This document shows, piece after piece, positions 1 through 64,000 of a stretch of 64,000 nucleotides of DNA. The position numbers were made by a program, and so were the translations under genes. Position 1 is the first letter of the stretch; each line of letters opens with the position of its first letter. Below the pieces are notes generated by a model. The model searched no databases and was not told the origin of the DNA. It was given only the letters and a program-made list of their open reading frames with translations. The DNA is from Oscillospiraceae bacterium (GTDB lineage: Bacteria; Bacillota; Clostridia; Oscillospirales; Ruminococcaceae). The DNA lies in contig JAGASN010000027.1 of NCBI GenBank assembly GCA_017847875.1, forward strand, positions 1 to 64,000, in the 5' to 3' direction.

Positions 1-123
1 ATAAACGGTTTTGAGAAAACCGACGGTTTCCTTTGCGCTTTCGGAATCAAGCTTTCCGCTTTCGGAAAGGGTTCCGGCGGTTATTTTTGCGGCAATTTTA
101 AGAGTTTTTTTATCAAAATCCAT
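1..123 (-). CDS. Unknown protein, N-terminal 41 residues only
   Basis: An ATG at 123 reads leftward off the window edge through 41 open codons. It begins MDFDKKTLKIAAKITAGTLS and continues with a Ser/Glu-rich stretch and GFLKTVY. A GGGAGG ribosome site lies about 9 bases upstream and a good promoter further upstream, so this is a real gene start rather than a chance frame. I do not recognise the family from so little sequence. The visible part is hydrophilic, probably helical, with no signal peptide or membrane segment, so a cytoplasmic protein is likely. Confidence 0.6.
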   Translation of the reverse strand, partial: MDFDKKTLKIAAKITAGTLSESGKLDSESAKETVGFLKTVY

Positions 124-155
124 TTTTAAAACCTCCCGGATAAGTTGATATAACA

Positions 156-184
156 ATTATATTCCACAAAAAGGTTTATGTAAA
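156..184 (-). promoter_or_regulatory. Promoter of the leftmost gene
   Basis: On the minus strand a TTTACA -35 box (179-184) is followed by a 17-base spacer and a perfect TATAAT -10 box (156-161), about 33 bases before the start codon at 123. Confidence 0.65.
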
Positions 185-233
185 GAAAATTCAGTTAAAT
201 CTTTTGTTTAACATAATGTTTACAGCTTATTGA

Positions 234-262
234 TTGACAAGAAAGCCGGATTTGTATTATAT
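234..262 (+). promoter_or_regulatory. Promoter of the lipoprotein/two-component operon
   Basis: A consensus TTGACA (234-239) is followed 17 bases later by an AT-rich -10 region (TTATAT at 257-262, in a longer TATTATATTATAAT run). Just upstream, TGTTTA occurs twice 12 bases apart (205-210 and 217-222), which could be a binding site for the OmpR-family regulator encoded downstream; that part is speculative. Confidence 0.55.
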
Positions 263-308
263 TATAATATAGATAATTATAAACCTGAGTAAAGGGGGAA
301 TCTGTTTT

Positions 309-1628
309 TTGAAAAAGTTGTTTTTAATTGCAGCGGTAACAATGCTCGCGCTTGCTTTTTCCGGATGCAACGTTCTGGAAACGGATACCGAAGCCCTTAT
401 GAAGCCTCCGGTTTTTACCGAGGAACAGGAAAAACTCAACGCCGCTCTTACGGAAGTAATAGGCGAAAGCTATGTTCTCAAATATCCCGAAACGGGAGAG
501 ATTAACTCCGCATTCATTTTCAAGGATCTTGACGGTGACGGAACCGAAGAAGCAATGGCTTTTTATTCCCTTCTTGATGAAAGCACGAGAATAAACATTC
601 TTAAAAACAAAGACGAAAAATGGGTTTCGGTTTATGAAGCCGCGGGCTTTTACGGCAATATTAAAAGCGTAAACTTTGCAAAAATTGAAGAAGAAGGTTT
701 TGCAATTGTTATAAACTGGGACCAGGAAGTGGGAATTTATCGCTATAAAAAAGAAAAGCTTGAAAAGGTTCATGGCGATTCCTGCGAAGGAACGGAAATT
801 GCCGATATAAACGGCGACGGTTTAAGCGAAATTATTATTATAAGCAAAAATCCAATGGGTCAGAGCACCCTTGAAATTGTTTATAACAGCGGAAGCGAAA
901 TCCTCGTGACGGACGATATTTCGATGCATGCCGGTTACGGAAACATTTTTGCCAAAGGAAGCGCAAAATTTTCTGAAGAAAAAACAATGTATTTCATAGA
1001 TTCCGAAATTTATGAAGGGGTATATCTTACAGAAATGTTTGCCCTTGAAAACGGTCAGGCAAAACGCTATTTTATAGCGGATTTTGTGGAATATGAAGAA
1101 GAGGAAGAAGAAAGAGAAAACGAAGGCGTTGTTGTGGTCGTCGGCGGAAGTTACGGAAAAAGAGGAATTTTCCTCCGCAACACAAAAGTTTCCTGCCTTG
1201 ATACAAACTCCGACGGAATAATCGAAATGCCGGTGGAGTTCCGGGAAGATTATGCCCAGGACGCAAGCGAAGAATTTTTCTTCCTGCAATATATGCAGTA
1301 TGACGGTGAAAAATCAAAAGCGGTCTGGAACGGCTTTGCAAACACCGAAGGCGGATATCTTTTTGAAGTTCCGGAAAAATGGAACGAAAAAATAACCGCA
1401 AAAATCGGTTCTTCGCCGGATGAATTTGTTTTTTCCGAAAGCAAAAACGGAAATGTTGTTTATGAAATTTTTGCCATAAGCAAAAACGATTATCAGGATA
1501 AATATGAAGATTGCGTTCTTGCGGCGGAAGATAAAACAAAAAATTATTATATAAAATCCTTTGTTGATGAAAAAAGCGAATTTTATATCGCTCCGGAAAA
1601 ATATTCCGAAAGCTTTATTTTTATTTGA
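309..1628 (+). CDS. Lipoprotein with EF-hand/FG-GAP-like Asp-rich loops
   Basis: The TTG start follows an AAAGGGGGAA ribosome site. Residues 1-20 form a lipoprotein signal ending in the lipobox FSGC (lipidated Cys20), so the 439-residue protein should sit on the outer face of the membrane. Three Asp-rich loops of the DxDxDG kind occur near residues 73-78 (DLDGDG), 166-171 (DINGDG) and 298-303 (DTNSDG), as in calcium-binding FG-GAP/VCBS-type repeats, and there is a Glu-rich segment near 262-272. It is followed 18 bases later by an OmpR-type regulator and a histidine kinase, so it may act in sensing for that system. The exact function is unknown; a ligand- or calcium-binding accessory role is inference. 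Confidence 0.8.
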   Translation: MKKLFLIAAVTMLALAFSGCNVLETDTEALMKPPVFTEEQEKLNAALTEVIGESYVLKYPETGEINSAFIFKDLDGDGTEEAMAFYSLLDESTRINILKNKDEKWVSVYEAAGFYGNIKSVNFAKIEEEGFAIVINWDQEVGIYRYKKEKLEKVHGDSCEGTEIADINGDGLSEIIIISKNPMGQSTLEIVYNSGSEILVTDDISMHAGYGNIFAKGSAKFSEEKTMYFIDSEIYEGVYLTEMFALENGQAKRYFIADFVEYEEEEEERENEGVVVVVGGSYGKRGIFLRNTKVSCLDTNSDGIIEMPVEFREDYAQDASEEFFFLQYMQYDGEKSKAVWNGFANTEGGYLFEVPEKWNEKITAKIGSSPDEFVFSESKNGNVVYEIFAISKNDYQDKYEDCVLAAEDKTKNYYIKSFVDEKSEFYIAPEKYSESFIFI

Positions 1629-1646
1629 TAAACAGGAGGGAACGGA

Positions 1647-2339
1647 ATGAAAAAAATTCTTGTTTGTGAAGATGAAGACGCTATCCGCGAATTTGAGGTT
1701 ATAACTCTTCGCAGAGCGGGTTATGAAGTTGTGGATGCCTCCTGCGGAGAAGACGCAATAAAATATTTTGAAGCCGCGCCGAATGATTTCAGCGTTGTTC
1801 TTCTCGATATAATGATGCCCGGAATCGACGGTTTTGCGGTTTGCCAGCATATCAGAAAGAAAAGCAGCAACGTAGGAATTATAATGCTTTCCGCAAAATC
1901 TCAGGAAATGGATAAAGTAAACGGTCTTATGCTCGGTGCGGATGATTATGTTACAAAACCTTTTTCTCCAAGCGAACTTACCGCAAGGGTAGACGCAATT
2001 TGCAGAAGAATTTCAGTAACTCCGGAAAACGCACATAATGATGAACTTGTTTCCGGACCTTTTAACCTCAACATTCTCAGCAGAACTCTTACCAAAAACG
2101 GAACGCCCATTGACCTTACCCAGGTTGAATTCCAGCTTATGGAACTTTTTATGGGTAACGAGGGAACTGCCCTTGAAAGAAAAAATATTCTTGAAAGAAT
2201 CTGGGGCGAAAGTTATAACGGGGATGATAAAATCGTTGACGTAAACATAAGAAGACTTCGCATGAAGATTGAAGAAGAACCTTCGAACCCTGCCCATCTC
2301 CAGACCGTTTGGGGTTTTGGATATAAATGGATGGCATAA
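1647..2339 (+). CDS. OmpR/PhoB-family response regulator
   Basis: A 230-residue two-domain regulator with a strong AGGAGG site. The receiver domain (about 1-118) shows the acidic pocket near residues 8-11, the phosphoacceptor Asp54 in VLLDIMMPG and the conserved Lys104 in YVTKPF. The winged-helix output domain (about 130-230) ends with the family pattern VDVNIRRLRMKIEE and VWGFGYKW. It should bind direct-repeat DNA when phosphorylated. The partner is almost certainly the histidine kinase at 2444, although a palindromic repeat separates the two genes. The regulated genes are unknown; the upstream lipoprotein is an obvious candidate. Confidence 0.93.
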   Translation: MKKILVCEDEDAIREFEVITLRRAGYEVVDASCGEDAIKYFEAAPNDFSVVLLDIMMPGIDGFAVCQHIRKKSSNVGIIMLSAKSQEMDKVNGLMLGADDYVTKPFSPSELTARVDAICRRISVTPENAHNDELVSGPFNLNILSRTLTKNGTPIDLTQVEFQLMELFMGNEGTALERKNILERIWGESYNGDDKIVDVNIRRLRMKIEEEPSNPAHLQTVWGFGYKWMA

Positions 2340-2343
2340 AAAA

Positions 2344-2408
2344 GCCTTCCCCTTGAGGGAAAGGTGTCAGCGAAGCTGACGGATGAGGTGCAGCCGCAAA
2401 GCGGCGTT
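2344..2408 (+). repeat. Composite palindromic repeat, copy 1 (half element)
   Basis: Two hairpins in series, one built on CCTTCCCCTT/GAGGGAAAGG and one on GTCAGC/GCTGAC, are followed by GGATGAGG and a short GCCGC/GCGGC hairpin. The same architecture recurs near 20.0, 31.1, 46.4, 47.0, 49.6, 51.6 and 60.0 kb. This copy lies between the response regulator and kinase genes of one operon, so it must be transcribed. Confidence 0.8.
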
Positions 2409-2443
2409 ATCATATTTTTATAGAAAGGAGGGCGCCGGGAAAA

Positions 2444-3856
2444 ATGGCAGTCAAGAAAATTACAAAACGCTGGCTTTTCAACAGCCTCGGCGTCATTCTT
2501 GTAATACTCATAGCTCTCGAAGTCGTAATTGCCTTTTCAATAAAGGATTATTATTACGGAAGTGTTGAAAAAGTTATCAATTCCCAGGCGGAAACCGTTT
2601 CCGGACTTCTTTCGAAATATCATTCCGAAGAAACCGGCGACTATGAAGATTATTTCCGTGGGCTTGTAACTTCTTTCGAAAAGCGAAATATAATGGAACT
2701 TATGGCAATGAATTCCGACGGAAAAGTTGTTTTAACTTCCAGCGGATTCATTCCGGAAGAAAGTTCCCTGACTCCGGATTGCTTTGAAGCGGAAAACAAC
2801 ATTGAAAAAACCGCAGAATATATCGGCGAAACCAACGGAGAAAAAGTTATGTCCGTAACGGTTGTTCCGGAAGGAAAAACCGAAGATTTTTCCTCTTTTA
2901 GAATTGTAACTTCTCTCGAAAAAGTTGATCGCCAGATAACCTTTGCAATAATAGGAACAAGCCTTATCGGTATTGCGATAATTTTCTTTGTTGTTGTTTC
3001 AAGTTCCTATTTTATCAATTCAATAGTAAACCCTGTCGGACAGATCAGCGAAACCGCGAAAAAAATCGCCGAGGGCGATTTTAACGCAAAAATTGAAAAG
3101 AAAACCGATGATGAAATCGGCGAACTTTGTGAAACCATAAACTATATGGCGGACGAGCTCGGCGCGACGGAAAGGATGAAAAACGATTTTATTTCCTCCG
3201 TTTCCCACGAACTCAGAACTCCGCTTACCGCGATAAAAGGCTGGGCGGAAATGCTGGAAGATTCCTCAAAAGATGATTCCATAGACAGCAAAACCCTTGA
3301 AAGAGGAATGGGCGTAATAATCGGCGAAACGGAACGCCTTTCCGTAATGGTTGAGGAACTTCTGGATTTTTCACGTCTTCAAAGCGGAAGAATGGTTCTT
3401 CAGCCCATGAAACTTGATATAATCGCCGAACTTTCCGAAGCGGTTCTTACCTTTGAACAGCGCGCAATACGCGAGAAAAAGGCGCTTATATATGAAGAAA
3501 TCGATGATATAATCGCCGTTACCGGCGACAAAAACAGGCTTCGCCAGGTTTTTGTAAACATAATCGACAACGCCCTTAAATATAGCGATGAAGGCGGTTC
3601 CGTAACAATTTCCACCCTTCGCAGTGAAAACGGTTTTGTCGATATTGAGGTAAAGGATACCGGAATCGGAATTCCGGCGGACCAGCTTGAAAAAGTTAAG
3701 ACAAAATTCTTCAAAGGCAACGCAACCCGCCGCGGAAGCGGAATCGGTCTTGCTGTTGCAGACGAAATTATAAGAATGCATGGCGGAGAAATTCTTCTCG
3801 ACAGCATCGAGGGTGAGGGAACAACCGTCACTATCCGCCTTCCCATAGATAAATAA
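2444..3856 (+). CDS. Membrane sensor histidine kinase with HAMP domain
   Basis: 470 residues. Membrane segment 1 is at about 12-32, an extracytoplasmic sensor region at 33-165, membrane segment 2 at about 167-190, and a HAMP linker at 190-243. The phosphoacceptor His255 lies in SSVSHELRTP. The ATPase domain shows the N box around NIIDNALKY (371-380), G1 box DTGIGI (405-410) and G2 box GSGIGL (431-436), so catalysis looks intact. The ribosome site AAAGGAGGG lies 12 bases before the ATG, a little far. Downstream of its cognate regulator (1647). The sensed signal is not evident. Confidence 0.93.
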   Translation: MAVKKITKRWLFNSLGVILVILIALEVVIAFSIKDYYYGSVEKVINSQAETVSGLLSKYHSEETGDYEDYFRGLVTSFEKRNIMELMAMNSDGKVVLTSSGFIPEESSLTPDCFEAENNIEKTAEYIGETNGEKVMSVTVVPEGKTEDFSSFRIVTSLEKVDRQITFAIIGTSLIGIAIIFFVVVSSSYFINSIVNPVGQISETAKKIAEGDFNAKIEKKTDDEIGELCETINYMADELGATERMKNDFISSVSHELRTPLTAIKGWAEMLEDSSKDDSIDSKTLERGMGVIIGETERLSVMVEELLDFSRLQSGRMVLQPMKLDIIAELSEAVLTFEQRAIREKKALIYEEIDDIIAVTGDKNRLRQVFVNIIDNALKYSDEGGSVTISTLRSENGFVDIEVKDTGIGIPADQLEKVKTKFFKGNATRRGSGIGLAVADEIIRMHGGEILLDSIEGEGTTVTIRLPIDK

Positions 3857-3872
3857 CAGAAAAGGAGATTAT

Positions 3873-4808
3873 ATGGAAAAGAACGAAAAACAATCCTGCG
3901 CAATAAAAACCTCCGTGGGCGGACAGGCTCTTTTGGAAGGAATTATGATGAAAGGCCCTTTTAAAAGCGCCATGGCCGTAAGAAAACCCGATGGAGAAAT
4001 CGATATTTCCACCTGGGATACAAAAAAACTTACAGGAATCAGAAAAATTCCTTTCATTCGCGGAACTTTCAATTTTATAGATACCCTTATCCAGGGTTAC
4101 GATTGCCTTATGAAATCCGCAGAAATTTCCGGCCAGGAGGAAAAACCGGACAAATTTGAACTTTGGCTCAACAAAGTTTTCGGAAAAGCCGCCGGAGCCG
4201 TTTTCGGAACAATTGTAACAATTCTTGCGGTGGTTCTTGCGGTTGGACTTTTCTTCGGTGTACCGGCCCTAATCGCCGGTTTCGCCGGAAATTATATTGA
4301 AAACAAAGTTGCCCTTTCCGCAATCGAAGGCGTTATCAAAATCGCAATGTTCCTTATTTATGTAATCGGCGTTTCAAAAATGAGCGATATCCACCGCACT
4401 TTTATGTATCACGGCGCCGAGCACAAAACGATTTTCTGCTATGAACAGGGTCTTGAACTTACCGTTGAAAACGTAAGAAAACAAAAACGCTTCCACCCCA
4501 GATGCGGAACAAGTTTTCTTCTGATCGTTCTCGTAGTAAGCATCCTTGTTTCTTCCGTAATAACATGGGAAAATGTTTTTGTCCGCGTTCTGCTCAAAAT
4601 CATTATGCTTCCCATAACTGTTGGAATTTCCTATGAAATAATCAAATTTGCCGGAAGATATGATAACTGGCTTACAAAAATAATTTCCGCACCGGGTCTT
4701 TGGTTCCAGAATTTCACAACCCAGGAACCGGACGACAGCATGATCGAAGTTGCAATTGCGGCAGTAAAACCCGTTTTGCCCGAAAATCCGGAGGACGCAA
4801 TTTATTGA
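3873..4808 (+). CDS. DUF1385 (YqhQ-like) integral membrane protein
   Basis: 311 residues with an AAAGGAG site. Family hallmarks are GGQALLEGIMM (16-26), YHGAEHK (179-185) and HPRCGTSF (208-215), where the His and Cys residues suggest metal binding. Hydrophobic segments lie near 107-138, 150-168 and 213-232. In many Bacillota this family is encoded directly upstream of prmC, as here, and the stop codon overlaps the prmC start by one base. The biochemical role of the family is not established to my knowledge. Confidence 0.88.
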   Translation: MEKNEKQSCAIKTSVGGQALLEGIMMKGPFKSAMAVRKPDGEIDISTWDTKKLTGIRKIPFIRGTFNFIDTLIQGYDCLMKSAEISGQEEKPDKFELWLNKVFGKAAGAVFGTIVTILAVVLAVGLFFGVPALIAGFAGNYIENKVALSAIEGVIKIAMFLIYVIGVSKMSDIHRTFMYHGAEHKTIFCYEQGLELTVENVRKQKRFHPRCGTSFLLIVLVVSILVSSVITWENVFVRVLLKIIMLPITVGISYEIIKFAGRYDNWLTKIISAPGLWFQNFTTQEPDDSMIEVAIAAVKPVLPENPEDAIY

Positions 4809-5638
4809 TGAACGTTAAAAAAGCTTTTGAAAAAATCGAAGAGCTCTTTTTGGAGGCAGGGGTGGATTCCCCTGCCTTTGAAGTTTCTGTGCTCATGGAA
4901 GACCTTTTGAATCTTCCGCGAAATCCCGAAATAACCGTTCCCGAAACCGTGCTCAAACCGGAGGAGGAAGAAAAACTTTTCTCCGCCGCAGAAAAAAGAG
5001 CAAAAGGATATCCGCTCCAATATCTCATTGGGAACTGGGAATTTTTCGGAAGAAAATTCTTCGTTGGTGAAGGCGTGCTCATTCCGCGGCCGGAAACCGA
5101 ACTCCTTTGCGAAACGGTGCTCAAATATTTTTCAAGAACAATGCCGCCCAAAATCGTTGATCTTTGTTCCGGTTCCGGCTGCATAGCGATAACCCTTGCA
5201 AAAGAACTCGGCGGTGCCAATGTAACAGCTGTGGAGCTTTATAAAGGCGCTTTTGAATACCTTGAAAGGAATAACGCTTTCCATGGGAATTGCGTAAAAA
5301 CAGCCCTGAGAGATGCTCTGGAGCCTTTTGAAAAATTTGACTGTGTTGTGTCAAATCCGCCCTATATTACCGGTGAAGAAATGAAGGAACTCCAGACCGA
5401 AGTTACCTTTGAACCAAAAACCGCGCTTTTTGGCGGAACCGACGGACTCGATTTTTACCGGGCAATCGCAAAAAACTGGTTTGAGCATCTTAACGAGGGC
5501 GGACTTATCGCTTTCGAAATCGGGGATACCCAGGGCGAAGCGGTCAAAAACATTCTCACCGAAAACGGATATAAAAATGCCGCGGTCATAAAAGATTACG
5601 AAAACCGCGACAGAGTGGTGACAGCGATTAAATTATAA
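4808..5638 (+). CDS. prmC: Peptide chain release factor N5-glutamine methyltransferase
   Basis: 276 residues. PrmC methylates the GGQ glutamine of class I release factors using S-adenosylmethionine. Motifs seen are PRPETE (93-98), the SAM-binding loop DLCSGSGCIA (118-127) and the catalytic NPPY (183-186). The start chosen is the ATG that overlaps the preceding TGA by one base (TGATG), which gives a normal family length; an upstream in-frame ATG inside the DUF1385 gene is unlikely. The release factor gene prfA, often next to prmC, is not present here. Confidence 0.95.
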   Translation: MNVKKAFEKIEELFLEAGVDSPAFEVSVLMEDLLNLPRNPEITVPETVLKPEEEEKLFSAAEKRAKGYPLQYLIGNWEFFGRKFFVGEGVLIPRPETELLCETVLKYFSRTMPPKIVDLCSGSGCIAITLAKELGGANVTAVELYKGAFEYLERNNAFHGNCVKTALRDALEPFEKFDCVVSNPPYITGEEMKELQTEVTFEPKTALFGGTDGLDFYRAIAKNWFEHLNEGGLIAFEIGDTQGEAVKNILTENGYKNAAVIKDYENRDRVVTAIKL

Positions 5639-5650
5639 ACAGCAAAAACA

Positions 5651-5680
5651 AAAAAGGCGCTTCGGAAGAAGCGCCTTTTT
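5651..5680 (+). terminator. Bidirectional intrinsic terminator after prmC
   Basis: AAAAAGGCGC pairs with GCGCCTTTTT across a 10-base loop, with T or A runs on both flanks, so it can serve prmC and the convergent surface-protein gene ending at 5695. Confidence 0.85.
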
Positions 5681-5694
5681 TATGTTCGTTTTAA

Positions 5695-6951
5695 TCAGTC
5701 GTCAATGCGTTTTCTGCCGATGATGAAAAGTGCAACCGCGGCAGCAATAAGAATTACGAGAAGAGCAATGATGATCCATACCCAGAAAGGAATTCCGCCT
5801 TTGTCGTCATCGCCAGGTTCTTCCTCTTCTTCAACGTCGCCGCCGATTACTTCGATTTCCGGGACGGAAGATTCCTGTTCGGGTTCGGAAGAAGGCTCCG
5901 GTTCGGAGGAAGTTTCGGGTTCGGAAGAGGTTTCCGGTTCAGAAGAAGTTTCCGGTTCGGAAGGAACTTCCGGTTCAGAAGCGCTGGATTCCGGAACGGA
6001 GGAGGAAGAAGAACTGGAAACGGGTTCCTCTACCTTTTCTTTAACTTCAACGTCGAAAGTTGCGGTAACCATTTTGTCGCCTTCGCCATAGCTTACGGTT
6101 ACGGTTTTGGTTCCGACTTCGGAAAGGGAAGTAACGTCGGTTTTAAAACCTTCGGTAACGTCCTGGGCACTGCCGTCGCCTTTGTGAAGACGAACGGTCA
6201 TTCCTGCGGTATCAAGAGTTTCGCCAACGGTATAGGTGAGCTTGGTGGGTTTCTGATAAACTTCCATTCTCATAATATCGTTGGGGTTTGCGTATTTGAA
6301 GTCTACGCGGAAATGGTCTTCAAAAACGTTGAGGTCACCTTTGGAGTTGATGGGAGCTTTGAAATAAACGGTTACTGTCTGAGCCTCATCGCTGGTGAAA
6401 ACTGCGGGTTCAACCCAGCACATATCGGTAACATCATAGTTTTCGATAGGAAGGAAAGCTTCTTCATCTTCGTCATATTTATAAACGATTGCGGTAACTT
6501 TCATTCCGGTGAGGTCAATGGTGTCGCCGAGATAATAGGTGGTTTTGGTGGGCCATTTGTCAACTCTGATAGATTTGACAAAATCATAGGGAGCTTCAGC
6601 ACCGATGGTCATGGTGTAATCCACTTTTTTAACAACGGTTCCGTCCTCTTTGAGGTAGCCAACGGTGAAGTTATAAGTACCCGCTTTGGTGGGCTTGCCG
6701 GCAATGGACATGGTCAGAACGTAATCGCCGAAAGAACTTTTATAAGCCCATTTTCCGGAAATTTTAAGACCTTCGGGAATGTTTCCGCTTTTGGAAAAAG
6801 TTTTTGCGCCAAGGGCGGTTCCGATAACGGTTTCAAAGTTCTGGTCAACATATGCGCCTTTGATTTCCTGCGGTGCTGCAAAAGCCTGAACGGGAAGCAT
6901 AAGCACAATCATAAGCACAGCGAGAAATGCGCTGAAAATTCTTTTTTTCAT
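5695..6951 (-). CDS. Secreted Ig-like surface protein with C-terminal membrane anchor
   Basis: 418 residues after an AAGGAGG site. A signal peptide (about 1-25, ending AFA) is followed by bacterial Ig-like strands, including two segments of the type TYTVGETLDTAGMTV (about 242-256) and TYYLGDTIDLTGMKV (about 138-152) typical of Big_3/Ig-like modules. A low-complexity linker rich in Ser-Glu-Pro (about 320-365, repeated SEPETS units) precedes an acidic patch, a hydrophobic helix (about 388-411) and a short basic tail GRKRIDD. There is no clear LPxTG, so anchoring is by the membrane helix. Its ligand is unknown. Confidence 0.85.
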   Translation of the reverse strand: MKKRIFSAFLAVLMIVLMLPVQAFAAPQEIKGAYVDQNFETVIGTALGAKTFSKSGNIPEGLKISGKWAYKSSFGDYVLTMSIAGKPTKAGTYNFTVGYLKEDGTVVKKVDYTMTIGAEAPYDFVKSIRVDKWPTKTTYYLGDTIDLTGMKVTAIVYKYDEDEEAFLPIENYDVTDMCWVEPAVFTSDEAQTVTVYFKAPINSKGDLNVFEDHFRVDFKYANPNDIMRMEVYQKPTKLTYTVGETLDTAGMTVRLHKGDGSAQDVTEGFKTDVTSLSEVGTKTVTVSYGEGDKMVTATFDVEVKEKVEEPVSSSSSSSVPESSASEPEVPSEPETSSEPETSSEPETSSEPEPSSEPEQESSVPEIEVIGGDVEEEEEPGDDDKGGIPFWVWIIIALLVILIAAAVALFIIGRKRIDD

Positions 6952-6996
6952 TTAATATCCTCCTTAGTATTGTAAGGCATAATTTTATATGATACT

Positions 6997-7025
6997 ATTT
7001 TACGACAAATCACAAAATACTTCAA
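6997..7025 (-). promoter_or_regulatory. Promoter of the Ig-like surface protein
   Basis: Minus strand TTGAAG (7020-7025), 17-base spacer, TAAAAT (6997-7002), about 46 bases before the start codon. Confidence 0.55.
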
Positions 7026-7125
7026 GTTCTTTTTGCCAATTATACCCCCGGAATATGGCTAATTTGGAATAAAATAAGTAAATTTTTTGTTAACAATGGA
7101 AACAAAAGGGAAAAAATATAAAAAA

Positions 7126-7149
7126 CAGGCCCGGATTTTTCCGGACCTG
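7126..7149 (-). terminator. Terminator of the pyrR-uraA operon
   Basis: CAGGTCCGG pairs with CCGGGCCTG around an AT loop and is followed on the minus strand by a run of six T, just after the uraA stop. Confidence 0.85.
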
Positions 7150-7170
7150 CTTAATACAAATCTTTTAAAA

Positions 7171-8523
7171 TTATGCTTCTTTTTCTTTGAGAAGCTGGTT
7201 GACGATAATGCCGACGATAAGGGAAGCGGCAATGGAAGTGATCTGGAGAGCGCCGAAATCAAGCATGAAGCCGCCGATTCCGAGAACGAGAATGGAGCTT
7301 ACAACAAAGAGGTTGTGTTCTTTGTTAAGGTCAACGGTCTGGATCATTTTAAGACCGGAAACAGCGATGAAGCCATAAAGCGCGGTGCAGATTCCGCCGA
7401 GAACGCAGCTGGGAATGGTGTTGACAAAAGCTACGAAGGGGCTGAAGAAAGCAAGAAGAATGGAAAGAAGAGCCGCGGTTCTGATAGTTACGATGGAAGC
7501 GTTTTTAGTGATTGCAACGCAGCCTACGGATTCGCCGTAAGTGGTGTTGGGGCAGCAACCGAAGAATGCACCTGCCATGGAACCTACGCCGTCGCCGAGG
7601 AGGGTTTTGTCAAGACCGGGTTCAGCAAGAAGATCGCGTTCGATAATGGAAGAAATGTTTTTGTGGTCAGCAACATGTTCAGCAAAAACAACGAATGCAA
7701 CGGGAGCATAGAGAAGAGTAAGGGTTCCGAAATCCGCAAGGGTCATTGCGAAGTTTCCGCCGGTGATTTCTTTGAATGCTTCAACAAATGCAAATTTGGG
7801 CATATGGAAGAAGGTTCCGAGAGAAAGAGTGCTGAAGTTGTTTACAAGTGCGGAATAATCGATGATTTTGAGAGCTTCAATGTCTGCAAGGTTGCCGATT
7901 ACGGTGAAAACGGAAGCAAGAACATATCCGGCAAGAACGCCGATGATGAAGGGGATAAGTTTTGCAAAACCTTTTCCTTTGGTGGAAACCCAGATGGTTA
8001 CGCCGAAGGTGAAAAGTCCGCAGATAATTGCCGCAAGGCTATAGGTTGCGCCGGTGGCGGAAGCTTTGGTAAGGTCGCCGACTGCGTTTCCTGCAAGGGA
8101 AAGTCCGATAAGAGCAACGGTGGGTCCGATTACAACGGTGGGCATAAGTTTGTTGAGCCAGCCGGAACCGACAGCTTTGATAATAAGGGCGATTACAACA
8201 TAAACAAGACCTGCAAAAAATGCGCCGAGGATTATTCCGAAATAACCGAAAACGGTTGCGGAATACATTGAAGAAAGGAAGGCAAAGGAGCTTCCGAGGA
8301 AAACAGGGCTTTTCTTTTTGGTGAAGAACTGATAAACAAGGGTGCCGACGCCTGCGCCGAGAAGTGCTGCGGCAGGGTCCATTTCAAGGTTGACTGCGCC
8401 GTAGGCGTTAACAAGGATCGGGACTACGATGGTTGCGGTGATAATTGCAAGAAGCTGTTGGAATGCGAAGACGATAAGCTGGCTGAATTTCGGCTTGTCT
8501 TCAACGTTGTAGATGAGTTTCAT
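7171..8523 (-). CDS. uraA: Uracil/xanthine permease (NCS2 family)
   Basis: 450 residues, strongly hydrophobic, with about 12-14 membrane helices. The N-terminal FAFQQLLAIITATIVVPILV and the later GGIC and PTVVIGPTVALIGLSLAG segments are typical of nucleobase:cation symporters of the UraA/PyrP type, which import uracil with protons. It starts 35 bases downstream of pyrR, in the classical pyrR-uraA arrangement, and should be controlled by the PyrR attenuator at 9124-9227. The protein could in principle carry xanthine, but the pyrR linkage argues for uracil. Confidence 0.93.
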   Translation of the reverse strand: MKLIYNVEDKPKFSQLIVFAFQQLLAIITATIVVPILVNAYGAVNLEMDPAAALLGAGVGTLVYQFFTKKKSPVFLGSSFAFLSSMYSATVFGYFGIILGAFFAGLVYVVIALIIKAVGSGWLNKLMPTVVIGPTVALIGLSLAGNAVGDLTKASATGATYSLAAIICGLFTFGVTIWVSTKGKGFAKLIPFIIGVLAGYVLASVFTVIGNLADIEALKIIDYSALVNNFSTLSLGTFFHMPKFAFVEAFKEITGGNFAMTLADFGTLTLLYAPVAFVVFAEHVADHKNISSIIERDLLAEPGLDKTLLGDGVGSMAGAFFGCCPNTTYGESVGCVAITKNASIVTIRTAALLSILLAFFSPFVAFVNTIPSCVLGGICTALYGFIAVSGLKMIQTVDLNKEHNLFVVSSILVLGIGGFMLDFGALQITSIAASLIVGIIVNQLLKEKEA

Positions 8524-8557
8524 CCGGTGTTTCCTCCTCTTTTTTAAAAAGGTTTTT

Positions 8558-9094
8558 TTATTTAGTAAAAAGCTTTACTCCGAATTCGCCGTCAACCGAA
8601 GGGACGCGAACGGAAATAAGCTCCTCACGCGAAGTTGGAATGTTTTTGCCCACAAAATCCGGGCGGATGGGAAGTTCCCTGTGACCTCTGTCGATAACTG
8701 CCGCAAGCTGGATAAAGGCGGGTCTTCCCTGTTTAAGAAGGCAATCTATTGCCGCGCGGGTTGTTCTTCCGGTGTGGATAACGTCATCAACAAGAACAAT
8801 GGTCTTTCCGGTAACGTCAAAAGGAAGGTCCGCGCCGGTTATGGTCGGGTCGCGGAAGGAATGGTCAATGTCGTCCCGGTAAAAGCTTATGTCAATGGTT
8901 CCGACGGGAACTTCCGTTCCTTCAATTGCGATAATATTATCCCGGATAATTTCCGCAATTGGAACACCCCGGGTTTTTATTCCGACAAGGCAAAGGTTTT
9001 TCGTTCCGCCGTTGCGTTCAAGAATCTGGTGGGAAATTCTTATAAGACAGCGTTTTACCGCGTCGGAATCCATAAGATCGGATTTGAACTCCAT
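8558..9094 (-). CDS. pyrR: Bifunctional pyrimidine operon regulator / uracil phosphoribosyltransferase
   Basis: 178 residues from the ATG (MEFKSDLMDS) that follows AAGGTGG; an in-frame ATG nine codons further upstream lacks a ribosome site. The phosphoribosyl pyrophosphate loop reads TIVLVDDVIHTGRTTRAA and the N-terminal region contains RCLIRISHQILERN, both diagnostic of PyrR. PyrR binds UMP and the pyr leader RNA to promote termination, and has weak uracil phosphoribosyltransferase activity. Its own leader carries such a site. It is co-transcribed with uraA. Confidence 0.95.
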   Translation of the reverse strand: MEFKSDLMDSDAVKRCLIRISHQILERNGGTKNLCLVGIKTRGVPIAEIIRDNIIAIEGTEVPVGTIDISFYRDDIDHSFRDPTITGADLPFDVTGKTIVLVDDVIHTGRTTRAAIDCLLKQGRPAFIQLAAVIDRGHRELPIRPDFVGKNIPTSREELISVRVPSVDGEFGVKLFTK

Positions 9095-9123
9095 TTTAAT
9101 TCCACCTTTCGGGAAAAACAAAA

Positions 9124-9227
9124 AACGGTTCTGCCGGTAAGAAGGGCAGAACCGTTAAACTCCAATTTTTGCCGAGGTTTTCGGGGCTTCCGATCTTGCC
9201 GGTCTCTCTGTACCGTCTTTAAAGATC
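9124..9227 (-). promoter_or_regulatory. PyrR-responsive transcription attenuator
   Basis: Read on the minus strand, a hairpin at 9227-9192 has outer stem GATCTT/AAGATC, inner stem CGGT/ACCG and a loop with ACAGAGAG, matching the PyrR binding loop (conserved CNGAGAG next to a split stem). It is followed by an intrinsic terminator (9156-9124) formed by AACGGTTCTGCC and GGCAGAACCGTT and a T run. With UMP bound, PyrR should hold the binding hairpin and allow termination; without it, an antiterminator can form. Placement before pyrR-uraA fits exactly. Confidence 0.88.
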
Positions 9228-9237
9228 ATTTTTGTTT

Positions 9238-9266
9238 ATAATAGCACCAAAATGTCAAAAATGCAA
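9238..9266 (-). promoter_or_regulatory. Promoter of the pyrR-uraA operon
   Basis: Minus strand TTGCAT (9261-9266), 17-base spacer, TATTAT (9238-9243) preceded by an extended-type TGC. The transcript would start just upstream of the PyrR binding hairpin. Confidence 0.65.
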
Positions 9267-9289
9267 TATTTTTAACGAAAAAACATAAA

Positions 9290-9314
9290 AAAACGCCCCT
9301 TTTCGGGGCGTTTT
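9290..9314 (-). terminator. Terminator after the ECF S-component gene
   Basis: AAAACGCCCC/GGGGCGTTTT hairpin with a short loop and a T run on the minus strand, directly after the stop at 9318. Confidence 0.85.
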
Positions 9315-9317
9315 AAA

Positions 9318-9947
9318 TCAGAATTTTGTTCCGCAGTAATCACATTTTTCCGCATCTTCCGGAATCGGAGCTTTGCAATATGGACAGCGGCGTTCCTTCG
9401 GTTCTTCTTTTTTTGCCGTCTGTTTCTTCGGTTCAAGAACAATTCTCCGGATAGGTTTGAGAATATGGGGAAGAATTGCGCCGAAAACAAAGGCAATAAT
9501 AACTCCGGCAATAATTCTCGGAACGATTCCGCCGAAAACATAGGCAACGGAATAATAACCGTAAATTTTCGAATCAATGTACATCATCAGGGTGTTGACC
9601 GCCGTTACGATAAGAGCACTCGAAATTGTGATGAACTGGGTTTGCTTAAAACTCATATCAAAATTATGGTGCTTTGCAAAAAGACCGATTAAAAGTCCGC
9701 GAACTCCCGCAGGAATTATCCAGAGAAGAGTGGTCGGCCCAAGTCCCCAGGTGATAAGCTGGTTGATAAAGCTTCCGCAAAGTCCGATGAGCATTCCGTC
9801 AACCGGACCGAACAAAGCGGCTCCGACGATTATCGGAAGGCTGTCAAGGGTAAATTTCATGTTGCCGGCGTTTATTGTGGCAACAAGGCTGAGCACCACA
9901 TACATTGCTATGAGCATTGCGTTGGTAACAAGGCGTTTCGGTTTCAT
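9318..9947 (-). CDS. ECF transporter S component (folate-type) with C-terminal zinc ribbon
   Basis: 209 residues. The first ~165 residues are a five- or six-helix membrane domain beginning RLVTNAMLIAMYVVLSL, with GNMKFTLDSLPIIVGAALFGP, a pattern of vitamin-binding S components of the FolT type. A charged linker (about 165-183) leads to a zinc ribbon with two CxxC pairs, CPYC and CDYC, at the C terminus. The S component captures a vitamin and pairs with the shared EcfA1-EcfA2-EcfT module, which is encoded at 60841-63389. The ribosome site is AAGGAGG. It lies 37 bases downstream of ychF. The substrate is not certain, and the zinc ribbon is unusual for this family. Confidence 0.82.
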   Translation of the reverse strand: MKPKRLVTNAMLIAMYVVLSLVATINAGNMKFTLDSLPIIVGAALFGPVDGMLIGLCGSFINQLITWGLGPTTLLWIIPAGVRGLLIGLFAKHHNFDMSFKQTQFITISSALIVTAVNTLMMYIDSKIYGYYSVAYVFGGIVPRIIAGVIIAFVFGAILPHILKPIRRIVLEPKKQTAKKEEPKERRCPYCKAPIPEDAEKCDYCGTKF

Positions 9948-9984
9948 GGTATCTGCGCCTCCTTAAGTTGCAGTATTGAATTTT

Positions 9985-11079
9985 TTATACATTAAACAGG
10001 AATTCGACAATGTCTCCGTCCTGCATAACATATTCTTTGCCTTCGCTCTTCATAAGCCCTTTCTCTTTTGCGGCGTTCCAGGAACCAAGAGCGATAAGGT
10101 CGTCATATTTTACGATTTCCGCACGGATAAAGCCTTTTTCAAAGTCGGAATGGATTGCGCCGGCGGCTTTCGGAGCTTTTGTACCTTTTTTAATGGTCCA
10201 GGCGCGAACTTCTTTTTTGCCTGCGGTGAGGTAGCTCATAAGTCCGAGAAGGTCATAGCTGGCTTTTATCATTCTGTCAAGACCGGATTCCTCAAGGTTG
10301 ATTTCCGCAAGGAATTCTTTCTTTTCGTCCGGTTCCATATCGGAAATTTCTTCCTCAAATCTTGCGCAAACGGGCATTACCGCGGAATTTTCGGATTTTG
10401 CAATTTCCTCAACGGCTTTATAGTTTTCGTTGTTTTCAACGCCTTCAACAAAGTCGTCTTCGCTCATGTTTGCGGCATAGATAATGGGTTTGTTGGAAAG
10501 AAGAGGAATTGCGCTTATAATTTCCTTTTCGTCTTCATCGCAGGAAAATGCCCTTGCGGATTTTCCTTCCTCAAGATGTTCCTTAAGGCGTTTGAGAAGT
10601 GCAAGTTCGTCCGCAAGGCTGCGGTCGCCTTTCATATCCTTTTCAACTTTTGCAATTCTTCTGTCGAGGATTTCGATATCGGAGAAGATGAGCTCAAGGT
10701 TGATAACTTCAATATCGCGTCCTGCGTTTACGGAACCGTCAACATGGATTACGTTATCGTCGTTAAAGCAGCGGACAACATGGATAAGGGCATCAACTTC
10801 GCGGATGTTTGCGAGGAATTTGTTGCCGAGACCTTCGCCTTTTGCCGCACCTTTAACAAGTCCGGCGATGTCAACGAATTCAACGGTTGCGGGGGTATAT
10901 TTTTCCGGCTGATAAATTTCCGCAAGTTTGTCGAGGCGGGGTTCCGGAACGGCAACAATACCCACGTTGGGTTCAATGGTGCAGAAAGGATAGTTGGCCG
11001 CCTGGGCGCCTGCGTTTGTAATTGCATTAAAAAGGGTGGATTTTCCTACGTTGGGAAGTCCGATCATTCCGAGTTTCAT
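9985..11079 (-). CDS. ychF: Redox-regulated ATPase/GTPase YchF (Obg family)
   Basis: 364 residues, the usual length. The P loop GLPNVGKSTLF is at residues 7-17, the G3 region EFVDIAGLVKGA around 68-79, and a C-terminal TGS domain carries the strictly conserved RAWTIKKGTKAPKAAGAIHSD-type segment. YchF binds ATP and associates with ribosomes and the proteasome or stress systems depending on organism. It probably shares a transcript with the ECF S component downstream, since no terminator separates them. Confidence 0.96.
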   Translation of the reverse strand: MKLGMIGLPNVGKSTLFNAITNAGAQAANYPFCTIEPNVGIVAVPEPRLDKLAEIYQPEKYTPATVEFVDIAGLVKGAAKGEGLGNKFLANIREVDALIHVVRCFNDDNVIHVDGSVNAGRDIEVINLELIFSDIEILDRRIAKVEKDMKGDRSLADELALLKRLKEHLEEGKSARAFSCDEDEKEIISAIPLLSNKPIIYAANMSEDDFVEGVENNENYKAVEEIAKSENSAVMPVCARFEEEISDMEPDEKKEFLAEINLEESGLDRMIKASYDLLGLMSYLTAGKKEVRAWTIKKGTKAPKAAGAIHSDFEKGFIRAEIVKYDDLIALGSWNAAKEKGLMKSEGKEYVMQDGDIVEFLFNV

Positions 11080-11146
11080 AACTTAAAACGTCCTTTTCAT
11101 AATTTTTGGTCTATCAAAAACAAGTTTCAATAATTTAACATCATAC

Positions 11147-11174
11147 ATTATACCGCAATTTGGCGAATTAACAA
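11147..11174 (-). promoter_or_regulatory. Promoter of ychF
   Basis: Minus strand TTGTTA (11169-11174), 16-base spacer, perfect TATAAT (11147-11152). Confidence 0.6.
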
Positions 11175-11200
11175 GAGAATTTATGAAAAAATCCAAAAAA

Positions 11201-11244
11201 TGTTCAAGAAGTGTTCACTATTCCGGCGAAAAATGCGCTATAAT
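11201..11244 (+). promoter_or_regulatory. Operator and promoter of the second two-component operon
   Basis: TGTTCA occurs at 11201-11206 and again at 11212-11217, an 11-base period typical of OmpR/PhoB-family operators. A TATAAT -10 box sits at 11239-11244 with no good -35, which fits activation by a bound regulator. The same direct repeat occurs before the HtrA gene (13524-13540), suggesting autoregulation plus control of the protease. Confidence 0.6.
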
Positions 11245-11299
11245 ATATATAATACATTAAAAAAGCAACCAACCCCACCAAAAGAGGAGGACAAAATAA

Positions 11300-11995
11300 A
11301 TGACAAACGAAAAAATCCTTATTGCGGATGATGACAGAAACATCTGCGAACTTTTGAGAATCTATCTTGAAAAAGAAGGCTTTGCCGTTGTTCTTGCGGG
11401 AAACGGCGAGGAAGCCCTTTCAAAATTCGACGAGGAAGAACCGGATATCCTTCTTCTCGACGTTATGATGCCGAAGCTTGACGGCTGGCAGGTCTGCCGC
11501 GAACTGCGGAAAAAATCCGAATGTCCGATAATTATGATAACCGCCAAAGGCGAAACCTTCGATAAAGTTCTCGGTCTTGAACTCGGTGCCGATGACTACG
11601 TCGTAAAACCTTTTGAACCGAAAGAAATTGTCGCAAGGGTAAAAGCGGTTCTCAGAAGAACCGGAAAAGCTTCTGCGGAAAACGATAAAAAAGAAGTCAA
11701 CTATGATAAGCTCACCGTCAATATGACAAAATATGAACTCAAGGTTGACGGAAAAGTTGTTGACACTCCTCCGAAGGAGCTTGAACTTCTTTTCCACCTT
11801 GCTTCCAATCCCAACAGAGTTTATACCCGCGACCAGCTTCTTGATGAAGTCTGGGGATTCGAATATTACGGCGATTCCAGAACCGTTGACGTCCATATAA
11901 AACGTCTCCGCGAAAAGCTTGAAGGAGTTTCCGAAAAATGGACCCTTAAAACCGTCTGGGGCGTCGGATATAAATTTGAAACGAAAGATGACTGA
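11300..11995 (+). CDS. OmpR/PhoB-family response regulator
   Basis: 231 residues with a GAGGAGG site. The receiver domain has acidic residues Asp10-Asp12, phosphoacceptor Asp54 in LLLDVMMPK and Lys103 in YVVKPF. The winged-helix domain (about 132-228) ends VDVHIKRLREKLE and VWGVGYKF. It resembles the WalR/PhoP/ResD group. It is followed three bases later by a histidine kinase and then by an HtrA-type protease whose promoter shares its operator-like repeat, so an envelope stress or wall role is plausible (inference). Confidence 0.94.
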   Translation: MTNEKILIADDDRNICELLRIYLEKEGFAVVLAGNGEEALSKFDEEEPDILLLDVMMPKLDGWQVCRELRKKSECPIIMITAKGETFDKVLGLELGADDYVVKPFEPKEIVARVKAVLRRTGKASAENDKKEVNYDKLTVNMTKYELKVDGKVVDTPPKELELLFHLASNPNRVYTRDQLLDEVWGFEYYGDSRTVDVHIKRLREKLEGVSEKWTLKTVWGVGYKFETKDD

Positions 11996-11998
11996 TTT

Positions 11999-13501
11999 AT
12001 GTCAAGGATAAAACAAAGTTTAAGAAAATCGCTGTTCAACCGGTATTTTGCCCTTTGTTCCGCAGTAACCCTTGCAACAATTGCCATAATGGGCGGACTG
12101 GTAATCGGTTTTTCCGCAAGCTATTTCAGTGAATCCACCAGAGAAGCCCTTCGGAAAAACGCGGAACAGGCTGCGGCGATAACCCTTGCGGGAATGGCGG
12201 ATTACGGATATCAGAAAGTTCCGGTCGCAACGGTACAAAACGGTTACAGAATCATTTCTTCAACAACAGAGGCTCATATTTTTCTCGTTAACCTCGACGG
12301 AAAAACGCTTATCTGTTCCGAAGGTGAAAACTGCAACCACAGAACATACGGAATTCCGGAGGAAATTATGGAATCCGCTGTTTCCGGAGAATATGACGGA
12401 AGCGGAACTCTCGGCGGAATTTATGAAAGTTCCCACTATACCGTAGGAATCCCCATAAAACACGGCGAAACAACTGTTGCTCTGCTTTTTGCTTCAACAG
12501 AAGCAACGGACGTTTGGTTCTTCATAATGGACCTTATGGATATAATTTTCTTCTGCGCCCTGATTGCAACTGCGGTTTCCTCCATTGCGATTTATTTTGT
12601 AACAAGCAGAATGACAAAACCTCTTCGGGAAATGGCAGCCGCGGCAAAGAGTTTTTCCACCGGCGATTTTACCGTAAGGGTACATGCGGAAGGTGAAGAC
12701 GAAATTGCCCAGCTTGCCCGGTCCTTTAACCACATGGCGGATTCCGTTGCGGACCTTGAATCCGTAAGGAGAAGTTTTATCGCGAATGTTTCCCACGAAC
12801 TGAAAACCCCGATGATGACCATAGGCGGTTTTATCGACGGAATTCTCGACGGAACCGTTCCGGAAGAAAAACGCGGACAATATCTCCAGATTGTTTCCGA
12901 GGAAGTTAAGCGCCTTTCCAGAATGGTAAAATCCATGCTCAGCATTGCAAGGATCGAAGCCGGAGATATGAAAATAAATCCGACGGATTTTGATATAAAC
13001 GAGCTTGTCTGCAGGACAGTTTTTGCCTTTGAACAGAAAATAGAGGAGAAAAAGCTCGAAATAATCGGGCTTGAATCCGATGAGGTTTTCGTCAATGCAG
13101 ATAACGACCTTATCCACCAGGTTATTTATAACCTTATAGATAATGCGGTGAAATTTGTAAACGAAGGCGGATGCATTTCTTTCGGATATGCCCAGAAGGA
13201 CGGAAAAGTTTTTGTTTCCGTAAAAAACACCGGAGCGGGAATTGCCCAGCAGGAACTTCCGAGGCTTTTCGACAGGTTCTATAAAACCGATAAATCCAGA
13301 AGCCTTGATAAAACCGGAGTCGGGCTTGGACTTTATATCGTCCAGACGATAGTGAACCAGCATAAAGGCGATCTTCTTGTTAAAAGCGTTGAAGGGGAAT
13401 ATACCGAATTTACTTTCTCGGTACCGGAAACGGATCCGAAAGTTCTTAAGGAAAAAAACAAACGCCGAATTTCGGAAGAAAGCGAAAAGACGGAAACATA
13501 A
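11999..13501 (+). CDS. Membrane sensor histidine kinase with HAMP domain
   Basis: 500 residues. Membrane segment 1 at about 18-42, extracytoplasmic sensor at 43-170, segment 2 at 173-200, HAMP 200-252, phosphoacceptor His266 in NVSHELKTP. The N box NLIDNAVKF is at 378-386 and the G2 box GVGLGL at 440-445. The G1 box reads NTGAGI (410-415), with Asn where Asp is usual; this is known in some kinases but may affect ATP binding. The gene starts three bases after the regulator stop without a strong ribosome site, so translation is probably coupled. Confidence 0.93.
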   Translation: MSRIKQSLRKSLFNRYFALCSAVTLATIAIMGGLVIGFSASYFSESTREALRKNAEQAAAITLAGMADYGYQKVPVATVQNGYRIISSTTEAHIFLVNLDGKTLICSEGENCNHRTYGIPEEIMESAVSGEYDGSGTLGGIYESSHYTVGIPIKHGETTVALLFASTEATDVWFFIMDLMDIIFFCALIATAVSSIAIYFVTSRMTKPLREMAAAAKSFSTGDFTVRVHAEGEDEIAQLARSFNHMADSVADLESVRRSFIANVSHELKTPMMTIGGFIDGILDGTVPEEKRGQYLQIVSEEVKRLSRMVKSMLSIARIEAGDMKINPTDFDINELVCRTVFAFEQKIEEKKLEIIGLESDEVFVNADNDLIHQVIYNLIDNAVKFVNEGGCISFGYAQKDGKVFVSVKNTGAGIAQQELPRLFDRFYKTDKSRSLDKTGVGLGLYIVQTIVNQHKGDLLVKSVEGEYTEFTFSVPETDPKVLKEKNKRRISEESEKTET

Positions 13502-13523
13502 AATTCGTCAAAAATCTTCAAAT

Positions 13524-13573
13524 TGTTCAAGCGATGTTTATTTTTATTTAACAATTTTCGGTTAAAATATAAT
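13524..13573 (+). promoter_or_regulatory. Operator and promoter of the HtrA-type protease
   Basis: TGTTCA (13524-13529) and TGTTTA (13535-13540) repeat with an 11-base period, matching the repeat before the response regulator at 11201. A TATAAT -10 box lies at 13568-13573 with only a weak -35. The distance from repeat to -10 is about 27 bases, versus 21 at the regulator promoter, so the activation geometry may differ. Confidence 0.55.
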
Positions 13574-13611
13574 CTGTAAGAAATTTATGACCCCAAGAGA
13601 GGTATTTCAAT

Positions 13612-15138
13612 ATGGATGAATTTGAAAAAAATGAAATGAACGAAAATCCCGAGGAAGAAATCAGGGAAGAACCGAAAGCGGAAGGAACCGCCGAGCGCAA
13701 CACAAATGCGCCTTCCGGCTGGACCTATTCCGCAAACACAAACCAATATGTTTCCTGGGACGGAAGTTCCGATGCGAACAATTCCCAATGGAACCCGGGC
13801 CAGCAGCAAAAAACCGAACAACAGCCGCCCAGAAGGGAATACGGTACCCAGTATGGTTACTATGGCGGACCTCAGCAGACCAATTATTACAGCACCAACG
13901 GAAACTATCAGTGGGATTTCAACAAATATGAAAGCGCTGAAAATTCCGCTCCCAAAAAGAAAAAATCTGTTGGAAAAGGTTTCAAGGTTTTTGCCGGAAT
14001 AATCGCCGCAGTGCTCGGAATCTGCGTTGTTTCTCTTTCTTCCGTAGGAATTTACCGCTTGATTTCCGGCGAAAACAGAACAAACAACCCGGTTGTTGAT
14101 GTACCACATTTCAACATGGAACCGGAAACTTTCCCGGAAGAAATCATGCCTCCGGAAATCGATCTTGAGGATATTCCGAAAGAGAACACCGTTTCCACCG
14201 GCGGAAAACTTTCCGCAACCGAAGTTTATAAAATGACCAGCCCTTCCGTTGTTGGAATTGTTCAGTATCAGTACAGCTATTCTTTTGAACCCGCAGGTTC
14301 CGGTTCCGGAATTATCCTCAGCGACGACGGCTATATCGTAACAAATGCCCACGTTATCGACGGCGCGGAAACTGTTAAAGTTGTTCTTTATAACGAAGAA
14401 GAATATGAAGCAAAGGTAATCGGTGCGGATAGCCAGACCGATATCGCGGTGCTCAAAATTGACGAAACAAACCTTGTTGAAGCGGAATTCGGCGATTCTT
14501 CCCAGGTGGAAATCGGCGAAACGGTCTATGCCCTCGGAAACCCCGGCGGTCTGAGCCTTCAGTCCAGCTTCACCGATGGAATGATAAGCGGACTTAACCG
14601 CATTATCACCACCGATGCCAGCGCATATTCCATGACTGTTCTTCAGACCAGTGCCGCAATCAACCCCGGAAACTCCGGCGGTGCGCTTATTAACGAATAT
14701 GGCCAGGTTATCGGAATTGTAAGCGCAAAAATAATTTCCACCGATTATGAAGGAATCGGCTTTGCGATTCCCACCGAAACCGCAAAACCCATTATTGAAG
14801 AAATTATCAAAAACGGCTACGTTTCCGGAAGGGCAAAACTCGGAATTACCGGAACGACCATAGATTCCGTGACTGCAAGATATTATAACGTTCCGGAAGG
14901 CGTTCAGATAATCACCATTGAGCAGGAAGGCAGCCTTTACGGCACCGAAGCAAAAATCGGAGATATCATAATTGCTTTTGACGGTGAAGATGTTACCCAA
15001 ATGGAAGATCTTCAGGCAATGCTTGCGGAACATTCTCCCGGCGATGAGGTTGAAATTACTCTCTATCGCTATTCCGCAACCGGAATGAACAACAAAACTT
15101 TTACCGTTACCATAAAACTGGTGGAAAACAAAGGATAA
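13612..15138 (+). CDS. Membrane-anchored HtrA/DegP-like serine protease with PDZ domain
   Basis: 508 residues with an AGAGAGG site. The first ~115 residues are cytoplasmic, disordered and rich in Gln, Asn, Tyr and Gly. A membrane segment lies at about 124-148, then the extracellular trypsin-like domain with the catalytic triad His247 (TNAHVID), Asp277 (TDIAVL) and Ser355 (NPGNSGGAL), and a PDZ domain at about 405-505. Such proteases degrade misfolded exported proteins. Position directly behind a two-component system and the shared operator suggest the system controls it. Confidence 0.94.
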   Translation: MDEFEKNEMNENPEEEIREEPKAEGTAERNTNAPSGWTYSANTNQYVSWDGSSDANNSQWNPGQQQKTEQQPPRREYGTQYGYYGGPQQTNYYSTNGNYQWDFNKYESAENSAPKKKKSVGKGFKVFAGIIAAVLGICVVSLSSVGIYRLISGENRTNNPVVDVPHFNMEPETFPEEIMPPEIDLEDIPKENTVSTGGKLSATEVYKMTSPSVVGIVQYQYSYSFEPAGSGSGIILSDDGYIVTNAHVIDGAETVKVVLYNEEEYEAKVIGADSQTDIAVLKIDETNLVEAEFGDSSQVEIGETVYALGNPGGLSLQSSFTDGMISGLNRIITTDASAYSMTVLQTSAAINPGNSGGALINEYGQVIGIVSAKIISTDYEGIGFAIPTETAKPIIEEIIKNGYVSGRAKLGITGTTIDSVTARYYNVPEGVQIITIEQEGSLYGTEAKIGDIIIAFDGEDVTQMEDLQAMLAEHSPGDEVEITLYRYSATGMNNKTFTVTIKLVENKG

Positions 15139-15153
15139 TTTATCAGCATTTTT

Positions 15154-15190
15154 AAAAAAGCCTTTTGCAAATTTTGCAAAAGGCTTTTTT
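15154..15190 (+). terminator. Terminator after the HtrA gene
   Basis: A long perfect stem of AAAAAAGCCTTTTGCAA with its complement around a 3-base loop, ending in a T run. Confidence 0.85.
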
Positions 15191-15248
15191 GTTATAATCC
15201 AAATCAAACAGCAAAAACTATTTTAAAAACAAAAAAAGGAGAAACTTT

Positions 15249-15416
15249 TTGAAACAATATAAAATTTTAATGGATTCAACCGCGGCAAAATTTTATGAAA
15301 CCCTTGCCCGAAGAACCGGAACAACTCCGGAAAAACTTATGGCGTCAACTCTTTTTAAATTTGCGGGAGAAATTTCTCTTAGCGCAATTCTCGAAAACAT
15401 AAGCGGAGAAAGCTGA
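15249..15416 (+). CDS. Small protein of 55 residues, unknown
   Basis: A TTG start follows AAAGGAG by the normal distance, and a TATAAT box lies at 15193-15198, so the gene appears independently expressed between the HtrA terminator and tsaD. The product is MKQYKILMDSTAAKFYETLA followed by RRTGTTPEKLMASTLFKFAGEI and a short helical tail. It is basic and mostly helical, with a layout like small ribbon-helix-helix or helix-turn-helix regulators (strand, then two helices), but no family is recognised. Confidence 0.6.
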   Translation: MKQYKILMDSTAAKFYETLARRTGTTPEKLMASTLFKFAGEISLSAILENISGES

Positions 15417-15422
15417 AAAATA

Positions 15423-15451
15423 TTGTAAAAATCTTCTTCATGCGCTATAAT
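15423..15451 (+). promoter_or_regulatory. Promoter of tsaD
   Basis: TTGTAA (15423-15428), 17-base spacer ending ATGCGC, TATAAT (15446-15451). Confidence 0.65.
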
Positions 15452-15490
15452 TATCATAGAAATTTATACGTTAGATAAGGCGATGAATAT

Positions 15491-16507
15491 ATGAGAATTT
15501 TAGCGATAGAATCTTCCTGCGACGAAACCGCCGCCGCAATAATTGAAGACGGAAGAAAAATTCTTTCTTCTGTAATAAACACCCAGGTTGCGGAACACGG
15601 TCTTTACGGCGGAGTTGTGCCGGAAATTGCTTCACGCCGCCATACGGAAAACGTTGTTGCCGTTGCGGAAAAAGCCCTTGCGGATGCAAAAATGACCCTT
15701 GACGAAGTGGATTACATTGCGGTAACCGCTGCGCCGGGTCTTATCGGTGCGCTTCTTGTCGGGGTAAACTTCGCAAAAGGTCTTTCTCTTGCAACCGGAA
15801 AAAAACTTATCCCGGTCCACCATCTCAAAGGTCATATTGCGGCGAACTATCTTGCCCATCAGGAACTCAAGCCGCCTTTCCTTTGCCTTGTTGTTTCCGG
15901 CGGCCACAGCCACATTGTTGAAGTTTCCGATTATACAAAATTCAGAATTCTCGGAAAAACCCGCGATGACGCCGCAGGCGAAGCTTTTGACAAAGCCGCA
16001 AGAGCAATGGGTCTTCCGTATCCCGGCGGAGTTTTCCTCGATAAAAAATCCAAGGAAGGCAACCCAAAGGCTTTCAAGCTCCCCAAGCCGAGAGTGGAAG
16101 GCTGTCCACTTGATATGAGTTTTTCGGGACTTAAAACCGCCGTTGTGAATATACTGCATAATGCAGAGCAGCGCGGCGAAGAAATAAACATTCCGGATCT
16201 TTGCGCTTCCTATCAGGACGTAATCTGCCATGCCCTTGTTGACAGAGTTATGCTTGCCGCAAAGGAAGGCGGATATAAAACAATCGTTGCCGCCGGCGGA
16301 GTTTCCGCAAACAGCGGTTTGCGTTCCCTGCTCGAAAGAGAATGTAAGCGCCGCCACCTTGAGCTTTTTGTTCCGCCGCTGGAACTCTGCGGAGATAACG
16401 CCGCAATGATTGGTTCCCAGGCTTATTACGAAGCACTTGCGGGTAATTTTGCGGATCTTTCCCTTAACGCAAGACCCACTATGCCCATTGATGAGGATTT
16501 TGAATAA
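15491..16507 (+). CDS. tsaD: tRNA N6-adenosine threonylcarbamoyltransferase
   Basis: 338 residues. TsaD transfers the threonylcarbamoyl group to A37 of ANN-decoding tRNAs, with TsaB and TsaE. The N-terminal MRILAIESSCDETAAA and metal-binding His111 and His115 (HHLKGHIAANY) are seen, as are the ASKH-fold segments VAAGGVSANSGLR and DNAAMIG. The ribosome site is weak (AAGGCGA). TsaB and TsaE genes are not next to it. It is monocistronic, with its own promoter and terminator. Confidence 0.97.
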   Translation: MRILAIESSCDETAAAIIEDGRKILSSVINTQVAEHGLYGGVVPEIASRRHTENVVAVAEKALADAKMTLDEVDYIAVTAAPGLIGALLVGVNFAKGLSLATGKKLIPVHHLKGHIAANYLAHQELKPPFLCLVVSGGHSHIVEVSDYTKFRILGKTRDDAAGEAFDKAARAMGLPYPGGVFLDKKSKEGNPKAFKLPKPRVEGCPLDMSFSGLKTAVVNILHNAEQRGEEINIPDLCASYQDVICHALVDRVMLAAKEGGYKTIVAAGGVSANSGLRSLLERECKRRHLELFVPPLELCGDNAAMIGSQAYYEALAGNFADLSLNARPTMPIDEDFE

Positions 16508-16519
16508 AATATGTTTTTT

Positions 16520-16569
16520 AAAAGGATATTTGCAACGTTAAATTCAAATAATTGCAAATATCCTTTTTT
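16520..16569 (+). terminator. Terminator after tsaD
   Basis: AAAAGGATATTTGCAA pairs with TTGCAAATATCCTTTT around an AT loop, followed by further T. Confidence 0.8.
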
Positions 16570-16626
16570 GATTCCGAAAAAATAAATAATTTTGCATTTT
16601 TTGTTATTAAAACTTGCAAAAAGCTA

Positions 16627-16654
16627 TTGCAAAATTTTTGTTTTGGTATATAAT
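16627..16654 (+). promoter_or_regulatory. Promoter of pckG
   Basis: TTGCAA (16627-16632), 16-base spacer, TATAAT (16649-16654). Confidence 0.65.
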
Positions 16655-16698
16655 AAAACCCATAAAAAGTCTTTTCCGGAAAGGAGCTGTCACAAAGA

Positions 16699-18462
16699 AT
16701 GACCAACAACTCTCACGTACTTGAATGGATCGAAGAAATGAAAGCCCTTGTTAAACCCGATAAAGTCGTCTGGGTAACCGGAGGCGAAGAGCAGATAAAA
16801 GCCTTAAGAGCCGAAGCAATCGCCACCGGACTTATGGAAGAATTAAACCCCGAAAAACTTCCGGGTTGTCTTCTCCACAGAACAAAACCCAACGACGTTG
16901 CAAGGGTCGAAGCAAGAACTTTCATCTGCACAACGAAAAAGGAAATGGCAGGTCCCACCAATAACTGGGTCGAAAAAGACGAAATGTATGCTCGCCTTCG
17001 TCCTCTTGCAGACGGTGCGATGAAAGGCAGAACCATGTACGTTGTTCCCTATTCCATGGGTCAGCTCGGTTCTCCCTTTGCAAAAATCGGAATTGAACTT
17101 ACCGACAGCATCTACGTCGTCCTCAATATGGAAATCATGACCAGAATGGGTCAGGAAGCTCTCGACCAGCTCGGCGATTCCGCCGATTTCGTAAAAGGTC
17201 TTCATTGTTCTCTCGACGTTGACGAGGAACAGAGATACATAGTCCAGTTCCCGGAAGACAACACAATCTGGTCCCTTAACTCCAACTATGGCGGAAACGT
17301 TCTCCAGGGCAAAAAATGTTTTGCTCTCCGAATCGCTTCCTGGCAAGGCTGGAAAGAAGGCTGGATGGCTGAACATATGCTCATCCTCGGAATCGAAAAT
17401 CCCGAAGGCGAAATCAAATATGTAACTGCCGCTTTCCCTTCTGCCTGCGGAAAAACAAACCTCGCAATGCTCATTCCTCCGGAACTTTATCAGAAAAAAG
17501 GCTATAAAGTCTGGTGCGTGGGCGATGATATCGCATGGCTTCGAATCGGAAAAGATGGTCGCCTCTGGGCGGTCAACCCGGAAAACGGCTTTTTCGGCGT
17601 GGCTCCCGGCACCAACAAAAAATCCAACCCCAACGCCCTTGCCGCAACAATGAAGAACACAATTTTCACCAACGTTGCGCATAATCTTGATGACAACACC
17701 GTCTGGTGGGAAGGTCTTGATAAAAACCCGCCGGAAAACGCAATAGACTGGAAAGGCAACCCCTGGAGCGGTTCTACCGCAACGGAAAAAGCCGCACACC
17801 CCAACAGCCGCTTTACCGCGCCGGCTAAAAACTGCCCCTGCGTAAGCCCGAAATTCGATGATCCGGAAGGCGTTCCGATTTCCGCAATGATCTTCGGCGG
17901 AAGAAGAGCAAAAACCGCACCGCTGGTATATCAGTCCCGTGACTGGAAGCACGGCGTTTTTGTCGGTTCAACAATGGCTTCCGAAACCACTGCCGCAGCA
18001 GCGGGCGCAGTCGGCGTTGTTCGCCGTGATCCGATGGCAATGCTTCCCTTCTGCGGATACCATATGGCGGATTATTTCCAGCATTGGCTCGATATGGGCG
18101 AAAAACTCGGCGACAAAGCGCCGAAGATCTTTAACGTAAACTGGTTCAGAACCGATGACGAAGGCCATTTCATCTGGCCCGGATTCGGCGATAATATGAG
18201 AGTTCTTATGTGGATCCTCGGAAGATGCGACGGAACAGCGGAAGCTGACGAAACCGCAATAGGCTTTGAGCCCAGACCCGAAGATATCGACCTCGAAGGT
18301 CTTGATATCGATAAGGAAACTCTTGCAGGACTTCTTTCCGTTGACAAGGAACTTTGGAAAACCGAAGCGGAAGGAATCCGTGAATTCTATAAAAAATTCG
18401 GCGAAAAACTTCCCGCGGAACTTATGGCGGAACTTGAAAAACTTGAAAAAAATCTTGAGTGA
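16699..18462 (+). CDS. pckG: Phosphoenolpyruvate carboxykinase (GTP)
   Basis: 587 residues, the normal size for the GTP-dependent class. The kinase loop FPSACGKTNLA lies near 246-256, and the substrate segments SNYGGNVLQGKKCFALRIAS, GDDIAWL and FGGRRAKTAPLVYQSRDW are conserved. The enzyme interconverts oxaloacetate plus GTP with PEP, CO2 and GDP. In anaerobes it often runs towards oxaloacetate for fermentation or anaplerosis. AAAGGAG site; single gene flanked by its own promoter and terminator. Confidence 0.97.
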   Translation: MTNNSHVLEWIEEMKALVKPDKVVWVTGGEEQIKALRAEAIATGLMEELNPEKLPGCLLHRTKPNDVARVEARTFICTTKKEMAGPTNNWVEKDEMYARLRPLADGAMKGRTMYVVPYSMGQLGSPFAKIGIELTDSIYVVLNMEIMTRMGQEALDQLGDSADFVKGLHCSLDVDEEQRYIVQFPEDNTIWSLNSNYGGNVLQGKKCFALRIASWQGWKEGWMAEHMLILGIENPEGEIKYVTAAFPSACGKTNLAMLIPPELYQKKGYKVWCVGDDIAWLRIGKDGRLWAVNPENGFFGVAPGTNKKSNPNALAATMKNTIFTNVAHNLDDNTVWWEGLDKNPPENAIDWKGNPWSGSTATEKAAHPNSRFTAPAKNCPCVSPKFDDPEGVPISAMIFGGRRAKTAPLVYQSRDWKHGVFVGSTMASETTAAAAGAVGVVRRDPMAMLPFCGYHMADYFQHWLDMGEKLGDKAPKIFNVNWFRTDDEGHFIWPGFGDNMRVLMWILGRCDGTAEADETAIGFEPRPEDIDLEGLDIDKETLAGLLSVDKELWKTEAEGIREFYKKFGEKLPAELMAELEKLEKNLE

Positions 18463-18482
18463 TACTCCCCGTGCTCAAACAA

Positions 18483-18519
18483 AAAAACTCCCGTGCTCAA
18501 AACGAGCACGGGAGTTTTT
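18483..18519 (+). terminator. Bidirectional terminator between pckG and the M20 gene
   Basis: AAAAACTCCCGTGCTC pairs with GAGCACGGGAGTTTTT around a five-base loop. It serves both convergent genes and contains two copies of the over-represented GTGCTC/GAGCAC word. Confidence 0.85.
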
Positions 18520-18539
18520 GCTATAAACAAACGGTTTTA

Positions 18540-19988
18540 TTAAAGAATTTTTTCTCCTGCAATTGCGGGAACTGCACCGTCTTCAATGGGGCTTACGAAG
18601 CCGGATTTTGTTTTGATAAGGAATTCCGCTTTCGCCGCCTCAAGAAGCTCCGGGTTTTCAAAAAGATCAACCGCAGTTGCGGCGATGACTTTTGCCGCAA
18701 GGTTCATTCCCTTTTTGGCAATGGTGGATTTGCCCATGGAAACAACCTGCCAGCTGTGGCCGGGAATTCCGCTTGTCCAGGTTGCGGTGTTTATCTGTGC
18801 GGTGGGGGTTTGCCAGCTTACGTCGCCGACGTCGGTGGAACCGGGAAGGGTGACTTCGCTGTGATAAAGAGGCATAAGGAAATCGTTCTGTGCCTTTTCT
18901 CCGCCGTTTGTTTTTTCGTCAACAAAGCTTGCGATTTCGCTGCTGAAATTGGAAGCAAAACCCGGAAGACCTTCTGTTGCATAGGTCTTTTTGAGTTCTT
19001 CCGCAAAGCTGAGTTCCTCTTCGGAATATTCCGGAAGCTCGGTTTCTTCGAAGTTTTTGAACATTGCTTTTTCAAGAACGGAGTTCGGAACAACGTCGGC
19101 GGTTCCGTCGATAAAGCGGCGTTTAAGGGTCGTTCCGGTCATAAGGGCGGCGCCTTTTGCAATGTCCTCAACTCTTGCGAGAAGGGATTTAACTTTCGCA
19201 ACGGTGTCGGAGCGGACCATATAAAGAACCTGGGCGGTGGGCTGAACAACGTTCGGCGAAATGCCGCCTGCATCGGTTATGGAATAATGGATTCTGTCGC
19301 TGGGCGGCATATGTTCGCGAAGGAACTGAACGCCGATATTCATGAGTTCGACCGCATCAAGAGCGCTGCGTCCCATATGAGGACAGCCTGCCGCATGGGC
19401 GGCAATGCCTTCGAACTTATATTCGACCTGAACGCAGGCAAGATAGGAACCGCTTGTAACCTGGTTGGAATCGTCCGGGTGCCAGGTAAGAGCCGCATCA
19501 AGGCCATAGAAAAGATCCTGCTTTGCCATAAAAGCTTTTCCTGCGCCGCCTTCTTCACCGGGACAGCCATAGAAAATAACGGTTCCGGAACCTTCGCCCT
19601 TTTCTTCAAGATATTTTTTTACCGCATAGGCGGCGGAAAGGGAACCCGCACCGAGAAGGTTGTGTCCGCAGCCGTGGCCGCTTCCGCCGATTATAAGTTC
19701 ATCGTGAACTGTGAGTCCGCTTTTTTGGGAAAGACCGGAAAGGGCATCGAATTCACCGAGAATTCCGATAATCGGTTTTCCGCTTCCGAAAGTTCCGGAA
19801 AAAGCGGTTTCAACGCCTGCAAGACCGGTTTCAACCTTAAAGCCGAGTTCTTCAAGAAGAGTCTTATAAGTTTCTGCGGATTTGTGTTCCTTAAGGGAAA
19901 TTTCGGCATATTCCCAGATTTTGTCGGAAAGTTCTTCAAAAATCCCTTTGTTTTCGTCAATATATGCGTAAAGTTCTTTTTTATCCAT
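18540..19988 (-). CDS. M20 family amidohydrolase (AbgB-like)
   Basis: 482 residues. Metal-site motifs are GEFDALSGL (near 97), HGCGHNLLG with the two His ligands, and GCPGEEGGAGKA with the Glu-Glu pair; the lid region has HAAGCPHMGRSALDAV. This matches M20D amidohydrolases related to aminobenzoyl-glutamate hydrolase. It probably cleaves an N-acyl or peptide-like amide in the cytoplasm. It lies downstream of a polar amino-acid ABC transporter on the same strand, separated by a palindromic repeat, so the transporter may import its substrate (inference). AAGGAG site. Confidence 0.9.
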   Translation of the reverse strand: MDKKELYAYIDENKGIFEELSDKIWEYAEISLKEHKSAETYKTLLEELGFKVETGLAGVETAFSGTFGSGKPIIGILGEFDALSGLSQKSGLTVHDELIIGGSGHGCGHNLLGAGSLSAAYAVKKYLEEKGEGSGTVIFYGCPGEEGGAGKAFMAKQDLFYGLDAALTWHPDDSNQVTSGSYLACVQVEYKFEGIAAHAAGCPHMGRSALDAVELMNIGVQFLREHMPPSDRIHYSITDAGGISPNVVQPTAQVLYMVRSDTVAKVKSLLARVEDIAKGAALMTGTTLKRRFIDGTADVVPNSVLEKAMFKNFEETELPEYSEEELSFAEELKKTYATEGLPGFASNFSSEIASFVDEKTNGGEKAQNDFLMPLYHSEVTLPGSTDVGDVSWQTPTAQINTATWTSGIPGHSWQVVSMGKSTIAKKGMNLAAKVIAATAVDLFENPELLEAAKAEFLIKTKSGFVSPIEDGAVPAIAGEKIL

Positions 19989-20010
19989 TTTAAAACGCTC
20001 CTTTTAAAAA

Positions 20011-20145
20011 AGGCCCCCTTGTTAAAGGGGGCTGTCATTTGCGAAGCAAATGACTGGGGGATTCATTATATAATGTCCGAAGAGATCGGATGAATCCCTC
20101 CACCGTGCGTACCGCAACGGTCCCCCTCCCTTTGACAAGGGAGGC
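20011..20145 (-). repeat. Composite palindromic repeat, copy 2 (full element)
   Basis: The left arm has hairpins CCCCCTTGTTAAAGGGGG and TCATTTGC/GCAAATGA; a centre is bounded by GGGGATTCAT and ATGAATCCC; the right arm repeats the design in reverse, ending CCCTCCCTTTGACAAGGGAGG. The whole segment folds back on itself. It lies between the ABC ATPase and M20 genes. Confidence 0.85.
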
Positions 20146-20150
20146 AAATA

Positions 20151-20876
20151 TCAATACAAAACTTTGCTGAGGAAGTCTTTTGTTCTGGGGTTCTGGGGGT
20201 GGTTAAAAATTTCATCGGGCGTGCCTTCTTCGGCAACAATTCCGCCGTCAATGAAAACGACCCTGTCGCTTACTTCTTTTGCAAAGCCCATTTCGTGGGT
20301 TACGATAACGGAAGTCATGCCGGTTTTAACAAGTCCCTTGATAACTTCAAGAACCTCGCCTACCATTTCCGGGTCAAGGGCGGAAGTGGGTTCGTCAAAA
20401 AGCATTACGTCCGGTTCCATTGCAAGGGCGCGAACGATTGCAAGACGCTGTTTCTGTCCGCCGGAAAGGCTTGTTGCGCTTTCGCTTGCTTTTTCAGCAA
20501 GACCGACTCTGTTAAGAAGTTCTATTGCCTGCTCGTTTGCTTCGGCTTTGGATTTCTTTTTTACGATAGTGGGAGCAAGGGTTACGTTTTCAAGAACGGA
20601 AAGATGGGGGAAAACGTTGAAATGCTGGAAAACCATTCCCATTTTCTGGCGGTGAAGGTCAATATCGACTTTTTCGCTGGTGATATCGGTTCCCTGGAAG
20701 ATAATGCTTCCGGAATCGGGAGTTTCAAGCATATTGAGGCAGCGAAGGAAGGTGGATTTTCCGCCGCCGGAAGGTCCGATTATGGAGATAACCTCCTGGG
20801 GAGCAACGTGTTCGTTAATGCCTTTGAGAACCTGGAGGTCGCCGAAGCTTTTATAAAGATCAATCGTCTGGATCAT
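20151..20876 (-). CDS. Polar amino acid ABC transporter, ATP-binding protein
   Basis: 241 residues. Walker [10 protein letters not shown] (34-42), signature LSGGQKQR, Walker [13 protein letters not shown] and the switch His in VTHEMGFA are all present, in the GlnQ/ArtP class. Its ATG overlaps the permease stop as ATGA (20873-20876), so translation is coupled. It powers import by the permease at 20873 with the binding protein at 21700. Confidence 0.96.
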
Positions 20877-21607
20877 TTGCTGTTGAGCCTCCTTTCATAG
20901 GCAAGAACAAGTTTGCTGAGAACGAATGTTACGGCGAGATAAATTGCGCCGACGATAATAAGAATTTCAAGAGCGAGATAGGTCTGGCCGTTTACCTTGA
21001 GGTAAGAAGTCATAAGGTCGCCGATGAAGAAGGTGGAAGCCATGGAAGTTTCCTTTGTGATGGCAATAAATTCGTTACCGACTGCCGGAAGGATATTTTT
21101 GATAGCCTGGGGCATGATGACTTTCATCATGGTCTGGGCTTTGTTCATGCCGAGAGAACGCGCGGCTTCGGTCTGGCCTTTGTCAACAGCCTGGATACCG
21201 CTGCGGAAAAGTTCGGAAACATAAGCGGCACTGTTGCAGGCAAGAGCAACGGAAACCCAGAAAAAGTTGCCGGCGCTGATGGGAATAATTTTCGGAAGAC
21301 CGAAAACGAAAAGATAGAGCTGGAGGAGAAGAGGAGTTCCGCGGATAACTTCGATATAAACGGAACAGATCCAGCTTACGGGGTTGAATTCGGAAAGCCA
21401 GTGGATAAAACCTTTTTTGGCTTTTTTCTTGTTGAGTTTTTTAAAGGGTTTTATGTTCGACATTCTTCCAAGAGCGATAAACGCACCGAAAATTACGCCG
21501 AAGAAAACCGCAATGGCGGAAAGGATAAGGGTATAGCGAAGACCTTCGAGGATAAATACCTGCCAGTAATCCCTTATCAGTTCGATAATGTTTTCAAGCA
21601 TTTCCAT
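20873..21607 (-). CDS. Polar amino acid ABC transporter, permease
   Basis: 244 residues, about five membrane helices, with the His/Glu/Gln-family permease segments [17 protein letters not shown] and the EAA-type loop [22 protein letters not shown] that contacts the ATPase. GGAGG site. Middle gene of the three-gene importer operon. Confidence 0.95.
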
Positions 21608-21699
21608 CAGAATTGTGTACCTCCATGGGGTTTATTTAAGCGGAAAAGCAGGGCGGGAAGAATTTTCCTGCCCTGCTGTTTTTTAAATTATGGTTGATA

Positions 21700-22542
21700 T
21701 CAGCCGTTTGCAACGTTACCTTCGTCGTCGTAAGAAACGTCTGCTGCGTTTTCGCCTTCTGCAAGTGCAAGAGCTTCTTCATACCAAACGTCATAATAAC
21801 CGTTTTCATAAGCTTTTGCAAGGATTTCGTTAACTTTTGCAAGAAGATCATCGGAATCTTTGTTGAGAAGAATTACGTTTGCGGTATATTTGGGGTCAAC
21901 TTCGAAAATGAAGCCGGACATTGCAACGTCGTTAGGGTTGTTTGCAATGAAAACTTCTGCGTTACCGGTTGCAAGTGCAAGAGCATCGAAGTCGCCGTTT
22001 TTAAGCTGAAGGAATGCAGTGGTAAGGTCGCCTACTTCAACGATTTCGCAATCTTCGGGAAGCTGGGATTTGCAAAGGTCAAGCTGGAGAGAAGCGGTCT
22101 GTGCTGCAACTTTAAGGCCGGAGAAATCAGCAGCAGAGGTGAATTTGCCTTCGTTTTCTTTGGTGGTTACGATAACCTGTTCGGTTTCGTTATCGCCTGC
22201 GTAGTAATAGTCGGAAAGGTTATAGTTTTCTGCACGCTGTTCGGTCCAGGAGAAACCGGAGATGGACATATCAACGGATTTGGTTTCAACTGCAACCTGG
22301 CAGGCGTTGAAGCTCATGGGAACGATTTCGAGTTCCATGCCGAGTTCATCGGCGATGAAGTTTGCAAGGGTTACGTCGAAACCAACGTAAGCATCCTGGC
22401 CGGATTTGGAAACATCAACAAATTCCATCGGAGCAAAGTCGGGAGAAAGAGCAACTTTAAGAACTTCTTTGCCGGAAGCGCCGCAGCCGGCGAATGCGAA
22501 GAGCATGCAAGCAACAAGGATAAGGGATACGATTTTTTTCAT
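21700..22542 (-). CDS. Polar amino acid ABC transporter, substrate-binding lipoprotein
   Basis: 280 residues. A lipoprotein signal ends FAGC with Cys20. The mature part is a family 3 extracellular solute-binding protein: LKVALSPDFAPMEFVD, YVGFDVTLANFIADELGM and SISGFSWTEQRAENYNLS are typical. The ligand is probably a polar or neutral amino acid; which one cannot be read from sequence alone. First gene of the operon, with its own strong promoter. Confidence 0.95.
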   Translation of the reverse strand: MKKIVSLILVACMLFAFAGCGASGKEVLKVALSPDFAPMEFVDVSKSGQDAYVGFDVTLANFIADELGMELEIVPMSFNACQVAVETKSVDMSISGFSWTEQRAENYNLSDYYYAGDNETEQVIVTTKENEGKFTSAADFSGLKVAAQTASLQLDLCKSQLPEDCEIVEVGDLTTAFLQLKNGDFDALALATGNAEVFIANNPNDVAMSGFIFEVDPKYTANVILLNKDSDDLLAKVNEILAKAYENGYYDVWYEEALALAEGENAADVSYDDEGNVANG

Positions 22543-22605
22543 TTTAATTACCTCACTAATTTAGAAATTTAAATTTTGAAGTCATTGATCATTGGCTATG
22601 TCCGT

Positions 22606-22634
22606 ATTATACTCGCATAATTATTCATTGTCAA
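22606..22634 (-). promoter_or_regulatory. Strong promoter of the amino-acid ABC operon
   Basis: Minus strand consensus TTGACA (22629-22634), 17-base spacer, consensus TATAAT (22606-22611). Confidence 0.8.
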
Positions 22635-22748
22635 CCCTGTTTTGTGAATATTTATTCGTTTCTACTTTTTGACCATAACAATCAACACTATGCCGTGTGT
22701 TTTGTTCAATTTGCATAGATAAACGCCGTATTTTATTGAAAAAAACAA

Positions 22749-22774
22749 AAAATCCGGCTGTTTGGCCGGATTTT
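22749..22774 (-). terminator. Hairpin terminator after the EamA gene at 22884
   Basis: AAAATCCGGC pairs with GCCGGATTTT around a short loop. It is symmetrical and could work in either direction. Confidence 0.7.
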
Positions 22775-22883
22775 GAATATGCAAAACAAAATGTATAAAT
22801 ACACAAAATTTGCATTTTTGAAGCAAAATTTGCGGAATTTGCAATAAAATATGTAGAGAAACTTAATATTTAATATAAAGCAA

Positions 22884-23747
22884 TCAGCCGAAAATCGCCA
22901 TAAAAACCGTCGCAAAAGCCATAAGGAAAAGCCCGGTTCCGCTTTTTTTCGAAAGTTTTTCGCCAAAAACAAAATAGGAAAAAGCCACCGCAACGAGAAT
23001 ACTCAGTTTATCGATGGGAACAACAATGCTCACAACGCCGTTTTGGATTGCATAATAATAACAAAGCCAGGAAGCGCCGGTTGCAATTCCGGAAAGGCAG
23101 ATGAACCCAAGTTCCCTTTTATCGATGGATTTTATTTCTTTTTGTTTGCCTTTCATAAAAACAATCGCCCAGGCCATTGCCAGAACAACAATTGTCCTGA
23201 GGGCGGTTCCAAGGTTGGATTCCACCCCTTCAATGCCGATTTTCGCAAGAATTGAAGTTGCCGCGGCAAAAACAGCGGAAAGAACCGCATAAAGCATCCA
23301 GCCCTTTTTGCTTTCGCCGGAATAATCTTTCTTTTCGATCATAAGGAAAATTCCGAAGGCAAGAACGGCTGTGCAAACAAGTTTTGTAACAAGGTTTTCC
23401 GTTTCACCGAAGAAAAATATGGCGAGAATAACCGTAAGAATGGTGCTGGATTTATCAATAGGAACGACCTTGTTTACATCGCCCATAGAAAGCGCTTTGA
23501 AATAGCAAATCCAGGAAGCGCCGGTTGCAATTCCGGAAAGGGCGAGAAAAAGAAAAGATCTCGGACTTATTTCAAAAATCGTTCCGAAGGAACCGGAAAC
23601 GAAGACCATTATCCATGAAAAAACAAGAACAATCCCGGTGCGGATAGCAGTGGCAACATCGGAATCTGTTTTGCGGATACCGCATTTTGCAAGAATTGAA
23701 GTAAGTCCGGCAAAAAATGCCGAACCGATCGCCGAAAAAATCCACAT
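22884..23747 (-). CDS. EamA/DMT-superfamily transporter
   Basis: 287 residues with ten hydrophobic segments in two similar halves of about 140 residues. The sequence LSGIATGASWICYFKALSMGDVNKVVPIDKSS in the first half recurs as LSGIATGASWLCYYYAIQNGVVSIVVPIDKLS in the second, an unusually clear internal duplication of the EamA domain. It probably exports or imports a small metabolite; the substrate is unknown. GGAGG site and its own promoter. Confidence 0.88.
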   Translation of the reverse strand: MWIFSAIGSAFFAGLTSILAKCGIRKTDSDVATAIRTGIVLVFSWIMVFVSGSFGTIFEISPRSFLFLALSGIATGASWICYFKALSMGDVNKVVPIDKSSTILTVILAIFFFGETENLVTKLVCTAVLAFGIFLMIEKKDYSGESKKGWMLYAVLSAVFAAATSILAKIGIEGVESNLGTALRTIVVLAMAWAIVFMKGKQKEIKSIDKRELGFICLSGIATGASWLCYYYAIQNGVVSIVVPIDKLSILVAVAFSYFVFGEKLSKKSGTGLFLMAFATVFMAIFG

Positions 23748-23789
23748 AACAAAAACCCCTCCCTTTCCGGCCGAAAAAATACCGTTTTT

Positions 23790-23817
23790 ATTATATCACG
23801 GTAAAACTGCACGTCAA
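23790..23817 (-). promoter_or_regulatory. Promoter of the EamA gene at 22884
   Basis: Minus strand TTGACG (23812-23817), 16-base spacer, TATAAT (23790-23795). Confidence 0.65.
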
Positions 23818-23835
23818 TATGAATTCCGGACAAAA

Positions 23836-23861
23836 AAACGCCCGCAAAAAGCAGGCGTTTT
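23836..23861 (-). terminator. Terminator after the HAD phosphatase gene
   Basis: AAAACGCC/GGCGTTTT stem with GC/GC extension around an A-rich loop and T run on the minus strand. Confidence 0.75.
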
Positions 23862-23871
23862 CCGATGTTTT

Positions 23872-24657
23872 TTATTTTGCGGCTTCTTTCGGAATACAGC
23901 CGACGTTTTCAAGAATTGCGGAAGGGCGGTAGCCATAGGTTTTCGGGGTTTCTTCGGTGGAAGCGCCGGAAAGAACAAGGACGGTTTTCATACCGGATTC
24001 AAGACCGGAGATAACGTCGGTGTCCATTCTGTCGCCGACCATAACCGCTTCGTTGGAATGGCAGCTAAGAAGGCGAAGACCGGTTCTCATCATAAGGGGG
24101 TTCGGTTTTCCGCAGAAATAAGCCTTTTTGCCGGTGGCAATTTCAATAGGCGCAACAAGGGCGCCGCAGGCGGGCATAATTCCGTTTTCAATGGGAGCGG
24201 AAATATCGGAGTTCGTTCCGATAAGTTTTGCGCCTCCTCGAACAAGGTTCGCCGCTTTGGTGATGGTATCAAAAGAATAGGTTTTTCCTTCGCCGACTAC
24301 AACGTAATCCGGGTTGATGTCGTTCATGGTGATTCCCGCGTCATAAAGAGCGTTGAAAAGTGCCGCTTCGCCAATGGCATAAACGCTGCAGCCGGGAGCC
24401 TGTTCTTTAAGAAAAGCGGCGGTCGCAAGAGCACTTGTGTAAAAATGGTCTTCGGAAACATCAAGACCCATTCTCGCAAGTTTCTGCTGAAGTTCGCGGG
24501 GAGTATAGCAGCTGTTGTTGGTAAGGAAAAGGAATTTTTTGTTTTCGGCATGAAGCCAGTCGATAAATTCGCGGACACCGGGAATAATCTGGTTTCCGCG
24601 ATAGATAACTCCATCCATATCGCAGATGAAGCCTTTGATTTCGTTAAAATTGATCAT
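23872..24657 (-). CDS. HAD-IIA family sugar-phosphatase (NagD-like)
   Basis: 261 residues from the ATG after AAGGAG (MINFNEIKGF); an in-frame ATG 20 codons upstream would lie on top of the promoter. HAD motifs: FICDMDGVIYRG (motif I, nucleophile Asp), FLTNNSCYTPREL (motif II), GKPNPLMM with the motif III Lys, and MVGDRMDTDVISGL (motif IV). This is the NagD/p-nitrophenyl phosphatase group, acting on small phosphorylated metabolites. Monocistronic. Confidence 0.92.
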   Translation of the reverse strand: MINFNEIKGFICDMDGVIYRGNQIIPGVREFIDWLHAENKKFLFLTNNSCYTPRELQQKLARMGLDVSEDHFYTSALATAAFLKEQAPGCSVYAIGEAALFNALYDAGITMNDINPDYVVVGEGKTYSFDTITKAANLVRGGAKLIGTNSDISAPIENGIMPACGALVAPIEIATGKKAYFCGKPNPLMMRTGLRLLSCHSNEAVMVGDRMDTDVISGLESGMKTVLVLSGASTEETPKTYGYRPSAILENVGCIPKEAAK

Positions 24658-24699
24658 ATATAACTCCTTGAAACGGATATAAATTTCGCTGTCGGTTTT

Positions 24700-24728
24700 A
24701 TTATATAGATGTTGCACGAGAAAATCAA
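24700..24728 (-). promoter_or_regulatory. Promoter of the HAD phosphatase
   Basis: Minus strand TTGATT (24723-24728), 17-base spacer, TATAAT (24700-24705). Confidence 0.7.
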
Positions 24729-24788
24729 GGCATTTTACACAAATTTATGGTACGATTTTTGGATAAATAAACAGAAATTTAAAAAATT

Positions 24789-24831
24789 TGCGCTATTATA
24801 AATAATAGTTTGAAATAGCGTTTTTTTAACT
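24789..24831. terminator. Hairpin between the HAD and DUF6809 genes
   Basis: CGCTATT and AATAGCG bracket a 17-base AT-rich loop, with T runs on both outer sides, so it may end the DUF6809 transcript on the minus strand. A weaker ATGC/GCAT hairpin lies at 24841-24858. Confidence 0.45.
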
Positions 24832-24872
24832 GAAAAGCAATATGCTGAAAGCATACTGACGGAAAAATTTTT

Positions 24873-25151
24873 TTATTTCTTTTCGGAATTTATCAAAGCT
24901 TCGGCAAAAAGCCTTGTTCCAAGAGAAAACCCATCAAAAAAGGCTTGTTCTTCCGCAAGGCAAAGGTTTTCGTTCATATTTTCAGCATATTGTTCGAAAA
25001 ATTTAAGCTGCTTTTCGTCAAGCAGGCTTTCAAGATTATGATAACTTTTTGAAACAAGCCTTTCAACTTCGTTAATTTCGCTGTTGCCGGTTCCGGAAAT
25101 TTTTGAAGGGTGAAGATTTCCATACCAAAGTTCAGTAATCAGATTCATCAT
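24873..25151 (-). CDS. DUF6809-like small protein
   Basis: 92 residues, begun by two ATG codons after GAGG. The N-terminal MNLITELWYGNLHPS, the central helix DEKQLKFFEQYAENM and the C-terminal FFDGFSLGTRLFAEAL resemble DUF6809 proteins common in Clostridia, whose role is not known to me. No signal or membrane segment. It is divergent from a ribbon-helix-helix gene at 25311, and the shared intergenic region has three tandem GGTACC operators, one of them 35 bases before this start, so the pair is probably co-regulated. The family match is from memory and was not searched. Confidence 0.75.
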   Translation of the reverse strand: MMNLITELWYGNLHPSKISGTGNSEINEVERLVSKSYHNLESLLDEKQLKFFEQYAENMNENLCLAEEQAFFDGFSLGTRLFAEALINSEKK

Positions 25152-25185
25152 TTTATTACCTCGCAGTCATCAGTAATGAAATTAT

Positions 25186-25202
25186 TGTACCATAGTGGTA
25201 CC
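25186..25202. promoter_or_regulatory. Tandem GGTACC operator 1
   Basis: TGTACC then GGTACC with starts 11 bases apart, near the DUF6809 start. The spacer is ATAGT. One base (T for G) differs from operators 2 and 3 in the first half. Confidence 0.65.
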
Positions 25203-25247
25203 AAAACATCAAGTTAATCAGAAGAAGTTTGTAACAGCGAACAAAAA

Positions 25248-25264
25248 GGTACCATTATGGTACC
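25248..25264. promoter_or_regulatory. Tandem GGTACC operator 2
   Basis: GGTACC at 25248-25253 and 25259-25264, spacer ATTAT, 11-base period. The site is a near-perfect palindrome and lies midway between the divergent genes. Confidence 0.7.
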
Positions 25265-25287
25265 TTTAATTTTGTGCACAACTGTTA

Positions 25288-25310
25288 TATAATGGTACCG
25301 AGGTGGTATC
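25288..25310 (+). promoter_or_regulatory. -10 box and tandem GGTACC operator 3 of the ribbon-helix-helix gene
   Basis: TATAAT at 25288-25293 is immediately followed by GGTACC (25294-25299) and GGTATC (25305-25310), again 11 bases apart; the GAGGTGG ribosome site lies inside. A protein bound here would block both transcription start and early elongation. Confidence 0.65.
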
Positions 25311-25460
25311 ATGACTGAAAAAATTCAGGTAAAACTAAGGCTTCCGGAAGAGGTTGCAAATGAACTTAAAGCCGAAGCAGAAAAACAAAAAAGAAGCGTT
25401 AACAATCTTCTTGAAGTTATTATTGATGAATATCTTAAAAAACAAAAAGAAACTTTATAA
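25311..25460 (+). CDS. Ribbon-helix-helix (Arc/CopG-type) DNA-binding protein, 49 residues
   Basis: Too short to be noticed by length alone, but it has a GAGGTGG site and a promoter. A beta-strand (KIQVKLRLPEEV, about 4-15) is followed by helix A (ANELKAEAEKQKR) and, after the Ser-Val-Asn turn, helix B (NLLEVIIDEYLKKQK): the ribbon-helix-helix plan. Such proteins bind tandem short sites as dimers, and three GGTACC pairs lie upstream. It may be an antitoxin-like autorepressor, but no toxin gene lies beside it on the same strand; the divergent gene encodes a DUF6809-like protein. Confidence 0.8.
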   Translation: MTEKIQVKLRLPEEVANELKAEAEKQKRSVNNLLEVIIDEYLKKQKETL

Positions 25461-25468
25461 TCAAAATA

Positions 25469-25506
25469 AAAAACAGAGGCGTTTTGAAAAACGCCTCTGT
25501 TTTTTT
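25469..25506 (+). terminator. Bidirectional terminator after the ribbon-helix-helix gene
   Basis: AAAAACAGAGGCGTTTT pairs with AAAACGCCTCTGTTTTT around GA; it also serves the convergent EamA gene ending at 25505. Confidence 0.85.
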
Positions 25507-26392
25507 ATTTCTTTTCTTTTTGGTAAGATACCCCGAAAACCGAAAGGGTTATTATCCCTATTCCGAGGAGCTGAACGGCGGAAAAAGAATCGCCCATAAT
25601 AAAAATTCCCGCAAGAACGGAAATTACCGTTGTGAAATTCGAAAAGATAAGCGCTCTTCCGGCGGGGATATGGTTAAGGGCGGAATTTATCAGAAGGAAG
25701 GCGCAAACGGAAGAAACCACCGCAAGATAAAGAACGGAAACCCAAAATAACGGTTCAAAAAAAGGCTTGAGCATCAGGGATAAATCGCTTCCGTGCTCAA
25801 GAATCGCCATGGGAATAAAAACCGCCGAACCGAGAAGAAACATAATGTAGGTGCGTTCAAAAGCGGAAAAATGCTCCGCTGTTTTTCTGCTTAAAATTGT
25901 AAAAAGCGCCGCGGAAACAACCGCACCGAAAAGGAGAAGAAAACCTTTTGCGGAAACATTTCCGAACCCGCCGGAGGTTGTAAGATAAACCCCGAAAACG
26001 GAAAAAACGGTGCATGCCCCCTGGAGAAGGTTGCATTTTTCCTTAAGGAACAAAATTCCGAAGATAAGCCCGACCACCGGGACCATTCCAATCATAACGC
26101 CTGAAAAAGCGGCGGAAGTTGAATTTATTCCATAGGTTTCAAAGATAAAATAGCAAACCGGCTGGATAAATCCAAGGAGCAAAAGGCTTCCAAGCGGTTT
26201 TCCTTTGAGAGAGATTTTTGCTTTTCCAAAAAGAAGAACAACGTTCAGCGCGAGAAAAGCCAGAAGAAAACGCACCCCGAGAAGAAAAAACGGACTTGCA
26301 AAATCAAGGGCGGTTTTTGAAAAAAGAAAACTGAAACCGAAAATGCTGTAACCCAAAAGGGCACCGAGGGTTGCTTTTGAATTTTTTGTCAA
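25505..26392 (-). CDS. EamA/DMT-superfamily transporter
   Basis: 295 residues from a TTG start (MTKNSKATLGALLGYSIFGF) preceded by GAGGCG. Ten hydrophobic helices in two EamA domains (about 8-138 and 150-290); the second contains LINSALNHIPAGRALIFSNFTTVISVLAGIFIMGDSFS, typical of the family. The substrate is unknown. It differs clearly from the other EamA protein at 22884, so they are not recent duplicates. Confidence 0.88.
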   Translation of the reverse strand: MTKNSKATLGALLGYSIFGFSFLFSKTALDFASPFFLLGVRFLLAFLALNVVLLFGKAKISLKGKPLGSLLLLGFIQPVCYFIFETYGINSTSAAFSGVMIGMVPVVGLIFGILFLKEKCNLLQGACTVFSVFGVYLTTSGGFGNVSAKGFLLLFGAVVSAALFTILSRKTAEHFSAFERTYIMFLLGSAVFIPMAILEHGSDLSLMLKPFFEPLFWVSVLYLAVVSSVCAFLLINSALNHIPAGRALIFSNFTTVISVLAGIFIMGDSFSAVQLLGIGIITLSVFGVSYQKEKK

Positions 26393-26422
26393 AGGGAAAA
26401 ACGCCTCTTTTCATTAAAAAAA

Positions 26423-26448
26423 CCGCCGCGATATAAAAATCGCGGCGG
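26423..26448 (-). terminator. Terminator of tRNA-Leu
   Basis: CCGCCGCGAT pairs with ATCGCGGCGG, followed by seven T on the minus strand, two bases after the CCA end of the tRNA. Confidence 0.85.
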
Positions 26449-26450
26449 TG

Positions 26451-26533
26451 TGGTGCGCCTGACAGGGGTCGAACCCGCACGTGTTAACACCAGATCCTAA
26501 GTCTGGCGCGTCTGCCAATTCCGCCACAGGCGC
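26451..26533 (-). tRNA. tRNA-Leu (anticodon UAG)
   Basis: 83 bases including an encoded CCA end. The acceptor stem GCGCCTG/CAGGCGC, long variable arm (TGTTAACAC region), anticodon stem CCAGA/TCTGG with loop CTTAGGA, and GGTTCGACC in the T arm are all present. Anticodon UAG reads CUA and related leucine codons. Confidence 0.97.
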
Positions 26534-26542
26534 AAAATTAAT

Positions 26543-26574
26543 AATGCAAAATGCATATTGCAAAATGCAGAATT
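26543..26574 (+). repeat. Left inverted repeat around the four-helix-bundle gene
   Basis: A 32-base arm built of AATGCA and TGCATATT words. It matches the reverse complement of 26937-26968 at about 27 of 32 positions, without gaps. Confidence 0.75.
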
Positions 26575-26926
26575 ATTTGTTTTGGTTGGAGGTTTTACAA
26601 ATTGCCATAAGAATTTTTATAATTTCAGATAAATCGTTATGCAAATTTTCAAATTGGATTTTACTTATATATTGAGTTTCATACAAAAGCCGAAGCCAAT
26701 ATTCGGTTTCGTTTGCTTCTTTTAAAGCTATACTCATTTTTGAAATAAAATCTGCTTTGCTTTGCGCACGCTGAGCTTCTGAAACATTGGCGCCTATGCT
26801 GGTTCCGCTTTTTAAAATTTGCTTCGAAAGAATAAATTCCTTTTTGTTTTCGGCAAGAAATTTATATAAATTTACAACCTTTACCGCAAATTTAAAACTT
26901 TTATCTGCAGAAACATTGTTTTCCAT
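26573..26926 (-). CDS. Four-helix-bundle protein (23S rRNA intervening-sequence protein family)
   Basis: 117 residues from the ATG (MENNVSADKS) that follows GAGGTACC at the right distance; a second ATG four codons upstream has no site. The core LSKQILKSGTSIGANVSEAQRAQSKADFISKMSIALKEANETEYWL is diagnostic of the small four-helix-bundle proteins encoded in rRNA intervening sequences and of the related diversity-generating accessory proteins. Function is uncertain, possibly nucleic-acid binding. Here the gene is not in an rRNA; it sits ten bases from tRNA-Leu between 32-base inverted repeats. Confidence 0.85.
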   Translation of the reverse strand: MENNVSADKSFKFAVKVVNLYKFLAENKKEFILSKQILKSGTSIGANVSEAQRAQSKADFISKMSIALKEANETEYWLRLLYETQYISKIQFENLHNDLSEIIKILMAICKTSNQNK

Positions 26927-26936
26927 AAGGTACCTC

Positions 26937-26968
26937 AATTATGCACTGTGAAATATGCATTATGCATT
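26937..26968 (-). repeat. Right inverted repeat around the four-helix-bundle gene
   Basis: Partner of 26543-26574. The two arms would pair in the transcript to bring both ends of the gene together in a 32-base stem, as in rRNA intervening sequences. Confidence 0.75.
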
Positions 26969-27010
26969 TGAAAACCATATTAGTTTACACCAATTCTCTT
27001 TTTCTGTCAA

Positions 27011-28270
27011 TCAAAGGTTAAGAAGTCCTTCGTTCATCATAGACTGCGCCGCAAGCATAACGCCCATTTTTGCGGTGGGATAAGTGAGCCCGCCCTGCAT
27101 CCATACGGAATAGGGTTCACGAAGGGGTGCATCTGCGGAAAGTTCAACGGAAGCGCCGAGGTTGAATGCGCCGGCAGCCATGATTACCTGGCTGTCATAA
27201 CCGGGCATATCCCAGGGTTCGGGAGTTACGTAAGCGTCGATGGGGGAACCGCTCTGGATTCCGCGGCAGAAAGCGCAGAGAGCTTCCGGAGTTTTGAGCG
27301 CAATGGTTTCGATGATATCGGTTCTGGGGTCATCAAAACCGGGGTCGGCCTCGAATCCGCAAAGTTCGAAGAAACGGCTTGCAAAAACGGCGGTTTTGAC
27401 TGCGGAAGCGGTTACCGTGGGGGAGAAGAAAAGTCCCTGATACATGGGGCGGAGTTCGTTAAGAGTGCAGCCGACTTCTCTTCCGACGCCCGGTGCGGAA
27501 AGGCGGTGGGCGCAAAGCTCAACAAATTCGTGTTTGCCGGTGATGTAACCGCCGGTATGGGCGATTCCCGCGCCGGGGTTTTTGATCAGAGAACCGATGA
27601 TAAGATCAGCACCGACCTGGGTGGGCTCAAGTTTATCAACAAATTCGCCGTAGCAGTTGTCGCAGACGCAAACAGCGGAAGGGTTTGCTTCGTGAACGAT
27701 ATCAAAAATCTTTTTGATAACCTCGATAGTGAGGCTGGGTCTGGTGGAATATCCTCGGGAACGCTGGATATAAGCCATTTTTGCGCCTTTAACTGCTTCG
27801 GGAATTCCGTCATAATCAACGCTTCCGTCCGGAAGAAGGGGAAGCTCGTCATAAATTACTCCGAATTCTTTAAGAGAACCGACTCCTTCGCCGTGGATAA
27901 CACCGTTGAGGGTATCATAGGGAGTTCCGGTGAGGGAAACCATTTTGTCTCCGGGACGAAGAACGCCGAAAAGCGCGGTTGCAATTGCGTGGGTTCCGCT
28001 CATAAAGTTGTGGCGGACCATGGAATCTTCGGTTCCGAAAATCTGGCTCCAGACCTGATCAAGAATTTCGCGGCCGCGGTCATCATAACCATAGCCGGAA
28101 GAACCGGCAAAAAGGCTTTCGCTTACACGGTTATCAATAAAGGCACGGAGAACTTTTTCGTTGTTATAAGTTTCAATTTCGCCGATTCTTGCGAAAGGCT
28201 TTTGGCAATCCGCCTCGGCCTTTTCGGCAATTTCAAGAAGGCGGCCGTCAATTTTGAAAAAATCGCTCAT
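27011..28270 (-). CDS. PLP-dependent methionine gamma-lyase-like / aluminium-resistance family protein (YnbB-like)
   Basis: 419 residues of the Cys/Met metabolism PLP group annotated as methionine gamma-lyase family or aluminium resistance protein. The probable PLP lysine is in GSLIKNPGAGIAHTGGYI; GSSGYGYDDRGREILDQV near the N terminus and RSRGYSTRPSLT are family-typical. The start overlaps the upstream GNAT stop as ATGA (28267-28270). It is the last gene of the murD-M42-M42-GNAT run. The real substrate of this family is poorly known. Confidence 0.9.
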   Translation of the reverse strand: MSDFFKIDGRLLEIAEKAEADCQKPFARIGEIETYNNEKVLRAFIDNRVSESLFAGSSGYGYDDRGREILDQVWSQIFGTEDSMVRHNFMSGTHAIATALFGVLRPGDKMVSLTGTPYDTLNGVIHGEGVGSLKEFGVIYDELPLLPDGSVDYDGIPEAVKGAKMAYIQRSRGYSTRPSLTIEVIKKIFDIVHEANPSAVCVCDNCYGEFVDKLEPTQVGADLIIGSLIKNPGAGIAHTGGYITGKHEFVELCAHRLSAPGVGREVGCTLNELRPMYQGLFFSPTVTASAVKTAVFASRFFELCGFEADPGFDDPRTDIIETIALKTPEALCAFCRGIQSGSPIDAYVTPEPWDMPGYDSQVIMAAGAFNLGASVELSADAPLREPYSVWMQGGLTYPTAKMGVMLAAQSMMNEGLLNL

Positions 28271-29070
28271 TTTTTGTCTTCCTTTTCCTTGATGTTATAA
28301 AGATAATAATATGTTTTTGCGGCCCTGAAGCCGAGTTTTTCATACATTTTCTGAACCCCGGGGTTTGCCGGAACAAGCCATGGAGTCCGGTGCTCATCAA
28401 TGAGCATGTTGGCGCAAAGAGCGGTAAGATATGAAGCATATCCTTTGCTGCGGTGTTCCGGAACGGTGACAACAGAGGTTATGGCGCCGGCTTTTTCCGT
28501 TCTTCCGCGAATGCAGGCGGTGGAAACCGCTTCGCCGTCATAAAGGGTGAAAAGGGTGCTTTGCTTTTTGAGCACGCCCCGGACCATTCGGAGTTTCCAA
28601 AGGTCTTTTCCGGGCGAATCTTCTTTGCCGAATGCTTTGTTCATAACCTCAAAAGCATCGTCAAAGTTTTCGGAAGATTTTATATCAAAATCTTTTTTTG
28701 GCATATCTATGCGGTTTTCCGCAAACATCTGCACCGCGTTTTCAATTTCAAAATCAAAAAGATTTTTGAGCACGCCGAAGGAATTTTCGTCACATTCGAT
28801 ATTTTTTATTGTTCCTCCGGAAACAAGGTTCGTTATGAAAAGCACCATCTCAAATCCCGGAATTCCATAGGGCGAAAACAGCATTACCGAATCCGCTCCT
28901 GCTCTGAGGAAAGAATGAGCATTCCCATGCTCATCGATTTCCACCCATATGTTCAGAAGCTCCGGATCATCGAAAAACGAAACCGCCGCCGCATTGAAAA
29001 GGCACCCGAAATAAGGGTCCTTTTCCGAAAGTCTTTCAAGAAGGCTTAAATCGTCAATAAGCTTTATCAT
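28267..29070 (-). CDS. GNAT family N-acetyltransferase
   Basis: 267 residues from the ATG that overlaps the preceding M42 stop as ATGA (29067-29070). The acetyl-CoA site is SVVTVPEHRSKGYASYLTALC near residues 208-228, with the C-terminal NPGVQKMYEKLGFR. The N-terminal ~125 residues have a second, weaker acetyltransferase-like fold. Target unknown; neighbours suggest amino acids, peptides or their derivatives. Overlaps at both ends imply coupled translation. Confidence 0.88.
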   Translation of the reverse strand: MIKLIDDLSLLERLSEKDPYFGCLFNAAAVSFFDDPELLNIWVEIDEHGNAHSFLRAGADSVMLFSPYGIPGFEMVLFITNLVSGGTIKNIECDENSFGVLKNLFDFEIENAVQMFAENRIDMPKKDFDIKSSENFDDAFEVMNKAFGKEDSPGKDLWKLRMVRGVLKKQSTLFTLYDGEAVSTACIRGRTEKAGAITSVVTVPEHRSKGYASYLTALCANMLIDEHRTPWLVPANPGVQKMYEKLGFRAAKTYYYLYNIKEKEDKK

Positions 29071-30101
29071 ATTTCGCAAAGCTCCCTGCTCAATATTTTG
29101 ATAAGGGAGATGGCGTTTTCCGCATCGGAAAGTTTGATGGTTGCATAGGGGCTGTGGATATATCTTGCCGGAAGCGAAACCGCAACCGGGCGGATTCCGC
29201 CTCTTGCCTGGTGGATGAATTTTGCGTCGTTGAAGCCGCAGATTCCGTGTTTTGTCTGGGCGGGAATGTTTTTGGCTTCGCAAAGTTCCATAATATGGTG
29301 ATAAAGCTCCATATCATAAAGGGTTCCGTTATCACGGAAGGAAACCACCGGACCTTCGCCCTGTTTGCAGACAAATTTTTCACCGGGAACGCAGGGAACG
29401 TCCCCTGCGGTTGTTGCTTCAACAACAACTGCGATATCCGGATCAACGGAAAATGCGGCGTTTCCGGCGCTGTTTCCGCCGACTTCCTCTCTGGTTGTGA
29501 AGCAAACGGTTATGTCATATTCCGCCTCTTCCTTAAGGAGTTCCATAAGGATAGCACAGCCTGCTCTGTCATCAAGAGCTTTTCCCATAACGCAGTCTTC
29601 ACCGAATTTTTCAAAATCGGAATCAAAAACCGCTCTGTCGCCGAGCTTAACAAGCTTTTCGGCTTCTTCTTTTGTGTCTGCGCCGATGTCGATATAAAGG
29701 GAATCTGTCTTGGTGGGATTTTTGAATTCCTCTTCTTTAACAAGGTGGATAGCCTTGCTTCCGAGAAGTCCGGGAATTCCGTTTTCGCCGACGAGAACTC
29801 TTTTTCCGACTATAACGCGGCTGTCGATTCCGCCGACGTTGCTGAATTTAAGAAATCCGTTTTCGTCGATGTGGGTGATGATGAAGCCAACTTCGTCCAT
29901 ATGGGCGGAGAACATAAGTCTGTTTTTCGGCTGTTTTTTTCCTTTTTTGGAAACAATAAGGTTTCCGGCGTTATCGGTTTTCGCAACGCAGTCCGGATAA
30001 CCCATAACTTCGTCATAGATGAGTTTTTTAACGGCGGCTTCGTCGCCGGAAGTTCCTCTTGCGAGGGAAAGCATTTCGAGATTTTCGAGGAAGGTTTTCA
30101 T
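29067..30101 (-). CDS. M42 family metallopeptidase (aminopeptidase), second copy
   Basis: 344 residues. Dinuclear metal-site motifs: SAHMDEVGFI, GKALDDRAGCA, TTREEVGGNSAGNA and the final SLPARYIHSPYA with the metal His. The usual GGTDA segment reads GFNDAKFIHQARGG. M42 enzymes form tetrahedral or dodecameric aminopeptidases acting on short peptides in the cytoplasm. It begins two bases after the stop of the first copy and overlaps the GNAT gene. Confidence 0.94.
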   Translation of the reverse strand: MKTFLENLEMLSLARGTSGDEAAVKKLIYDEVMGYPDCVAKTDNAGNLIVSKKGKKQPKNRLMFSAHMDEVGFIITHIDENGFLKFSNVGGIDSRVIVGKRVLVGENGIPGLLGSKAIHLVKEEEFKNPTKTDSLYIDIGADTKEEAEKLVKLGDRAVFDSDFEKFGEDCVMGKALDDRAGCAILMELLKEEAEYDITVCFTTREEVGGNSAGNAAFSVDPDIAVVVEATTAGDVPCVPGEKFVCKQGEGPVVSFRDNGTLYDMELYHHIMELCEAKNIPAQTKHGICGFNDAKFIHQARGGIRPVAVSLPARYIHSPYATIKLSDAENAISLIKILSRELCEI

Positions 30102-30102
30102 A

Positions 30103-31125
30103 TCAGTTTTTTCCTCCTTCCATTACGAATGCGGCAAGAAGTCTGCCGACATTTTTTACGTCATCGACGGAAACTTTTTCAATAATGCTGTGCATATACT
30201 GCTGGGGAATGGAAATAAGTCCGGTGCGGACTCCTGCTCCTGCGGAAGCAATGTCGTCCGCGTTTGTTCCGGTTGAAGAACCGCCGTAGGCTTCCACCTG
30301 GAAAGGAATTTCGTTCTTTTCCGCAAGGGCGATGAGTTTTCTCGAAATTTCGATATCAAGGGTAGGGTGGAAAGCAATGACCGGGCCTTTTTTCATCGCT
30401 TTGGAATTGAGTTCGGTGGTGTCCGGGGTTTTTCCGAAGCCGACGTCAATTTCAATGGCCTCCGTCGGGGCAACCGCAAAAGCTGCGGCTCCTGCGCCCT
30501 GACCGCCGGTTTCTTCCCTTGTTGAAAAAACAGCGGTGAGTCCGCAGGGAAGTTCTTTTCCTTTAAGGATTTCAAGAGCTTCGAGAATTGTTACACAGCC
30601 GCTTCTGTCATCAAGAGCAGGTCCGGTGACATAACCGTTTCCGATATCGCTCCATCTTCCGCAAAGCATAACTCTGTCGCCGAGGCGTACCCGTTTTTCT
30701 GTTTCTTCCTTATTGAAGCCGATATCGATAAAAATTTCGTCCCTTTCGGGATTTTTTTCGTTGACGTCTTTAAGATGGGGCGGAACGTTGCAGACGATTC
30801 CGAGATATTCTCCGTCTTTTCCGAGAACCCGGACCTTTGTTCCAAAAATTCCTCTGCGGTCGATTCCGCCGCAGGGATATGTTCTGAGGAATCCGTTTTC
30901 CTCGATGTTTATAACAAGAAGAGCGATCTGGTCAAGGTGCGCATCGAGCATTACCTTGCGTCCGTTTTTTTCGGGAGCAACTTCGCAGATTACGCTTCCG
31001 AGGTTATCGATATATGTTTTTCCGTATTCGGAAAGAAGCTCCACCGCGGCTTTTGCCGCAAGTTTTTCGTCGCCGGAGTTTCCGTCGACGGAAGAAAATT
31101 TTAAAAGCAAATCTCTGGTGTCCAT
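30103..31125 (-). CDS. M42 family metallopeptidase (aminopeptidase), first copy
   Basis: 340 residues from the ATG after AAGGAG (MDTRDLLLKF). Motifs: MLDAHLDQIALLV, GPALDDRSGC, STREETGGQGAGAA and GLISIPQQYMHS. The region equivalent to GGTDA reads GTNADDIASAGAG. It differs substantially from the second copy, so the two probably have distinct specificities and could form mixed assemblies, as reported for some TET peptidases (inference). Confidence 0.94.
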   Translation of the reverse strand: MDTRDLLLKFSSVDGNSGDEKLAAKAAVELLSEYGKTYIDNLGSVICEVAPEKNGRKVMLDAHLDQIALLVINIEENGFLRTYPCGGIDRRGIFGTKVRVLGKDGEYLGIVCNVPPHLKDVNEKNPERDEIFIDIGFNKEETEKRVRLGDRVMLCGRWSDIGNGYVTGPALDDRSGCVTILEALEILKGKELPCGLTAVFSTREETGGQGAGAAAFAVAPTEAIEIDVGFGKTPDTTELNSKAMKKGPVIAFHPTLDIEISRKLIALAEKNEIPFQVEAYGGSSTGTNADDIASAGAGVRTGLISIPQQYMHSIIEKVSVDDVKNVGRLLAAFVMEGGKN

Positions 31126-31142
31126 AATTTTCTCCTTTTTTT

Positions 31143-31234
31143 GGCTCCCTTGTGCAAAGGGAGCTGTCTGCGCAGCAGACTGAGGGATTGTAACCCTGTT
31201 TCGTTTTTGGCGGGCGGATAATATCCGCTCCTGC
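31143..31234 (-). repeat. Composite palindromic repeat, copy 3 (half element plus GCGGATA palindrome)
   Basis: GGCTCCCTTGTGCAAAGGGAGC hairpin (written here as two arms GGCTCCCTT/AAGGGAGC), CTGCGCAG hairpin, GAGGGATT, then the GGGCGGATAATATCCGC palindrome. Lies in the murD-M42 gap. The same arrangement occurs at 47.0 kb. Confidence 0.8.
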
Positions 31235-31242
31235 ATTTAAAA

Positions 31243-32673
31243 TTATTTATATTCCGGCCAAAGTTCTTCGGCGGAAACTCCGTCAACCTGGCCGATTTTT
31301 GAAACAAGTTCCTTGAAATGTTTTCCGCGGAGTTCAAAGTTTTTGTAACGGTCAAAACTTGCGGAAGCGGGGGAAAGGGTGACTATGTCGCCTTCTTCTG
31401 CGTAAGCATAGGCGGTGGAAACCGCTTCCTCCATATCCTCAACAAAAATCATTTCCGGTTCGCCGTTATAATCCGGGTTATCCTGAAGCGCTTTTGCAAT
31501 TTTCGGTGCGGTTGCTCCGCAAAGGATGAGGAGTTTTACCTTTTCAATAAGGCTCGGCGCAAGAGGAGCATAGGGAATGTTTTTATCATAACCTCCGGCA
31601 AGAAGAATTACCTTCTGGTCAAAGCAGGAAAGTCCGGCAATGGTTCTTGTGGGGCTTGTTGCAATGGAATCGTTGTACCATTTAACTCCTTCGAATTCGC
31701 GGCAAAGTTCAATTCTGTGTTCAACTCCGCCGAAGTTTTTCGCAACGGAACGCATGGTTTCTATGGAAACTTCGCCCCAGGTTGCGGCAATTGCGGTGAG
31801 GTAGTTTTCAACATTATGAAGACCGGGAATCTTTATCTCGCTTCTGTGGAAAAGGTCGGTTATTTTTCCGTGGTCGGAATAGCAAAGCATTCCGTCTTCA
31901 CGAAGGAAGGAACCGTTCTGGACCGGGTTAAGATGGCTGAACCAGCGGAGTTCGCCCCGAACAAGTTCCGCCATGCTTTTTGTGATAACGTTGTCCGCAT
32001 TAAGAACCGCAACGGAAAAAGCGTTCTGGTGGCGGAGAACGTTGCGCTTTGCTTCGATATATTCTTCCATGTCCTTATGAACGTCAAGGTGGTTCGGCGC
32101 AACGTTTGTTACAACCGCAACGTCCGGAGAAGTTCTCATGGAGATGAGCTGGAAGGAGGAAAGTTCAACAACGGCGCAGTCTTCGTCTTTGATTTCCTCG
32201 ATGATAGGAAGAAGCGCCCTTCCGATGTTTCCGCCCTTATGGACTGTTTTTCCTTCCGCAGCAAGAAATTCGGAAATAAGAGTTGTTGTGGTGGTTTTTC
32301 CGTCGGAACCGGTTACCGCATATTTTTTGCAGGGGCAAAGGTCGAAGAAAACTTCCATTTCGCTGGTAACGGCTTTTCCTTCTCTCCTAAGTTCGCAAAG
32401 GGTCGGGTTCCACCAGTTCATTCCGGGAGTTCTGAAAACAATATCCGCGTCGATATCGTCGAGATATCCTTCGCCAAGCTTCAGCACAGCGCCGGATTTT
32501 TCAAGAAGTTCGGCGGTTTCGCCAAGCTTTTCCCGGTCCGCTTTATCCCTTGCTTCGGTGGAAATTCCCTTTTCCGCAAACTGGCGGATAACGTCCGTGT
32601 GGGAAACGCCTATTCCGATAAAAGCAACCTTCTTATCTTTAATTTTCTCAAAGAATTTTTCTGCGTTTGTCAT
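31243..32673 (-). CDS. murD: UDP-N-acetylmuramoyl-L-alanine--D-glutamate ligase
   Basis: 476 residues. The N-terminal UDP-binding region contains VAFIGIGVSHTDVIRQFAEKG, the ATP loop is AVTGSDGKTTTTTLI (near 114-128), and the central NVAPNHLDVHKDMEEYIEAK and C-terminal SPASASFDRYKNFELRGKHF are characteristic of MurD. It adds D-Glu to the peptidoglycan precursor in the cytoplasm. The other mur/fts genes are absent here; instead two peptidases follow. Confidence 0.95.
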   Translation of the reverse strand: MTNAEKFFEKIKDKKVAFIGIGVSHTDVIRQFAEKGISTEARDKADREKLGETAELLEKSGAVLKLGEGYLDDIDADIVFRTPGMNWWNPTLCELRREGKAVTSEMEVFFDLCPCKKYAVTGSDGKTTTTTLISEFLAAEGKTVHKGGNIGRALLPIIEEIKDEDCAVVELSSFQLISMRTSPDVAVVTNVAPNHLDVHKDMEEYIEAKRNVLRHQNAFSVAVLNADNVITKSMAELVRGELRWFSHLNPVQNGSFLREDGMLCYSDHGKITDLFHRSEIKIPGLHNVENYLTAIAATWGEVSIETMRSVAKNFGGVEHRIELCREFEGVKWYNDSIATSPTRTIAGLSCFDQKVILLAGGYDKNIPYAPLAPSLIEKVKLLILCGATAPKIAKALQDNPDYNGEPEMIFVEDMEEAVSTAYAYAEEGDIVTLSPASASFDRYKNFELRGKHFKELVSKIGQVDGVSAEELWPEYK

Positions 32674-32778
32674 AAGTATCTGACCTCCGTTTTTCGGAAG
32701 AATGATTTTTTAACTGAATAATTATTATATCACAATATACTGTAAAATTAAACATTTGGAACCATATTTTATTTGCTG

Positions 32779-32807
32779 TTGCGAAGGAATGTATTTAATG
32801 TTATAAT
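32779..32807 (+). promoter_or_regulatory. Promoter of the small zinc-ribbon gene
   Basis: TTGCGA (32779-32784), 17-base spacer, TATAAT (32802-32807). Confidence 0.65.
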
Positions 32808-32847
32808 TTTATAAACAGCTGAATTTTAATTTATAGGGGAGATAGAT

Positions 32848-33075
32848 TTGGATCATAAAAAAGCGCAGATTTTAAGAGATACGCTTATGCTTATCGGTTT
32901 TGTTATAATGTTTGCGGGTTATTTTTGGAATCCGCTGGTAATAATCGGCTTTGTTATAGCGCTTTCCTGCCTTGTTCCGGATTATCTTTATAACAAATGT
33001 CCGCATTGCGGAAAAAGACTTGGAAGAAACACAGGGAAGTTTTGTCAGCATTGCGGAAAAGAAATTGACCGATAA
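32848..33075 (+). CDS. Small membrane protein with zinc ribbon
   Basis: 75 residues from a TTG start after AGGGGAG. Two hydrophobic helices (about 9-27 and 29-45) are followed by a zinc ribbon, CPHCGKRLGRNTGKFCQHCG (about 51-70). Similar two-helix zinc-ribbon proteins are common in Bacillota, without known function. Confidence 0.8.
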   Translation: MDHKKAQILRDTLMLIGFVIMFAGYFWNPLVIIGFVIALSCLVPDYLYNKCPHCGKRLGRNTGKFCQHCGKEIDR

Positions 33076-33086
33076 TTTTTAAAAAG

Positions 33087-33117
33087 AAAAAAGAGACCCT
33101 TACCGGGCCTCTTTTTT
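33087..33117 (+). terminator. Terminator after the small zinc-ribbon gene
   Basis: AAAAGAGACCC pairs (one mismatch) with GGGCCTCTTTT, followed by T. Confidence 0.75.
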
Positions 33118-33156
33118 CTTTTCTGCATATTATGCAAAAGATATTTTATTTGAATT

Positions 33157-33195
33157 AAAAAAATCATTGATTATATCGCTTTAATGCGCTATAAA
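33157..33195 (+). promoter_or_regulatory. Promoter of the repeat-rich surface protein (shared 30-bp element)
   Basis: TTGATT (33167-33172), 17-base spacer ending ATGCGC, TATAAA (33190-33195). Bases 33157-33186 are identical to 35036-35065 before asnA. Confidence 0.7.
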
Positions 33196-33419
33196 TTCTC
33201 TTTTGGATTGTGAATAGTTTAATTCACAAAATCATCACAAAAAAATAAATTTATGCAATTTGCAAGAAAATACTTTTTTCGTTTTATGGAAAACGGAGAA
33301 ATTGAAAAAAATGGAAAAACCGTATATACACAAAAGGAATTTTATGGTATATTTTTGCCAAGAAATTGAGAAATCTCATTTCGCAGAAATTTTAACTCGA
33401 TAAAAAGAGGTGAATGGCA

Positions 33420-34943
33420 ATGACGAAGTCTTTCAAAAAAATTATAAGCATCACAATCGCTCTTGCTATGGTGGTGTTAACACCGGTAACAGCATTTGCA
33501 AAAGATTGGTATCTTGAAAACGGCGATATTCTTATCGAAGCAAATGAAAGCGGACAGACCGTTACACAGGGTGGCATTACCGAAGAGGACGACGCACCGG
33601 TTATAACCCATGACCCGGATGTAACCGATTGGACATATGACGTTCAGGTAAAAGTTGAAACCGAAGGCAACGCCGTTGCCGAATTCACAATTAAAGATAT
33701 CAATGTTGAAAATCTTGATTATGAGGGTGACAGAAGCCTTTCCACCATTGATATCGGAGATTCAAAGGCAGAAATGACCGTTGAGGGCGAAAACTATATA
33801 TATAATGAAAATGAAGACGGATATTCCGCAATTCATGTCGGCGGCGGTGAACTCACCATCAAAGGCGACGGATTTCTTGATATTTATGCGGACAGCCACG
33901 GTGCTAAAATCGGTTCCAATCAGCGTGAAGAAATGAGCGGAACAATTCATATCACCGATGATGTCAGCATATATACCGAGGATGACGGCACCGGCGACAG
34001 CGCTGCAATCGGTTCCGGCGAAGGCGCAGATTTCACCGGAAAAATTCAGATCGACGGAAACGCAAAAGTTACGGCAGTTGCAAACGACCGCGGAGCGGGA
34101 ATCGGTTCCGGCGAAGGCAATACCATTTATGATGAGTATGGTTATGAAATCGGCTGGGGCGGAGATTTCCGCGGCGAAGTTATAATCGGCGGAAAATCCG
34201 AAGTATATGCCGAAGGAAATGACGATTCTGCGGGAATAGGTTCCGGTGAAGACGGAACTTTCAGCGGAGGTTCAATTACAATAAAAGATAACGCGAAAGT
34301 TGAAGCACTTGGCAAGGACGAAGGTCCCGGAATCGGTGCGGCTGATGATACCCCTCTCGACGGTGATATCGTAATTAAAGACAACGCAGAAGTTAAAGCA
34401 AGCAGCGGTTCCGAAGATACTCCGGATATCGGTTCCGAAGGCGGAGTCGGCGGCGACGAAGGTTCAATTTCGATCCTCGGAAACGCAAAAGTGGATACAA
34501 CCATGATTCCGAAGCTGGACGAATATGGTAATAAGGTTATGATTGAAGACGAAACTCTTAAAATCGGCGGTGAATATCCGGAAGGAGAGGAAGAATACTA
34601 TCCTTTTGAAGGAGAAATCCGGATTGGCTCCAACACCACCATTGGCGGAATCCAAGGAAGAGAACTTCTTGAAAATCCCGAAGAATACGGCGATTATATA
34701 ATGCTCCACGCAGTTGAAGAAAACATTGTTCAGGGAAATGATAACAATTTTGAAGATTATCTGAATGGTATTTTTGATTTGTTCCTTAAAAACGGAAAAC
34801 CCTCCGGAAGTTCCGAAGGAATTAAAGATATTGTTCCGGAAGAGGAATCCAACCCCAACACAGGCGCTCCGGTTATTATGATGGATGCCCCGAATGTTGT
34901 TTTTGTTCCCGTTGCGGTAACCGCAAAAAAACGTGAAGATTGA
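33420..34943 (+). CDS. Secreted repeat-rich surface protein with possible NPxTG sorting signal
   Basis: 507 residues from the ATG seven bases after GAGGTG; an ATG two codons earlier lies too near the ribosome site. Signal peptide about 1-27 (ending AFA). Residues ~100-330 are successive beta-strand repeats with AIGSGEG/AGIGSGE glycine turns and GxITIKDNAKVEA strands, suggesting a right-handed beta-helix, as in gut Clostridia surface proteins annotated as carbohydrate-binding-like. The protein is very acidic. The C terminus has NPNTG (478-482), a modest hydrophobic stretch and KKRED, which looks like a sortase signal, though an Asp interrupts the hydrophobic part. Confidence 0.8.
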   Translation: MTKSFKKIISITIALAMVVLTPVTAFAKDWYLENGDILIEANESGQTVTQGGITEEDDAPVITHDPDVTDWTYDVQVKVETEGNAVAEFTIKDINVENLDYEGDRSLSTIDIGDSKAEMTVEGENYIYNENEDGYSAIHVGGGELTIKGDGFLDIYADSHGAKIGSNQREEMSGTIHITDDVSIYTEDDGTGDSAAIGSGEGADFTGKIQIDGNAKVTAVANDRGAGIGSGEGNTIYDEYGYEIGWGGDFRGEVIIGGKSEVYAEGNDDSAGIGSGEDGTFSGGSITIKDNAKVEALGKDEGPGIGAADDTPLDGDIVIKDNAEVKASSGSEDTPDIGSEGGVGGDEGSISILGNAKVDTTMIPKLDEYGNKVMIEDETLKIGGEYPEGEEEYYPFEGEIRIGSNTTIGGIQGRELLENPEEYGDYIMLHAVEENIVQGNDNNFEDYLNGIFDLFLKNGKPSGSSEGIKDIVPEEESNPNTGAPVIMMDAPNVVFVPVAVTAKKRED

Positions 34944-34955
34944 TAATATGCAGCG

Positions 34956-34984
34956 AAAAAAAGCCGCCGTCGGCGGCTTTTTTT
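34956..34984 (+). terminator. Terminator after the surface-protein gene
   Basis: AAAAAGCCGCC pairs with GGCGGCTTTTT around GTC. Confidence 0.85.
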
Positions 34985-35035
34985 CTTTTGCAGGAAGTAT
35001 AATTCATTTTCTGCAAATTAATTTCTTTTTGCACC

Positions 35036-35074
35036 AAAAAAATCATTGATTATATCGCTTTAATGTGCTAAAAT
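35036..35074 (+). promoter_or_regulatory. Promoter of asnA (shared 30-bp element)
   Basis: TTGATT (35046-35051), 17-base spacer ending ATGTGC, TAAAAT (35069-35074). The first 30 bases are identical to the element at 33157. Confidence 0.7.
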
Positions 35075-35110
35075 ATTAAACGTGATTTTATTAAAGAAGG
35101 AGGGCTTTCC

Positions 35111-36118
35111 GTGACAAAGGAAGAAAGAGAGGCGACTTTCGGTAATTTCAACATTCTTGAAACCGAAGTTGCGATAAAATTCATAAAGGACAGCTTTGAG
35201 CGTGAACTTGCGGACGCCCTTAACCTCACCCGTGTTTCCGCACCGCTCTTTGTCTTTCCGGAAACCGGTCTTAACGATAACTTAAGCGGCGTTGAACGCC
35301 CGGTTGAATTCGATATCCTTGATATCGGAAAAAGAAAAGTCCAGGTCGTCCAGTCCCTTGCAAAATGGAAGCGCCTTGCGCTTAAAAAATATGGTTTTAC
35401 CATCGGAACAGGCCTTTATACCGATATGAACGCAATCAGAAGGGACGAAACCCTTGACGCGCTCCATTCAATTTACGTTGACCAGTGGGACTGGGAAAAA
35501 GTTATCAACCCGGAAGAACGCAATCTTCATACCCTTAAAAACGCGGTAAAGGATATTTATGAAGCCCTTTGCGAAACCCAGTTCAAACTCTGCGGAAGAT
35601 TCCCAGGTTTCCGTCCCTTCCTTCCGGAAGAAATAACCTTCATTTCCACCCAGGAACTTGAGGATATGTATCCGGACAAAACCCCGAAGGAAAGGGAAGA
35701 TGCGGTCTGCGAACAATTCGGTGCGGTTTTCCTTATGCAAATCGGTCTTCCGCTCAAAAGCGGAAAACCCCATGACGGAAGAGCGCCGGACTATGATGAC
35801 TGGATGCTCAACGGCGATATCCTTGTCTGGAACCCGGTTCTCGAAAGAGCTTTCGAGATTTCTTCAATGGGAATCCGCGTTGACGCAAAAGCTCTTGATG
35901 CCCAGCTCCAGGTTTCCGGCTGCACCGAAAGGGCTGATCTTCCGTTCCACAAAGCGCTTCTCAACGGTGAACTTCCCCAGACCATGGGCGGCGGTCTTGG
36001 CCAATCAAGAATCTGTATGCTCCTTCTCGGAAAACGCCATATCGGCGAAGTCCAGTCTTCGATCTGGTCGGAAGAAATGGTCGAAGAATGTGAAAACGAA
36101 GGAATCCACATTCTTTAA
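35111..36118 (+). CDS. asnA: Aspartate--ammonia ligase (asparagine synthetase A)
   Basis: 335 residues, GTG start after AGGAGG. The class II aminoacyl-tRNA synthetase-like fold of AsnA is recognised by LTRVSAPLFVFPETGLNDNLSG, AKWKRLALKKYGF, GLYTDMNAIRRDE, SMGIRVD and GGGLGQSRICMLLL near the C terminus. It makes asparagine from aspartate, ammonia and ATP. Monocistronic with terminator. Confidence 0.97.
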   Translation: MTKEEREATFGNFNILETEVAIKFIKDSFERELADALNLTRVSAPLFVFPETGLNDNLSGVERPVEFDILDIGKRKVQVVQSLAKWKRLALKKYGFTIGTGLYTDMNAIRRDETLDALHSIYVDQWDWEKVINPEERNLHTLKNAVKDIYEALCETQFKLCGRFPGFRPFLPEEITFISTQELEDMYPDKTPKEREDAVCEQFGAVFLMQIGLPLKSGKPHDGRAPDYDDWMLNGDILVWNPVLERAFEISSMGIRVDAKALDAQLQVSGCTERADLPFHKALLNGELPQTMGGGLGQSRICMLLLGKRHIGEVQSSIWSEEMVEECENEGIHIL

Positions 36119-36152
36119 AAAACGGTACTCCTTACATAACTTTCAGTTTTAT

Positions 36153-36188
36153 AAAAAACCGGCAGGGCTTTTGCCCTGCCGGTTTTTT
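36153..36188 (+). terminator. Bidirectional terminator between asnA and the TetR gene
   Basis: AAAAAACCGGCAGGGC pairs with GCCCTGCCGGTTTTTT around four T. Confidence 0.9.
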
Positions 36189-36192
36189 TCAC

Positions 36193-36774
36193 TTAAAACG
36201 AATTGATTTGTTTTACAACGTCTTTATAAGATTTTTTTGCAAGTTCGACAATTTCATCGAAAGAAACTTCGTTCTGATGAAGCACGTATCCTCTTTGAAG
36301 CCGAAGAATCGCCGAAGCAAGAGAATCCATAAGGAGAATACTCTTTATATCCGTTATTTTTGAACCGTAAAATTTTTCAAGGTGTTCAACAAAAAAATTT
36401 CTTCCATAAACAAGAAGCCTTTCGGAAAAATTAATCTGGCTGTCGTTTTTCATCAAAAGAGAATATTCGTTCACATGATTTTTAACGGAAGAAAAGAAAC
36501 TTTCGATAAAAACTTCAACGGAACGGTCGTTATGAACATCAAGAGAAGCGCAGTTTTCAAGGTCGGTCATATAATCCTTGGAAAACCGGTTGATTATACA
36601 AAACAAAAAATCGTCTTTATTTTTATAATGAGAATAAAAAGTATTCTTTCCGATGAAAGCATTTTCGCAAATTTTTTCAACGGTTATGCTGTTGTAGCTT
36701 TCATCTTTCAAAAGTTCAAAAAAGGCATTATGAATAAGTTTTTCTGTTTTTATATATCTTTTATCCTGTTTCAT
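36193..36774 (-). CDS. TetR/AcrR-family transcriptional regulator
   Basis: 193 residues. The N-terminal helix-turn-helix reads IHNAFFELLKDESYNSITVEKICENAFIGKNTFYSHYKNKDDF (about 13-55), a typical TetR DNA-binding domain; the rest is a helical ligand domain of the DUF-type found in Clostridia. It is divergent from the alcohol dehydrogenase at 36909 and should repress that gene and itself through the palindrome at 36837-36872. Inducer unknown. Confidence 0.9.
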   Translation of the reverse strand: MKQDKRYIKTEKLIHNAFFELLKDESYNSITVEKICENAFIGKNTFYSHYKNKDDFLFCIINRFSKDYMTDLENCASLDVHNDRSVEVFIESFFSSVKNHVNEYSLLMKNDSQINFSERLLVYGRNFFVEHLEKFYGSKITDIKSILLMDSLASAILRLQRGYVLHQNEVSFDEIVELAKKSYKDVVKQINSF

Positions 36775-36836
36775 TTTTTACACCTTTTAAATTACTTTAT
36801 TCGCAAAAAAGCTCGTTAAAATACTTATATAACAAA

Positions 36837-36872
36837 ATTATACTTAACTTTTCCGAAAATAGCAAGTATAAT
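36837..36872. promoter_or_regulatory. Overlapping divergent promoters inside a palindrome (TetR operator candidate)
   Basis: ATTATACTT (36837-36845) and AAGTATAAT (36864-36872) are perfect inverted repeats. The right arm holds the plus-strand TATAAT (36867-36872) with TTAACT 17 bases upstream (36844-36849); the left arm holds the minus-strand TATAAT (36837-36842) with TTGCTA 17 bases upstream. Both promoters share the same DNA. Confidence 0.7.
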
Positions 36873-36908
36873 GTAGTTAAATAATAAACAAGTAAAGGAG
36901 ATTTTCTG

Positions 36909-37934
36909 ATGAAAGCACTTGAAATCAAAGGTTTAAGACAGATTGAACTTGTTGAAAAAGAAAAACCGGTTGCTGACGAAAGATTTTCCGTAATAAAGGT
37001 TACCCATGCGGGAATTTGCGGAAGCGATCTTCATATGTTCTTCCAGACCGGATTTATTCTTCGTCCCGGCTATATTATAGGACATGAATTCGCCGGTGTA
37101 ATCGAAGAAACTCTTCCCGGTTCCGGTTTTGAAGTGGGCGACAGAGTTGTAGCAATGGACGTAACTCCCTGCGGAAATTGCGAATATTGCAACAGCGGCC
37201 GTTCCGAACTTTGTGCAATGGGCTTTGCTGAAGCACCGGGTGTCGGCGGAGTTGACGGCGGATATGCCGAATATTGCAAAGTGCGCAACGATTTCATCAG
37301 AAAACTTCCGGAAAATATAAGCCTTAAGCAGGCCGCAATGATCGAACCCGTCTGCATTTCCATGCATGCGGTAAATATGTGCGGAGTTAACGAAAATTCC
37401 AATGTTCTTATAACCGGCGGCGGTGCAATCGGTCTTTTTGCAGCGGCTGCGGCAAAAGCAAAGGGAGCAAAATATATTGCTCTTACCGAAGCAAACCCCG
37501 GAAGAATAAAAATTGCGGAAGAAGCGGATTTTGTTGACGAAGTTTTCAATGCCGCAGATCCCGAAATTGAAGAAAAAATCAAAGCAAAAGTTCCGGAAGG
37601 CTACGATATTTCCGTTGAATGCAGCGGACATCCCGCGGCGGCAACTCTTGCTCTTTATAGCCTTAAACGCGGCGGCCAGCACGCAATTCTTGCATACGGT
37701 CCCGGCTTTAAGTATGACGCAATGGCGATCATCAACAACGAACTGCATATCCACGGCAGCGTAATGTTCACCGTTCCGGAATTTGAAGACGTTATCAAAC
37801 TTATGAGCGAAGGAAAAATCAATGTTGAAAAATACGGCGAACTTATTGCAATGGAAGAAGCCCAGGCAACCTTTGAAGGACTTTCCGACGGAAGCAAACC
37901 TGCAGTAAAATATATCTACGATATGTCCAAATGA
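36909..37934 (+). CDS. Zinc-dependent medium-chain alcohol/polyol dehydrogenase
   Basis: 341 residues. Catalytic zinc: Cys in THAGICGSDLH and GHEF; structural zinc: CGNCEYCNSGRSELC; Rossmann loop VLITGGGAIGLFAAAAAKAKGA. This matches the sorbitol/butanediol/threonine dehydrogenase group. The substrate is not decided by the sequence. AAAGGAG site. Regulated, by layout, by the divergent TetR protein. Confidence 0.93.
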   Translation: MKALEIKGLRQIELVEKEKPVADERFSVIKVTHAGICGSDLHMFFQTGFILRPGYIIGHEFAGVIEETLPGSGFEVGDRVVAMDVTPCGNCEYCNSGRSELCAMGFAEAPGVGGVDGGYAEYCKVRNDFIRKLPENISLKQAAMIEPVCISMHAVNMCGVNENSNVLITGGGAIGLFAAAAAKAKGAKYIALTEANPGRIKIAEEADFVDEVFNAADPEIEEKIKAKVPEGYDISVECSGHPAAATLALYSLKRGGQHAILAYGPGFKYDAMAIINNELHIHGSVMFTVPEFEDVIKLMSEGKINVEKYGELIAMEEAQATFEGLSDGSKPAVKYIYDMSK

Positions 37935-37947
37935 TTTGAGAATAAAC

Positions 37948-37980
37948 AAAAAACAGCAGGCTTTATGCCTGCTGTTTTTT
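37948..37980 (+). terminator. Bidirectional terminator after the dehydrogenase gene
   Basis: AAAAAACAGCAGGC pairs with GCCTGCTGTTTTTT; its far arm overlaps the end of the convergent pseudouridine synthase gene. Confidence 0.85.
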
Positions 37981-38604
37981 TGTTAAATCAATAAAAATTT
38001 TTCTGTAATCTTCGGCAAAAGAAATTTCTTCCGGGGTGAACTCTCTGAATTCTCCGGGTTTGAGCATCGGGTCGAGCATGAATTTTCCCATTGAAAAACG
38101 CTTTAGATAAAAAACCTTGCAGCCGATGGATTTAAGAAGAAGCTTTACTTCGTGGCGCTTTCCTTCCGTAACAGTTATAAAGGCGGAAAAGGTTTTTCCC
38201 TTTGGATTTTTAAGGGCGTGAGCACGCTCACTTTCGGAAATATAAGGGGCATCGTGCTCAACGGTGCTCAAATTTATATCCGAAAGAAAGGCGGGCCTTG
38301 CCTTTTCACCGTTTCCGTAAAGATTTCCTCCGGTTTCAAGTTTTTTGATTTTTTCATCGGAAATTTCGCCGAAGGCACGGAAAAAATATCGCTTTGCAAC
38401 GCCGAATTCCGGCCTTAGCATACGAAAAGCAAAATCTCCGTCGTCGGTAATAAGAAGAAGCCCTTCGGTATCCTTGTCGAGCCTTCCTATCGGAAAAAGC
38501 CCGGGACGGATATCTTCCGGAAAGCAATCCATAACCGTTTTTGATTTTGAATCCGTAACGGCGGTGACAACGCCGGAAGGTTTGTTGAGCATATAATATC
38601 GCAT
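37963..38604 (-). CDS. RsuA/RluB-family RNA pseudouridine synthase without S4 domain
   Basis: 213 residues. The catalytic segment is PIGRLDKDTEGLLLITDDGDF with Asp45, and the KRYFFRAFGEIS and EGKRHEVKLLLKSIGCKVFYLKRFSMG segments are typical. The protein begins directly at the synthase domain (MRYYMLNKPSGVVTAV) and lacks the N-terminal S4 RNA-binding domain of most family members, as in RluE. The modified RNA and position are unknown. Confidence 0.92.
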   Translation of the reverse strand: MRYYMLNKPSGVVTAVTDSKSKTVMDCFPEDIRPGLFPIGRLDKDTEGLLLITDDGDFAFRMLRPEFGVAKRYFFRAFGEISDEKIKKLETGGNLYGNGEKARPAFLSDINLSTVEHDAPYISESERAHALKNPKGKTFSAFITVTEGKRHEVKLLLKSIGCKVFYLKRFSMGKFMLDPMLKPGEFREFTPEEISFAEDYRKIFIDLTKKQQA

Positions 38605-38618
38605 TTGAGCATCTCCAT

Positions 38619-38647
38619 AAAAACAGCGGGCAAATGCCCGCTGTTTT
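38619..38647 (-). terminator. Terminator after the PAP2 gene
   Basis: AAAACAGCGGGC pairs with GCCCGCTGTTTT around AAAT. Confidence 0.8.
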
Positions 38648-38652
38648 CAATA

Positions 38653-39498
38653 TCAGAATTTATATTTTTTGAAAATTGCGGGCCAAAGGGCGGTTGCCGC
38701 AACGGGAATCAAAAGATAACGGATGAAGGAAAAAATTGCGCCGGTGGGAAGCAAAGCCTTCGGAAGAAGATAAACAATAAGAATGAGCACTATTCCTCCG
38801 ACATATCGAATCGCTTTTTTCTTCGCCGGAACGTCGTCGATTTCAAAACGAATGAATTTTGTTTCGATAAAAGCGCCTATCGCAACGCCAAGGGCAAAGC
38901 CAAAGCTTTTCCAAAGGCTTGTGTCATCCGGATAAATGAAAAGAAAAGGGGTGAAAACCGCGGTGCTGATAAAGAACATAACGGCCTTTTTCGGAGCATA
39001 TTTCCGGTAAAGAAGCCAGAGAAGAAGCGGAAGTCCAAGACCGATTATATATCCGCCGAGGACGTCCATGGGCCAATGTACCCCGAGATAAAGCCTTGAA
39101 AGACCGACCAGCGCCGGCATGATTATTGCAAGGGTCCAGAAGCGTTTGCGGTTGACCGCCCTTGCGATAGAGGTGAAAAAGTTTGCGGAAGCGTGGGTGT
39201 GTCCGCTTGGAAAGGAATATCCCGGGGCGGTGTGTTCGCGAAGAGTCCGGATTCCTTCAACTCCAATGGGGCGTTCAACGGCGAACATAACTTTAAGTGA
39301 ACCCACAAAAAGATTTCCGAGGGAAAGGCACCAGCACATCCAGTAACCCATTTCCTTGTTGAAACACCAATATATAAAAGTTGCAACGAAGATTATAAAG
39401 AAATCTTCGCCGAGCATTGTTATCGCTTCAAAAATAAAATCAAGAGCCGGGGAAGCAACGGATTGTATCGCCCGGATAATATCTGCCTGAAATTCCAT
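38653..39498 (-). CDS. PAP2-family membrane phosphatase
   Basis: 281 residues, about seven membrane helices. The three phosphatase motifs are present: KVMFAVERPIG (C1 region), SFPSGHTHASANF (C2) and SRLYLGVHWPMDVLGG (C3). Acts on a lipid phosphate or undecaprenyl pyrophosphate-type substrate at the membrane; the C-terminal ~100 residues add four helices beyond the core. AAGGAAGG site. Confidence 0.92.
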   Translation of the reverse strand: MEFQADIIRAIQSVASPALDFIFEAITMLGEDFFIIFVATFIYWCFNKEMGYWMCWCLSLGNLFVGSLKVMFAVERPIGVEGIRTLREHTAPGYSFPSGHTHASANFFTSIARAVNRKRFWTLAIIMPALVGLSRLYLGVHWPMDVLGGYIIGLGLPLLLWLLYRKYAPKKAVMFFISTAVFTPFLFIYPDDTSLWKSFGFALGVAIGAFIETKFIRFEIDDVPAKKKAIRYVGGIVLILIVYLLPKALLPTGAIFSFIRYLLIPVAATALWPAIFKKYKF

Positions 39499-39654
39499 GG
39501 TTTCACCTTCCTTGGTTAAAATATATCACAAAACAAAAGGAAATTAAAGCATAAAAAGTTCTTTATTATTCAATATTAAAAAATATTTAATGGATTTTCA
39601 TATATAGATATGATATTATAAAGAAAAGATGCGAAAAAGGGGCGATAAAAAAAG

Positions 39655-40881
39655 ATGAAAATCGAATGGACCCGTTCAATGACCCGAAGAACCCTTTCCT
39701 ATATTGCCGGAGGGGCAGGAATAATCCTTGTTTATTTTATTCTGAAAAATTTCGAAGAAGTAAAAGAGCTTTGGCATGCTGCTCTTGATATTCTTCGTCC
39801 GTTCACTTTCGGATTGATTTTTGCCTATCTTCTCAACGGACCTCTTATGTTTTTTGAAAAACATCTGGATTTTGTTGAAAGAACAAAACCCCGAAAAGTT
39901 CTCAAAAGAGTCCTTGCGATAATTGCAACTTGGATAGCGACAATCGCCGTTCTGAGCGCGTTTTTCTATATCGTAATGCCGGACGTAACAAAGAGCATAA
40001 ACGTTCTTATCAACAATATTCCGCATTATCTTTCAAATCTCCAGTCCCTTGTAAAAACCGTTTCCGAAACTTATAATTTCGAAGCGCCGTTTATCGATTA
40101 TTTCCTTGAATTTAAAATAAGTTCCGAAGTTTTCGCAACTCTCCTTAAGGAATACGGCGAGGAACTTTTGCCCCAGCTTGCGAACATCGCGAACCTTTCA
40201 GTACAGATCGGCGGAGTTGTTTTCGATATCGTTATCGCGATAATCCTTTCGATTTATATGATGTTCAGCAAGGAAACCCTTATTGCCCAGCTTAAAAAAG
40301 CTCTTTATGCAATTCTTAAAAAAGAAACCGCAGCGAAACTTGTAAGAATCGCAAGGGAATCCCACAGGATTTTCAGCGGATTCATCAACGGAAAACTCCT
40401 CGATTCGCTTATAATCGGAATTCTTTGCTTCGTCGGAATGAGCATAATCGGATTCGAGTTCACAATGCTCATAAGCTTCATCGTCGGCTGCACCAACGTA
40501 ATTCCTTTCTTCGGACCGTTCCTCGGCGCAATTCCTTCCGTTCTGATCCTTCTTATGGTGGATCCCTGGCAGGCAGTCTGGTTCACAATTTTTGTTCTTG
40601 TCCTCCAACAGCTTGACGGAAACGTAATAGGCCCGAAGATCCTTGGCGACAGCACCGGACTTCCCGCCCTTTGGGTAATGTTCGCAATTCTGGTCGGCGG
40701 AGGAATTTTCGGAATTATCGGAATGTTTGTCGGTGTTCCCGCCTTTGCGGTAATTTATAAGTTCACAAAGGAATATCTTGAAAACAAACTGAACGAAAAA
40801 AATCTTCCGGAAAAAACGGAAAGCTATAAAGTAATAAAAGGCTCAAAGAACCTTGATGACATAGAAAAGGGGGAAATTTAA
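39655..40881 (+). CDS. AI-2E family membrane protein (permease-like)
   Basis: 408 residues with about eight helices and the characteristic GxxPxx layout: IGILCFVGMSIIGFEFTMLISFIVGCTNVIPFFGPFLGAIPSVLI and QQLDGNVIGPKILGDSTGLPALWV. Family members range from AI-2 exporters to sodium/proton antiporters, so a quorum role should not be assumed. The stop overlaps the deoB start (TAATG). Confidence 0.92.
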   Translation: MKIEWTRSMTRRTLSYIAGGAGIILVYFILKNFEEVKELWHAALDILRPFTFGLIFAYLLNGPLMFFEKHLDFVERTKPRKVLKRVLAIIATWIATIAVLSAFFYIVMPDVTKSINVLINNIPHYLSNLQSLVKTVSETYNFEAPFIDYFLEFKISSEVFATLLKEYGEELLPQLANIANLSVQIGGVVFDIVIAIILSIYMMFSKETLIAQLKKALYAILKKETAAKLVRIARESHRIFSGFINGKLLDSLIIGILCFVGMSIIGFEFTMLISFIVGCTNVIPFFGPFLGAIPSVLILLMVDPWQAVWFTIFVLVLQQLDGNVIGPKILGDSTGLPALWVMFAILVGGGIFGIIGMFVGVPAFAVIYKFTKEYLENKLNEKNLPEKTESYKVIKGSKNLDDIEKGEI

Positions 40882-42056
40882 TGAAAACAAAACGTGTTTT
40901 TTGGATTGTACTTGATTCATTCGGAGTAGGCGAACTTCCGGATGCGGCGGATTTTGGCGACGTTGGAAGCAACACTCTTAAAGCCTGCGCCGAAAGCGGA
41001 AAACTTAACGTTCCGAATATGATAAAACTCGGCCTCGGAAACATCGAAGGCGTTAACTGTATTGAAAAAGCGGAAAAACCTCTAGGCGCTTTTTGCCGCC
41101 TTAAGGAAGTAAGCAAGGGAAAAGACACCACCACCGGACATTGGGAGCTTGCGGGACTTGTTTCCGAACAGGCTTTTCCGACCTATCCGGAAGGCTTTCC
41201 GCAGGAAGTTATCGATATGTTCAAAGAAGCGACCGGGCTTGACGTTCTTTGCAACAAGCCTTACAGCGGAACCCAGCTTATAATGGATTACGGAAAAGAA
41301 CATGTCGAAACAGGAAAACCCATTGTTTATACTTCCGCGGACAGCGTTTTCCAGGTTGCCGCCCATGAGGAAGTAATTCCCCTTGAAAAGCTTTATGATA
41401 TCTGCGAAAAATCCAGAGCATTTCTCCAGGGAAAACACGGTGTCGGAAGAGTTATTGCAAGACCTTTTGCGGGAACCTATCCGGATTTTTACCGCACTTC
41501 CGGCCGTCACGATTTTTCCCTTGTTCCGCCGAAGGATACCGCTCTTGATGTACTTATGAAAAACGGTTTTGCGACAATCGGCGTCGGAAAAATTTATGAC
41601 ATCTTCGCGGGAAAAGGCGTTTCCGAAACTTACCGCACCGGCCCGAACAAAATCGGAATGGAAAAAACCGACGAACTTTTTGAAAAGGATTTTGAAGGTC
41701 TTTGCTTCATAAATCTTGTCGATTTCGATATGGTCTATGGTCACAGAAACGACGCGGAAGGCTATGCCAACGCTCTTTCGGAATTTGACGAATGGCTCGG
41801 CGGATTTATGGAAAAAATGAACGATGACGACGTTCTTATGATAACCGCGGACCACGGCTGTGACCCGTCGACTCCTTCCACCGACCATTCCCGCGAATAT
41901 ATTCCGCTTCTTGTTTACGGAAAGGGAATCAAAGCCGGAACCGACCTCGGCACCAGAAAATGCTATGCGGATCAGTCCAAAACCATTCTTGAAATCTTCG
42001 GAATCGAAGGTTCCGAAACCGCCGGTGAAAGCTTCTGGAAAGAGATTAAGGCATAA
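40881..42056 (+). CDS. deoB: Phosphopentomutase
   Basis: 391 residues. Alkaline-phosphatase superfamily metal and active-site segments: VLDSFGVGELPDA, KDTTTGHWE (phosphothreonine region), DFDMVYGHRNDAEGYANAL and MITADHGCDPSTPSTDHSREYIPLLVYG. It interconverts (deoxy)ribose 1- and 5-phosphates in nucleoside salvage. Translationally coupled to the AI-2E gene, an uncommon pairing. Confidence 0.97.
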   Translation: MKTKRVFWIVLDSFGVGELPDAADFGDVGSNTLKACAESGKLNVPNMIKLGLGNIEGVNCIEKAEKPLGAFCRLKEVSKGKDTTTGHWELAGLVSEQAFPTYPEGFPQEVIDMFKEATGLDVLCNKPYSGTQLIMDYGKEHVETGKPIVYTSADSVFQVAAHEEVIPLEKLYDICEKSRAFLQGKHGVGRVIARPFAGTYPDFYRTSGRHDFSLVPPKDTALDVLMKNGFATIGVGKIYDIFAGKGVSETYRTGPNKIGMEKTDELFEKDFEGLCFINLVDFDMVYGHRNDAEGYANALSEFDEWLGGFMEKMNDDDVLMITADHGCDPSTPSTDHSREYIPLLVYGKGIKAGTDLGTRKCYADQSKTILEIFGIEGSETAGESFWKEIKA

Positions 42057-42097
42057 TTATAATACTTAAAATTATATAAAAGATAGGAGGCGACATT

Positions 42098-42898
42098 TTG
42101 AAAAAGATATTCAAAACCGGATTTTTGTTTATTTTATGCGCTTTTTTGCTTGTTGGCTGTTCTTTTGACATAAGCGGAATCAATAATGCCATTGATGCGG
42201 TCAAAGCGACAAATTTAAGCGGAGCGCTTGAAACAAAAACTTTTATTCCTTCCGATGGTTTTGCGGCAAAAAAGCTGGATTTTGAAAATATAAGTTTTAC
42301 CAACACAAAAAACGCTAAGATTTATATCGTTCCTTCCGAAGAAACAAGGGTCGAAGCGACCTATCCTTCCGATATGGAGGACCACGGTTTCCGGGTTTAT
42401 TATAAGGAGGACGAAATCGAAATTTCCGTTCCGAAACAGACTAATTTTTCCGTGGAAAAATTTGAAGTAACAATTTTTGCGAACATTGAGGAAATTGAAA
42501 TTTCCGGCGGAATTGAAATTGAAATGAACGCCGAAGCTTCCCGAAAAATCGATCTTGATATAAAAGGCGGCGCTTCACTTTACGTTTATAACATCGCTGC
42601 AGATCATGTGGAAATCGACGTTGCGGGTGCGGCTTCAATGGATCTTTCCGGAAAGGCGGAAGTTCTTGAGCTCGAACTTGCGGGCGCCGGTTCAATTGAC
42701 GCAAAAAGCCTTGTCTGCAAAAAAGCCGAAGTTAAAATAAGCGGAGCCGGAACCTCCGAACTTTCCGTAACGGATGAACTTCTTGCGGATATCGACGGAG
42801 TCGGAACTTTGACTTATTACGGCGACCCGGTTCTCAAAAATATTTCCGGCGGACTTACGGACGTTGAACAGGCTTCAAAGGAAGTTTACGGAGGCTGA
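42098..42898 (+). CDS. Lipoprotein with DUF2807/GIN-like beta domain
   Basis: 266 residues, TTG start after TAGGAGG. Signal ending LLVGC (Cys21). From about 60 on, short beta repeats such as IDVAGAASMDLSGKAEVLELELAGAGSIDAK and KISGAGTSELSVTDELLADIDGVG match the head/GIN domain (DUF2807), a beta-helix found on cell surfaces. It is followed after three bases by an EcsC-family gene and then another lipoprotein, forming an envelope gene set. Function unknown. Confidence 0.85.
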   Translation: MKKIFKTGFLFILCAFLLVGCSFDISGINNAIDAVKATNLSGALETKTFIPSDGFAAKKLDFENISFTNTKNAKIYIVPSEETRVEATYPSDMEDHGFRVYYKEDEIEISVPKQTNFSVEKFEVTIFANIEEIEISGGIEIEMNAEASRKIDLDIKGGASLYVYNIAADHVEIDVAGAASMDLSGKAEVLELELAGAGSIDAKSLVCKKAEVKISGAGTSELSVTDELLADIDGVGTLTYYGDPVLKNISGGLTDVEQASKEVYGG

Positions 42899-42901
42899 TT
42901 T

Positions 42902-43693
42902 TTGATGCTTTTCTTTAAGCGGAAAACTCCATATGAAAAAGAAATGGCGGCGCTTTTAAAAAGGGAGCGCCGCTTCCTTGAATTGCGGAAAAACAAAAAG
43001 GAAAGTTTTATTAACCAAAAGCTTGATAAATTTGTTCCGAAAAAACTTCAGGGAACGCTGGATTCCGCCTTTGCAAAAGCCTTCGGACTTATTTTTGAAA
43101 AGGGTACAAAATATATTGAAAAAACTTATGACAGAAAAAGCCTTGAAATAGATTTTTACGAAAACGATTACCGCAACGGCGTTCTTGAAAGCAAAAAAAC
43201 TCTCCGGGCTTTTTCAAAAAAAGCAAAAGCCGCCGGGAACAAAAATCTTCTCTTTTCCGGTGCCGCCGGAATCGGAATGGGAATCCTCGGGGTCGGAATT
43301 CCGGATATTCCGGTTTTCACCGCCTTGCTTTTAAAAAGCGTTTATGAAATCGCTCTTGATTACGGTTTTGATTACGATTCGGAAAAAGAACGTGCTTTTA
43401 TACTCTGGGTAATCGAAGGCGCGGTTTCCTACGGCGAAAAAATTGAAGAAACCAACGAAAAAATCGAATTTTTCATAAAAAACGGAAAACTTCCGGAAGG
43501 TTATGACCAAAGCGAAGCAATAAAATCCTCCGCGTCTAATCTTTCGAAAGAACTTCTCTATATGAAATTTGTCCAGGGAATTCCGATAATCGGTGCCGTC
43601 GGCGGATTTTACGATGCGGTTTATATGAAACGGATAAACGAATTTGCGAATATAAAATACAGAAAAAGAATGCTTCTTAAAATGAAAAGATAA
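42902..43693 (+). CDS. EcsC-family protein
   Basis: 263 residues. The TTG at 42902 lies seven bases from GGAGG; an ATG one codon later is possible. The glycine-rich hydrophobic segment LLFSGAAGIGMGILGVGIPDIPVFTALLLKSVYEIALDYGFDY and the later FVQGIPIIGAVGGFYDAVYMKRI identify EcsC (after B. subtilis EcsC, an accessory of an ABC exporter). No EcsA/EcsB genes are adjacent. Likely peripheral at the inner face of the membrane. Confidence 0.88.
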   Translation: MMLFFKRKTPYEKEMAALLKRERRFLELRKNKKESFINQKLDKFVPKKLQGTLDSAFAKAFGLIFEKGTKYIEKTYDRKSLEIDFYENDYRNGVLESKKTLRAFSKKAKAAGNKNLLFSGAAGIGMGILGVGIPDIPVFTALLLKSVYEIALDYGFDYDSEKERAFILWVIEGAVSYGEKIEETNEKIEFFIKNGKLPEGYDQSEAIKSSASNLSKELLYMKFVQGIPIIGAVGGFYDAVYMKRINEFANIKYRKRMLLKMKR

Positions 43694-43704
43694 GGAGAAT
43701 TAAA

Positions 43705-44697
43705 ATGAAAAAGTTTCTTTTGATTTTTGCTCTTTTAATTCTTGTTCTGTTTTGTGCCTGCGGAAGGGAAGAAGTTCCGGAAAAATCGCCCTCTTCCGAA
43801 AAAGTGATATGGAAAATAGACGGAAAAGATTACGAAGTTTTTGTGCCGGCAAAAACCCGCCTTGAAGATGACGGCGAAGGTGATATAACAATCCACACTT
43901 CAAGTCTTTCCGAAGGAGCAACGATTGACCTTTCCGGACTTTCCGGCTGCGAATATATCATAGACTTTGACGTTGTTCTTAACACCAATACCGAAAAACT
44001 TGTTTTGCCTAATCTTCCAAACGCGCAGAACTATAATATTCTGGGTACTGAAGCGGAGCATATAGATGCCTCCGCCGCGGAAGGCATGGAAAATATTCAG
44101 ATTATAGCTGAAGCGCATAATGTAAACCTTGGAAAAGGTCCAAAAACTCTCTATCTTCAGTATGCGCCGGATATTTCGGCTCTTGCCGGCGCGGAAAATA
44201 TAAAAAGTCTTACGATTCCGGGAGGGATAGACCTTTCAAAAATTGCGGATATAGGCGAAATTGAAAAACTTTATCTCATCGGCGGAAAAACGAATATCGG
44301 CGACCTTGAAAATCTGAAAAGCCTTGAGCGCCTTTCTGTCCACAGCGATGAATGTGATTTTTCCGGTTCCGAAAAACTTTCGATGGAAATTCTTGCGATA
44401 GGTCCTTATGTAACTCAAAATTCTCTTGACAGTTTTTCCGGTTCCGAAAGCGTTACGGAACTTCATCTTAATGACCGCAGTATTACCAATGCCGAAATAA
44501 TCGAAAAATGTCCGAACCTGAAAAAACTTTTTCTCACCGTTGATGTTTTTCAGGATGAATCCATAGTTTTCAGAACTGAACCCCTTGATATGGAAAAACT
44601 TTCCCTTCTCAAAACGAATATTCCGAAGGAACAGCTTGAAGCATTTTTGGAAAAAGGCGGAGAGATAATCCCCGTTGACGATTGGTCAAGAACATAA
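43705..44697 (+). CDS. Lipoprotein with leucine-rich-like repeats
   Basis: 330 residues, AAGGAG site. Signal ending LFCAC with Cys19 or Cys20. Residues ~80-300 are regularly spaced short strands (ENIKSLTIPG, EIEKLYLIGG, ENLKSLERLSVHS, ESVTELHLND, CPNLKKLFLTVD), resembling a leucine-rich repeat solenoid. Probably binds another surface or secreted protein (inference). Third gene of the GIN lipoprotein-EcsC set. Confidence 0.82.
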   Translation: MKKFLLIFALLILVLFCACGREEVPEKSPSSEKVIWKIDGKDYEVFVPAKTRLEDDGEGDITIHTSSLSEGATIDLSGLSGCEYIIDFDVVLNTNTEKLVLPNLPNAQNYNILGTEAEHIDASAAEGMENIQIIAEAHNVNLGKGPKTLYLQYAPDISALAGAENIKSLTIPGGIDLSKIADIGEIEKLYLIGGKTNIGDLENLKSLERLSVHSDECDFSGSEKLSMEILAIGPYVTQNSLDSFSGSESVTELHLNDRSITNAEIIEKCPNLKKLFLTVDVFQDESIVFRTEPLDMEKLSLLKTNIPKEQLEAFLEKGGEIIPVDDWSRT

Positions 44698-44702
44698 AAA
44701 AT

Positions 44703-44738
44703 AAAAGCCGGAACAGCTTTTTTTGTTCCGGCTTTTTT
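44703..44738 (+). terminator. Terminator after the leucine-rich-like lipoprotein
   Basis: AAAAGCCGGAAC pairs with GTTCCGGCTTTT. A TATAAT box for the amidohydrolase follows at 44741-44746. Confidence 0.8.
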
Positions 44739-44777
44739 GTTATAATGTATCTATAAATTAAGAAAAGAGGCGCGGTT

Positions 44778-46322
44778 ATGAAAGTTTATGAAGGCGCGGT
44801 TTTAAGCTGCAACGAAAAGGACGAGGTTTTCCGCTATCTTGCTGAGGAAGGCGGAAAAATAGTATATGTCGGAAATGAACTTCCGGAAGAATATAAAAAC
44901 GCCGAAAAAATCGAACTCGGCGAAAGGGCGCTTGTTCCTTCCTTTGTGGACAGCCACATCCATTTTGCAAGTTACGCAACCTTTCTTGCGGGGCTCAACG
45001 TTGCGGACGCGAAAAGCAACACCGAAATTCTCGAAAACATTCGGGAATTTGTAAAAAAATGCGAGGATAAAATGATAATCGCCTTCGGCGCTTCGCCCCA
45101 TTCCGTTCTGGAAAAACATTTTGTCACCAGAAAACAGCTTGACGAAGTCTGTCCGGAAAAACCGCTTTTTATGGTAAAATATGACGGACATACCTGTGTT
45201 GTCAACACAAAGCTTCTTGAAAAAATCCGCGAAAAAGCAAAAAATCTTCGCGGTTACCATGAGGAAAGCGGCGAGATGAACCAGGAAGCCTTCTTCGCCG
45301 TTTCCGATTTTGTTACAAATTCCGTTTCGATTCCTAAACTTCTCAAAAATATGCAGAAGGCCGCGGACCATATGGCTTCGAAAGGAATCGGAATGATACA
45401 TACCGTAAGCGGAGTAGGTTTTCCGCTCGATATGGACGTTTCCATGGAAAACTGGTTCGGAAAAGGTCTTGAAAACGGTCTTCAGCTTCGGGTTTTCTTC
45501 CAGACAATGGACGTAAACAAAGTTAAAAAGATGAAGCTTCCGCGAATCGGCGGCTGTTTTGCAACGGCTCTTGACGGCTGCTTCGGTTCAGAAGATGCGG
45601 GAATGCTCGAACCTTATGAAGGAACCGAAAACAGGGGAGTTATTTATTATTCCGATGAAAAAGTAACCGATTTCTGTAAAAAAGCGAACCGCGCCGGACT
45701 CCAGATAGAAATGCATGCCATAGGCGACGCCGCTTTTGACCAGGCAACAAGGGCGCTCAAAGCCGCTCTTGATGATTTCCCGAGGGAGGACCACCGCCAT
45801 ACCATAATCCACGCCTGCCTTCCGACAGAGGAAGGAATTCGCATCTGCGAAGAATATAAAATCGGTCTTGCAATACAGAGCGCGTTTATCGATTGGCCCC
45901 AGGAACCGAACGATTATCTCGAAAGAATTCTCGGCGAAAGGGCAAAGAAACTCAACCCTTTCAAAACCTATGCAGATCATAACATCGCCATGAGCGTCGG
46001 TTCCGACGGTCCCTGCACCGACCCTGACCCCATCAACTGGATCTATAAAATCTGCAACAACGGTGAGGAATCCCTTCCGGTACAGAAGGCTCTCCGCATG
46101 TGCACAATCGACGGTTACCGCCAGACTTTTGATGAAAAGGAACGCGGAAGCCTTGAAATCGGAAAAATCGCCGATATGGTAATCCTCTCAAAAAATCCTT
46201 TTGAAACAGAACCGGAAAAGCTGAATACCATAAAGGTTGAAAAACTTCTTCTCCAGGGTGAAAATTATAAATCTCTTTCCGAAAACCCGATAAAACAGGT
46301 TCTTCGCGGAATTTTTAACTGA
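44778..46322 (+). CDS. YtcJ-like metal-dependent amidohydrolase (Amidohydro_3)
   Basis: 514 residues, GAGG site. VDSHIHFASYATF holds the HxH metal pair; EMHAIGDAAFDQATRALKAA, HTIIHACLPTEE and SVGSDGPCTDPDPINWIY supply the other ligands; the closing ERGSLEIGKIADMVILSKNPFE is typical of the family. Such enzymes hydrolyse amide or related bonds; the substrate is not known. No signal peptide, so cytoplasmic. Confidence 0.93.
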   Translation: MKVYEGAVLSCNEKDEVFRYLAEEGGKIVYVGNELPEEYKNAEKIELGERALVPSFVDSHIHFASYATFLAGLNVADAKSNTEILENIREFVKKCEDKMIIAFGASPHSVLEKHFVTRKQLDEVCPEKPLFMVKYDGHTCVVNTKLLEKIREKAKNLRGYHEESGEMNQEAFFAVSDFVTNSVSIPKLLKNMQKAADHMASKGIGMIHTVSGVGFPLDMDVSMENWFGKGLENGLQLRVFFQTMDVNKVKKMKLPRIGGCFATALDGCFGSEDAGMLEPYEGTENRGVIYYSDEKVTDFCKKANRAGLQIEMHAIGDAAFDQATRALKAALDDFPREDHRHTIIHACLPTEEGIRICEEYKIGLAIQSAFIDWPQEPNDYLERILGERAKKLNPFKTYADHNIAMSVGSDGPCTDPDPINWIYKICNNGEESLPVQKALRMCTIDGYRQTFDEKERGSLEIGKIADMVILSKNPFETEPEKLNTIKVEKLLLQGENYKSLSENPIKQVLRGIFN

Positions 46323-46324
46323 AC

Positions 46325-46357
46325 AAAAAAATCCCTGCCGGAAGGCAGGGATTTTTT
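46325..46357 (+). terminator. Terminator after the amidohydrolase gene
   Basis: AAAAATCCCTGCC pairs with GGCAGGGATTTTT around GGAA. Confidence 0.85.
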
Positions 46358-46362
46358 CTTAA

Positions 46363-46502
46363 GCCTTCCCAGAGGGGAAGGTGGCATTTGCAAAGCAAAT
46401 GACGGATGAGGGATTATCAGGTAACGCGGAGCGCTCATCACAATTTATCAGGGATATCCCTCCTCAGTCACCTTCGGTGACTGCTCCTCCTCCGAGGAGC
46501 AG
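46363..46502. repeat. Composite palindromic repeat, copy 4 (full element)
   Basis: Left arm GCCTTCCC/GGGGAAGG and CATTTGC/GCAAATG hairpins; centre bounded by GAGGGAT and ATCCCTC; right arm GTCACC/GGTGAC and CTCCTCC/GGAGGAG hairpins. Right edge abuts the stop codon of the nitroreductase. Confidence 0.85.
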
Positions 46503-47012
46503 TTAAACTTTGGTGATTCTTCCTTCTTTTCTGGGTTTTTTCGCGGGCGCTTCCGCTTCAAAACCGAGAATGCAGTTTCCGATTCCGATAAGATTTTCCG
46601 GAAGACCCCATTTTTGGAGAAGTTCTTTTCCGACCGGAAGTTCAAAGGTCTGTTTTGCTCTGTGGATCCAGCAGGAACCGAGACCAAGAGCATGAGCAGC
46701 GTTCATAAGATTTCCCATAACAAGGCTTCCGTCCTCAAGATAGGTCGGGTCCGGTGCGGCAAGAACAACAATTACGCAGGGCGCGCCATAAAAAGGGTCG
46801 CCCTCTCTGCCGATAACTTCGCCGTTGATTTTTGAAAGAAGGTCGCGAGTTTCCTTATCGCGGACCGCAACAAGATATGTGCTCTGGCGGTTCATTCCGC
46901 TTGCGGCAAAAGTTCCGGCTTCAAGAACCTTGTCGAGAAGTTCGTCCGGAACCTGTTTTTCGGTATAATTTCTGCAACTTCTTCTGGTGAGAAGGTTTTC
47001 CATTGCGTCCAT
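46503..47012 (-). CDS. Nitroreductase-family FMN enzyme
   Basis: 169 residues, AAAGGAG site. N-terminal LLTRRSCRNYTEKQVPDELLDKVLEAGTFAASGMN binds FMN phosphate; the middle DGSLVMGNLMNAAHALGLGSCWIHRA and C-terminal GNCILGFEAEAP segments are typical of small nitroreductases. Physiological substrate unknown. The stop codon coincides with the edge of a palindromic repeat. Confidence 0.92.
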   Translation of the reverse strand: MDAMENLLTRRSCRNYTEKQVPDELLDKVLEAGTFAASGMNRQSTYLVAVRDKETRDLLSKINGEVIGREGDPFYGAPCVIVVLAAPDPTYLEDGSLVMGNLMNAAHALGLGSCWIHRAKQTFELPVGKELLQKWGLPENLIGIGNCILGFEAEAPAKKPRKEGRITKV

Positions 47013-47033
47013 AAAATTACTCCTTTCATTATA

Positions 47034-47129
47034 AGGCTCCCTTGTGTAAAGGGAGCTGTCGCCGAAGGCGACTGAGGGATTGTAACTCGGTTTTATCTGT
47101 CGGCGGGCGGATAATATCCGCCCCTACGG
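47034..47129 (-). repeat. Composite palindromic repeat, copy 5 (half element plus GCGGATA palindrome)
   Basis: Hairpins GGCTCCCTT/AAGGGAGC and GTCGCC/GGCGAC, then GAGGGATT, a spacer and GGGCGGATAATATCCGCCC followed by CTACGG. Same order as copy 3. Confidence 0.85.
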
Positions 47130-47150
47130 TTTTCTATGAAATTTAATCAA

Positions 47151-47177
47151 AAAAGGCGGAGCAAAGCTCCGCCTTTT
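47151..47177 (-). terminator. Terminator after pheT
   Basis: AAAAGGCGGAGC pairs with GCTCCGCCTTTT around AAA. Confidence 0.85.
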
Positions 47178-47183
47178 GTTTTA

Positions 47184-49565
47184 TCAGCTTCTGAGTTCTG
47201 CGCCGATGTTTGCGAGTTCTTTAAGAACCTTGTTAACGGCTCTGTCGCATTCCTCAACGGTAAGAGTGCGGTCTGCCGCACGAAGAGTCATGGTGTAAGC
47301 AACGCTCTTTTTGCCTTCGGCAATGGAAGAACCTTTATAAACGTCGAAAAGTTCAACCTTTTCAAGAAGTTTGCCTGCGCCCTGGCGGATTGCTTTTTCA
47401 AGAGATGCTGCGGGAAGTTCATCATCACAGATGATAGCAAGGTCACGGGTGGAAGCAGGGAATTTCGGAGTGGGTTTGAATTTCTTTTCAACAATTCTTG
47501 CGTCGAAGATATCAGCGATATCAAGAGTTGCAACGTAAGCGCGGGTTCCGATTCCGTAGTTATCGAGAACAGCCGGAGCAATTTCGCCGATTTCACCGAT
47601 TTTCTTTTCGCCGATGAAAATGTCTGCGCATCTTCCGCGGTGGAAGGTGGGGTTCTCTTTGTTTGCAGTGAATTCAACACCGTAAACGCCGAGTTTGTCG
47701 AGAGCTTCGAGGATAATTCCCTTCATTGCGAAGAAATCTTCTTTTTCGCCATAGGAACCGATAACTGCAACGCCTCTTTCTTCCGGAAGAATGTCTGCGG
47801 ATTCTGCGGGAAGATAGATGGTGCCGAGTTCGAAGAAACGACCTGCAACGTTGCGGTTGTTATAGTTTCTTGCAACAACTTCGAGCATGGAGGGAACGCA
47901 GGTGGTTCTCATAACGGAAGTATCCTCGCCAAGGGGGTTGGTGATAATAACGCTTCTGCGAAGACCGGAATCTTCCGGAAGACCGATTTTATCGTAATAT
48001 TTGGGGCTGATGAAGGAATAGGTCTGAACTTCATAGCAGCCGTTTGCCATAAGAAGGCGGGAAAGTTTTTTCTCGAACTGCTGGCGAAGGGTAAGAGCAC
48101 CCTGGGAAGCGCCCTGAACAGCGGTGTTCGGGATTACGTCATAACCGTAGAATCTTGCGATTTCTTCGGCGATATCGGCTTTGTGGCGGGTGTCTCCTGC
48201 GCGGAAGGAAGGAACGGTGATAACTCCGTTTTCAACTTTATAGCCGATTTTTTCAAGAATCTCAACCATTTTTTCTGCGGGAAGATCGATTCCGAGGAAT
48301 TTGTTGGTCCATTCGGGGCAGAATTCAACGGTATAAGGTTCGTCGCCTTCGTTATCGATATCGATATATCCGCCGATAACTTCGCCTGCGCCGAGCATTT
48401 CAACAAGCTGGCAGGCGCGGTTGACTGCTTCCATGCACATTCTGGAATCAAGGTTTTTCTCAAAACGACCGGAAGATTCGGTTCTCATTCCGAGTTTTTT
48501 TGCGGTGGTTCTTACGGAAGAACCGAGGAAGGAAGCGGATTCGAAAACGACCATGTTGGTGTCGTCCTGGATACCGCTGTATTCGCCGCCCATAACGCCT
48601 GCTACGCAGGAGGGTTTTTCGGCGTCGCAGATGCAGAGCATTTCGGGAGAAAGCTTTCTTTCAACGCCGTCAAGGGTGGTGATGCTTTCGCCTTCTTCTG
48701 CGTTTCTGACAACAATTTTGTTGCCTGCAAGATATTTATAGTCGAAAGCGTGCATGGGCTGACCGTATTCAAGCATTACGTAGTTTGTGATATCAACAAG
48801 GTTGTTGATGGGGCGAACGCCGCTTGCACGAAGTCTTTCTCTCATCCATCTGGGGGAGGGAGCAACTTTGATGTTTTTGATCATTCTTGCAACGTAACGG
48901 CGGCAAAGGGTGGGGTTCTTGACTTCAACGGAGAGAAGTTCGTTGATATCGCCGGTTTCGTTTTCAATTTTAACTTCGGGAAGATGAAGCTCTTTGCCGA
49001 AAGTTGCGGCGGCTTCTCTTGCAAGACCGAGAACGGAAAGGCAGTCCGGGCGGTTGGAAGTGATTTCAAATTCAACGCAAACGTCGTTAAGACCGAGTGC
49101 GGTTCTGATATCGTCGCCGGGTTTGCAGTCTTCCTTGATATCCATAATGCCGTCTTCGATTGCATAGGGGAAATCATGAACGGTTACGCCGAGTTCGGAA
49201 ACGGAGCACATCATTCCGTTGGAAGGAACGCCACGGAGTTTTCCTTTTTTGATTTTAACGCCGCCTGCAAGGGTGGAGTTATCGAGAGCGGCGGGAACCA
49301 TCATTCCTTCATAAACGTTCTGTGCGGCGGTTACGATCTGAACGGGTTCTTCGCGGCCGATATCGATCTGGCAGATCTGGAGTTTATCGGCATCGGGGTG
49401 TTTTTCAATTTTGATGATTTTACCGACAACAACGTTGGAAATATAGTCGGCTTCTTCATTATAGCATTCGACTTTGGAGCCGGACATTGTCATTGCGTCA
49501 CAGAACTGTTTCGGAGTGACGCCGGTTTCAACATAGTCCGCAAGCCATCTGAGAGATAAATCCAT
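47184..49565 (-). CDS. pheT: Phenylalanine--tRNA ligase beta subunit
   Basis: 793 residues. An N-terminal tRNA-binding OB domain (about 40-150, with VVGKIIKIEKHPDADKLQICQIDIG), the B3/B4 editing region (about 210-380), the B5 domain, the catalytic-like core (with the GEDTSVMRTTCVPSMLEVVARN segment) and a C-terminal ferredoxin-like anticodon-binding domain (PKFPASTRDLAIICDDELPA onwards) are all present. It forms the alpha2-beta2 enzyme with PheS. It is separated from pheS by an unknown gene and a palindromic repeat. Confidence 0.97.
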   Translation of the reverse strand: MDLSLRWLADYVETGVTPKQFCDAMTMSGSKVECYNEEADYISNVVVGKIIKIEKHPDADKLQICQIDIGREEPVQIVTAAQNVYEGMMVPAALDNSTLAGGVKIKKGKLRGVPSNGMMCSVSELGVTVHDFPYAIEDGIMDIKEDCKPGDDIRTALGLNDVCVEFEITSNRPDCLSVLGLAREAAATFGKELHLPEVKIENETGDINELLSVEVKNPTLCRRYVARMIKNIKVAPSPRWMRERLRASGVRPINNLVDITNYVMLEYGQPMHAFDYKYLAGNKIVVRNAEEGESITTLDGVERKLSPEMLCICDAEKPSCVAGVMGGEYSGIQDDTNMVVFESASFLGSSVRTTAKKLGMRTESSGRFEKNLDSRMCMEAVNRACQLVEMLGAGEVIGGYIDIDNEGDEPYTVEFCPEWTNKFLGIDLPAEKMVEILEKIGYKVENGVITVPSFRAGDTRHKADIAEEIARFYGYDVIPNTAVQGASQGALTLRQQFEKKLSRLLMANGCYEVQTYSFISPKYYDKIGLPEDSGLRRSVIITNPLGEDTSVMRTTCVPSMLEVVARNYNNRNVAGRFFELGTIYLPAESADILPEERGVAVIGSYGEKEDFFAMKGIILEALDKLGVYGVEFTANKENPTFHRGRCADIFIGEKKIGEIGEIAPAVLDNYGIGTRAYVATLDIADIFDARIVEKKFKPTPKFPASTRDLAIICDDELPAASLEKAIRQGAGKLLEKVELFDVYKGSSIAEGKKSVAYTMTLRAADRTLTVEECDRAVNKVLKELANIGAELRS

Positions 49566-49591
49566 TGTTTAACCTTCTTTACATTATTTCT

Positions 49592-49720
49592 GCCTCCCTT
49601 GTCAAAGGGAGGTGTCATCGGAGCGCAGCGACGATGACGGAGGGATTCTTTTTGAAATTTCGGGGTATGTAATGAATCCCCTCGCCACTTCGTGGCCCTC
49701 TCCCCTTTAACAAGGGGCGC
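49592..49720. repeat. Composite palindromic repeat, copy 6 (full element)
   Basis: Left arm CCTCCCTTGTCAAAGGGAGG and GTCATCG/CGATGAC hairpins; centre bounded by GAGGGATTC and GAATCCCCTC; right arm CCACTTCGTGG and CCCCTTTAACAAGGGG hairpins. Lies between the unknown gene and pheT. Confidence 0.85.
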
Positions 49721-49721
49721 T

Positions 49722-50117
49722 TTATTTTTCACCGCCGGGGATATATTTTCTTACAACGGCGGGAATATCTTCAACAGGAATGATTTCCGGTTCCGGGTCG
49801 GGACCGATTTCTCCGTTTATCGCTTCTTCAATGGTTGCGGAAAGGGTAAGTCCGTCAACGGCAAGTCCCTGATAAACGGTAGGAAGAATAAGATTTGCCT
49901 GGAAGCAAAGTTTGAAAAGATAGGTGATGTTGTCAGCCTGGCTTTTTGCTTCGGGATAATCTTCATCTTTAATTGCTTTTGCAAGCTTTGCGGCTCTGTC
50001 GCGGAGCTCAACGGAATATTCGCGCTCCTGAAGATCGAAGAAAAGCTTGCGGTAAATGTTAAGAGTTCTTGCCTGGAAACGGAGGGTAAGCTCGGAAAGT
50101 TCTTTTCTGCTGGTCAT
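49722..50117 (-). CDS. Unknown 131-residue protein encoded between pheS and pheT
   Basis: A strong AAGGAGGAG site and 19-base distance from the pheS stop argue that it is real and co-transcribed. The first ~95 residues look fully helical and charged (ELTLRFQARTLNIYRKLFFDLQEREYS and RAAKLAKAIKDEDYPEAKSQADNIT); a Pro/Glu-rich stretch (GPDPEPEIIPVEDIP) precedes the C-terminal VVRKYIPGGEK. No signal, membrane helix or known motif was recognised. Its place implies control by the Phe T-box. A role with the synthetase or tRNA is possible but unproven. Confidence 0.75.
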   Translation of the reverse strand: MTSRKELSELTLRFQARTLNIYRKLFFDLQEREYSVELRDRAAKLAKAIKDEDYPEAKSQADNITYLFKLCFQANLILPTVYQGLAVDGLTLSATIEEAINGEIGPDPEPEIIPVEDIPAVVRKYIPGGEK

Positions 50118-50136
50118 TTCAAAGCTCCTCCTTCAA

Positions 50137-51156
50137 TTAAAACTGGTCGAGGAAACGAAGGTCGTTTTCATAAAGAAGACGAAGGTCGTTGATTGCGAAT
50201 CTTCTCATAACGATACGCTCAAGACCGATTCCGAATGCAAAACCGCTGTATTCTTCGGGGTCGATGTTGCAGTTGGAAAGAACTTTCGGGTGAACCATTC
50301 CGCAGCCGAGAATTTCGATCCAGCCTTCGTTTTTGCACATCGGGCAGCCTTCGCCGTGGCAGTTGAAGCACTGGATATCCATTTCGGCGGAAGGTTCGGT
50401 GAAGGGGAAGTGGTGCGGACGGAAACGAACAACGGAATCTTCGCCGTAAAGACGTTTGATGAAGATTTCGAGAGTTCCTTTGAGGTCAGCCATGGTGATG
50501 CCTTTGTCGACAACAAGTCCCTCGATCTGGTGGAAAAGGGGAGAATGGGTTGCGTCAACAGCATCGCTGCGGTAAACACGGCCGGGAGCAATAATGCGGA
50601 TAGGCGGCTGCTGTTTTTCCATAACACGGACCTGAACCGGAGAGGTCTGGGTTCTGAGAAGAACGTTTTCGGTGATATAGAAAGTATCCTGGGTATCTCT
50701 TGCGGGGTGGTCTTTCGGAAGGTTAAGTGCTTCAAAGTTGTAATAATCGGTTTCGACTTCGGGACCTTCCGCAATGGAAAAGCCCATTCCGAGGAAGATA
50801 TCCTCAACTTCGTTAAGAACGATGTTGAGCGGGTGTTCCTTACCGGTGGGGCAAGGGGTTCCCGGAAGGGTTACGTCAATGGTTTCGGAAGCAAGCTTCT
50901 TTTCAAGAAGATGTTGGTGAATGTGTTCTGCGGCCTCGTTAAGGTCGTTTTCAATTTCGGCGCGGACCTGGTTTGCAAGCTGGCCGATAACGGGTCTTTC
51001 CTCTGCGGAAAGTTTTCCCATCTGTTTGAGAATGGCGGTGAGCTCGCCTTTTTTGCCGAGATAGCGAATGCGAAGTTCCTCAAGTGCTTTGGGATCTTCG
51101 CAAAGCTCAAGAGCTTTTTTTGCTTCAAGGCGGATCTGTTCAAGCTGCTCTTTCAA
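50137..51156 (-). CDS. pheS: Phenylalanine--tRNA ligase alpha subunit
   Basis: 339 residues, TTG start behind GGAG. N-terminal coiled coil (about 1-85), then the class II core: [72 protein letters not shown] and [12 protein letters not shown]. Motif 3 and the Phe pocket appear intact. First gene after the T-box leader. Confidence 0.97.
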
Positions 51157-51227
51157 AATTTTTCAACTCCATTTATTTTGATTTTTGTTTATGACGTTTT
51201 GCTGGTTTTGCGGATAAAAACGGATAT

Positions 51228-51500
51228 AAAAAAATCTCCGCCCCAAGCCGCAAATTTGGGACGAAGACTCATAAACTGAAAAAGGTTCTCCGCGGTACCA
51301 CCCGCATTCCCGAAGATTTTCTTCGGGCACTTAAGTTTGCTTTTAACGGAGCAACCCGTTTTTACCTAATCGAAAAATTCTTTCAGCAAAATCGCTCGCG
51401 GGTGAACTTCGAGAAAAATTTTATCCGCGGAAAAACTTTCAGCCCAATGGTTTTTCCTCTCTTTTCGGAAAAATAAAACCTACTCTCCCGGTCAATGCGT
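51228..51500 (-). promoter_or_regulatory. T-box leader specific for tRNA-Phe
   Basis: Read on the minus strand: stem I begins near CCGGGAGAGTAGG; the specifier loop GAAGTTCACC carries UUC (51406-51404), the Phe codon; the stem III region has ACGGGTTGCTCCGTTA; the T-box core GGGTGGTACCGCGG is at 51303-51290. A 12-bp terminator follows (51267-51235, TCTTCGTCCCAA with TTGGGGCGGAGA, then seven T). Uncharged tRNA-Phe should stabilise the antiterminator and allow synthesis of PheS, the unknown protein and PheT. Confidence 0.95.
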
Positions 51501-51564
51501 TATATATATTAACAACAAAAGAGATAATAACATAATTAAAAGCAATTTTCAAGCCCTTTTTCGA

Positions 51565-51592
51565 TTGAAAAATATAAACAAGGTGGTATAAT
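51565..51592 (+). promoter_or_regulatory. Promoter of the NAD(P)HX repair gene
   Basis: TTGAAA (51565-51570), 16-base spacer, TATAAT (51587-51592). The palindromic repeat copy 7 lies in the resulting 5' leader. Confidence 0.6.
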
Positions 51593-51608
51593 GGATAAAA
51601 AGCCATAA

Positions 51609-51783
51609 GCCTTTCTTACAAAAGAAAGGTGGATTCGCCGCTTGCGGCGAAGGCGGAGGATTTTTTTGTAAAAGAATCCCCTCGCCACTTCGTGGCCCTC
51701 TTTGCTCGCCGCAGACGGCAAACCCCTCTGTCTGCTGCGCAGACATCTCCCCTGTAAGGGGAGTCTCCTTTAACAAGGGGCGC
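51609..51783 (+). repeat. Composite palindromic repeat, copy 7 (complex)
   Basis: Hairpins CCTTTCTT/AAGAAAGG, CGCCGCTTGCGGCG, CCACTTCGTGG, GTCTGCTGCGCAGAC and CTCCCCT/AGGGGAG in series, then TTTAACAAGGGG. It looks like a full element with an extra arm inserted. It ends just before the nnr ribosome site. Confidence 0.8.
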
Positions 51784-51800
51784 AAATAAGGAGGTACTCC

Positions 51801-53339
51801 ATGAAAATTCTTACAGTTGAACAGATGAAAACAGAAGAGCGCCTTTCGGACGAAATGGGCGTAACCTATCAGCGCCTTATGGAAAATGCCGGCTGTGCCG
51901 CGGCGGCTTTTATCCGAAAAACTCTTTCAAACGTTGCCGGTCGCAATTTTATGATTTTCTGCGGAAGCGGAAACAACGGCGGCGACGGATTGGTCGTTGC
52001 AAGAAAGCTTTTTGAAGAAGGCGCAAATGTAATTGTCGTTCTCTGCGGCGGAATTCCGAGAAGCGACGAAGCAAAATATATGTATAACTGCGTTATCCAG
52101 GCGGGAATAACCATGCTGGATTTCGAACTCGACCGCAAAAAAGTCGATGAATTTCTCTGCGGAGCGGATATTATAATCGATGCCCTTTTCGGAACCGGCT
52201 TTTCAGGAGAATTCCGGGCACCCTATGATGAAATTGTCGAAATGATAAATTCCGATATCGCGGTAAAAATTTCTCTCGATATCCCGAGCGGAGTTAATGC
52301 AGAAACGGGTCTTTGCGCAAAAAATTCCGTAAAAGCGAATTTCACCGTTGCTTTTGAAGCGGCAAAACCCGGACATCTTCTCCTTCCCGGAAAGGAATTC
52401 TGCGGAAAGACGGAAGTTGTCGATATCGGAATTCCTCACGAAGTTCGGGCGCAGGTTGCGCAGAATTGTTTCCTCACAAGCGAAGAAATGGTTTTTTCTT
52501 CAATTCGGAAAAGACCCCGCTTTTCCAACAAAGGCACTTTCGGAAAGCTCCTTTGCATAACCGGTTCCGCGAATTTTCCCGGTGCGGCGGTTCTTTCGGC
52601 TCTTGGAGCAATGAAATCCGGAGCGGGAATAACCACCGTTGCGACGACGGAAAAAGTGATTTCAATGATTGCGGGAAGGATTCCCGAGGCAACTTTTCTT
52701 CCTCTTCCGGAAAATCCTGACGGAACGATTTCCGCCGAAGCAAAAGAAAAAATCCTTCCGTTCCTCGAAAACGTCGATGCGGTTCTGATTGGCTGCGGTC
52801 TCGGAAGAGGAAAGGATATCGGCGAAATCGTTGAATTCGTTCTCGAAAACGCAAACTGCACCGTTGTTATCGATGCGGACGGGCTCAACTGCATTTCCGG
52901 AAATCCGGAAGTTATTAAAAAAGCAAAACAGATTCCGATAATAACTCCCCATATGGGAGAAATGGCTCGCCTTTGCGGAGTTTCGATTCCGGAAACGGTT
53001 GAAAAACGAATTGAAATCGCTTCAAAAACCGCAAAAGAATTTGATGCAATTGTTGTGCTTAAGGATTCAACAACCGTTATTGCGGAACCCGGCGGCGATG
53101 TTTATTTCAATTCCACCGGAAACCCCGGACTTTCAAAAGGCGGAAGCGGCGATTGCCTTGCGGGAATGATAGCTTCCTTTGCCGCCCAGTGTTATATCGA
53201 AACTTCCTGCGCGGTCTGCGGAGTTTATCTCCATGGTCTTGCGGCGGATAATGCCGCAAAGGAACTTTCCGAATATGGAATGCTCCCGAGCGATATTCCC
53301 GATTATCTTTGCAAAATTTTTGCGGAAAAAGGACTTTGA
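51801..53339 (+). CDS. nnr: Bifunctional NAD(P)H-hydrate epimerase / ADP-dependent dehydratase
   Basis: 512 residues, AAGGAGG site. The N-terminal YjeF_N domain (1 to ~210) shows CGSGNNGGDGLVVARKL and DALFGTGFSGE; the C-terminal kinase-like dehydratase (about 225-505) shows GSANFPGAAVLSALGAMKSGAG, ITPHMGEMARL and GNPGLSKGGSGDCLAG with the catalytic Asp. It repairs hydrated NADH/NADPH. The fusion is the common bacterial arrangement. Confidence 0.97.
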   Translation: MKILTVEQMKTEERLSDEMGVTYQRLMENAGCAAAAFIRKTLSNVAGRNFMIFCGSGNNGGDGLVVARKLFEEGANVIVVLCGGIPRSDEAKYMYNCVIQAGITMLDFELDRKKVDEFLCGADIIIDALFGTGFSGEFRAPYDEIVEMINSDIAVKISLDIPSGVNAETGLCAKNSVKANFTVAFEAAKPGHLLLPGKEFCGKTEVVDIGIPHEVRAQVAQNCFLTSEEMVFSSIRKRPRFSNKGTFGKLLCITGSANFPGAAVLSALGAMKSGAGITTVATTEKVISMIAGRIPEATFLPLPENPDGTISAEAKEKILPFLENVDAVLIGCGLGRGKDIGEIVEFVLENANCTVVIDADGLNCISGNPEVIKKAKQIPIITPHMGEMARLCGVSIPETVEKRIEIASKTAKEFDAIVVLKDSTTVIAEPGGDVYFNSTGNPGLSKGGSGDCLAGMIASFAAQCYIETSCAVCGVYLHGLAADNAAKELSEYGMLPSDIPDYLCKIFAEKGL

Positions 53340-53345
53340 TGAATA

Positions 53346-53391
53346 AAAACCTCCCGAAGCGGATATAAATTATTCCGGAAAGGGAGGTTTT
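53346..53391 (+). terminator. Terminator-like hairpin containing the next gene's ribosome site
   Basis: AAAACCTCCC (53346-53355) pairs with GGGAGGTTTT (53382-53391) just after the nnr stop. The GGGAGG arm is also the ribosome site of the lipoprotein gene starting at 53396, and no separate promoter is evident between them. Confidence 0.65.
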
Positions 53392-53395
53392 TTAT

Positions 53396-53908
53396 ATGAG
53401 AAAAATTATTCTGTCGTTTGTGTTTCTGTTTTTGTTTTCCGGGTGCTCAAATTCGGTTTCCGTAACTCCGCAGGAGGTTGCAAAAAGATATGAACAGGAT
53501 TTTTCTTCCTCGGTTCTTGCGGTTTTCGGAGATAACCGGGCGGAAATGGAAGCTTTGAAAAACGGCATGAGCATCAGTATTTTTGCAAATTCTCCGGCGG
53601 AACTTTCCGGAATGGGAATTGAAATTTCTGATGAGCACGCAAAGATAACCTATAACGGAATGGAAGAGGAAATCAAAAAAGATTCTCTTCCGGAAGGAAC
53701 GCCTTTTTTGCTTCTGGAAGAACTTTTTGAAGAACTTTCGGATCCGGAAGAATTTACTTTGAGCACGGAAAATGAAAAACTTATCGCAAATTTCGAAGAT
53801 TTTTCCGCGGTTCTTTCACCGGAAGATTTTTCGCTCATCAGCGCAAAATTTCCGCTTTTTGAAACGGAGTTCACGTTTTCCGATTTTGTATTCAAACCCG
53901 CCGAATAA
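53396..53908 (+). CDS. Small lipoprotein, unknown
   Basis: 170 residues. The signal ends FSGC (Cys17). The mature part alternates helices and strands, is acidic, and has no recognised domain (segments VAKRYEQDFSSSVLAVFGDN and FEDFSAVLSPEDFSLISAKF). Resembles small DUF-type lipoproteins of Clostridia in layout only. Expression must pass the hairpin at 53346-53391, so it may be low or regulated at translation. Confidence 0.8.
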   Translation: MRKIILSFVFLFLFSGCSNSVSVTPQEVAKRYEQDFSSSVLAVFGDNRAEMEALKNGMSISIFANSPAELSGMGIEISDEHAKITYNGMEEEIKKDSLPEGTPFLLLEELFEELSDPEEFTLSTENEKLIANFEDFSAVLSPEDFSLISAKFPLFETEFTFSDFVFKPAE

Positions 53909-53938
53909 AATTTTTTTGAAAATTTTTCAAAAAAACGC

Positions 53939-53967
53939 TTGCAATTTTTGAAATGATATGATATTAT
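53939..53967 (+). promoter_or_regulatory. Promoter of tRNA-Val
   Basis: TTGCAA (53939-53944), 17-base spacer, TATTAT (53962-53967), 18 bases before the tRNA 5' end. Confidence 0.7.
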
Positions 53968-53984
53968 AACCCTTGCTCAGCTAT

Positions 53985-54060
53985 GGACGGTTAGCTCAGC
54001 TGGTAGAGCTTCCGCTTGACGTGCGGAAGGTCACAGGTTCGAGTCCTGTACCGTCCACCA
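53985..54060 (+). tRNA. tRNA-Val (anticodon GAC)
   Basis: 76 bases with encoded CCA. Acceptor stem GGACGGT/ACCGTCC, D arm GCTCAGCTGGTAGAGC, anticodon stem TTCCGC/GCGGAA with loop TTGACGT (anticodon GAC, reads GUC/GUU), T arm ACAGGTTCGAGTCCTGT. Confidence 0.97.
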
Positions 54061-54061
54061 T

Positions 54062-54099
54062 AAAAACAAAAGGCACGCATTTGCGTGCCTTTTGTTTTT
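54062..54099 (+). terminator. Terminator of tRNA-Val
   Basis: AAAAACAAAAGGCACGCA pairs perfectly with TGCGTGCCTTTTGTTTTT. Confidence 0.9.
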
Positions 54100-54214
54100 A
54101 TATTGAAATCGCAGGGACGAGAACGACGTTCGATAAGTGACGACCCGCAAAAACAAGTCTTCGGCGAAGTTTGAGCGGCTGACGGAACTTATGTAGGGAG
54201 CGAAGCGAGTCGCT

Positions 54215-54233
54215 GTCCTGTACCGTCCACCAT
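54215..54233 (+). repeat. Duplicate of the tRNA-Val 3' end (possible att remnant)
   Basis: GTCCTGTACCGTCCACCAT here repeats 54043-54061 exactly (19 bases), 172 bases downstream. The rest of a tRNA is not present. Such partial copies mark the far end of elements that integrate into tRNA genes; no integrase gene lies between, so this would be a scar. A simple local duplication is the alternative. Confidence 0.65.
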
Positions 54234-54234
54234 T

Positions 54235-54271
54235 AAAAAACCGAAAAGCAAATTTGCTTTCCGTTTTTTTT
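54235..54271 (+). terminator. Hairpin after the duplicated tRNA end
   Basis: AAAAGCAAA pairs with TTTGCTTT, flanked by AACCG and CCGTT and a T run; it looks like an intrinsic terminator, though no gene ends directly before it. Confidence 0.5.
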
Positions 54272-54335
54272 CTATTTACAAAAAACTTTCTTCGTGAGAT
54301 AATTATTTTGTAATAAAAATGAACGGAGGATGTTT

Positions 54336-54728
54336 ATGAAAAAGAGTGTTTTGTTCGGTTTAACCGCCGGTCTGGCTGCTGCTTCCGCCGCCGCAGTTTT
54401 TGTTGGAAAAATTTCGAAAGAAATCAAAAACGACCTTGTTGAAGAAGAATTTGATTCTCCGTTCGGCAACAACTGGATAAAAATTTCTATGGGTTCTTCC
54501 GAAAGCGCAAAAGGGCTTATGTATATCAAAGTTCAGGCGGAATGTGATTCCAACGAGGATATTTGCAAGCTCGTTCTTTTTGCGGAAAAGGATGCAACCG
54601 TTTCAATGGTTTGGGAAGACAACGAGCATTTTTTACTTCTTGTGGGAAACGGAAAACGCAAACAATGTTGTGACGTTGCCTTTGATATAAAAAACATCAC
54701 AATGAAATATTACCCGGTAAAAATATGA
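54336..54728 (+). CDS. Unknown 130-residue protein with N-terminal membrane segment
   Basis: The ATG at 54336 lies six bases after GGAGG; an ATG at 54330 directly abuts the site and is less likely. A hydrophobic segment (about 5-24, alanine-rich) is a membrane anchor or signal; the remainder appears beta-rich with four Cys (KVQAECDSNEDICKLVLF and RKQCCDV). No family recognised. It is isolated between the tRNA-Val scar and a bidirectional terminator, so it could be cargo of an old insertion (inference). Confidence 0.72.
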   Translation: MKKSVLFGLTAGLAAASAAAVFVGKISKEIKNDLVEEEFDSPFGNNWIKISMGSSESAKGLMYIKVQAECDSNEDICKLVLFAEKDATVSMVWEDNEHFLLLVGNGKRKQCCDVAFDIKNITMKYYPVKI

Positions 54729-54732
54729 TAAA

Positions 54733-54761
54733 AAAACGGCGGAAAAATTCCGCCGTTTTTC
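54733..54761. terminator. Bidirectional terminator between convergent genes
   Basis: AAAAACGGCGGA pairs with TCCGCCGTTTTT around AAAAT. Confidence 0.9.
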
Positions 54762-54767
54762 TTTTTT

Positions 54768-55304
54768 TTAATCGCAGACATAAAGCCCGAAAAGAGCAAG
54801 GGTTCCGTTTCCGTCATATTCCATTCCGGCGCTTTCCGCAAGTTTTCTTGCGTGGATGCAGAAAGCGGAAATGCAGGAAAATTTCATATCCGGAAAATTG
54901 CAGGGTTTGCCTTCGGTTATGGCGCAGGGGTTACAAAGGCTGCAGCCGCTGGAACCTATCATGAATCCGGGGTGGCCTTCCTCCCGGAGTTTTTTCATAA
55001 GGCGAAGACCGGCGGCGTTGTGCTGTCCCTTCGCTTTTTTGATTGCTTCGCCGTCTTTATAATCGGAAATGGGCCAGATGCTTTGGAGAACGATAGCGTG
55101 TTTGTGGGAAAGAACGCGGTTTTTCATTTCTTCGGGAGTTCCGCAATCCGGCGGACAGGAATAGTTAACGGCAAATTTTCCGCAAAGATTTTCCGCGCAA
55201 TAGGGGCGGAAAGCTTCGTCAAAAACGATATCTGCGGTATCGACCACAGCGGCATGGGAAAAACCTTCCTCTTTTGCAAGGGAAACAAGCATTTCGTCGG
55301 TCAT
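54768..55304 (-). CDS. DUF2284 cysteine-rich putative metal-binding protein
   Basis: 178 residues from the ATG after AAGGAGA (MTDEMLVSLAKEEGFSHAAV); an upstream in-frame start would add 46 poorly conserved-looking residues. About a dozen Cys in clusters: CAENLCGKFAVNYSCPPDCG, GSSGCSLCNPC, GKPCNFP and SCISAFCIHA. This matches DUF2284, thought to bind metal or iron-sulfur clusters. No partner gene is adjacent. Confidence 0.88.
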   Translation of the reverse strand: MTDEMLVSLAKEEGFSHAAVVDTADIVFDEAFRPYCAENLCGKFAVNYSCPPDCGTPEEMKNRVLSHKHAIVLQSIWPISDYKDGEAIKKAKGQHNAAGLRLMKKLREEGHPGFMIGSSGCSLCNPCAITEGKPCNFPDMKFSCISAFCIHARKLAESAGMEYDGNGTLALFGLYVCD

Positions 55305-55474
55305 ATCAAAAAATCTCCTTTTATATGAAATCCGATTTGATTTTACAGCAAAAAAATCTTTTTGTCCAGCGCGATTTTTGCTGTTAAATTCACAAAAAAT
55401 TAATTGCCTTAAATATATATGTATGGTATAATAAAATGTCAAAATGGGTAACTATGTAAAGAAGGTGAAACCGC

Positions 55475-55975
55475 TTGCGGATAATCGGAATCGACCCGGG
55501 CTATGCAATAGTCGGAGTGGGCGTTGTGGATTACGTAAAAAACAAGTTCTATCCGGTAAAATTCGGTGCGGTGGATACCCCCGCCGGAACGCCTTTTGAA
55601 GAAAGGCTCCGGATAATTTACGATACCGTAAAAGAGGTTATTGAAGAAACAAAGCCCGAATGTATGAGCATTGAAAGACTTTATTTCAACAGCAACCAGA
55701 AAACCGCCATCGACGTTGCGGAAGCAAGGGGAGTTATCCTTCTTGCCGCGATCCAGGCGGGAATCCCGATTTTTGAATATACCCCGCTCCAGATAAAACA
55801 GTCATTGGTCGGTTACGGAAGAGCGGAAAAACACCAGGTACAGATAATGGTCCGCGATACTTTAAGGCTCGAAGCTGTTCCGAAACCGGACGATACTGCC
55901 GATGCTCTTGCGGCGGCGATTTGCCACGGTTACAGCAACGGTTCGCGGCTTTCAAAAGCGATTAAAGAGATATAA
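55475..55975 (+). CDS. ruvC: Crossover junction endodeoxyribonuclease RuvC
   Basis: 166 residues, TTG start after GAAGG. Catalytic acids: Asp in IGIDPGYA (residue 7), Glu in SIERLYF, and the C-terminal KPDDTADALAAAICH. It resolves Holliday junctions in concert with RuvAB encoded downstream. Confidence 0.97.
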   Translation: MRIIGIDPGYAIVGVGVVDYVKNKFYPVKFGAVDTPAGTPFEERLRIIYDTVKEVIEETKPECMSIERLYFNSNQKTAIDVAEARGVILLAAIQAGIPIFEYTPLQIKQSLVGYGRAEKHQVQIMVRDTLRLEAVPKPDDTADALAAAICHGYSNGSRLSKAIKEI

Positions 55976-55985
55976 CAATACGATT

Positions 55986-56013
55986 TACCGTAGGGGCGGA
56001 TATCATCCGCCCG
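55986..56013 (+). repeat. GCGGATA palindrome, isolated copy
   Basis: TACCGTAGGGGCGGATATCA followed by TCCGCCCG. The same short palindrome forms the outer end of repeat copies 3 and 5. Here it stands alone between ruvC and ruvA. Confidence 0.8.
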
Positions 56014-56038
56014 AAAAAATATTTTTGAGGTAAAAGAT

Positions 56039-56647
56039 ATGATATACAGCCTTAACGGAAAACTTTTACATATTGAGGAAGGATTTTTTGTTGTGGAATG
56101 CGCCGGCGTCGGCTATCTTTGCAAAGCTTCCGCAACAACTCTTTCCTGCCTTCCGCCGAAAGAAAGCGAAGTTTTTGTCTATACGACAATGACATATAAC
56201 CAGGAAACCGGCACAGATCTTTATGGATTTTATGACAGAGCTGAGCAGGATTGTTTCAGAATGCTCACTTCAATTTCCGGAATCGGCCCGAAAGCCGCTC
56301 TTGCGGTTCTTTCGGAATTCACTCCGGATTCCTTTGCCCTTGCGGTTGCTTCCGGCGATGCAAAAGCCATTACCAGAGCAAAGGGAATCGGCCCGAAAGC
56401 CGCCCAGAGAATTATTCTCGAGCTTCGTGATAAAATTTCGAACGATTCCGTTTCCAAAGGTTTTTCTTCCGCTCCTGCGGTTTCTGTCGGAAGAATCGGC
56501 GGAAACGCCGGCGAAGCAATTGCCGCAATGGTAAGCCTTGGTTACACAAATTCAGAAGCCGCCGCGGTTATCGGAAAACTTGACCAGAGCCTTCCCGTTG
56601 ATGAAATGATAAAAGCGGCTCTCAAAGCCATTGCAATGAAAAGATAA
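56039..56647 (+). CDS. ruvA: Holliday junction DNA helicase subunit RuvA
   Basis: 202 residues, weak-to-moderate GAGG site. OB domain (1-64) beginning MIYSLNGKLLHIEEGFFVVE, two helix-hairpin-helix motifs (SISGIGPKAALAVLSEF and RAKGIGPKAAQRIILELRDK) and a C-terminal domain (about 150-202). Binds the four-way junction and loads RuvB. 15 bases separate it from ruvB. Confidence 0.97.
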   Translation: MIYSLNGKLLHIEEGFFVVECAGVGYLCKASATTLSCLPPKESEVFVYTTMTYNQETGTDLYGFYDRAEQDCFRMLTSISGIGPKAALAVLSEFTPDSFALAVASGDAKAITRAKGIGPKAAQRIILELRDKISNDSVSKGFSSAPAVSVGRIGGNAGEAIAAMVSLGYTNSEAAAVIGKLDQSLPVDEMIKAALKAIAMKR

Positions 56648-56661
56648 GGAGCGATTTTTAA

Positions 56662-57720
56662 ATGCTTTCCAACCAGATGGATTTTGAAAACAGAATAGTC
56701 GCTCCGGAATATGAGGAAACGGACAGGGAAAACGAACTTTCTCTTCGTCCCCGAACTCTTGATGAATATATCGGACAGACCAAAGCGAAGGAAAACATGG
56801 CGGTTTATATCGAAGCGGCAAAACGCCGCGGCGAAGCATTGGACCACGTTCTTCTCTATGGTCCTCCCGGGCTCGGAAAAACCACCCTTTCGGAAATTAT
56901 CGCGAACGAAATGGGAGTTGGTTTCCGAATAACAAGCGGTCCGGCAATCGAAAGACCCGGTGACCTTGCGGCTCTTTTAACAAACCTTAACGAAAACGAT
57001 ATACTTTTCATCGATGAAATTCATAGAATGAACAGAAGCGTTGAGGAAGTTCTTTATCCGGCAATGGAGGACTATGCCCTTGATATAATCGTCGGAAAAG
57101 GTCCTTCTGCAAGAAGCATCCGCGTTGATCTTCCGCATTTCACCCTTGTTGGCGCAACAACAAGGGCGGGACAGCTTTCCGCACCGCTTCGTGACCGTTT
57201 CGGCGTTGTTGAAAGGCTGGAACTTTATTCCCCTGCGGAACTTTGCAGAATTGTTGAGCGAAGCGCCGGAATACTCAACATTGAAATTGAGCACGAAGGC
57301 GCAATGGAACTTGCAAGAAGAAGCCGAGGAACTCCGCGAATTGCGAACAGATTCTTAAAAAGGATCCGCGATTTCGCCCAGGTTATCGGAAACGGAATCG
57401 TAACAAAGGAAATTGCGGCGGAAGCCCTTTCAAGGCTTGAAGTCGATGAACTCGGCCTTGATGCAATCGACCGCAGAATTCTTATGATGATGATAAAAAA
57501 CTATAACGGAGGTCCCGTCGGGCTCGAAACTCTTGCGGCCGCAACCGGCGAAGAATCCGTTACTATCGAAGACGTTTATGAACCCTATCTTATGCAGATA
57601 GGTTTCCTTACCAGAACGCCCAGAGGACGCTGTGCAACGGCTTTGGCTTATGAACATCTCGGAATGACGATGCCGGAACAGCCCTGCGGCGAATGTGAAC
57701 AAATGAGAATTGGAGAGTGA
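56662..57720 (+). CDS. ruvB: Holliday junction DNA helicase subunit RuvB
   Basis: 352 residues, AAGGAG site. Walker [16 protein letters not shown], Walker [10 protein letters not shown], sensor VGATTRAG and arginine finger in [10 protein letters not shown]-terminal winged helix. AAA+ motor for branch migration. Confidence 0.98.
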
Positions 57721-57724
57721 TTCA

Positions 57725-59068
57725 ATGGGAAGAATTTTTGGAACAGACGGTGTTCGCGGAATTGCAAACGAAAAACTTGATGTGGAACTTGCACTTGCAA
57801 TTTCCCGCGCCGCGGGAATTATCATAAAAAACGAAACGGAAGGAAAACCGAAAGTAATTGTCGGAAGGGACACCCGCCTTTCCGGAACAATGCTGGAAGC
57901 TGCCGTTGCCGCAGGACTTTCTTCCGTTGGCTGCGATGTTGAACTTCTGGGCGTTGTTCCGACTCCGGCAGTAGCGTACCTTGTTACAAAACTCGGAGCT
58001 TCCGGCGGCGTTATGATAACCGCAAGCCACAACCCTTTTCAGTATAACGGAATAAAATATTTCGGTTCCACCGGTTTTAAGCTTACCGATGAACAGGAAA
58101 ACCGAATTGAGGGAATTGTTCTTGACGGAAGCGAACCTATTGAATTCGCTCCCACCGAAGAAATCGGAAAAATTTCTCACAACACCGAAGCGGCTGAACT
58201 TTATGTTGAACATATCGCTTCAACCGTCGGAGATCTTTCCGGAATTAAGATTGCGGTAGATTGCGCCAACGGAGCTTCCTATTCCACTGCAAAAAGAATT
58301 TTTGCAAAGGTGAATGCAAACGCAACCTTCCTCAATTGCGAACCCGACGGAATAAACGTAAACCGCGACTGCGGTTCTCTCCATATTTCCGCTCTTGGTA
58401 AATATGTAAAAGAAAACGGCTTTGACATAGGTGTTGCTTTCGATGGTGACGCTGACCGCTGCCTTGGGGTTGATGAAAACGGTGAGCTTATCGACGGCGA
58501 TATGTTCATGGCAATTCTTGCAAAAAGATTTGCAGGCGAGGGAAGACTTAACAAAAACATTTTTATTCCCACCATTATGAGCAATATGGGACTTTTTAAG
58601 TTTGCGGAAAAGCATAATATGAATTGCTATCCCACAAAAGTCGGCGACAGATATGTTCTTGAATCCCTTCTGAAACTCGGAGCTTCCCTTGGCGGAGAAC
58701 AAAGCGGACATATCATAATTCCGGAATTTATGACCACCGGTGACGGTGAACTTTCCGCACTTATGATAATCGAAACCATGAAGCTTGAAGGAAAAAAAGC
58801 TTCCGAACTTAAAAAAATAATGACCGTATATCCTCAGGTCATGGTGAATATTGAAGCTACCCCGGAAATGAAAGCCAAACTTGATGATCCGGAAGTAAAA
58901 AGCTATCTGGATATCGAAAGCGCACGTCTTGAAGGCGACGGAAGAATTCTTGTTCGTCCTTCCGGAACGGAACCGCTTATCCGAATTATGATCGAAGGCA
59001 AGGACGAACAAACAATCAACGACCTTGTTTATGAATGTGCCGAAACACTTAAGAACCTTTTAAGCTGA
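57725..59068 (+). CDS. glmM: Phosphoglucosamine mutase
   Basis: 447 residues from the ATG after GGAGAG (MGRIFGTDGVRGIAN). Phosphoserine loop VMITASHNPFQYNGIKYF, metal loop VAFDGDADRCLGVD, sugar-binding GGEQSGHIIIPEFMTTGDG and phosphate-binding RPSGTEPLIRIMIEG are complete. Makes glucosamine 1-phosphate for peptidoglycan and other envelope sugars. Begins four bases after the ruvB stop, an unusual linkage of recombination with wall synthesis genes. Confidence 0.98.
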   Translation: MGRIFGTDGVRGIANEKLDVELALAISRAAGIIIKNETEGKPKVIVGRDTRLSGTMLEAAVAAGLSSVGCDVELLGVVPTPAVAYLVTKLGASGGVMITASHNPFQYNGIKYFGSTGFKLTDEQENRIEGIVLDGSEPIEFAPTEEIGKISHNTEAAELYVEHIASTVGDLSGIKIAVDCANGASYSTAKRIFAKVNANATFLNCEPDGINVNRDCGSLHISALGKYVKENGFDIGVAFDGDADRCLGVDENGELIDGDMFMAILAKRFAGEGRLNKNIFIPTIMSNMGLFKFAEKHNMNCYPTKVGDRYVLESLLKLGASLGGEQSGHIIIPEFMTTGDGELSALMIIETMKLEGKKASELKKIMTVYPQVMVNIEATPEMKAKLDDPEVKSYLDIESARLEGDGRILVRPSGTEPLIRIMIEGKDEQTINDLVYECAETLKNLLS

Positions 59069-59077
59069 GGATTTGAA

Positions 59078-59950
59078 ATGAGATATACAAAAGATTGGAA
59101 AGATTATGAACTTTTGGATTGTTCCGAAGGCGAAAGACTTGAACGCTGGGGAAAAGTTATTCTTATAAGACCCGACCCGCAGATAATCTGGAACACCCCC
59201 AAGGAGCACCCAATGTGGAAACACGCGGACGCAAGATATGTCCGTTCCTCCCAGGGCGGCGGACATTGGGAATATCGCCGGGAACTTCCGGAGTTCTGGA
59301 AGATAAATTATAAAGACCTTACTTTCAAAATCAGCCCCACCGGCTTTAAACATACCGGACTTTTTCCGGAACAGGCCGTTAACTGGGATATGATGATCGA
59401 AAAAATAAAAGCGGCAAAAGCAGAGGGCAAAGAAGTTCGTGTTCTCAACCTCTTTGCATATACCGGCGGCGCAACCGTTGCGGCGGCTTCCGCAGGTGCT
59501 TCCGTCTGCCACGTTGATGCGGCAAAAGGAATGGTACATTGGGCAAGGGAAAACGCCGAACTTTCCTCGCTTAACGAAAAACCTGTCCGCTGGATAGTTG
59601 ATGACTGCAAAAAATTTGTTGAAAGAGAAATCCGCCGCGGAAGCAAATATGATGCGGTTATCCTCGATCCTCCTTCCTACGGAAGAGGTCCCGGCGGTGA
59701 AGTCTGGAAACTTGAAGAACATGTTTACGAACTCGTAAGCCTTGTTGCGGAAGTTCTTACGGAAGAACCGCTTTTCGTTCTTCTCAACAGCTATACCACC
59801 GGTCTTTCCGCTTCAACAATGTCCTATGTTCTCGGCTCCGCAATGAAAAAATTCGGCGGAAAAGTTTCCGCGGAAGAAATCGGGCTTCCGGTAACCCAAA
59901 GCGGAATGGCTCTTCCCTGCGGTTCTTCCGCAATCTGGACGAAAGAATAA
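59078..59950 (+). CDS. Class I SAM-dependent methyltransferase (RlmI/RlmK-like)
   Basis: 290 residues. SAM-binding segment VLNLFAYTGGATVAAASAGASVCHVDAAKGMVHWARENAELS (about 125-165) and the catalytic-side VILDPPSYGRGPGGEVWKLE resemble 23S rRNA m5C methyltransferases of the RlmI/K group. The N-terminal PUA domain of RlmI is absent. The RNA target is not known. Ten bases after glmM, same transcript likely. Confidence 0.9.
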   Translation: MRYTKDWKDYELLDCSEGERLERWGKVILIRPDPQIIWNTPKEHPMWKHADARYVRSSQGGGHWEYRRELPEFWKINYKDLTFKISPTGFKHTGLFPEQAVNWDMMIEKIKAAKAEGKEVRVLNLFAYTGGATVAAASAGASVCHVDAAKGMVHWARENAELSSLNEKPVRWIVDDCKKFVEREIRRGSKYDAVILDPPSYGRGPGGEVWKLEEHVYELVSLVAEVLTEEPLFVLLNSYTTGLSASTMSYVLGSAMKKFGGKVSAEEIGLPVTQSGMALPCGSSAIWTKE

Positions 59951-59952
59951 AA

Positions 59953-60077
59953 AAGGCTTCTCCTTGAGGAGAAGCTGTCAGCGCAGCTGACTGATGAGGT
60001 GCTTGTCCGCAAATTTATACCGCAATAATACCTCATTCGTCGCCTTCGGCGCCACCTTCCCCTCAAGGGGAAGGCTA
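59953..60077 (+). repeat. Composite palindromic repeat, copy 9 (full element)
   Basis: Left arm GGCTTCTCC/GGAGAAGC and GTCAGC/GCTGAC hairpins; centre bounded by GATGAGGT and ACCTCATT; right arm GTCGCC/GGCGCC-like and CCTTCCCCTCAAGGGGAAGG hairpins. Sits between the methyltransferase and GNAT genes. Confidence 0.85.
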
Positions 60078-60094
60078 AAAAGGAAGTGATTTGT

Positions 60095-60793
60095 ATGCTT
60101 GACCCGAAACCCTATCTTGAAAAAGATTTTGCATATCATGCGGATATGCTCGATGCGCTTCTTGATGAAAAAACAAAGGTGCTTTATTCCGAAGAGGACG
60201 GAGTCATGCTTCGCATCGGCGGAAAAGGTCCTTTTGCAATTTCCGCAAAAACCGCCGAAGCAATGACAAAAATGGCTTCGCTTATCGAAAAGGAACGCTA
60301 TATGGCGGTTATCCGCCCGCTTAAATTTCTTCCGGAATTTTTTGCGGTAAAAGGGAACGCCGAAACAATGCCCTGTTACCAGGCGGCATATCCCGGTAAG
60401 GAACCGGTTCCGGAATATGAAGTTCCGGGAATTGAAATTAGACCGCTTACAATGGAAAATCTTTCTTTTGTATGCGAAAATTATGATGACGACGAAGAAT
60501 ATATGAAAAGCCGGATCGAATACGGAATGCTCGGCGCTTTTGACGAAAAAGGAAACTGCGCCGGATTCGTCGGTTTCCATGGCGAAGGTTCAATGGGTCT
60601 TTTAACGGTTCTTCCGGAATACCGCCGAAAAGGTATAGGAATTGCCATTGAAGCAAAAAACCTTAACCGCCGCCTTTCCGAAGGAAGAATCCCTTTCGGA
60701 CATGTTGTTGTCGGAAACGAAAAATCAATGGGACTCCAGCGAAAGATCGGAATGGAATTTTCCGATAATATCGTAACATGGGTCTTTAAATAA
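60095..60793 (+). CDS. GNAT-family acetyltransferase
   Basis: 232 residues from the ATG after AGGAAG. The acetyl-CoA motif TVLPEYRRKGIGIAIEAKNLNRRLSEGRIPFGHVVVGNEKSMGLQRKIGMEF covers about 170-222; residues 1-120 form a weak N-terminal region. Target unknown. Confidence 0.85.
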   Translation: MLDPKPYLEKDFAYHADMLDALLDEKTKVLYSEEDGVMLRIGGKGPFAISAKTAEAMTKMASLIEKERYMAVIRPLKFLPEFFAVKGNAETMPCYQAAYPGKEPVPEYEVPGIEIRPLTMENLSFVCENYDDDEEYMKSRIEYGMLGAFDEKGNCAGFVGFHGEGSMGLLTVLPEYRRKGIGIAIEAKNLNRRLSEGRIPFGHVVVGNEKSMGLQRKIGMEFSDNIVTWVFK

Positions 60794-60840
60794 AATAAAA
60801 AAAGTTTCAAAAAAACTTATGAGGATAAAAAGGATCAAAA

Positions 60841-61710
60841 ATGTCTAAAAAAAGTTTTATCGAAGCAAACAGAATAAGCTTCAGCTATCCGAGCTATGAA
60901 GGAGAAATTCCCTCTCTTGTTCTCGATGGGGTGGATGTTTCCATCGAAGAGGGCGAATTTGTTGCGGTTCTCGGTCATAACGGAAGCGGAAAATCAACCC
61001 TTGCGAAACATTTCAACGCAATTCTTGTTCCGACGGAGGGAAGCGTTTCCGTAAGCGGAATTTCAACCGCGGAAGAAACAAAGCTTTTCGAAATCCGCCA
61101 GGAAGTGGGAATGGTTTTCCAGAACCCGGATAACCAGATAGTTGCGACCATAATCGAAGAAGACGTTGCTTTTGCGCTGGAAAATCTCGGAGTTCCGCCG
61201 AAAGAGATTCGCGAAAGGGTTGACGATGCCCTCAAAAAAGTTGATATGTATGACTATCGCCTTCATGCACCGAACCAGCTTTCCGGCGGACAGAAGCAGA
61301 GAATCGCAATTGCCGGAATCATCGCAATGCGTCCGAAATGCGTTGTTCTTGATGAACCCACCGCAATGCTCGATCCGAAAGGCCGCAGAGAGGTTATGGA
61401 AACCATTAAACAGCTCAACAAGGAACTTGGAATCACCGTTGTTATAATCACCCATTATATGGACGAAGCGGCAATGTGCGACCGGGTTGTTGTGGTCGAT
61501 GACGGAAAGATTATTATGGATTCGACCCCGAGAGAAGTTTTCGGAAGCGTTGAAAAAATAAAGGAACGCGGTCTTGATGTTCCCCAGGTCACAGAACTTT
61601 GCCACGAACTCAGTAAGGAAGGATTTGATGTTCCATGCTGCGTGCTCACGGAAGAGGAATGTGTTGAAGCTCTTGAAAAACTCCTGAAAGGCGGTGCTCA
61701 GAATGGCTGA
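60841..61710 (+). CDS. ecfA1: ECF transporter ATPase subunit A1
   Basis: 289 residues. Walker [15 protein letters not shown]-loop [19 protein letters not shown], signature LSGGQKQR and Walker [13 protein letters not shown] are complete; the Q-loop form is typical of EcfA1. Overlaps ecfA2 by eight bases. With EcfA2 and EcfT it powers vitamin uptake by several S components; one candidate S component is at 9318. Confidence 0.97.
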
Positions 61711-62578
61711 TGCAATCATCAGAACCGAAAATTTAAGCTACGTCTATTCGGAAGGAACTCCTTATGAGCACCGTGCAATAGATAACGTAAACATAGAAAT
61801 TGAAAAAGGTTCTTTCGTCGGGCTTATCGGCCACACCGGTTCCGGAAAATCCACCCTGATCCAGCATCTCAACGGACTTATAAAGCCGACTTCCGGAAAA
61901 GTTTTTGTGGATGGTGAAGATATTTGGGAAAAACCGAAGGAAATCAGAAAATTCCGCTTCAAAGTCGGTCTTGTTTTCCAGTATCCGGAGCACCAGCTTT
62001 TTGAGGAAACCGTCCGCAAGGATATCGCTTTCGGACCGAAAAACATGGGACTTTCCGATGCGGAAGTTGAAGAAAGGGTCCTTGAAGCCGCAAAACATAC
62101 CGGTTTGACCGCGGATTACCTTGAAAAATCGCCCTTTGAACTTTCCGGCGGCGAAAAAAGAAGAGTTGCAATCGCGGGCGTGCTCGCAATGAAACCCGAG
62201 GTGCTCATTCTTGACGAACCCACCGCAGGTCTTGACCCGAAAGGCAGAGAATTTATTCTTTCGGAAATCAAGGCTTACCACGAAAGCACCGGAGCAACAG
62301 TTATTCTTGTTTCCCACAGCATGGAGGACGTTGCCCGTTTTGCAAGCCACGTGCTCATAATGAACCATTCCAAAGTTGCAATGTACGGAAAGACCCGAGA
62401 AATCTTCAAAAGGGTCGATGAACTTTGTGAAATCGGGCTCGAAGTTCCCCAGATAAGCCGCGTTTTTGCAAAACTCCGCGAAAAGGGATACAATGTTCCC
62501 GAAAGCGTGCTCACCGTTTCCGAAGCAAAAGAAGCAGTGCTCAATCTCCTTAAAAAAGGAGGCGAAGCAGATGCTTAA
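61703..62578 (+). CDS. ecfA2: ECF transporter ATPase subunit A2
   Basis: 291 residues from the ATG at 61703, behind a weak GGCGG site and overlapping ecfA1. Walker [15 protein letters not shown]-loop [21 protein letters not shown] (EcfA2 form), signature LSGGEKRR, Walker [13 protein letters not shown]. Overlaps the ecfT start. Confidence 0.97.
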
Positions 62579-63389
62579 AGATATAACTTTCGGTCAGTAT
62601 TTTCCGGGAGATTCCATAATCCACCGCCTTGACCCGAGAATGAAGCTCATTCTTATCGTTGCATATATCGTTCTGCTTTTTGTTGCGGACGGTTTGTTTT
62701 CTCTTCTTATCGGTGCGGGAATGGGAGTTATCTTCTATGCGCTCTCAAAACTTCCCTGGAAGCTTGTAATAAAATGCATAAAGCCCATTATGCCCATTAT
62801 AATCTTTACCGCCGTGCTCAACGTTTTCTTCGTTGAAGGCGAACCGCTTTTTGAATGGAAATTTATTTCGATTTCCGAAAAAGGCGTGCTCACTGCGATG
62901 CTCATGTGTATCCGCATAATCTGCCTTATTGCCGGAAGCAGCCTTCTGACCTATACCACAACCCCCATTGCGCTTACCGATGGTCTTGAAAGACTTATGA
63001 AACCGCTTCAGAAGATAAAAGTTCCGGTTCATGAGCTTTCGATGATGATGACCATTGCTCTGCGTTTTATCCCGACCCTTATTGATGAAACCCAGAAGAT
63101 AATGGCGGCACAGAAAGCAAGAGGCGCAGATATGGAAAGCGGAAACGTTATCGAAAAAGCGAAGGCGCTTATCCCGATCCTTATCCCGCTTTTTGTTTCC
63201 GCATTCAGAAGAGCGGACGAGCTTGCACTTGCAATGGAATGCCGCTGCTATCACGGCGGCGAAGGCAGAACAAGGATGAAGCAGCTTAAACTTTCCGGAA
63301 AAGATTTCGGCGCGGCTCTTTTTGTTACCCTCGGTTTTGCCGCAATTATCCTTATGAATATGTTCGGTCCGGAGGTGTTCAGACTTTGA
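62571..63389 (+). CDS. ecfT: ECF transporter transmembrane subunit T
   Basis: 272 residues from the ATG within the ecfA2 end, behind AAAGGAGG. About five helices and the coupling motifs with paired Ala-Arg-Gly (AAQKARGADME) and RRADELALAMECRCYHGG are present. The stop overlaps the truA start by three bases. Confidence 0.97.
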   Translation: MLKDITFGQYFPGDSIIHRLDPRMKLILIVAYIVLLFVADGLFSLLIGAGMGVIFYALSKLPWKLVIKCIKPIMPIIIFTAVLNVFFVEGEPLFEWKFISISEKGVLTAMLMCIRIICLIAGSSLLTYTTTPIALTDGLERLMKPLQKIKVPVHELSMMMTIALRFIPTLIDETQKIMAAQKARGADMESGNVIEKAKALIPILIPLFVSAFRRADELALAMECRCYHGGEGRTRMKQLKLSGKDFGAALFVTLGFAAIILMNMFGPEVFRL

Positions 63390-64000
63390 GGAATCTTCTG
63401 CTGACCATTTCTTATAAGGGCACTAATTACCATGGATTCCAGGTCCAGAAAAACGCCGTTACCGTTGCGGAAACTCTCCAGGACGCAATGCAGGTTCTTT
63501 TCAAAGGCGAAAGACCGGATATAAAAGGCTGTTCAAGAACCGATGCCGGCGTCCACGCCAATATGTTCTGCGTAAGTTTTAAAACCGAAAGCGATTTCGA
63601 CTGTGACCATATCCGAAGAAGCCTTGACGCGCTTCTTCCGGATGATATTGCCGCGGTGGACTGTGAAGAAGTTTCCGAAAACTTCCACGCAAGATATTCC
63701 TGCAAGGGAAAACGCTATGTTTATAAAATCTGGAACGCGCCCTATATGAGCCCTTTTTGGCAGGGACTTGCGCTCCATTATCCGAAACCCATTGACGAAA
63801 ACTTTCTCGATGCGGTCTGCACCGATTTTATTGGAACCTATGATTTTTCCGCTTTCTGCGGTTCAAACGGCGACCAGGAGGATTTCACCAGAACGATTTT
63901 CGATTGCCAGGTTGAAAGGGAAGGGGAACTTGTTACCTTTTCCGTAACCGGCGACGGTTTTCTTTATAACATGGTCCGTATAATGGTCGGAACCCTTCTT
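63386..64000 (+). CDS. truA: tRNA pseudouridine(38-40) synthase, N-terminal 205 residues
   Basis: A TTG start overlapping the ecfT stop, behind GGAGGTG, opens a frame that runs off the right edge. MRNLLLTISYKGTNYHGFQV, the catalytic Asp in SRTDAGVHA, RYVYKIWNAP and FLYNMVRIMVGTLL are diagnostic of TruA. The linkage ecfA1-ecfA2-ecfT-truA is the standard Bacillota order. Confidence 0.97.
   Translation, partial: MRNLLLTISYKGTNYHGFQVQKNAVTVAETLQDAMQVLFKGERPDIKGCSRTDAGVHANMFCVSFKTESDFDCDHIRRSLDALLPDDIAAVDCEEVSENFHARYSCKGKRYVYKIWNAPYMSPFWQGLALHYPKPIDENFLDAVCTDFIGTYDFSAFCGSNGDQEDFTRTIFDCQVEREGELVTFSVTGDGFLYNMVRIMVGTLL

Follow-up and report, generated by a model that had tools for sequence, protein, structure and literature searches.

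A divergent DUF6809/ribbon-helix-helix gene pair with three GGTACC-pair sites, a probable repressor switch in an Oscillospiraceae bacterium

The window, i.e., the complete 64,000-nucleotide stretch of DNA that was analyzed, contains a gene for a DUF6809 protein and a divergently transcribed gene for a ribbon-helix-helix (RHH) protein, which are separated by an intergenic region of 159 bp (25152-25310; Table 1). Both gene identities had been recognized in the sequence-only reading, and both proteins exceed the respective Pfam cut-offs. The DUF6809 protein matches PF20648 over the whole length of the profile (67.7 bits versus a cut-off of 27; positions 1-85 of 85) and no other Pfam family above its cut-off, toxin families included, and a PADLOC search also gave no match. 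With respect to its fold, a helical hairpin is predicted by two AlphaFold models (pLDDT of 77 for the window protein and 84 for the other). A Foldseek search of the model against the PDB and BFVD returned nothing below an E value of 1.8, VIA-align retrieved one helical row with an uninformative Z of 5.5, and the best E value of a profile search against PDB sequences was 0.31, which is no confident fold match.

The RHH protein exceeds the cut-off of the RHH_5 model (35.4 bits versus 26), likewise those of the Arc and RHH_1 models, and is also matched by a CopG-like model. It aligns with structures of P22 Arc in the PDB (E value of 0.04). The base-contacting residues of Arc are Gln9, Asn11, and Arg13, and the corresponding positions are occupied by Gln6, Lys8, and Arg10; the RSVN turn of Arc is present as well. 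Since the RHH models span residues up to 44-47 of 49, the protein ends where its DNA-binding domain ends and is thus without a toxin-neutralizing tail. With an RHH domain, a short N-terminal strand, and little else, it fits the Arc/CopG-type class. A viral scan with this protein gave no matches.

Table 1. Features of the DUF6809/RHH locus (positions in the window; G009 is the second species of the genus that carries the pair)
Feature	Position	Strand	Details
Terminator-like hairpin	24838-24858	-	3' of the DUF6809 gene
DUF6809 gene (PF20648)	24873-25151	-	92 aa; Pfam match, AlphaFold model, purifying selection versus G009 ortholog
Predicted DUF6809 promoter, -35 TTGATG, 17 bp, -10 TACAAT	25184-25212	-	Consensus scan
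Putative operator 1, TGTACC-N5-GGTACC, TGTACCATAGTGGTACC	25186-25202		1 mismatch; G009: GGTACC-N5-GGTACC
Putative operator 2, GGTACC-N5-GGTACC, GGTACCATTATGGTACC	25248-25264		0 mismatches; G009: GGTACC-N5-GGTCCC
Inferred RHH promoter, weak -35 TTTAAT, 17 bp, -10 TATAAT	25265-25293	+	Read from sequence
Putative operator 3, GGTACC-N5-GGTATC, GGTACCGAGGTGGTATC	25294-25310		1 mismatch; identical in G009
RHH gene, Arc/CopG-type putative repressor	25311-25460	+	49 aa; Pfam, P22 Arc alignment, G009 ortholog
Bidirectional terminator	25468-25505		Strong; common to RHH gene and EamA transporter gene

The three sites between the genes lie where the sequence-only reading had placed them (starting at 25186, 25248, and 25294, with one, zero, and one mismatches), and their number was not matched in 5,000 dinucleotide-preserving shuffles of the 159-bp region, 4,999 of which contained no site and one of which contained a single site. 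The hexamers of each site are 11 bp apart, i.e., one helical turn, and since GGTACC reads the same on both strands, a site can be regarded as a tandem repeat (period of 11 bp) and equally as a dyad of 17 bp. Operator 1 fills the 17-bp spacer of the predicted DUF6809 promoter and reaches the first bases of the -10 element; this promoter scores 9/12 as a match to the consensus only and has a TG before the -10. Operator 2 is located immediately 5' of the weak -35 that was inferred for the RHH gene; operator 3 starts right after the TATAAT and ends at the ATG, thus including the ribosome-binding site GAGGTGG. The RHH promoter falls below the threshold of the promoter scan, and its TATAAT and spacing are kept in G009. 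Half-sites about one turn apart over the gene's own promoter, as in these three 11-bp-spaced sites, are typical of Arc/CopG-type operators.

Conservation of the pair and its operators in relatives, on which the sequence-only reading had made its proposal depend, was found in one further species of the genus: the pair is present in 2 of 15 congeners, namely the window species and G009. The RHH ortholog of the latter (94% identical over 47 aa; 92% in another comparison of the same two proteins) is again divergent to a DUF6809 gene, and all three sites are present with their distances almost unchanged. Between the two species, 34 of the 36 hexamer bases are identical versus 75/123 elsewhere in the region (Fisher p=6.7e-5), a footprint of limited power, with only two species known to carry the pair. 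The DUF6809 orthologs share 55% amino acid identity (dN 0.36, dS 1.5), and the dN/dS of about 0.23 shows that the reading frame is under purifying selection, although it is far more diverged than the RHH and HAD genes.

In both species, the pair adjoins the same HAD-phosphatase gene; the neighbor on the other side is an EamA transporter gene in the window and a nucleoside-phosphorylase-like gene, named from its translated start only, in G009. Two further congeners (G001 and G002) have the EamA gene directly beside the HAD gene and lack the pair, and this empty site indicates an insertion or a loss of roughly 0.7 kb. In synonymous divergence between the window species and G009, the RHH gene (0.64) and the HAD gene (0.56) are similar, which is consistent with vertical descent since the split of the two species and loss elsewhere. 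A perfect 17-nt direct repeat (TTTTTTTATTTCTTTTC, 24868-24884 and 25500-25516) flanks the pair; it is of low complexity, falls on the final codons of both DUF6809 and EamA, and could be due to chance or be a trace of insertion. A search of plasmid DNA gave no match. The earlier proposal of a mobile accessory pair is accordingly plausible with regard to the sporadic occurrence in 2 of 15 congeners, the empty site, and the presence of the family on mobile elements (see below), but neither a recombinase nor terminal inverted repeats nor a clear target duplication accompany the window copy.

The rest of the 1.88-Mb genome contains four further sites with at most one mismatch, one of them in an IF3-like frame, and all within open reading frames. 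A wider GGTACC regulon was considered and rejected, since these other sites are intracoding and several of them also occur in congeners without the RHH gene. The common core of the sites, GTAC-N7-GTAC, is found six times in the genome, i.e., in operators 1 and 2, at three other places (one in the IF3-like frame), and once on contig C43 (4371-4385), where it ends 29 bp short of the start (4415) of an RHH paralog and has a second, imperfect copy nearby. This paralog (L103/L318, G000) is 47% identical to the window protein, and no further related RHH gene was found in the genome. It is divergent to a gene for a 61-aa probable membrane protein, with GTACAACCGTTGTAC and a near copy between the two genes. 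Beside the paralog lie genes for a Rep_OBD plasmid replication protein and for a protein resembling tyrosine recombinases, which suggests a mobile-element origin of the RHH family. The C43 region itself looks like an integrated plasmid. Another RHH gene, in locus L095 (about 1025-1150), has repeated TGTACCCA-type sites upstream, which also contain GTAC.

Overall, the sites, their spacing, their overlap with the promoters, their conservation, and a divergent pairing that extends through the DUF6809 family are read directly from the sequences; the binding of the RHH protein to the GGTACC pairs, the direction of its effect, its trigger, and the role of DUF6809 are what we infer. The RHH protein is most probably an Arc/CopG-like autorepressor that also silences the divergent DUF6809 gene through the three GGTACC-pair sites. 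The conserved footprint, the GTAC spacing before the paralog, and the Arc-like contact residues make it the likely reader of the pairs, so that the self-contained regulatory module envisaged in the sequence-only reading is retained. The 49-residue protein would form dimers, two of which would bind side by side to each GGTACC pair, 11 bp apart, like Arc on its half-sites. Occupation of operator 3 would block the RHH gene's own promoter and the region of its ribosome-binding site and thus result in negative autoregulation, occupation of operator 1 would obstruct the -35 and -10 elements from which DUF6809 is presumably transcribed, and operator 2, midway between them, would probably contribute affinity or cooperativity. 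In this way the RHH protein would keep itself and DUF6809, the presumed regulated effector, at a low level, and repression would be released once the repressor is diluted or absent, e.g., upon entry into a new cell. A divergent RHH/DUF6809 arrangement with three such sites has apparently not been described so far.

The wider family was surveyed in 98 DUF6809 loci that are mutually <70% identical and were gathered for this analysis rather than sampled at random; a regulator gene divergent within 450 bp of DUF6809 was counted as a divergent partner. XRE-type genes were divergent in 19 of these loci, convergent in three, and in no case on the DUF6809 strand, be it upstream or downstream. A profile seeded from a non-partner XRE protein again identified 19/98 versus 8/380 among other genes in these loci (odds ratio 11, p=1e-8). 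The divergent XRE and DUF6809 genes are about 100-350 bp apart, sometimes with duplicated dyads in between, and a duplicated-operator signal (z>2.5) was present in 6 of 19 regions between divergent DUF6809 pairs, the window included, versus 2 of 52 controls, a modest difference (rank test, p=0.03). Divergent RHH genes were confined to two of the 98 loci, i.e., G009, which stands for the window pair, and the distant L297, whose intergenic region contains two TGATATCA palindromes. Close relatives of the RHH gene were not found beside DUF6809 elsewhere in 198 genomes. In locus L036, an RHH gene is located about 0.9 kb from a DUF6809 gene whose divergent neighbor is of the XRE type. The idea that an RHH gene is the conserved divergent partner of DUF6809 therefore had to be abandoned: it occurs as such only in the window species, G009, and one distant locus, the XRE type being the usual divergent partner and RHH one of two recruited repressor types. 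Dedicated repressors in divergent position, usually of the XRE and occasionally of the RHH type, would have been recruited to DUF6809 repeatedly. Divergent regulators (21 loci) and TnpV neighbors (12 loci) never coincide, and 65 of the 98 distinct genes have neither alongside.

DUF6809 genes are present in 36 of 61 relatives and in 50 of the 246 genomes that were sampled from the class Clostridia, with 19 copies, several of them with divergent XRE genes, in a single genome of the family (G035). A first scan of genome contigs with the window protein gave no matches, and an alignment of diverse DUF6809 sequences contained no stretch conserved enough for scanning. A close subfamily (79-100% identical to the query) was found in records named Oscillospiraceae, Lachnospiraceae, Holdemania, and others; in most of its 80 loci, DUF6809 lies directly downstream of a TnpV gene on the same strand, and an XRE gene and type I restriction genes sometimes adjoin. 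TnpV has been postulated to act in the excision of Tn4451 (PMC3158075). The TnpV-DUF6809 pair of these loci (L134-L213, with the match mostly at about 5001) looks like a mobile module that spread recently across Firmicutes families. In 17-18 of the congener and relative loci (e.g., L029), a gene for a 58-aa protein of no known family comes after DUF6809 and before TnpV.

Further members of the family were found in gut phages and on plasmids. In one gut phage (L243:4992-5933), DUF6809 is followed by a Phd/YefM-ParE pair, both between tail genes; on a Psychrobacter plasmid (L242:7016-8521), DUF6809, a helix-turn-helix gene, and erm(53) are located between copies of ISVsa3, and the family has hence reached the Gammaproteobacteria. 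The family is thus associated with mobile elements, often has a dedicated repressor gene divergent to it, and most probably serves the elements that usually carry it.

An alternative already raised in the sequence-only reading is a type II toxin-antitoxin-like pair, with DUF6809 as toxin and the RHH protein as antitoxin and autorepressor. RHH domains are common among the DNA-binding domains of antitoxins, the window protein resembles models of BrnA and RelB-like antitoxins weakly, with scores below threshold, and the phage DUF6809 gene adjoins the aforementioned Phd/YefM-ParE pair. However, the genes are divergent with separate promoters instead of forming an operon, and the RHH protein is without the C-terminal tail, whereas antitoxins generally have a separate toxin-binding region (PMC4803016). 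Moreover, DUF6809 matches no toxin family in Pfam or PADLOC, most DUF6809 genes are without an RHH partner, and 65 of the 98 distinct genes adjoin neither a divergent regulator nor TnpV. The divergent layout, the missing antitoxin tail, and the unrelated folds of the partners led us to reject this explanation as very improbable. The same two unrelated partner folds, XRE and RHH, argue against a single feedback circuit in which DUF6809, as an anti-repressor or co-regulator, would bind the divergently encoded repressor and modulate its contact with DNA, because, together with the fact that most DUF6809 genes have no such neighbor, they make a conserved contact surface unlikely. DUF6809 also diverges fast between the two RHH pairs, whereas the RHH protein is 92% identical. 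The recurrent position of DUF6809 divergent to single-domain repressors and the predicted small helical hairpin, which would suit protein contacts, speak for such a role, which we nevertheless regard as unlikely.

The GGTACC dyads might finally act as RNA hairpins or attenuators or belong to an unrelated host regulator, with the RHH protein reading something else. Operator 2, which could have another function, is a near-perfect 23-nt palindrome with a T-rich stretch behind it and gives a good RNA fold in the window (z of -4.1), but G009 retains the hexamers and has lost the hairpin (z of -1.0), so that an RNA structure at this site was discarded. In addition, the one-mismatch full sites elsewhere in the genome are intracoding, and the RHH paralog is preceded by another copy of the GTAC-N7-GTAC core. 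We regard both variants of this explanation as very improbable.

The proposed autorepressor resembles P22 Arc and the plasmid protein CopG of the MetJ/Arc RHH superfamily in its minimal RHH architecture of about 45-53 residues, the pairs of half-sites about one turn apart in an operator over its own promoter, the Q-x-(N/K)-x-R contact strand, and the RSVN turn. It differs from them by three operators for two divergent promoters, palindromic GGTACC half-sites, and DUF6809 as the controlled partner. An RHH protein, operator hexamer repeats, and, as proposed for the window, cooperative dimer binding are shared with the autoregulation of RelB/RelE (PMC2812701), but toxin-binding tail, operon, and toxin homolog are missing from the window pair, and spacing and sequence of the hexamers differ. 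The divergent XRE/Cro-type loci (19/98) likewise have a dedicated small repressor divergent from DUF6809, which differs in fold and operator sequence. The TnpV-DUF6809 operons on clostridial mobile elements share the DUF6809 gene, but there TnpV precedes it on the same strand, a divergent repressor is absent, and type I restriction genes sometimes adjoin.

DUF6809 is common in gut Clostridia, although no paper on the family was found in the literature searched. The repeated occurrence of divergent repressors points to an expression that is normally kept in check. Tentatively, DUF6809 might represent a large, undescribed Clostridia family of mobile-element effectors that came repeatedly under the control of their own divergent XRE or RHH repressor, are silent once the element is established and released upon transfer or repressor loss, and possibly have a role in element establishment or host-element conflict. 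The three-operator switch with its 49-residue repressor would provide a simple handle on the timing of expression in this family.
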